Assembly (NCBI RefSeq): GCF_964026685.1
Contig: NZ_OZ034688.1
Span: 558,001-622,000 of the forward strand
Origin: Candidatus Providencia siddallii
Lineage (GTDB): Bacteria > Pseudomonadota > Gammaproteobacteria > Enterobacterales > Enterobacteriaceae
Length of the DNA: 64,000 nucleotides
Direction: 5' to 3'
The position numbers and the translations under genes were made by a program. The notes beneath the pieces were generated by a model. It was not told the DNA's origin. It did no database searches and worked only from the letters and a program-made list of their open reading frames with translations. Positions within the stretch are counted from its first letter, which is position 1. Each line of letters opens with the position of its first letter. Shown here piece by piece: positions 1 through 64,000 of this stretch.

Positions 1-846
1 AGTAAATTAACTGGACGTGTTACTAACTTAACTGATTATGGATGTTTTGTTGAAATAGAAGAAGGTATTGAAGGTTTAGTACATGTTTCAGAAATGGACT
101 GGACCAATAAAAATATTCATCCTTCCAAAGTTGTTAATATTAATGATATTATTGAAATAATGGTTTTAAATATTGATGAAGAACGAAGAAGAATTTCATT
201 AGGGATAAAACAATGCAATTGTAATCCATGGAAAAAATTTGCAGAAACACATAATAAAGGTGATTCTGTAAAAGGAAAAATAAAATCAATAACTGATTTT
301 GGAATTTTTATTGGTTTAGATGGTAATATAGATGGACTTGTGCACTTATCTGATATTTCTTGGATTACAAATGGTGAAGAAGCAGTTCGTAACTATACAA
401 AAGGTGATGAAATATCTGCAATTGTTTTACAAGTAGATGCAGAACGTGAACGTATATCATTAGGGATAAAACAGTTATATGAAGATCCATTTAATAATTA
501 TTTATCAAATATAAAAAAAGGAAATATAATTTCTGGTGAAATAATATCAATAGATAATAAAAACGCAATTGTTAAAATAAGTGAAGGTATAGAAGGTTGT
601 ATACGATTACAAGATTTTTCAAAAGATCATATTAATGATTTATCTAAAATATTATCTATTGGTGATAATATAAATGCCAAATATATTGGAGTTGATCGTA
701 AAAATAGAATAATTAATTTATCTATTCGAACTAAAGAAGAAAATGAAGAAAAAAACAACATTGTAACAGCAAATAAAAAAGAAATATCCAATTTTAATCA
801 TAATACCATGGTTGAAGCTTTTAAAGCAGCTAAGGAAAATAATTAA
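1..846 (+). CDS. rpsA: 30S ribosomal protein S1, 3' part (5' end outside window)
   Basis: RNA-binding S1 protein of the small subunit, which helps mRNAs (especially those with weak Shine-Dalgarno sites) onto the ribosome. The window opens inside the gene; frame 1 is open from the first base to TAA, giving 281 residues. These correspond to the last three of the six S1/OB-fold repeats of enterobacterial S1. Signature stretches such as [18 protein letters not shown] and [12 protein letters not shown] are close to E. coli. The ATG at 94 is internal Met, not a start. ihfB follows 26 bases downstream, as in E. coli. Confidence 0.97.
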
Positions 847-872
847 TATTTTTTAAAATAAAAAAAAGAAAA

Positions 873-1151
873 ATGACAAAATCAAAATTAATTGAAAAAA
901 TAGCTAATAATCAATCTAAATTTTCATCGAAAATAATAAAAAATACTATTAAAGAGTTACTTGAGTATATAACTAATTCACTAGCTTCTGGTAAACGTAT
1001 TGAAATCCGTAATTTTGGAAGTTTTTATCTTCACTATCGTAGACCACGTATCGGGCGTAACCCAAAAACAGGAAAACAAATTAAATTAAAAGGTAAATAT
1101 ATACCACATTTTAAAGCAAGCAAAATACTGCGTGAACGTATAAATAATTAA
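873..1151 (+). CDS. ihfB: Integration host factor subunit beta
   Basis: Beta subunit of the heterodimeric DNA-bending protein IHF (HU/IHF family). It has 92 residues against 94 in E. coli. It begins [11 protein letters not shown] and contains the DNA-binding arm ([15 protein letters not shown]) with the intercalating Pro context. EIRNFGSF and [10 protein letters not shown] match the IHF-beta subfamily. It lies just after rpsA, the conserved enterobacterial arrangement, and probably shares its transcript. A hairpin terminator candidate follows at 1214-1239. Confidence 0.96.
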
Positions 1152-1489
1152 AATAAATAACTATAATTATAAAAATAAAACTTATAAGTTATAATATAAA
1201 TATAAAAATTAAACAGCACTTACATTTTTATTAGTGCTGCATTAAAAATAAAATTCAATACATAAATATCTTATTAAATATTTTATTATTTAAAAATATA
1301 TTTTTAAATTTTTTTATATCATATATATCATATAATGCATATATTTATATAAACGTATAATTTTTTATATTATAAATAGAAATATAAAATACTAAATATA
1401 AATAATCATAAATTATATAAACAAATATTAAAATTTAATTAAATGAAATATATATAATAAAATGATTATGATAGATTTTATAACAACTA
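1152..1489. other. Intergenic gap ihfB-msbA
   Basis: 338 bases, nearly all A/T. Apart from the hairpin at 1214-1239 no gene, tRNA or recognisable remnant was seen. The promoter of msbA probably lies in its last 150 bases, but no single -35/-10 pair can be picked in such sequence. Confidence 0.5.
1214..1239 (+). terminator. Hairpin terminator after rpsA-ihfB
   Basis: A 7-bp G/C-containing stem (CAGCACT / AGTGCTG) with a 12-base loop stands out in a region with almost no G or C, 62 bases after ihfB. It is not followed by a clean T-run on the plus strand, so it may be a weak terminator or an RNA-stabilising hairpin. Confidence 0.5.
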
Positions 1490-3235
1490 ATGGACAAAAA
1501 AAAACTTTATATAAAAAAAACATTTCGTAGATTATGGCCAAATATTTCGCCGTTTAAATCAAGATTAATAATTGCATCAATAGCTCTTATGATAAATGCT
1601 GCTAGTGATGCTTTTATGATTTCATTATTAAAACCTTTACTAGATGAAAGTTTTCATAAAACAGAAAATAATATTTTCAAATTACTTCCTATAGTAGTAT
1701 TAGGTTTAATAACGATTCGTGGGATATCAGCATTTATATCTACTTATTGCATCTCCTGGGTAGCAGGAAAAGTTGTTATGAATATGAGAAGAAAATTATT
1801 TCAACATATGATAGGTATGCCTGTTAGTTTTTTTGATCAACAACAAACAGGTACATTACTTTCAAGAATAACATATGATTCTGAACAAATCGCCTCATCA
1901 TCTTCAGGAGCATTAATAACTATAATTCGTGAAAGCACTTATATTGTAGGTCTTTTTATAGTTATGTTTTATTATAATTGGTTATTATCATTAATTTTAA
2001 TAATAATATCTCCTGCTGTTTTTATTACAATTCATATTGTTTCAAATCGTTTTCGTCAAATTAGCAAAAATATGCAAACTAGTATGGGAAATATTACATC
2101 AAGTACTGAACAAATGTTAAAAGGACATAAAGAAATTTTAATTTTTGGAGGGCAAAAAATTGAAACAAAACGATTCAATATGATTAGTAATAATATACGT
2201 TGTCAAAATATGAAAATGATAACTGCTTCTGCAATCTCAGATCCAATTATTCAACTAATAGCATCAGTTGCGTTAGCACTTATTTTATATTCTGTAAGTT
2301 TTCCAGAAATTCGAAATCAATTAACTCCTGGAACTATTGCTGTAATTTTTTCTACAATGTTTGCATTAATGAGACCTTTAAAGTCATTAACTAATGTTAA
2401 TTCGCAATTTCAACAAGGAATGGTAGCTTCACAAACTTTATTTAACATTTTAGATAGTGCACAAGAAAAAAATGAAGGAACAAAAATATTAAAAACAATA
2501 AAAGGAAATATAGAGTTTGTAAATGTAACATTTACATATGCTACTAAAGATCATCCAACATTAGAAGATATTTCATTTAAATTACCAGCTGGTAAATCTA
2601 TAGCATTAGTTGGACCTTCAGGCTCAGGAAAATCAACAATAGTAAATTTATTTACACGATTTTATGAAATAGATAAAGGAAGTATACGTATTGATGGTAA
2701 TGATATTCGTGATTATACATTAGAATCATTACGTAACAAAGTTGCTTTGGTATCACAACATGTTTATTTATTTAATGATACAATTGCTAATAATATTGCA
2801 TATGCAACAAACATTGATTATAGTAATGAACTAATAGAAAAAGCAGCAAAAGCTGCTTATGCAATGGATTTTGTCTCTAAATTGGATAAAGGGTTAAATA
2901 CAATAATTGGAGAAAATGGTGTTACGCTTTCCGGCGGTCAACGACAACGGATTGCTATTGCTAGAGCTTTATTACGAGATGCTCCTATCTTAATTTTAGA
3001 CGAAGCAACATCGTCATTAGATACTGAATCTGAACGTAAAATTCAATCGGCATTAAATAAACTTCAAAAAAATAGAACATCTTTAATTATTGCTCATAGA
3101 CTTTCAACTATCAAAAATGCAGATGAAATTCTAGTTGTTCAAGAAGGTAAAATTATAGAACGAGGAGATCATATAACATTATTAAAAAAAAATGGAGCTT
3201 ATGCTCATCTACACAAAATACACTTCAATCAATAA
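1490..3235 (+). CDS. msbA: Lipid A flippase, ABC transporter MsbA
   Basis: Homodimeric inner-membrane ABC exporter that flips core-lipid A to the periplasmic leaflet. 581 residues (E. coli 582). The N-terminal half is a six-helix transmembrane domain; the C-terminal half is an ATPase with Walker [10 protein letters not shown], signature [14 protein letters not shown] and Walker [33 protein letters not shown] is typical of MsbA. The start aligns with the E. coli protein. The gene ends in TAA (3233-3235) in the string AATAATAG, which overlaps the apparent start of lpxK; in E. coli this junction is an ATGA overlap (from memory). Confidence 0.97.
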
Positions 3236-4254
3236 TAGAACAAATTTGGTTTAATAAATCATGGTTATATATATTATTAATACCATTATCTTTTTTATAC
3301 GAGCTCATAATATTCTTAAAAAAAATAAGTTATAAAATAAAATTATTACGTTCATGGAAATCACCTATTCCTGTGATTATTGTTGGTAATATTACAATAG
3401 GAGGTAATGGTAAAACTCCTGTAGTTATATGGTTAGTTGAATCATTAAAAAAAGAAGGGTATAAAGTTGGAGTTATATCAAGAGGATATAAAGGAAAAAC
3501 AAAAAAATATCCATTAATTGTTGACAGCAATACCACAACACAAACTGCTGGAGATGAACCTATATTAATTTTTCAACGTACAAAAGTACCTATAGCTGTT
3601 GCTCCAAAACGAAAAAAAGCAATACAAACATTATTAAATAAATTTATTTTAGATGTGATTATAACAGATGATGGGTTACAACATTATGCATTACAACGTG
3701 ATTATGAAATTATAGTGATTGATGGACAGAGACGTTTTGGAAATGGATTTTTATTACCAGCAGGACCTATGCGTGAACGCAAAAATAGATTAACAAAAGT
3801 AAATGCATTAATTATTAATGGTGGTAATTCAATAGAAAAAGAAATAGAAATGTCTCTTGAAGGAAATTTTTGTATAAATCTTTTAACAAAAAAAATATGT
3901 AAAATTACAGATTTTAATTCTGTTGTTGCTATAGCAGGAATTGGTTTTCCTTATCGCTTTTTTATGTATTTAAAAAACAAAGGATTAATTTTGATTAATA
4001 CTTATGCTTTTTCTGATCATAAATATTATAAATTACAAGAACTTATTTCTTTAACAAAACAAAATGAAATTTTATTTATGACAGAAAAAGATGCTGTTAA
4101 ATGTCAAAATTTTGCTCAAAACAATTGGTGGTACGTACCAATATATGCTAAATTAAATAAACAAAAATCTAAAATAATTTTAAAAGAAATAAAAAAAATT
4201 ATTTTAAAAAAAAATTTAAAAAACATTAATTATTGATATAATATATCAATATAA
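3232..4254 (+). CDS. lpxK: Tetraacyldisaccharide 4'-kinase LpxK, apparent AUA start
   Basis: Membrane-bound kinase adding the 4' phosphate of lipid A. The Walker A-like [19 protein letters not shown] and TDDGLQHY motifs identify it. The first ATG/GTG/TTG in frame is GTG 3373, but the frame is open back to msbA and encodes the conserved N-terminal membrane helix ([19 protein letters not shown], cf. E. coli MIEKIW...), so the start is most likely ATA at 3232. The ancestral-looking end is UGA at 4234-4236; read as Trp the protein gains six residues to TAA at 4254 (340 aa; 334 if UGA stops; E. coli 328). Probably co-translated with msbA. Confidence 0.88.
4232..4250. terminator. Small perfect hairpin at lpxK end
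   Basis: ATTGATAT, 3-base loop, ATATCAAT: an 8-bp stem that includes the lpxK UGA codon. In such A/T-rich DNA small palindromes occur by chance, so its role as terminator or stop-context element is uncertain. Confidence 0.25.
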
Positions 4255-4274
4255 ACAATTTTTATAAAAAGCCA

Positions 4275-5012
4275 ATGTTTACTATTATTATACCTGCTAG
4301 ATATTCTTCAACACGTTTACCAGGAAAACCTCTCATAGATATCAACGGTAAACCAATGATTGTTAGAGTAATGGAACAAGCTATAAAATCTAATGCAAAA
4401 AGAATAATTATTGCAACAGATCATAAAGATATTGCTAACGTTATAACTAAAAACGGCGGAGAAATTTGTATGACAAATAACTACCATCGTTCTGGTATAG
4501 AACGAATAGCAGAAGTAATAAATATTTATAAATTTTCAGATGATGAAATTATTGTTAATGTACAAGGCGATGAACCATTTATTCCACCAGAAAACATTAA
4601 TAAAATAGCATATGATTTTTTAAATAAAAAAACTAACATGATTACGCTTGCCACTCATATTAAAAAAAGTCAAGATTTTTTAAATTCTAATATAGTAAAA
4701 GTTGTTATAGATAAACAAAATTATGCTATTTATTTTTCTAGATCTCCAATACCATGAAATGCAAAATATTTGTTTACAAAAAGTAAAAATACTAATAATT
4801 TATTACGTCATATAGGAATTTATGCTTATAATGCTGGATTTATACGTCATTATATCAATTTAGAACCTAGTCCATTAGAAAAAATAGAAAAATTAGAACA
4901 AAATAGAGTTTTATGGCATAGAGAAAAAATATATGTTAGTATTGTTAAAAAATATTATAATCATAGTATAGATACTTTAGAAGATCTAAAATCTATTAAA
5001 AACTTTAACTAA
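4275..5012 (+). CDS. kdsB: CMP-KDO synthetase KdsB, with in-frame UGA (Trp)
   Basis: 3-deoxy-manno-octulosonate cytidylyltransferase, activating KDO for the inner core of LPS. Nucleotidyltransferase motifs IIPARYSSTRLPGKPL, NVQGDEPFIP and RHIGIYAYNAGFI are clear. Codon 161 (4755-4757) is UGA in the sequence FSRSPIP-UGA-NAKY, exactly where E. coli has the Trp of ATIPWDRDRF; the frame continues unbroken to TAA at 5010, giving 245 residues (E. coli 248). The homology on both sides shows one working gene in which UGA is read as Trp. It follows lpxK by 20 bases, as part of the lipid A/KDO group. Confidence 0.95.
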
Positions 5013-5248
5013 AAAACTAATAATATTTTAAAAATATTTAAATTTAATATAAAAATAAATATAATTAATTATAACCTTAAAACACATTGATATTAAATAA
5101 TTATAGCATATATAATATATCTAAAAATCTAATAAGTTTTTTAACAAAAATTATTAATATAACAAAATGTTTTTATTAATATTTTATTATATTAATAATT
5201 TAAATATCTTGTTTTTATGAAATATTTTTATAATTTTTAAATACATAT

Positions 5249-5878
5249 ATGAAATATACTATCATCCCAGTAACACCATTAATGCAAAATTGCCATATAT
5301 TTTGGAATATAAATTCAAAAAAAGCTGTAATAGTAGATCCAGGTGGTGATGCAAAAAAAATAATTTCTATTATTAATTTTAATAAATTAAAACCAATAAA
5401 AATATTGTTAACCCACGGGCATTTTGATCATATAAGTGCTTCGTCATTTATTTCTAATCATTTTTCAATACCAATTTACGGACCACAAAAAGAAGATTTA
5501 TTTTTAATAAAAAACTTAACTAAACAAAATACAATGTTTCAAACTGATAATTATAAAGAATTTACTCCAGATTATTGGTTAAATGAAGGAGATAAAATTT
5601 TTTGTGATAATCTTATATTTGATGTATTACATTGTCCTGGACATACACCAGGACATATAATTTTTATAAATTTTTTTTACAAAATTATTTCTGTCGGTGA
5701 TATATTATTTAAAGGAACAATAGGACGAACTGATTTACCAAGAAGTAATTATAAAGATCTCATTAATTCAATTAAGAAAAAAATACTACCGTTAGGAAAT
5801 AATTACTATTTTATTCCAGGACATGGTGAAATATCAAATATTGGTCATGAAATAAAAACTAATTCATTTTTATTTTAA
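5249..5878 (+). CDS. gloC: GloC-type hydroxyacylglutathione hydrolase (YcbL), metallo-beta-lactamase fold
   Basis: Zinc hydrolase of the glyoxalase II type, which in E. coli acts on S-D-lactoylglutathione in methylglyoxal detoxification. 209 residues (E. coli YcbL 215). Metal ligands are visible as THGHFDH, the HCPGHTPGH segment, SVGDILFKGTIGRTD and the final PGHGEIS. It stands alone, upstream of and convergent with aspC, as ycbL-aspC in E. coli. The 236-base gap before it, where E. coli has the muk region, holds no visible gene. Confidence 0.93.
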   Translation: MKYTIIPVTPLMQNCHIFWNINSKKAVIVDPGGDAKKIISIINFNKLKPIKILLTHGHFDHISASSFISNHFSIPIYGPQKEDLFLIKNLTKQNTMFQTDNYKEFTPDYWLNEGDKIFCDNLIFDVLHCPGHTPGHIIFINFFYKIISVGDILFKGTIGRTDLPRSNYKDLINSIKKKILPLGNNYYFIPGHGEISNIGHEIKTNSFLF

Positions 5879-5881
5879 AAT

Positions 5882-5909
5882 ATAAAATATATTTAACAAT
5901 ATATTTTAT
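5882..5909. terminator. Terminator hairpin between gloC and aspC
   Basis: A 12-bp all-A/T stem (ATAAAATATATT / AATATATTTTAT) with TAAC loop starts 4 bases after the gloC stop and is followed by T-rich sequence. It is suited to ending the gloC transcript. Confidence 0.45.
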
Positions 5910-6003
5910 TATAAATGTAATACCAAAATTTTAATTTATTTTTATTAAATTATTAATAACTTTTATAATATTTCAGTAAATAAATAATATATTAATTTTA
6001 TTG

Positions 6004-6036
6004 AATATTAATTTATTTATTTAATAAATTAATATT
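6004..6036. terminator. Terminator hairpin after aspC
   Basis: A 14-bp perfect stem (AATATTAATTTATT / AATAAATTAATATT) with a 5-base loop, 14 bases past the aspC stop on the minus strand. Being all A/T its strength is doubtful; the position between convergent genes supports a terminator. Confidence 0.4.
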
Positions 6037-6049
6037 AATATAAAATATA

Positions 6050-7240
6050 CTATAATACACTCACAAGTGAATTACATAAGTATTCAATATTCTTTAAAGT
6101 AATTCCAGCAACATTTATTCGACCAGAATTAATCATATAAATACCAAATTTATCACGAAGACATTTTATTTGTAAATTTGTTAAACCACTTAAAGAAAAC
6201 ATGCCATATTGTTTTTTTATAAAACTAAAATCTACTTTCACATCTTTTTTTTCTAATATTTCAACTAATTTATTACGAATAAATTTAATTCGATTGCGCA
6301 TAATAGTTAATTCGTTTATCCAATCTTCTCGTAATAATTTATTATTTAAAATAGTAGTTACTATTGCTGCTCCATGTGCTGGAGGTGTAGAATAATGTGA
6401 ACGAACAATAGATTTTATGTGACTAAGTACATTATTTGCGATATCATTATCTTTTGTAACAAAAGTACAAGCACCAACACGATCATTATATAAACCAAAA
6501 TTTTTTGAAAACGAACTTGCTATAATTATTTCAGGGTTATTTTTAACAAAAATACGTAAGCCATTAACATCTTCATCTAAACTTTTATAAAAACCTTGAT
6601 ACGCAAAATCAAAAACAGGTAAAATATTTTTTTTCGAACAAAATTCAGAAAGTCTTACCCATTGATCAAAATTTAAATCAACCCCCGTTGGATTATGACA
6701 ACAACCGTGTAAAACAACAACATCTCCATCGATAGCATGCGATAAATCATTTAACATACAATCAAAATTTATATTATGATTAACATCATCATAATAATTA
6801 TAAGTCATAACTTTAAAACCAGAAGATTTAAAAATATTTTTATGATTAGGCCAACCTGGATTGCTAATCCATACAAAATTAACTTTAGTTTGTTTAGCAA
6901 TAAAATCAGCGGCAATACGTAAAGCGCCAGTACCACCTACAGTTTGAACTGTACAAGCACGATTGGATATTATTATTTCATGATTAAACCCAAATAATAA
7001 TTCTTGAGTTATACGATTAAATTCTTTTATTCCTTCAATAGAAAGATAATTTTTATTATCTTTATCACGTAACAAAAAAGTTTCAGCTTTTTTTACACTA
7101 TTAAGTATTAATGTTTTCCCATTATTATCTTTATAAATCCCAATACCTAAATTAATTTTATTAATACGTAAATCAGAATTAAAATCATCTAAAACACCTA
7201 AAATAGGATCTTCCTTAATAAAAATAATTTTTTCAAACAT
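6050..7240 (-). CDS. aspC: Aspartate aminotransferase AspC
   Basis: PLP enzyme interconverting aspartate/2-oxoglutarate and oxaloacetate/glutamate, and able to transaminate aromatic keto acids. Exactly 396 residues, as in E. coli. The PLP-lysine motif SSFSKNFGLYNDRVGA, the NPTG segment (CHNPTGVDLNFDQW) and TVQTVGGTGALR mark class I aspartate/tyrosine aminotransferases. It ends in TAG. It is convergent with gloC and upstream of the porin gene, the enterobacterial order. With tyrB absent between alr and ssb, this may be the main aspartate/aromatic transaminase of the cell. Confidence 0.96.
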   Translation of the reverse strand: MFEKIIFIKEDPILGVLDDFNSDLRINKINLGIGIYKDNNGKTLILNSVKKAETFLLRDKDNKNYLSIEGIKEFNRITQELLFGFNHEIIISNRACTVQTVGGTGALRIAADFIAKQTKVNFVWISNPGWPNHKNIFKSSGFKVMTYNYYDDVNHNINFDCMLNDLSHAIDGDVVVLHGCCHNPTGVDLNFDQWVRLSEFCSKKNILPVFDFAYQGFYKSLDEDVNGLRIFVKNNPEIIIASSFSKNFGLYNDRVGACTFVTKDNDIANNVLSHIKSIVRSHYSTPPAHGAAIVTTILNNKLLREDWINELTIMRNRIKFIRNKLVEILEKKDVKVDFSFIKKQYGMFSLSGLTNLQIKCLRDKFGIYMINSGRINVAGITLKNIEYLCNSLVSVL

Positions 7241-7376
7241 ATTTTTAGTCCAAAATAATTATAACTAAAAAACAAAATTTAAATAAATTACACATAATAA
7301 TTTAATTATTTAAAACTTATTTAAAAACTTTAAAACCAAAAATAAATATAGCTTATATAATTTTATTAATTCTAAT

Positions 7377-8474
7377 TTAAATTTTATAAGAAAAACCTAA
7401 ACCAATTAAATTATCAGTATTTATACTCATTTCTTTAATAAAATCTGTGTTTTTCAATAAATTTATTTTATAATCAACAACCATATAAATATTCTTATTA
7501 AAAACATAATAAGAACCAATAGAAATATATTTTAAAATATTTTTATTATCATAAATATCTAAATTTTTACATTTTGACTTAATAAATGCAAAAGACGGTT
7601 TTAAACCAGAATCAAATAAATATTGTACTACAAATTCAGTATTTTTTGTTTTATTCGCAATATAATTAGTTTTACCAAAATGAGATACATTTAATGCTTC
7701 ACCGTACATCGCTGCAAAATACAAATTATTTCTATCTAATTTACTACCAATATTCCATGCTTGAGCATTGCTATCGTAAGCAAAATCTTTAATTTTTTGC
7801 ATCTCAGGACGAATAGAATTAAAATAACTACCACCTAAAGTTAAACCATTACCAATTGAATAAGTACTTGAAATTCCATAGCCTTCACAGTTATCCCTAT
7901 AATATAAATCAATATTATTATTATTTTCAATATTTTTAGCTTGATATTGTAACGCCAAATTCAAACCTTTTATATAACCAAAACCATTTTTATTTCTATA
8001 TGTTAATAGATTTCTATTGCGACCAGTCATATAAGTATCAGTTTGAGAAATTGAATCACCGCCCCAAATTGGCAACACATCAGTCCATGATGATATATCA
8101 TATATTATACCATAATTACGACCATAATCTATAGAACTTAAATCAACAAATTTCAAACCTATATATGATAAACGATTTTTAACAATATTATTATCCTCGC
8201 CTTTATTAATTTTAGTTTCATATTCAAAATTAACAAAACCTATTAAATCATCAATAATTTGTTTATCACCTTTAACTCCAAAACGAACACGTGAATTATC
8301 AATATCATCTATTTTAATACCAGAATTACCTTTTGCATTAGAAATGGAATGACGTATATTAATTTTAGCATTAATGTCTAATTTATTATTATTTTTATTA
8401 TAAATTTCAATTGCATTAACTTTATTTATACTAAACAAAAACAACATAAATAATGCGATAATATTATTCTTCAT
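7377..8474 (-). CDS. Outer-membrane general porin (OmpF/OmpC family)
   Basis: 16-stranded trimeric porin for passive diffusion of small solutes. 365 residues starting with a signal peptide (MKNNIIALFMLFLFSINKVNA, cleavage after NA). GVKGDKQIIDDLIGFVNFEYET, SSIDYGRNYGI and SSWTDVLPIWGGDS are porin signatures (E. coli: GLKGETQ..., YGRNYGVVYD, ...FGGD). It lies between aspC and asnS, the place of ompF in E. coli; ompF would be a fair name, but the sequence is too diverged for me to separate OmpF from OmpC. It is the only outer-membrane channel in the window. Confidence 0.9.
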   Translation of the reverse strand: MKNNIIALFMLFLFSINKVNAIEIYNKNNNKLDINAKINIRHSISNAKGNSGIKIDDIDNSRVRFGVKGDKQIIDDLIGFVNFEYETKINKGEDNNIVKNRLSYIGLKFVDLSSIDYGRNYGIIYDISSWTDVLPIWGGDSISQTDTYMTGRNRNLLTYRNKNGFGYIKGLNLALQYQAKNIENNNNIDLYYRDNCEGYGISSTYSIGNGLTLGGSYFNSIRPEMQKIKDFAYDSNAQAWNIGSKLDRNNLYFAAMYGEALNVSHFGKTNYIANKTKNTEFVVQYLFDSGLKPSFAFIKSKCKNLDIYDNKNILKYISIGSYYVFNKNIYMVVDYKINLLKNTDFIKEMSINTDNLIGLGFSYKI

Positions 8475-8553
8475 TGTTTTACCTTATTTAAATATTATTT
8501 AAAATCCTTAATAAATCTATTTTTTATACTAAAAAATAATAATTTTAATTTAC

Positions 8554-8575
8554 AAAAAAAAAAAAAAAAAAAAAA
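8554..8575. repeat. A22 homopolymer upstream of the porin gene
   Basis: Twenty-two consecutive A on the plus strand (T22 on the coding strand), 80 bases upstream of the porin start. It is the longest homopolymer noticed in the window. It could be a slippage-prone tract in the porin promoter region. Confidence 0.8.
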
Positions 8576-8686
8576 TAAATTTATTTACTAAAAATACTTT
8601 TTTTATAAAAAATAAAAATATAAAACCAAAATTTTCAAAAGTACTTTTTTTAATAAAAAATTAATTTTTTATTAATATAAAACTGA

Positions 8687-10087
8687 TTAAAAATCTATAT
8701 TTTTTGGTGTACGTGGAAAAGGAATTACTTCTCGTAAATTTTTCAAACCAGTAACATATGCTACTAAACGTTCAAAACCAACACCAAAACCAGAATGAGG
8801 CACTGTGCCATAAGAACGAAGATCACGATACCATTTATAATTTTCTTTTTTTATATTCATTTCATTTAAACGTATATCTAACATATCTAAACGTTCTTCG
8901 CGTTGTGAACCTCCAATTATTTCACCTATATCTTGCATTAAAACATCCATAGATGCTACTGTTTTTTTATCTTTATTAATTCTCATATAAAAAGCTTTTA
9001 TATCTTTTGGATAATTTTTTACAATTACAGGGATTTTAAAATAACATTCTGTTAAATAACGTTCGTGTTCAGAAGAAAAATCAATTCCCCAACTAATTGG
9101 TTTTTTAAAAAAATTCTCATGTTTTTTAAGTATTTTTATAGCATCTGTATATTCAATTTGAATAAAATCAATATCTTTAATTTTTTCAAGACGAGAAATA
9201 ACATTTTTATTAAAATTATTGACAAAAAAATTTAAATCGTCTAAACATTTATGAAGTACTTCAGAAAAAATATACTTTAACATTTTTTCTGCAATAACAA
9301 TAATATCACTTAAAGTTGCAAATGCAACTTCAGGTTCTATCATCCAAAATTCGGCTAAATGTCTACTTGTATTTGAATTTTCTGCTCTAAAAACAGGCCC
9401 AAAAGTATAAACTTTACTAATAGCTGTAGCATAAGCTTCACAATTTAACTGTCCAGATACACTTAAAAATGCTTCGCGACCAAAAAAATCTTTACTAAAA
9501 TCAATTTCATTTTTACCATTACGATATAATTCATTGTAATTTAATGTAGAAACTCTAAACATTTCACCTGCTCCTTCAGTATCAGAAGCAGTAATAATAG
9601 GTGTTGTAATCCAAAAATAACCTTGATCACTAAAAAAACGATGAATAGATTGAGCTATTACATGACGAATACGAGCAACTGCACCAATTAAACTAGTACG
9701 TGGCCGCAAATGAGCAACTTCACGTAAATATTCAACTGTATGATATTTAGCTGATATTGGATATGTATCAGGATTTTTAACCCAACCAACAACATTTACT
9801 TTAATAGCTTTTATCTCAAAATTTTGATTTTGAAATGGAGAATTTTTTATAATTCCTGTTATTATAACTGAACAAGCTGTAGTAAGTAATAAAACTTCAG
9901 TTTTATAATTAGATAAATTATTATTTACAATAACTTGTATTGATTTATTACAAGATCCATCATAAATAGTAAGAAAAGAAAAACCTGCTTTTGAATCCCT
10001 TCTGTTACGTACCCATCCTTGAATAGTAACTTTTGAATTAACAATTATTTTATTTTGTATAATATCAACTACAGAAACAACATTCAT
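8687..10087 (-). CDS. asnS: Asparaginyl-tRNA synthetase
   Basis: Class IIb aminoacyl-tRNA synthetase charging tRNA-Asn. 466 residues, as in E. coli. The N-terminal OB anticodon-binding domain ([19 protein letters not shown]) is followed by the catalytic domain with motif 2 ([21 protein letters not shown]) and motif 3 ([15 protein letters not shown]). It ends in TAA. It sits upstream of the porin gene on the same strand. A GAGTGAG stretch precedes the ATG. The pncB gene that neighbours it in E. coli is missing. Confidence 0.97.
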
Positions 10088-10711
10088 AAAAACTCACTCT
10101 TAATTTTTGAAAAAATAATATATTTATAAAACATTTAATGTTTTGTTAAACTTTTTAATATTTATTTATTTTTCTATTACATAATATACTATAAAAAACA
10201 AACATTTAGTATCAACTTTATTTAATAACATATCCAACTTATTTTTTTATTTAAAATTATATATTTATAAATATCGAAATAATTATAAATTTCAATTAAT
10301 TTTCAAAATATTTAATAAAATTAATTTTTATATATCAAATAACAATACATCATATTAAAATTTTTTATAAAAAAACTATATGATTTTTATATTTAATTGT
10401 TTTAATATAAAATTAATTACATTATAAAAAATAAAATGTTTCTTAAATTAAATATTATACTATTTTAAATTATATAACTATTTTACATATAAAAATACGT
10501 TTATATGTACAATAAATAAATTAAAATTTATAATATTATTTATTCAAAAAAAATAATACAATATAAAACATATTACAAATATAAGTTTAATAAATAAATT
10601 TTATTTATTGAATTTATATGATTACTAAAAAATTAATTTTTATTAAAAATATATTGTTTTATTTTTCTAAAATAAATCAATATATAAAACAATGTATTTT
10701 TTAAGAAAATT
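10088..10711. other. Intergenic gap asnS-aroH
   Basis: 624 bases of almost pure A/T with stops in all frames. No gene or RNA recognised. A loose inverted repeat (TTGTTTTAT 10654-10662 / ATAAAACAA 10684-10692) just beyond the aroH 3' end might act as its terminator. Confidence 0.4.
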
Positions 10712-43246: not shown

Positions 43247-44009
43247 TTATAACATATCTCCGTAATAGTAACCTAAAAATTTAAGTAATTTAAATTGTCT
43301 TTTTATACGTGTTAACTGTGATAATAATCTATACAACCATTCTAATTCAAATTTTTGCCAAATCTTTGGTGCTCGTTTTACATAACCTGTAAAAACATCA
43401 TATGTTCCACCTACCCCCATATAAATGGCATCATTATAAATTGCTTTACAATCACGAATAAAAATTTCTTGTTTAGGAGACCCCATAGCAACAGAAACGA
43501 TTTTAGCACCACTAAAACGAATACGTTCAAATAAATTTTCTCTTTCTTCAAAAGAAAAAAAACCATTTTGTGAACCTACTACATTAACATTTAACACAGT
43601 ACGTAATTTTTTTTCTGTTTTTTCTAAAATTTTTTGTTTTGCTCCAACTAAAAAAATTGGAATTCCTTTTTTTCCAATTACTTCCATCAATCTACACCAT
43701 AAATCAATTCCAGCAATACGAGATATTTGAACACCTGGGGTATTTACGACGAATAGCACGAACAATACTAATTCCATCAGCATATAAAAATTCAGCTTGT
43801 CTTAATAAATTATGTAATTTTTTATTTTTTTCAGCAATTATAACTTTTTCTGCATTAAGGGCTATTAAAATACCATTCTTAATTTTTCCATCAGCAAATA
43901 AAAAATCTATAAAATGTGATATATTTTTAAATCCAGAAACCATATGACCACGAATACTAAATTGAGGTATAAACTGATATATATTAGATAATTGTGTTGT
44001 TTTTTTCAT
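43247..44009 (-). CDS. wecG: WecG, UDP-ManNAcA transferase of ECA synthesis, with a one-base frameshift
   Basis: Adds ManNAcA to ECA lipid I to give lipid II. The first frame (from 44009, AAGGAAAA Shine-Dalgarno) encodes [11 protein letters not shown] and [17 protein letters not shown], then leaves the family; the +1 frame continues [13 protein letters not shown] through [20 protein letters not shown] and [21 protein letters not shown] to TAA. The switch lies at TAC-CCC-AGG-TGT (C4 run at 43737-43740); skipping one base gives YPGVQ, as in E. coli YPQAQ. About 253 residues when joined (E. coli 246). Both halves are well conserved, so this is a recent lesion, a recoding site or a sequence error. 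Confidence 0.8.
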
Positions 44010-44026
44010 AATTTTCCTTTTAAAAA

Positions 44027-45373
44027 TTATTTCATTATTATAATTTTTAAGTTATTTTTTTTAACATAAACAACCCCTGCATTTTCAAATAAACAATATA
44101 ATATTTTTGCAAAAATCAAACAAAAACCAAAAATTATACAAAAAAAGAAAAATCTTGATACAAACGAATCAATACCTTCACGAACTAAAACAATTATATT
44201 AAAAATCAAACTAAAACAAAATGATTTTAAAACAGAAGCTTTATAACGATTAGATTCTCTTAAACTTAAATTATAAATCCAATCAAACCATTTTATAAAT
44301 AAACCAACAACAATACCTCCAAGTGGAATAAAAAAAACTCCACCCATAATAATAAAAGAACCAATTAATGTTGGTGAAATAGATAAACCTGAATAATTAT
44401 TTAATATTTTCCAAGTAAAATAATTTGCTGAATTTAAAATAACATTAGGACGTTCAGGCCATACCCATGATGGGATAAACACATAAAAATCACGTATAAT
44501 TGGTGATAAATTTTGAAAATCTAATTTTTCATAATAACTTAATATTAATGCTAAATTTTCCCATGGAGAAAAAGTATCACGAGTAAAATATAACATTATA
44601 TAAAACAATTTATTCCAGCTAACATTAATTCCATATCTATTTAAAGCTAAAAAAAACATTATAACTATACTTAATATAAAAAAAACAATTAACATCCATA
44701 ATTTAATCCATTTACGATTTATGCCAATAAATAAAAATAACGAAAATGGAATAATAATATTAGCCCTAGTTCCACCAACTACAAAATAAGTAAAAAAACC
44801 AAATATAATAGTACTAAAAAGAAAAAAAAACCAACGTTTTTTGGTTGGTTTTAAAAAATAAATAATTAACATAGCAGGAATAAAAAAATAAAAAAATCTT
44901 TTTAACCCAACTAAAAATACTTGATTAGAAAAAATTTGATCATAAGATTTAAGTTTAAATAACAAAAAACCATTTTTCAAAAAAAATATAAAAATAGTAA
45001 TAATCGATATCAACATCAATAAAATACAAAATAAATTTATTTCAATTTTATTTATATTAAATATCATACGTCTTTTAGTACTTTTTAATACTGAAAAATT
45101 AGTATTATAAACAATATAATAAACTATATAAAAACTAATTGAAGATAATTGTGTATAAAACAAATATTCTGATTTTATAATACTTTCGCTAAATTTAAAT
45201 GTTAATATACAAGTTAATGGAAAACCAAAATAAAATGTAAGCAAAAATAAAAATGAAAAAATGACATTAAAATTCAATTTAAAATAAAAAAAATTTTTAT
45301 ATAACAAAATACTAATAAAAATAATTGATATAAAACAAAATAATGATAAACAAATTAATTCCATTAATGTCAT
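44027..45373 (-). CDS. wzyE: WzyE, ECA polymerase
   Basis: Polytopic inner-membrane polymerase that joins ECA trisaccharide repeats in the periplasm. 448 residues (E. coli 450). The start is ATG 45373 ([12 protein letters not shown]) with AGAGG about 8 bases before it inside the end of wecF; an earlier in-frame ATG at 45391 lies before that site. [59 protein letters not shown] and [15 protein letters not shown] are near E. coli. It starts 4 bases after the wecF stop. Confidence 0.94.
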
Positions 45374-45377
45374 TTTT

Positions 45378-46457
45378 TTACCTCTTTGCAAAAAGGCTTA
45401 AAACTATTTTTCAATTACAAACAAAATTAGGAGGAAAAAAATTAATTTTATTATTATTTAAATTAAATATTTGTTGTTTAATTTTATTTATTGAAAAAAT
45501 AGTAAATTTATTACCGTAAATAAAAACTGGAATATTTTGTAATTTTAAATCTTTTAAAAAAGTATTTTCTTTACTAATAACAAATGGAATACATAATTGT
45601 ATTAATAAACATATAGTTCCAATCCCTTGTTGACGATTAAAAATTAAATAACTTAAATCACAAGTTCTCAATAAACTAATATATTTATTAAAACTTAAAT
45701 ATTCTTTAATAACTATTACTTCTCCTAACTTAAACTTTTGATTTATAACTTTTTCTATTTTTCTAATATATGTTTGATTGTTATTAGGATATCCCATAGG
45801 AATAATAATTTTTACTTTTTCACCAAATTGTTTTTTAATTGCTATTAGTGCTTCTTCATGACGATTAGAAGAATCACCTGAATTGCCTAATAATATAGTT
45901 AATCGTCTTGTTACGCTAATTTTTAGTTTTTTTTTATTTAAAGATAAATCTATTTTTGTTGGAAAATATAATACAAAACTAGGAGTCTTAGGATTTATTT
46001 TATAATAATAATCTAAATCACCACGAGTAGCACATACATATCCAACTTTTTTATAAGCTAAACGTCTAAAAATATAAAAAATTTTAAATTTTAATGAATT
46101 AGATTCTTCATATAAATCAGCGCCCCAAATATGCCACCAAAACTGATATGATTTTATTCCTCCAAATAATAATCCTAACCAAATAAATACATTAAATTGT
46201 CCATGAAAAAAAAAACGATTATATCGATTATTAATCGCATTTTTTATTACATTTTTCGCAAGCAATAATTTATTATCAAAAGTTTTAATTTCTAGATTAG
46301 AATATATATTAATAATATTTTTATCTTTAGTTACAACAAAAAAAAGAAATTTTTTTAATAAAAATTTTTCTTTTAAAAAAAGTTTATTAAAAAAATTTAG
46401 TAAAGTATTATTATGATGTGAAATATTAGATCCTAATACATGTATCAATTTTTTCAT
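45378..46457 (-). CDS. wecF: WecF (RffT), Fuc4NAc transferase, with in-frame UGA (Trp)
   Basis: Adds 4-acetamido-4,6-dideoxygalactose to lipid II, completing the ECA trisaccharide lipid [45 protein letters not shown] and [15 protein letters not shown] are conserved. Codon 349 (45411-45413) is UGA in [20 protein letters not shown]. coli has PNYLQGWQRALAIAAGEVA, so it stands at a conserved Trp, and reading through to TAA at 45378 gives exactly the E. coli length of 359. The start ATG overlaps the wzxE UGA in ATGA. Confidence 0.95.
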
Positions 46458-47704
46458 ATCTTTTTATTATAAATAAAAAAAACGTAACAACATATAATAA
46501 AATATATAATATAAGTTATCATATACGCCTTTGTTGCTCCTACAGCACCATATAAAGGAATAAAATAATAAGATAAACCAACAAGTAAAAAAAACTGAGT
46601 TAATTCCGTTATAAAACAAAAAAATAAAGATGCTTTTGCAATAACAAAATAGCCAAACACATATGATCCTACTTTTAAAGTATTTCCTATAACTTGACAT
46701 AAAAACAATTTTTTCATATTTATGAAATTTTCTGAAAATAATAATAAAATAATAAATTCACGTAATAACCATATTACAAAACCAACAACAAAAATAACAG
46801 GTAAAACAAATTTTAATACTTTAATTATTTCTAAAATAATTTCTTTTTTATTAGATATACGAGAAAACGTAGATAATAAATAAACAGAAAATAATGCAGT
46901 AACAAATTGCAAATAAGCGTCAGAAATCATACAAACACCTGACCATAAACCAACTTCATACCAACTTTGACACTTAGCAAGTAAATTTCTTATTAAAATA
47001 TAAGCTATAGGTAAAGTTATTGATGTCATTATTGACATAATTGTAAATTTACTTAAATCAATTGCGATTGATTTATTCCAAATAGGAATTATTGCCAATA
47101 AATTAATTTTTTCTCTACGAATAATTATTACAATTGCAGGTATACCTATTAACGCAGGTATTAATGCTATTCCAACTAATGAACCTTTATATCCAAAAAA
47201 ATTATAAAATAAAAAAAATACAAAAAACCCAAAAAAAAATCCAATAATAATCGATTTAGCATTACCAGAAGCGTCACAATATCCTTTTAATATTGATAAA
47301 AAATAATTGGAATATGCAATTCCAATTTGAATAAAAGCTAAAATACATATAACTAAAGAATATTCTTTACTATTAAATAATAAAATACTAATAAAATCAC
47401 TAATTAATAAAAAAATAATTGCTAACAATATTGAAAAAAATAAAATAATCGATGATGCTGTTCCTAATAAAGAATATAATTTTTCTTTATCACGATCATA
47501 TTCTGCTACATATTTTATAATACCATTATAAATACCACCGCCAGACACAACTCCTAACACAGTTAGTAATTGACGAAAATTACTTGATAATCCAACACCT
47601 ATTGGACCAAAAAACACTGCTAACGATTTTATTATAATAAAACCTATCACTATTTTAATAAAAATAGAACTAGCAGTCCAAATTGAAATTTTAGTGAGTG
47701 ACAT
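46433..47704 (-). CDS. wzxE: WzxE, ECA lipid III flippase, UGA at ancestral end
   Basis: MOP-family flippase moving ECA lipid III across the inner membrane; multiple hydrophobic helices. It begins MSLTKISIWTASS (E. coli MSLAKASLWTAAS), with NFRQLLTVLGVVSGGGIYNG and SDAYLQFVTALFSVYLLSTFSR conserved. After 416 residues, the exact E. coli length, comes UGA (46454-46456) inside the ATGA overlap with wecF. If UGA is Trp, seven residues (WKNWYMY) are added to TAG at 46433; if RF2 still acts there it ends at 46454. The wecE 3' end overlaps its start by 14 bases. Confidence 0.92.
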
Positions 47705-48833
47705 TAGAAAAAAATATTTTAATTCGATTAATAACTATACTTTGTTCTTCATCTGTCATGTTATAAAATATTGGTAAACGTATTAAACGTTCACTATGAA
47801 AAGTAGTATTTTCATCTTTTCCATTAAATCGAGTAAATTTTATACCAGCTGGGCTAGTATGTAATGCTACATAATGAAATGCTGTTAATATACCATGAGT
47901 TTTCATATAATATGAAAATATCACTCGTTCATTTATATTTTTAAATTTTAAATAAAATATATGACCATTATTTTTAATACCTTCTGGAATAGTCATTAAA
48001 GTTATGTAATTAAAATATTCTAATTCTTTTAATTCTTTAAAATAACGTTTCCATAAAAATACACGACGATCATTAATTTTATCTGATTCTTCAAATTGCG
48101 CCCATAAATAAGCAGCTTGTAAATTAGATAATAAAAAACTTGATCCTATATCACACCAAGTATACTTATCGATTTGACCATTTAAAAATTTATTACGATT
48201 AGTTCCTTTTTCTCTAATTATTTCAGCACGATCAATTAAACTTACATCATTAATTAATATTGCTCCGCCTTCACCACCTGAAGAATAATTTTTAGTTTCA
48301 TGAAAACTATAACAACCTATATGACCAATAGTTCCAAGTATTTTCCCTTTATATGTAGACATTATACCATGAGCTGCATCTTCAATTACAAAAAGATTAT
48401 ATTTTTTTGCTATATTCATAATAACATCCATTTCACAAGCTATACCAGCATAATGAACAGGAACTATAGCACGTGTAAATTTTGTAATCGCTTCCTCAAT
48501 TTTAGTTTCATCAATATTCATTGTATCTTTACGAATATCTACAAAAACTATTTTTGCGCCACGTAAAATAAATGCATTTGATGTAGAAACAAAAGTAAAA
48601 CTAGGCATAATTATTTCATCTCCAGGACTAATATTAATCAATATCGATGCCATTTCTAGAGATGCTGTACAAGATGGAGTTAAATGAACTTTTTTACAAT
48701 TAAATTGTTTTTCCATCCAATTTTCACAAAGTTTTCCAAAATAATTATTACCAAATATTTTATTACTTTTTATCAATTGTTTTATATATATTAATTCTGT
48801 CCCAACAATAGGTGGTTTATTAAATGGAATCAT
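47691..48833 (-). CDS. wecE: WecE (RffA), TDP-4-keto-6-deoxyglucose transaminase
   Basis: PLP sugar aminotransferase making TDP-Fuc4N for ECA. 380 residues (E. coli 376). [51 protein letters not shown] and the PLP-lysine motif SFHETKNYSSGGEGG are family hallmarks. It overlaps wecD upstream by 14 bases and wzxE downstream by 14 bases, so the cluster is translationally coupled. Confidence 0.96.
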   Translation of the reverse strand: MIPFNKPPIVGTELIYIKQLIKSNKIFGNNYFGKLCENWMEKQFNCKKVHLTPSCTASLEMASILINISPGDEIIMPSFTFVSTSNAFILRGAKIVFVDIRKDTMNIDETKIEEAITKFTRAIVPVHYAGIACEMDVIMNIAKKYNLFVIEDAAHGIMSTYKGKILGTIGHIGCYSFHETKNYSSGGEGGAILINDVSLIDRAEIIREKGTNRNKFLNGQIDKYTWCDIGSSFLLSNLQAAYLWAQFEESDKINDRRVFLWKRYFKELKELEYFNYITLMTIPEGIKNNGHIFYLKFKNINERVIFSYYMKTHGILTAFHYVALHTSPAGIKFTRFNGKDENTTFHSERLIRLPIFYNMTDEEQSIVINRIKIFFSNVTH

Positions 48834-49560
48834 AGTTACCTCTATACAACCAATATGAAATATCCACTATTGAAGCCCCACTACATAAATAAAGATTTAA
48901 AGCAATATTATTACTAATTTGAGTTGTAATTTTTAATTGTTTTTTATTATTTTTTTTACACCATTCAAATACTGCTAACATTAATTTTTTACCTATATTT
49001 ACACCAGAAGATTTAGGAATTTTAGCTAAAAGACCAATTTGCGCCACATCTACACCAACATCACGTAAAGTTACAAAACCTAAAATTGTTTTATGCTTAT
49101 CTTTAATAAGCAAACAAACATTATCAAATGTACCTAAAACAGATTTTTTTATCCATAATGAATAAAACTCTTTAATTTTTTTTTTATTATACCATGGAAA
49201 ACGAAAACGAGTTTTTTCAAAAAAAATAATTGATGCAACCTCTGCTAATAAATCAATATCACAAACTTTAGCTACATAAACTTTTTCTTGTTCTAATAAA
49301 ACTGTTTTAAAAAAAGAATTATTAAAACTAATTTTTAATAATAAATTAATTTCACCTTCTATAAAAAAAAAACCAATTTTTCCTAAATTATCTATTAATA
49401 TTTTTTCAGATGACAACACTTTAGCATGAATAATATCAAATTTATCAAGATTACTAACCAAAATTCTATTAGAATTAACATTAAAATTTAATCTAGCTGT
49501 TAAACGATTAAAAAAATTAGATTCCCATTTTAAAAATTCAATATCAGCGAAAATACACAT
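48820..49560 (-). CDS. wecD: WecD (RffC), TDP-Fuc4N acetyltransferase
   Basis: GNAT acetyltransferase forming TDP-Fuc4NAc from acetyl-CoA. 246 residues (E. coli 224). [16 protein letters not shown] opens it; the acetyl-CoA-binding core is [27 protein letters not shown] and the end [15 protein letters not shown] matches E. coli SGANVESTAYWLYR. AAGGA precedes its ATG by 7 bases inside the rffH end. Its start overlaps rffH by 17 bases, or 44 if the rffH UGA is read through. Confidence 0.94.
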
Positions 49561-50419
49561 GAAGAATATCCTTCAAATATTGTCCATAACCTGTTTTTTT
49601 AAATCTATCCGCTGAAGATTTAAGTTGTTGATCACTTAACCAACCATTTCTCCATGCTATTTCTTCTAAACAAGCAATATTAAAACCTTGTAATTTTTCA
49701 ACATATTGAACAAATGTAGCCGCTTCAATTAGACTATCATAAGTTCCTGTGTCTAACCAAGCAAAACCACGACCAAGTAATTCTATATTAAGCTCATTAC
49801 ATTCTAAATACATTTTATTTATAGAAGTAATTTCTAATTCGCCTCTTTCTGAAGGTTTTACTTTTTTTGCAAAATCAACAACTTGTGAATCATAAAAATA
49901 TAATCCTGTTATTGCCCAATTACATTTAGGATTTTTTGGTTTTTCTTCTATAGATAAAACTTTAAACTTATCTGAAAATTCAACTACACCAAAACGACTT
50001 GGATCCATAACTTGATAACCAAAAATTGTTGCACCTTTTTTTCTTTTTGAAACAAATTTTAATTTAGGAGTAAATGAATGACCAAAAAAAATATTATCTC
50101 CAAGCACCAAACAACATGAATCTCCATTTATAAAATCTTCAGCAATAATAAAAGATTGTGCTAATCCATCAGGAGAATATTGTTCAGCATAATTCAAAAA
50201 AATACCAAATTCAGAACCATCACCTAATAAACGTTTAAACATTGGCAAGTCATTAGGAGTTGAAATAACCAAAATATCTCTAATTTCAGCTAACATTAAA
50301 ACTGAAAGAGGATAATAAATCATTGGTTTATCATAAATTGGCAATAATTGTTTTGAAATACCTTTAGTGATTGGATATAAACGAGTTCCATAACCACCAG
50401 CTAATAAAATACCTTTCAT
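49517..50419 (-). CDS. rffH: RffH, glucose-1-phosphate thymidylyltransferase, UGA near ancestral end
   Basis: RmlA-type enzyme making TDP-glucose for ECA Fuc4NAc. The start is ATG 50419 ([20 protein letters not shown]), matching E. coli; a GTG at 50467 overlapping rffG would add 16 unconserved residues. [46 protein letters not shown] and [12 protein letters not shown] are conserved. UGA stands at 49544-49546 after [15 protein letters not shown], close to the E. coli end (293 aa); Trp readthrough passes a second UGA and adds nine residues to TAA at 49517 (300 aa; 291 if UGA stops). Confidence 0.93.
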
Positions 50420-50456
50420 AATTTTAATTTTATATTTATAATTTGTATTATATACG

Positions 50457-51479
50457 TTAAAAATCACGTTTTATATATTTATTTAAAAACCATAACACAG
50501 TTTTTTTAATACCAGATTCAAATGTTTCAATTGGTTTCCAATTTAATTCTGTAATAATCTTATTGGAATCAATAGCATATCGAATATCATGACCAGGTCT
50601 ATCATCAACATATGTAACAAGATCAATATAACGAACAACTCCTAACGGTTTTTTAGGATGAAATTCTTCCAAAAGTTCACATATAATTTTAACTACATTA
50701 ATATTACTAAATTCATTATTGCTACCAATATTATAAATTGCACCAGGCTTAGCATTAGTTACAACTAGATATAACGCACGAACATGATCTTCAACGAATA
50801 ACCAATCACGAATTTGTTCACCTTTTCCATATATTGGAAAAGTTTTTCCTGATAATGCATTTAAAATAATTAAAGGTATTAATTTATCAACAGAATGATA
50901 TGGTCCATAATTATTCGAAGAATTAGTAATTAATATCGGCAAACCATAAGTTCTATACCATGAGTATACTAAATGATTACTAGAAGCTTTTGAAGCTGAA
51001 TATGGACTACTTGGAAAATAAGGTGTTTTTTCATTAAATAATTTTTCCGATTTATCTAAATCACCATATACTTCATCAGTAGAAATATGATGAAAACGAA
51101 AACTATTTTTTTTATCCTTATTCAACTGCAACCAATAACAATATGATAACTCAAGTAATGTATATGTTCCAACAATATTTGTTTTTATAAATATTTCAGG
51201 ATTTTTAATTGAACGATCTACATGTGTTTCTGCTGCCAAATGTAATATTGCATCTGGTTTATACTTAATAAAAATTTTTTTTAATGATAATTTATCACAA
51301 ATATTTATTTTTTCAAAAAAATAACGATCATTATCTATAACTTCAACAAGCGATTCCAAATTTGCAGCATAAGTTAAAGAATCAACTACAACTACTTTAT
51401 CTTTTGTATTTTTAATTATATAACGAACTACTGCTGAACCAATAAACCCTGCTCCACCAGTAACTATAAAACATTTCAA
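50457..51479 (-). CDS. rffG: RffG, dTDP-glucose 4,6-dehydratase
   Basis: SDR-family NAD enzyme producing TDP-4-keto-6-deoxyglucose. 340 residues (E. coli 355). Rossmann [24 protein letters not shown] with the catalytic Thr-Asp-Glu, [11 protein letters not shown] with Tyr-x3-Lys, and [15 protein letters not shown] are intact. The C-terminus stops (TAA) after [10 protein letters not shown], about 15 residues short of the E. coli tail, outside the active site. It begins 2 bases after wecC. Confidence 0.95.
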
Positions 51480-51481
51480 TA

Positions 51482-52741
51482 CTAAACTCCTTTTTTTATA
51501 TCTATAAAAAATTTTTTAGAAAAATATGAGTGTTGAATATTTTTAAAAATATCATGATCAACAAGCATTAAAAATATATCTGATTCATCAATAGCTTTTT
51601 CTATAGAAACTAATTCAGAAATATATAATAAAGAAGATGGTAAAACATTAATATAAGGCTCAACTATATAAGTTTTTCCTTTATTAAATTTCGCTATTTT
51701 TTTCGCTATATATATTGATGGACTTCCGCGTAAATCATCTATATTTGGCTTAAAAGATAAACCAAAACATGCAATTGTAATTTCATGTTCTTTTTTACAT
51801 ATCTTAATTAACAAATTTTTTATAATTTTTTTTACTTGATTAACAACCCAAATTGGTTTGTTATCATTAACAAAACGCGCAGCACGTATAAGAAATGATT
51901 CTTCTTTATTTTGATCAATAATAAACCATGGATCTACAGCAATACAATGTCCACCTACACCTAAACCTGGTTGTAAAATATTTACACGAGGATGTCTATT
52001 AGCAAGTTTTATTAATTCCAGTGTATTAATATTTTGCTTATGACATATCAAATCTAGTTCATTTGCAAAAGCAATATTTACATCACGAAAACTATTTTCT
52101 GTTAACTTACACATTTCTGCTGTTTTTGCATTCGTGATAACACATTTACCCTTAAGAAAAATATTATATAATTCTGTTGCTCGTAAAGATGATTTTTTAT
52201 TTATTCCACCAATAATTCGATCATTTTTAATTAATTCTTCTATAATTTTACCAGGTATAACCCTTTCAGGACAATATGCTACATCTATATCAGAATCAAC
52301 TAATTCTTGATGTGGAAAAGTTAAATCATGTCGAATTTCAGACATCCATCTAGATACTTTATCTGTTGTTCCAACAGGAGATGTAGATTCTAAAATAACT
52401 AAATCTCCTTTTTTTAATATTAAAGCAATTGATTCTGATGCTGCACGAACATATGTTAAATCAGGTTTTTTATTATCTTTTAAAGGTGTTTGTACTGCAA
52501 TAATATGTGCATCAGCACACTGTGGTTTACTAAAACCTTTTAAATAACCATCTGCAACAGCAGACTTTACAATTTCATCTAATCCTGGTTCAATAATATG
52601 TGTTTTTCCTTTATTGATCATATCAATCACATAATGATTAATATCTACTCCAAACACTTGTTTTTTACAAGATGCAAAAATTGCTGCTGTTGGCAAACCA
52701 ATATATCCAAATCCAATAACAGAAATAGTATTAAAACTCAT
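51482..52741 (-). CDS. wecC: WecC, UDP-ManNAc dehydrogenase
   Basis: NAD-dependent oxidase of UDP-ManNAc to UDP-ManNAcA for ECA. 419 residues (E. coli 420). N-terminal NAD-binding [37 protein letters not shown] and the catalytic-Cys loop [14 protein letters not shown] are conserved. It ends in TAG. The ATG overlaps the wecB tail if the wecB UGA is read through. Confidence 0.96.
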
Positions 52742-53867
52742 ATTTTCACCTAATTTTTTTTAATACTTTTATAATACGATAACAAGCTTTTCCATCACCA
52801 TAAAGATTATGTATCTGACTCATATTTTTATATTCTTCTTTATCAATTAATAATTTGTTTACTTCTTTTACTATTTTTTCTGTATTTGTACCAACAAGAC
52901 GAGCAACACCAGCTTTTATACATTCAGATCTTTCTGTTTGATTTCTCATGATAAGAACTGGTTTTCCAAGAAATGGAGCTTCTTCTTGAATACCACCAGA
53001 ATCAGTTAAAATCAAATAAGAAAGATTCATTAAATAAACAAATGACAAATATTCTTGAGGATTAATCAATATAACACGATCAATACCACGTAACATATAA
53101 TTTATTGGTTCACTTACATTTGGATTTAAATGTACAGAATAAATAATTTGAACATCCAAATGATTTTTAATAATTTCTAAAATAGCAAAACATATATTTT
53201 TGAAAGCTTTTCCAAAATTTTCTCTTCGATGACTTGTTACTAAAATTATTTTTTTATTAAAATCTATAAACGAATATTTATCTTTTAATGCTTCTGATAT
53301 ATTTTTATCATTTTTAATTTTATTACATACCCATAATAATGAATCAATAACTGTATTACCTGTAACAAAAATATTATCATTAGGAATTAATTCTTTTAAA
53401 AGATTTTTACGTGAATTATACGTTGGTGTAAAATGATATAACGCTAAATTAGCTATTATTTTACGATTACCTTCTTCAGGCCACGGAAAATATAAATTTC
53501 CAGTACGAAGACCTGCTTCAATATGTCCAATGTTTATACGATGATAAAAAGAAGAAATACTTGCAGCCATTGTTGTTACAGTATCACCATGCACTAATAC
53601 AATATCAGGTTGAAATTCATTAAACACTTTTTTCAATCCTTTTAATATAAAACATATAATATTAGTTAAATCTTGCATTGGATACATTATATTAAAATCA
53701 TAATCTGGTATAATGTTAAATAATTTTAACACTTGATCCAACATTTCTCTATGTTGTGCAGTTACACATATTTTTATTTCAAAACTTTTATCATCTTTTA
53801 TTAAACGTAATAATGGAGCCATCTTTATAGCTTCTGGTCTAGTACCAAATACACTTAATATTTTCAC
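52731..53867 (-). CDS. wecB: WecB, UDP-GlcNAc 2-epimerase, UGA near ancestral end
   Basis: Non-hydrolysing epimerase from UDP-GlcNAc to UDP-ManNAc. [20 protein letters not shown]-like [25 protein letters not shown] and [19 protein letters not shown] are hallmarks. After 373 codons (E. coli 376) comes UGA at 52746-52748; reading it as Trp adds WKYEF to TAA at 52731 (378 aa), overlapping wecC by 11 bases. E. coli ends at a similar distance, so which stop is used is open. Confidence 0.94.
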
Positions 53868-53906
53868 ATTAACTCTCTTAATTTTTTAATTATGTTTTTT
53901 AAAAAT

Positions 53907-54944
53907 CTATTTTTTTATCATTTTGTCATTTAAATTACGTCCTTTTAAAAAAACGAATATTACACCAACTAAAAATCCTATTATACCCCATAAAATTGTT
54001 ATAAATTCTTTTCTTGGACTATCACAATTAATTGGATTTTCAGGTGTTTTTAGATATCTATAACTCTGAAAATCATTTTTAATAACAAGATTTTTATTTA
54101 TATCTAATAACATATTATTATCATTACAAATATAACTGTTACCAATTTGCAACAATGGGATATCAAACATAAACATTTTATAATAAAAAAAATCATTAAT
54201 AAAAAAATAGTTTTTATTTTTTATAAAATCTTTTTTTAATACATAATTAAATTTTTCTTTTAACAAATTCAATCTTTCTTCATAAATATCTTTTATATTT
54301 ATATCTTTTGGTTTTTTAAAAAAATTAAATAACTGCATTTTTGTTTTTAAGATATTTTTAATTTCATTATTCAAATTATTTATAGTACGTGCGTTAGCAA
54401 AATCTACATATTTACGCAAAAGTAAATTAGAATCATCTGATGTTTCAGCAATTAATTTAATAGTATTAACATTACTCTTAAAATCATCTGATGATAAAAA
54501 TTCAATATTATTTATAAGCTCATCTAAAAACGCAATATCTATTTTAGAATTATTTGTCAACCTATTTTTATAATAATTAGTAGTTAACCAAAATTGACGA
54601 CGAGTATCATATGAAGTTAACTGTTTTATAAATTCTTGATAAACTTCTTTTGTTATTGTTACAAAATCTTCTTGAACAGTTTTATTAACGCATAAATCAA
54701 GATTATGAATAAGTTGTTTATTAAAATAATAATAACCAAGATTATTAATAGTTGGTAAGTCTGTAACTGCAGTAGCAGTCCATTTATATTTCATAAAACA
54801 TGATATAATAAACGCAATAAAAGCAAAAATAATACTAAAAGCAAAAATCAAAAATTTTTTTTTAAAAAATAAACGAAATAAACCACGAATATCTAATTCA
54901 TATTCCATTAAATATTGATTTTGATTATTATTTGAATTATCCAC
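53907..54944 (-). CDS. wzzE: WzzE, ECA chain-length regulator
   Basis: PCP1-family inner-membrane protein setting ECA polysaccharide length. 345 residues (E. coli 348). One transmembrane helix near residues 28-50 (FLIFAFSIIFAFIAFIISCF), a large periplasmic coiled-coil-rich domain, and a second helix near the C-terminus (ILWGIIGFLVGVIFVFLKG). The periplasmic part is diverged, but position between wecA and wecB and the topology are decisive. Ends in TAG. Confidence 0.9.
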   Translation of the reverse strand: MDNSNNNQNQYLMEYELDIRGLFRLFFKKKFLIFAFSIIFAFIAFIISCFMKYKWTATAVTDLPTINNLGYYYFNKQLIHNLDLCVNKTVQEDFVTITKEVYQEFIKQLTSYDTRRQFWLTTNYYKNRLTNNSKIDIAFLDELINNIEFLSSDDFKSNVNTIKLIAETSDDSNLLLRKYVDFANARTINNLNNEIKNILKTKMQLFNFFKKPKDINIKDIYEERLNLLKEKFNYVLKKDFIKNKNYFFINDFFYYKMFMFDIPLLQIGNSYICNDNNMLLDINKNLVIKNDFQSYRYLKTPENPINCDSPRKEFITILWGIIGFLVGVIFVFLKGRNLNDKMIKK

Positions 54945-54983
54945 TATATAAAAAACCTCTATATTTTATATAAAATATTATAT

Positions 54984-56054
54984 CTATCGAAAACGATGTT
55001 TAACCCGCTTTATAAAACGAGAAATTTTCCATGCACGTTTTATAAAATACCCATACATTACAAACAAAAACAAAAATAAAAATAACATAACCCATTCCAT
55101 CATAAATTTTGAATATTCACCAATAATACCAATAATAGCAATAAAAATTGCAAATAATGTAATCAAAATAAAAGCACCTTTTGCTGTAAACCCGGAACGC
55201 ATAATCAAATGATGAATATGTTGACGATCTGGAGAAAATGGACTCATTCCTTTACGTATTCTACGATACATAATAGCAATCATATCCATTAATGGTATTG
55301 CAATCAACCATAATGCTGTAACAGGATTAATAGAATGATATTTACCTTGAGTTGATTCTATTAAAATCCAAATAATAGTAAAACCAATTAAAGTGCTACC
55401 AGCATCACCCATAAATACTTTAAAACGAACACCAAAAATCCCAAGATTAAGAAAAATATATGGAATAATAGCTACTATAAAAGCAAAACACCAAAACGCA
55501 AGTGCATAATTATTGTTTTTATATAATAAAAAACCTAAAGAACTAAAAAATACTAATGATAAACCTCCTAATAATCCATCTATACCATCTATCATATTAA
55601 AAGAATTAATAGACGCCCATACTGCAAACAAAGTCATAATATAACTAAATGGTCCAAGTGATAATTCCCATGGACCAAACGCATTACCTAATGATTCAAG
55701 TTTAAGATCTGCTTTAGTCATCATAATAATAGCTATTATTGCTTGAATACCAGCTCTAAATTTTACACTAATATCAAATTTATCATCCAAAATACCAATA
55801 AAAACTAATATACCAGAACAAAAAATATACAACCATTTATTAGGAATATATTCGTTAGTAATAATTAATGCAAAACATATACCAAAAAATAAAGATACCC
55901 CCCCAACTAAAGGAATAAAACCTACATGCTTTTTTCTAAAATTAGGTTTATCAACTAACTCAAATTTAATTGCAAAAACTCGAGCAATAAAAATAAATAC
56001 TAATGTAAATAAAAAAACATAAAAAAGACTAATTATAAAATGTATAGTATCCAC
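54984..56054 (-). CDS. wecA: WecA, undecaprenyl-P GlcNAc-1-phosphate transferase
   Basis: First committed enzyme of ECA (and O-antigen) synthesis, polytopic inner-membrane protein. 356 residues (E. coli 367). VDKPNFRKKHVGFIPLVGG, FIGILDDKFDISVKFRA (Asp-Asp), SFNMIDGIDGLLGG, FMGDAGSTLIGF and PFSPDRQHIHHLIMRSGF (His motif) are all intact. The C-terminal basic tail is shorter than in E. coli. It opens the ECA cluster downstream of rho. Ends in TAG. Confidence 0.97.
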   Translation of the reverse strand: MDTIHFIISLFYVFLFTLVFIFIARVFAIKFELVDKPNFRKKHVGFIPLVGGVSLFFGICFALIITNEYIPNKWLYIFCSGILVFIGILDDKFDISVKFRAGIQAIIAIIMMTKADLKLESLGNAFGPWELSLGPFSYIMTLFAVWASINSFNMIDGIDGLLGGLSLVFFSSLGFLLYKNNNYALAFWCFAFIVAIIPYIFLNLGIFGVRFKVFMGDAGSTLIGFTIIWILIESTQGKYHSINPVTALWLIAIPLMDMIAIMYRRIRKGMSPFSPDRQHIHHLIMRSGFTAKGAFILITLFAIFIAIIGIIGEYSKFMMEWVMLFLFLFLFVMYGYFIKRAWKISRFIKRVKHRFR

Positions 56055-56331
56055 TATTAATTCTTTTGCCTTTTTATATTATTAAGTACTAAAAATAGAT
56101 CTAACATAAACTAAAATAATTCATAATTAACTTATAAGTTTTATACGTAAAGTTATTTTATATCTTTAATATTAAATGAATTATAAAATTATAAAACATA
56201 TTTTTTCTATAAAAAAACAACAAAAACATATTTACTATGTAATATTTTAAATAACGTTATTTTATCAAAAATTAAAAAAAATAAATTAATAAAAATATAT
56301 ATTTTTATAAAAAATAATATACAAATTAAAA

Positions 56332-57591
56332 TTAAGATCTTTTCATAAAATCAAAAAATTCTTCATTTGTTTTCGTCATAGCTAATTTACTAATAAGAAA
56401 TTCCATAGCATCAATTTCTCCCATTGGATGAATTATTTTTCGTAAAATCCACATTTTTTGTAATTCATCTTGTGATGTTAAAAGCTCTTCTTTACGTGTA
56501 CCAGATCGATTATAATCGATAGCTGGAAAAACACGTTTTTCTGCTATTTTACGAGATAAATGTAATTCCATATTACCAGTACCTTTAAATTCTTCGTAAA
56601 TAACTTCATCCATTTTTGATCCTGTATCAACTAATGCAGTTGCAATTATAGTTAAACTTCCACCTTCTTCAACATTACGAGCGGCACCAAAAAAACGTTT
56701 AGGTCGATGTAATGCATTAGAATCAACTCCTCCAGTTAAAACTCTACCAGAAGAAGGTACAACAATATTATATGCACGAGCAAGACGAGTAATTGAATCA
56801 AGCAAAATAACAACATCTCCTTTATGTTCTACTAAACGTTTTGCTTTTTCAATAACCATATCTGCTACTTGTACATGACGTGTTGCTGGTTCATCAAAAG
56901 TTGATGCAATTACTTCGCCGTTAACTAAACGTCGCATCTCAGTTACTTCTTCGGGACGTTCATCTATTAATAAAACAATTAAAATACAATCAGAATAATT
57001 AGATGCAATATTCGCTGCAATGTTTTGCAATAACATTGTTTTTCCTGCTTTAGGTGGCGCTACTATCAATCCTCGTTGACCTCGACCAATAGGAGCAGCT
57101 AAATCTAAAACACGAGCTGTTAAATCTTCTGTTGAACCATTACCTCGTTCCATACGAAGACGATTATTTGCATGAAGTGGTGTTAGATTTTCAAACAATA
57201 TTTTACTACGAGAATTTTCAGGTTTATCAAAATTAATTTCATTAACTTTAAGAAGAGCAAAATAACGTTCGCCTTCTTTAGGTGGGCGAATTTTTCCTGA
57301 AATTGTATCACCAGTACGTAAATTAAAACGACGAATTTGACTAGGTGAAACATAAATATCATCAGGACCTGCAAGATAAGAACTATCTGAAGAACGTAAA
57401 AAACCAAATCCATCCTGTAATATCTCTAAAACACCATTTCCAAAAATATCTTCTCCACTTTTAGAATGTTGTTTTAAAATAGAAAATATAATATCTTGTT
57501 TTCTCATACGAGCTAAATTTTCAAGATCAATATTTTCGCCTAAAATAATTAATTCTGACACTGGTTTATTTTTTAATTCAGTAAGATTCAT
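56332..57591 (-). CDS. rho: Transcription termination factor Rho
   Basis: Hexameric RNA helicase for factor-dependent termination. 419 residues, as in E. coli. RNA-binding OB part ([35 protein letters not shown]), Walker [26 protein letters not shown]-loop [36 protein letters not shown] are essentially E. coli-like. It precedes wecA, conserved. Two C5 tracts lie just before its start codon. Confidence 0.98.
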
Positions 57592-57618
57592 GATGGTGGG
57601 GGTTATTAAACTTGGGGG
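57592..57618 (-). promoter_or_regulatory. C-rich leader segment of rho mRNA
   Basis: On the coding strand, CCCCC (57618-57614) and CCCCC (57602-57598) sit within 30 bases before the rho ATG, and no Shine-Dalgarno is visible. In a genome with hardly any C in non-coding DNA, such tracts suggest a kept Rho-binding (rut-like) site for autoregulation. Confidence 0.4.
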
Positions 57619-58488
57619 ATAATATTTTGAACATTAAACACTTTTTTAATTTAAACAAATAAAAAATAGTTATATTTATTTATGTAATTTTTTTTATAAC
57701 TAAATTTAATTTGAAACTTTAACGTTCAACACTAAAAAAATTATCAAATATTTATAATATATTTTTTCAAAAAAATTAAAAGTATATTTTTAAATATTGT
57801 AAAAAAATTGATTATAACTAAAATATTTTATAAAATAAAATAAAACATGTTATTTTTGTATCTATAACATTATAACATAAATACTTAATAAAAACTAAAC
57901 AATACAAACATAAAAATAATAATCATAAAAATCAAGTTACCTAACAAACATACTAAATAAAATTTTTTTCATATTACAAAAATATATTTCAAAAAAATAA
58001 AACTAATATTATATACATCAAAAAAATAAAAATCAAATAATAAATAAATAAAACAACATATTTGTATATTTAAATTAAAAACAAAAAAAATAATCTAATA
58101 ACTATATAAAATAAAGATATTTTTTTTATTTTATATAATATAGAAATATTCTAACGGAAACAATTTTATATTATAAACTATAATTTTTAAAAAAACAATA
58201 ATATATTTTTATAAATTTTACAAAAATAAAATATATAATCTATATATACTATAAAAATAAATAAAATATAATAAAATAATATCAATTACGATTTTTAAAA
58301 ACTTTATTAAAAATATTAAAAAAACTATATTCTTTAAGTTTTAAAATATTATAATTAATTTAATTATAACAAAATCTTATAAAAATTAGTAATATTATCA
58401 AAAAATATTTTTTAAATTATTAACGATTTTTTTAAAAAATTTTCTAAATTTTTTTTAAAACTAAATATAAAAAAAATAATAATAAAAA
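57592..58488. other. Intergenic gap rho-sdhE
   Basis: 897 bases between divergent rho and sdhE, where trxA and other genes have gone. Apart from the C-rich rho leader no gene, RNA or repeat recognised. Confidence 0.5.
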
Positions 58489-58752
58489 ATGAACATTAAA
58501 AATAAAAAAAAAATTTATTTAAATTGCAGACGCAGTATGAGAGAATTAGATTTTTTAATCTTATTTTTCGAACAAGAATATGATAATCTTTTTTATGAAG
58601 AAAAACGTGCATTTTACCATCTCTTAAAATTTAATGATCACTATATAATTAATTTTTTAACCAATTATAAAACTCCAAAAAATAAAAATTTAATAAATAT
58701 AATAAAACTTATTCAAACAAAATATTTACATAATAAAATAATTAAAACTTAA
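58489..58752 (+). CDS. sdhE: SdhE (YgfY), FAD assembly factor
   Basis: Small helical protein promoting covalent flavinylation of succinate dehydrogenase SdhA. 87 residues (E. coli 88). INNKARI-like NIKNKKKIYLNCRRSMRELDFLI and FFEQEYDNLFYEEKRAFYHLL match the family. The RGxxE motif reads R-S-M-R-E: Gly is replaced by Ser, while Arg and Glu are kept. It suggests the cell keeps succinate dehydrogenase. ygfX, fldB and xerD, nearby in E. coli, are absent. Confidence 0.9.
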   Translation: MNIKNKKKIYLNCRRSMRELDFLILFFEQEYDNLFYEEKRAFYHLLKFNDHYIINFLTNYKTPKNKNLINIIKLIQTKYLHNKIIKT

Positions 58753-59458
58753 AAAAATAACAAAACATTATATTTTTTTTAAAAATAAAATATACGTTAA
58801 ATTATTATTATAAAATATTAATAAGATATTTTTTTATGTATTTTTTTTTAATATTTAAATAAACAAAACAATAAAATTATTAATCAAGTATTTTTATTTG
58901 AAAATTATTTCAAATAAAAATACTTGATTACCATAAAACCATAAATATAGTAAATATAAGTTTATAACTGTATACTAACGTATAATATCATATATTCATT
59001 TTTAAACAACATTTTTTAAAATAAATAAGATACTTGAAACATAAAATATATAAAAATTAATATTTTTTTTAAAATTAAAATAAAAAATAAGAAATATATT
59101 AAGCATATAAATAAAAACTATATAACTTATTAAAATATAATGAATTAATAAAATTAACTAATTATATTAAATATAATAATATATAATTTAATAAAGTAAA
59201 ATATTATTACAACTAATATTTTTTTATAAATAACAAAAAAACTATTTTCATATTCAATAATAAACCATTAAATATTTTAATTTATTTTTTAATAAAAATA
59301 ATATTTAATATTTATAAAAAAATATTTTTTATAAAAATAAATGATAATTATAAATACTTTAACAATATAAATAATTTATCAAAAAAAACTATAAAACAAG
59401 CATAAATATAAAAATATAATACAATTATAGATAAAAACATAAATAAAAAAAATACAAA
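58753..59458. other. Intergenic gap sdhE-prfB
   Basis: 706 bases, nearly all A/T, where E. coli has xerD, dsbC and recJ upstream of prfB. No open frame with homology. Holds the hairpin at 58881-58930. Confidence 0.5.
58881..58930. repeat. 23-bp perfect inverted repeat with 4-base loop
   Basis: Arms 58881-58903 and 58908-58930 are perfect reverse complements (TAATCAAGTA... / ...TACTTGATTA). It lies 128 bases past sdhE. No T-run follows, though T-tracts lie in the arms; it may be a terminator for sdhE or a structural element. Confidence 0.6.
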
Positions 59459-60559
59459 ATGACTTTTGAAAAAAAACAAATAAAAAGTAAAATTCAATAT
59501 ATATTTGAACGAATAATTATATTAAAAAATTTTTTTGATTATAATAAAAAGAAAAAACGAATAGAAGAAATTAATCAAATACTTGAACAACCGTATATCT
59601 GAAAAAAAATTAAACAAATAGAAATTTTAAATAAAGAACGTTCATTTCTTAATACAATAATCAATAATATTGATCAATTAATTAAAAAAAATGAAGATAT
59701 TAAAAGTTTATTAGAACTTGCATTAGAAATAAATGATGAAGAAGCATATAATGAAATATCTTTTGAACTTAATCAATTACAAAACAAATTAATTGAACTT
59801 GAATTTCACAGAATGTTTTCTAAAGAATATGATATATCTAATTGTTATATTGATTTACAAGCTGGATCAGGAGGAATTGAAGCACAAGATTGGACAAACA
59901 TGTTACTTCGTATGTATTTACGTTGGGCTGATTCAAAAGAATTAAAAACAGAAATAATTGAAGAATCTTTTGGTGATATTACTGGCATAAAATCCGCAAC
60001 AATAAAAATTATAGGTAATTATGCTTACGGGTGGTTACGTACAGAAACAGGTATTCATAGATTAGTACGTAAAAGCCCATTTGATTCATGCAAGCGACGT
60101 CATACATCATTTAGTTCAGTATTTATCTATCCTGAAATTGATAATAAAATAAATATTGAAATTAACTTATCTGATTTACGAATTGATGTATATAGATCAT
60201 CTGGAGCTGGTGGACAACATGTTAACAAAACAGAGTCTGCAGTACGAATAACACATATTCCAACAAATATTGTAACACAATGCCAAAACGATCGTTCGCA
60301 ACATAAAAATAAAGATCAAGCCATGAATCAATTAAAAGCAAAACTTTATAAATTAGAAATCCAAAAGAAAAATGAAAATAAACAAGCCATTGAAAAAAAT
60401 AAATTAGATATTTGTTGGGGGAATCAAATTCGTTCTTATATACTAGATGATGCAAGAATAAAAGATTTACGAACTGGTATAGAAACACGTAATATACAAT
60501 CAGTATTAGATGGTGATTTAGATAAATTTATTAAAGGTAGCCTAAAAATAGGACTTTAA
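59459..60559 (+). CDS. prfB: Peptide chain release factor 2, no frameshift, with in-frame UGA (Trp)
   Basis: Class I release factor for UAA and UGA. 366 residues (E. coli 365). At the normal programmed +1 site (E. coli RGYL-UGA-C) this gene reads KNFFDYN in one frame: one base is missing and the internal AGGGGG Shine-Dalgarno is gone. Codon 48 (59600-59602) is UGA in LEQPYI-UGA-KK, the Trp of E. coli EQPDVW. The recognition loop is [13 protein letters not shown]; other RF2s have SPFDSxGRRHTSF. The catalytic loop [16 protein letters not shown] is normal. lysS starts one base after its TAA, as a conserved pair. Confidence 0.96.
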
Positions 60560-60560
60560 A

Positions 60561-62060
60561 ATGTCTCAAGAACAAGATTTTAATAATTCAAATAACGAAT
60601 TTATTAATCGTAAAAAAAAATTATATGACTTTCATAAAAAAAATATTCCTTTTCCAAATGATTTTCGTCGTGAAAACACTTCAGATGAACTTCATAATAA
60701 ATATGATAATAAATCAATTGAAAAATTAAAAAAATTAAATATAAAAGTATCAATTGCTGGTCGAATGACAACTCGACGTATCATGGGTAAAGCATCATTT
60801 GCAACATTAAAAGACATTGGAGGATACATTCAAATTTATGTTTCTCAAAATAACTTATTAAAAAATTTATATTACAAACAATTTAAAATATTTGATTTAA
60901 GCGATATTTTAGGTGTAAAAGGAATCTTATTTAAAACAAAAACCAATGAATTAACTATTCGTTGTCATGAAATTTATTTATTAACAAAAGCACTTAGACC
61001 ATTGCCAAATAAATTTCATGGATTAATAAATCAAGAAATGAAATACCGTCAACGATATCTTGATTTAATTTCAAATGATGATTCTCGTAATACATTTATT
61101 ATAAGATCTAAAATTTTATTAGAATTACGATATTTTATGGCTAAAAATAATTTTATAGAAGTTGAAACTCCATTAATGCATATGATTCCAGGAGGAGCTT
61201 CAGCACGTCCATTTATTACACATCATAATGCATTAAATACTGATATGTATCTAAGAGTTGCACCTGAATTATACTTAAAAAGATTAGTTATTGGTGGTTT
61301 TGAACGAATATTCGAAATAAATCGTAGTTTTAGAAATGAAAATTTATCTACATCTCATAATCCTGAATTTACAATGATGGAACTTTATATAGCATATGCT
61401 AATTATCATGATTTAATAAAATTAATTGAAAAATTATTAAGAACACTAATAGAAAATATATTAAAAAAAACAATCATCCAATATGGAAAACAAGAATTAG
61501 ATTTTAGCAAACCATTTAATAAATTAACAATGAAAGAAGCTATTTGCAAATATAATCAAAAAATAAAAATCACAGATCTTAATTGTAAAAATAAAATAAT
61601 TTCTATAGCTAAATCATTTGAAATAAAAATTGATAAAAATTGGGGATTAGGACGAATTCAATTTGAACTTTTTGAAAAACTAGTAGAAAAGCATTTAATT
61701 CAACCAACGTTTATAACAGAATATCCAACAGAAATTTCACCTTTAGCGCGTTGCTGTAATGATAATCCATTTATTACAGAACGATTTGAATTATTTATAG
61801 GAGGACGTGAAATTGCTAATGGATTTTCTGAATTAAATGATTCAGAAGAACAATCTAAACGATTTATTATGCAAATAAATAAAAAAGAAAAAAATGAACA
61901 AATATTTTATGATAAAGACTATATAACTGCATTAGAATATGGATTACCACCAACAGCTGGTTTAGGAATTGGAATTGATCGTGTTGTAATGTTATTAACT
62001 AATAAACATACTATTCGCGATGTTATTTTTTTTCCAATTTTACGTAACATAAAACTTTAA
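60561..62060 (+). CDS. lysS: Lysyl-tRNA synthetase
   Basis: Class IIb synthetase charging tRNA-Lys. 499 residues (E. coli 505). N-terminal OB anticodon domain ([23 protein letters not shown]), class II motif 1-2 region ([52 protein letters not shown]) and motif 3 ([21 protein letters not shown]). One-base spacing from prfB indicates translational coupling. Ends in TAA. Confidence 0.97.
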
Positions 62061-62562
62061 TAAATCATATTAAAAATAATTTACTATTAATTTTTTTTAA
62101 AAAAATACAACTAATTTTTTATTAAATTTATATTTAATAATTAAAAAAAACAATTATAGTTTTAACAATAAAACAAAAAAATAACAAAATATAATAAAAT
62201 AATATTTTATTTAATATTTTTAATTAAAATATTTTAAAAATAATATAATTATTTTAAAGATAATTTTATTTTTTCTTTTATTTTATAAGCAAATAATTTT
62301 ATAATTATGTTTACAAAAATTATTTTTTCTATATTACAACTAATATATTATATTTTTATTTAAAAATACACTTTTAATGATATATATTATTTTATAAATA
62401 TAAAAAAATTTTCCGAAAGCTTTAAAAAGATAATACATCTTATATATATTATTTTAATTTATATAATACAATTTTTTTAAAATAATTTTAAAAAATAAAA
62501 AAACAAAACATCTATAAATATACTAAAATATATAAAAATGATTTTATCATATAAAATATTTT
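62061..62562. other. Intergenic gap lysS-CDF transporter
   Basis: 502 A/T-rich bases with no recognisable feature. Confidence 0.45.
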
Positions 62563-63492
62563 ATGAACAATTATAAAATTAACAAAAAAAAATATTATTT
62601 TAAAAAAAATAAAAATAAATTTAAAATAATTAAAAACTGTATTTTAATTAGCAGCATAACAAATATAATTTTGTCTGTTCTTCAAATTTTTATTGGTATT
62701 TTTTCACATTCTTCAAATTTAATTGCAGATAGCATACATACATTATCAGACTTAATTATTGATTTAATAATATTAATCACTAATAAAAAAAGTCAAAAAA
62801 AACCAGATCAAGAACACCCTTATGGACATTTACGTTATGAAAACAGAACTTCATTAATTTTAGGTATATTTTTATTAATTATTGGAATATGGATGGAATA
62901 CTCTGCTATACAAAAAATATTAAATCCAAATTTTTTTCACGAAATTCATATAATAGCTTTATTTACTGCTTTTATATCAGTTCTTATAAAAGAAATATTA
63001 TCTCGTTATATAATTTATATAGCAAATAAAATTAACTCAAAAATGTTAATTACTAATGCGTGGCATATACGTTTAGATGCCATATCTTCATTTATTGTAG
63101 CAATAGGAATAACTGGAAATTTATTAGGATTTTATATCCTTGATCCAATTGCATTATTAATTATCGGGATATTTATTATTCATATTGGATTTAAATTTAG
63201 TAATCAATCTATGCAAGATTTAATAGATAAAGGAGCTGATAAAAATACTTTACAAAAAATTTATGATATTTTAAATAAAATAAAAGAATTAAAAGGTTAT
63301 CACGATCTAAAAACACGTAAATCTGGAGATTTTTATTTAATTGATATACATTTAGAATTAGATGGAAATCTAACAATAACTCAAGGGCACAAAATAGCTA
63401 CAAATGTAAAAAAAAAACTTATGGAAAATTCATTTATAATAAATGTAATGATACACATAGATCCTTATAAAAAAAATTTTTATATATATTAA
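62563..63492 (+). CDS. Cation diffusion facilitator family transporter (Zn2+/divalent metal efflux)
   Basis: Inner-membrane H+-coupled metal antiporter with about six helices and a cytosolic C-terminal domain. 309 residues. Metal sites are visible as H-x3-D in helix 2 (ADSIHTLSDL) and H-x3-D in helix 5 (AWHIRLDAISS); HPYGHLRYE and HDLKTRKSGDFYLIDIHLELDG match FieF-like HSFGHGKAE and HDLRTRQSG. FieF has D-x3-D in helix 2, so this is closer to the Zn-type HD-HD pattern; the true substrate is uncertain. The N-terminus is very Lys-rich. Confidence 0.85.
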   Translation: MNNYKINKKKYYFKKNKNKFKIIKNCILISSITNIILSVLQIFIGIFSHSSNLIADSIHTLSDLIIDLIILITNKKSQKKPDQEHPYGHLRYENRTSLILGIFLLIIGIWMEYSAIQKILNPNFFHEIHIIALFTAFISVLIKEILSRYIIYIANKINSKMLITNAWHIRLDAISSFIVAIGITGNLLGFYILDPIALLIIGIFIIHIGFKFSNQSMQDLIDKGADKNTLQKIYDILNKIKELKGYHDLKTRKSGDFYLIDIHLELDGNLTITQGHKIATNVKKKLMENSFIINVMIHIDPYKKNFYIY

Positions 63493-63750
63493 ATTAGTAT
63501 TTTTATAAATTTTATATAAAATACATATAATTAATTTAAAATTAATAATTAATGTTTTATTTATATACATAAAATTTAAAAAAAATAACAAAAAAAATAA
63601 AATAATATAAATAAATTATTTTATTTTTTTAATAAAATTAAATATAATTTTTTTTAATTATAAAAACTTAACTTATATAAAAACAGATTAATATAAAACA
63701 CTTAAAATTTTCATACGTTTAAAATTTTAAACAACATGATTATTTAATCA
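63493..63750. other. Gap between CDF gene and ssrA
   Basis: 258 A/T-rich bases. A 7-bp palindrome ATGATTA/TAATCAT (63736-63751) abuts the tmRNA 3' end and may help its 3' processing or termination; nothing else seen. Confidence 0.35.
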
Positions 63751-64000
63751 TGGAGCTGGCGGGAATTGAACCCGCGTCCGAAATTTTTTAGATCTTTGGC
63801 GCTACATGCTTAGTCTATTAAATAATTTCTTTTTTAGATAAAACAGACATACAACTAAAAAAATATTCTGATTTAATTTTTAACGTTTTAATCTCAGAAG
63901 AAATATCAAACGCAATCTTTTAAATTTTAAACTCTAATATACCTTTATTCTAAAAGAAAAAAATTTTAAGGACAGAGTACTATACAGTGTATTAAGCTGC
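63751..64000 (-). ncRNA. ssrA: tmRNA, 3' part (5' end outside window)
   Basis: Minus strand. The tRNA-like 3' end is clear: GGACGCGGGTTCAATTCCCGCCAGCTCC then A73, close to E. coli tmRNA; the next bases are TGA, so CCA is not encoded. GACTAAGCATGTAG also matches E. coli. At the window edge the strand reads GCA-GCT-TAA, the Ala-Ala-stop end of the proteolysis tag (E. coli ANDENYALAA), so the tag uses UAA. Confidence 0.95.

Follow-up and report, generated by a model that had tools for sequence, protein, structure and literature searches.

The window, which is the whole stretch of 64,000 nucleotides that was analysed, carries a gene for release factor RF2 (prfB, 59459-60559, plus strand), which has 366 codons and encodes a product of 366 amino acids under code 4. 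The product matched the RF2 family profile (TIGR00020) with 470 bits against a cut-off of 370, and its residues 3-366 could be aligned with the E. coli RF2 of solved structures (E=1.2e-164). In the alignment with other RF2, the codon-reading motif SPF (60074-60082, plus strand), the RHTSF segment just after it and the catalytic motif GGQ (60209-60217, plus strand) were all unchanged. The downstream neighbour in the ORF list is lysS (60561-62060, plus strand). The gene is genuine and its position exact, and the first-pass annotation, which had described a full-length RF2 gene with intact GGQ beside lysS, was confirmed in this respect. But "full-length" holds only if an in-frame TGA at codon 48 (59600-59602, plus strand), which that annotation had not seen, is read through. 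Under the standard code the open part is only a 248-aa internal ORF without domain 1, which starts from ATG 59813 (59813-60559, plus strand, ORF list), because codon 48 is TGA.

The base after this TGA is A. In a comparison of 127 RF2 sequences, 125 others had a residue in the codon-48 column, which was Trp in 123 of them, and the codon is TGG in G001, the sole same-genus genome among the 60 searched, which was used as sister species. The genome under study consists of a single contig of 755,758 bp, and the sister contigs total 843,819 bp. When species genomes were scanned, Providencia supplied the named RF2 loci that matched best, while a tree of RF2 gave no firm position among Morganellaceae. 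A change of GG to CK at residues 211-212 was considered as a change of specificity, and this recognition-loop idea was dropped because many of the aligned small genomes vary at this spot too.

Between the two species the prfB products share 74% identity over 366 codons each, with dN 0.159, dS 0.559 and dN/dS 0.28; the median identity over 108 ortholog pairs above 150 aa was 70.6%. For residues 119-366 dN was 0.106 and dS 0.638, and for residues 1-118 they were 0.28 and 0.392. In relative-rate tests with six outgroups, 24-26 unique changes were found in this genome and 26-28 in the sister, without excess in either, and the end branches were 0.32 and 0.33. Judged from these rates, prfB is under purifying selection at a rate equal to the sister's, with domain 1 loosely held in both species; relaxed selection in this lineage, for which the first-pass annotation had proposed a dN/dS check, was not seen with one sister and six outgroups. 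RF2 could in principle be made from ATG 59813, so that UGA48 removes a dispensable part. Both RF domains were matched in the 248-aa ORF, PCRF from position 95, and domain 1 evolves faster than the rest of the product (54% against 83% identity). However, the frame and length of domain 1 are kept in both species, it is equally fast in the sister that lacks UGA48 (11 unique changes against 10 here, no excess), and a ribosome-binding sequence before 59813 was not evident by eye, so an internal start is considered very unlikely.

The slip site CTTTGAC of the known +1 frameshift control was found in all of the 80 best prfB loci from named genomes, and the corresponding CUU UGA C was absent from prfB of both this genome and G001, where the frame is continuous. 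A remnant of the region (AAT TTT TTT GAT TAT, 59528-59542, plus strand) is one base shorter than the region with the slip site. Since the site is missing in both species, the known RF2 autoregulation was probably gone already in their common ancestor. Loss of the site through single-base deletion is known and repeated, according to the available part of PMC13245932. UGA48 lies about 22 codons past the frameshift region in a UGA-A context, and of the two genomes only this one has it. An in-frame UGA with the frame continuing beyond it had been imagined for RF2 before the gene was sequenced, and a 2016 review (PMC5009743) states that it is in none of the sequenced genes; in the open-licence literature no published in-frame UGA inside prfB was found either. 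As a separate observation, TAA replaces TGA at the prfB frameshift site in four small enterobacterial genomes (G022, G030, G031 and G034; loci L154, L155, L156 and L157), giving CTTTAAC, CTTTAAT or TTTTAAC, and TAA is also read by RF1.

For the use of UGA in other genes, 464 kb of this genome (of 756 kb) were compared with 696 kb of G001, which yielded 337 ortholog pairs, kept only if non-overlapping in order to exclude shadow ORFs; an unfiltered count of 237 TGA/TGA pairs was swamped by such ORFs and discarded. At the TGG codons of the sister, this genome has 783 TGG, 44 TGA, one TAG and no TAA, the rest being other sense codons, so that TGA makes up 44 of the 827 TGG and TGA codons, spread over 36 of the 337 pairs. 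This number of TGA at Trp sites greatly exceeds what chance would give. In an earlier and smaller reverse comparison of 131 genes, zero TGA were found in the sister at the TGG codons of this genome. The genes with TGA at Trp sites include ileS, pheT, priA, fbaA, murJ, ispE, rplD, birA and that of oligoribonuclease. Under a standard code these genes and prfB would have to be decaying pseudogenes or sequencing errors, a reading that might be favoured by the reduced genome and by a few stops which lie away from gene ends and opposite non-Trp residues or gaps (TAA 9, TGA 5 and TAG 2 in the 337 pairs). TGG changes to TAG as simply as to TGA, so decay fails to explain a ratio of 44 to 1, which already refutes this reading for the bulk of sites. 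In addition, the affected genes include dnaB besides ileS, pheT and rplD, the frame beyond TGA is conserved, and both the dN/dS of prfB and the strong bias in the following base described below argue against decay. A standard code is thus scarcely credible, and the earlier claim that UGA means Trp here was borne out by the comparison.

Against solved homologues, TGA faces Trp in PdxH, DnaB, KdsB, Alr (two sites), SufB, RsmD and RF2. In the window these codons, all on the plus strand, lie in kdsB (4755-4757, next base A), sufB (14246-14248, A), pdxH (23824-23826, G), rsmD (34713-34715, G), dnaB (38368-38370, G) and alr (39378-39380 and 39792-39794, both A), and sufD has a further in-frame TGA (15647-15649, plus strand, next base A). 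The TGA of kdsB and pdxH are not part of the 44 counted; they belong to ten extra in-frame TGA collected by hand (kdsB, pdxH, sufD, asd, trmB, lolA, apbE, rimM, a moeB-like gene and menA), three of which (sufD, moeB-like and menA) face Leu rather than Trp in the sister. Part of this set came from a comparison holding shadow frames, including rRNA-like stretches, whose totals were not used.

In pdxH, lolA (L167, 15205-15828), apbE (L270, 3472-4446) and rimM (L270, 16117-16659), TGA stands at the same Trp codon as in G001, the sister copies being taken from L190 and the joined G001 contigs C2 and C3. The frame beyond the shared TGA is conserved in all four, and T is never the next base in either species. 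With four TGA common to both, it seems that UGA was to some extent read as Trp before they split. The sister genome shows what looks like an earlier step of the reassignment. A 2023 study (Manzano-Marin, Kvist and Oceguera-Figueroa, GBE evad164) reportedly described an alternative genetic code in Ca. Providencia siddallii of the leech Haementeria acuecueyetzin and claimed that the change is lineage-specific, a claim which the four shared TGA would seem to qualify.

The 44 Trp-site TGA are followed by A in 37 cases, G in six, C in one and T in none, whereas the 783 TGG at such sites are followed by A 248, T 239, G 173 and C 123 times (Fisher p 4e-12 for A and 4e-7 for T). With the ten extra TGA included, the next bases were A 43, G 9, C 2 and T 0 (n=54), the main figure staying at 44. 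Synonymous NNG-to-NNA changes in twelve codons were followed by A 716, C 399, G 367 and T 644 times, from which Trp-site TGA differed likewise (p 1.3e-11 for A and 2.7e-7 for T); since these changes lack the bias, it is not a mutation context. In three mollicute phages, which stand in for an RF2-less control and are not a matched bacterium, Trp-site TGA were followed by A 41, G 21, T 15 and C 15 times, and this genome differed from them as well (p 1.4e-5 for A and 0.0026 for T). Only annotated CDS of the phages were used, those cut or spanning the record start being left out and overlapping ones counted each. The Spiroplasma hosts are not known to have RF2. Mycoplasma reads UGA as Trp and lacks RF2, according to the part of PMC2704378 that was available. 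In the RF2 search, a very small genome of the same order (G098, a 237,114-base contig) had only an RF1-level match, and its same-genus relative G115 keeps RF2. G098 was tried as a matched RF2-less control and rejected, for neither it nor G115 gave convincing UGA=Trp in a table that also paired shadow frames; in G098 this refers to the 100 kb sampled.

Misreading of UGA by tRNA-Trp is especially likely when A follows, and readthrough is low when U follows, as stated in the available part of PMC5289835. Trp-site UGA therefore lies largely in readthrough-prone contexts, and this held against TGG, synonymous changes and phages alike. With U after none of the 44 and A after 37, UGA is evidently still selected against in strong termination contexts, and the simplest agent is RF2. 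On a plain reading of the bias, RF2 still acts at UGA and has purged TGA from those contexts.

The gene ends were scored as well, and TGA was found at about 19 of 297. There were 22 initially; pdxH, apbE and rimM were taken out by hand, as both species conserve the frame past their TGA. The next base of these 19 is T 13, A 5 and G 1, which differs from the hand-enlarged set of 54 Trp-site TGA (p 3e-10), while T follows 13 of 19 terminal TGA against 113 of 253 terminal TAA, a difference that is not significant (p 0.057). The gene rpsK ends with TGA-T where the sister has TAA, and the next TAA or TAG is 41 codons on. The gene miaA also ends with TGA-T, and if this were read as Trp the frame would continue through hfq into a MiaA-Hfq fusion. 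In a block of the window that resembles surface-polysaccharide genes (44000-56000), several genes, with minus-strand ends at 46454, 49544 and 52746, use TGG internally but finish with a TGA that overlaps the following gene or lies close to it.

Some of the TGA-ended genes could have short C-terminal extensions. On a rival reading all terminal TGA would be of this kind, with UGA fully Trp and the retained RF2 specific for UAA, a function that the first-pass annotation had offered as one possibility and that was proposed for the symbiont XS4 by its authors (PMC12213064). The many conserved Trp with UGA, the purifying selection on RF2 and several TGA-ended genes that reach TAA or TAG within 1-10 codons would agree with it. 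However, the complete avoidance of T and the preference for A after Trp-site TGA would not be expected once UGA had ceased to encounter RF2, the SPF, RHTSF and GGQ segments are unchanged, readthrough of miaA would give the fusion above, and the sole tRNA-Trp has the anticodon CCA. Full reassignment is accordingly held to be unlikely, and a UAA-specialised RF2 found no support. The other possibility offered by that annotation, an intermediate stage of reassignment, fits the fraction of Trp codons that are TGA, the TGA gene ends, the retention of RF2 under purifying selection and the kept tRNA-Trp(CCA).

As to the decoding parts, all 33 of 33 tRNA matches were typed, and they contain a single tRNA-Trp, with anticodon CCA; the tRNA-Trp(UCA) that the first-pass annotation had suggested looking for was not among them, and a further search likewise gave one tRNA-Trp match. 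By eye in the alignment, the anticodon stem of the tRNA-Trp(CCA) has 5 bp, its A9 and G24 are unchanged, and the open top pair that leads to a 4-bp stem was not seen. A9C, G24A and the 4-bp stem are the changes discussed as helping UGA reading in the available part of PMC13092985. Compared with most relatives, tRNA-Trp of both genomes (G000:C1:226194-226266 here, G001:C3:116386-116458 in the sister) has one extra base in the D-loop, and in both genomes no CCA end is encoded. TrpRS, PrmC, MiaA and RF1 had matches over the cut-off with zero internal stops, so that prfA, also named in the first-pass annotation as something to look for, is present and intact. RF3 (prfC) had zero matches over the cut-off in this genome and in G001. 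Low RF2 could be the reason why the unaltered tRNA-Trp(CCA) reads UGA, though tRNA modification, ribosomal change or abundant tRNA-Trp may also account for it.

From the sequence we infer, as the probable explanation, that UGA is decoded in two ways in this genome, readthrough by tRNA-Trp(CCA) competing with an RF2 that still terminates and that would limit itself through UGA48. The ordinary tRNA-Trp(CCA) would misread UGA as Trp if termination is weakened by the base that follows, in UGA-A and less often in UGA-G or UGA-C, while RF2 would keep terminating at UGA, above all at UGA-U. Selection would then tolerate drift from TGG to TGA almost solely where the context favours readthrough, and RF2 would be retained for the work left at UGA and UAA. 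In the prfB mRNA, the +1-frameshift control has been lost and UGA-A gained at codon 48, so that full-length RF2 could come only from ribosomes that read UGA48 as Trp. With the frameshift control lost, RF2 synthesis should depend on UGA readthrough, and as RF2 competes with the Trp reading of UGA48 it should limit its own synthesis.

Whether UGA48 does useful work in this dual decoding is a second matter, for it may have been selected or have drifted in. A gene with five Trp codons, as prfB, has a chance of about 26% to carry at least one TGA at the genome rate, so drift alone would make its TGA unsurprising. UGA48 might then be a passenger of genome-wide ambiguous decoding, with efficient UGA-A readthrough, an RF2 dosage that is hardly affected and no useful feedback. 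We regard this as a serious possibility, though at somewhat under even chances; the 36 pairs with Trp-site TGA speak for it, as does the lack of an excess rate, or of any special context beyond UGA-A, in prfB. On the other side, if RF2 terminates at UGA48 at all it represses its own synthesis, by logic and not by data, and the tRNA change that would make readthrough efficient was not seen. A stronger version of dual decoding can be put forward tentatively, as a conjecture that may well be wrong: RF2 would be made only when its level is low enough to let tRNA-Trp(CCA) read UGA48, and this throttle, arising after the loss of frameshift control, would keep RF2 low, so that UGA-A becomes Trp throughout the genome and UGA-U stays a stop, the code change being driven by the release factor and not by the tRNA.

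The ambiguous-intermediate stage of codon reassignment has been much discussed and rarely caught. Here the genome would hold a codon-by-codon record of how RF2 and tRNA-Trp compete, written in the base that follows each UGA. A UGA in the reading frame of the RF2 gene corresponds to the control circuit imagined before sequencing (PMC5009743). The system lets one ask if a genetic code can begin to change through a fall in release-factor dosage and not through a change of tRNA.

This genome is probably that of the H. acuecueyetzin symbiont of the 2023 study, and both have a reduced genome and a code change at an intermediate stage. Two elements were already known, namely the code change of the probable organism from 2023 and the retention of RF2 with UGA=Trp in XS4, a Fastidiosibacteraceae symbiont (PMC12213064). 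Subject to the 2023 study, two things appear to be new: a UGA within the RF2 gene, and the record, in codon context, of RF2 competing with tRNA-Trp. XS4 resembles this genome in having UGA=Trp, an RF2 with conserved codon-contacting residues and a single tRNA-Trp(CCA) (PMC12213064), whereas its tRNA-Trp has a 4-bp anticodon stem against 5 bp here (PMC12213064), and a UGA inside the RF2 gene, present here, is not mentioned in the covered parts of that paper. The first-pass annotation had held that bacteria with UGA=Trp usually lose prfB; this is the usual course according to the available parts of PMC2704378 and PMC8204192, but XS4 is an exception. According to the available part of PMC2704378, Hodgkinia and Mycoplasma also have UGA at conserved Trp but no RF2, and Hodgkinia has tRNA-Trp(UCA); in this genome RF2 is kept and only CCA exists. 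A table 4 code as in Mycoplasma and Hodgkinia would leave no gene ends at UGA, in contrast to the TGA gene ends counted here. In E. coli-type +1 frameshift autoregulation of RF2 there is, as here, an early in-frame UGA that must be bypassed for full-length RF2 (PMC5009743); in this genome, however, the slip site is gone and the frame continues past the UGA, so that the bypass would be readthrough with Trp.
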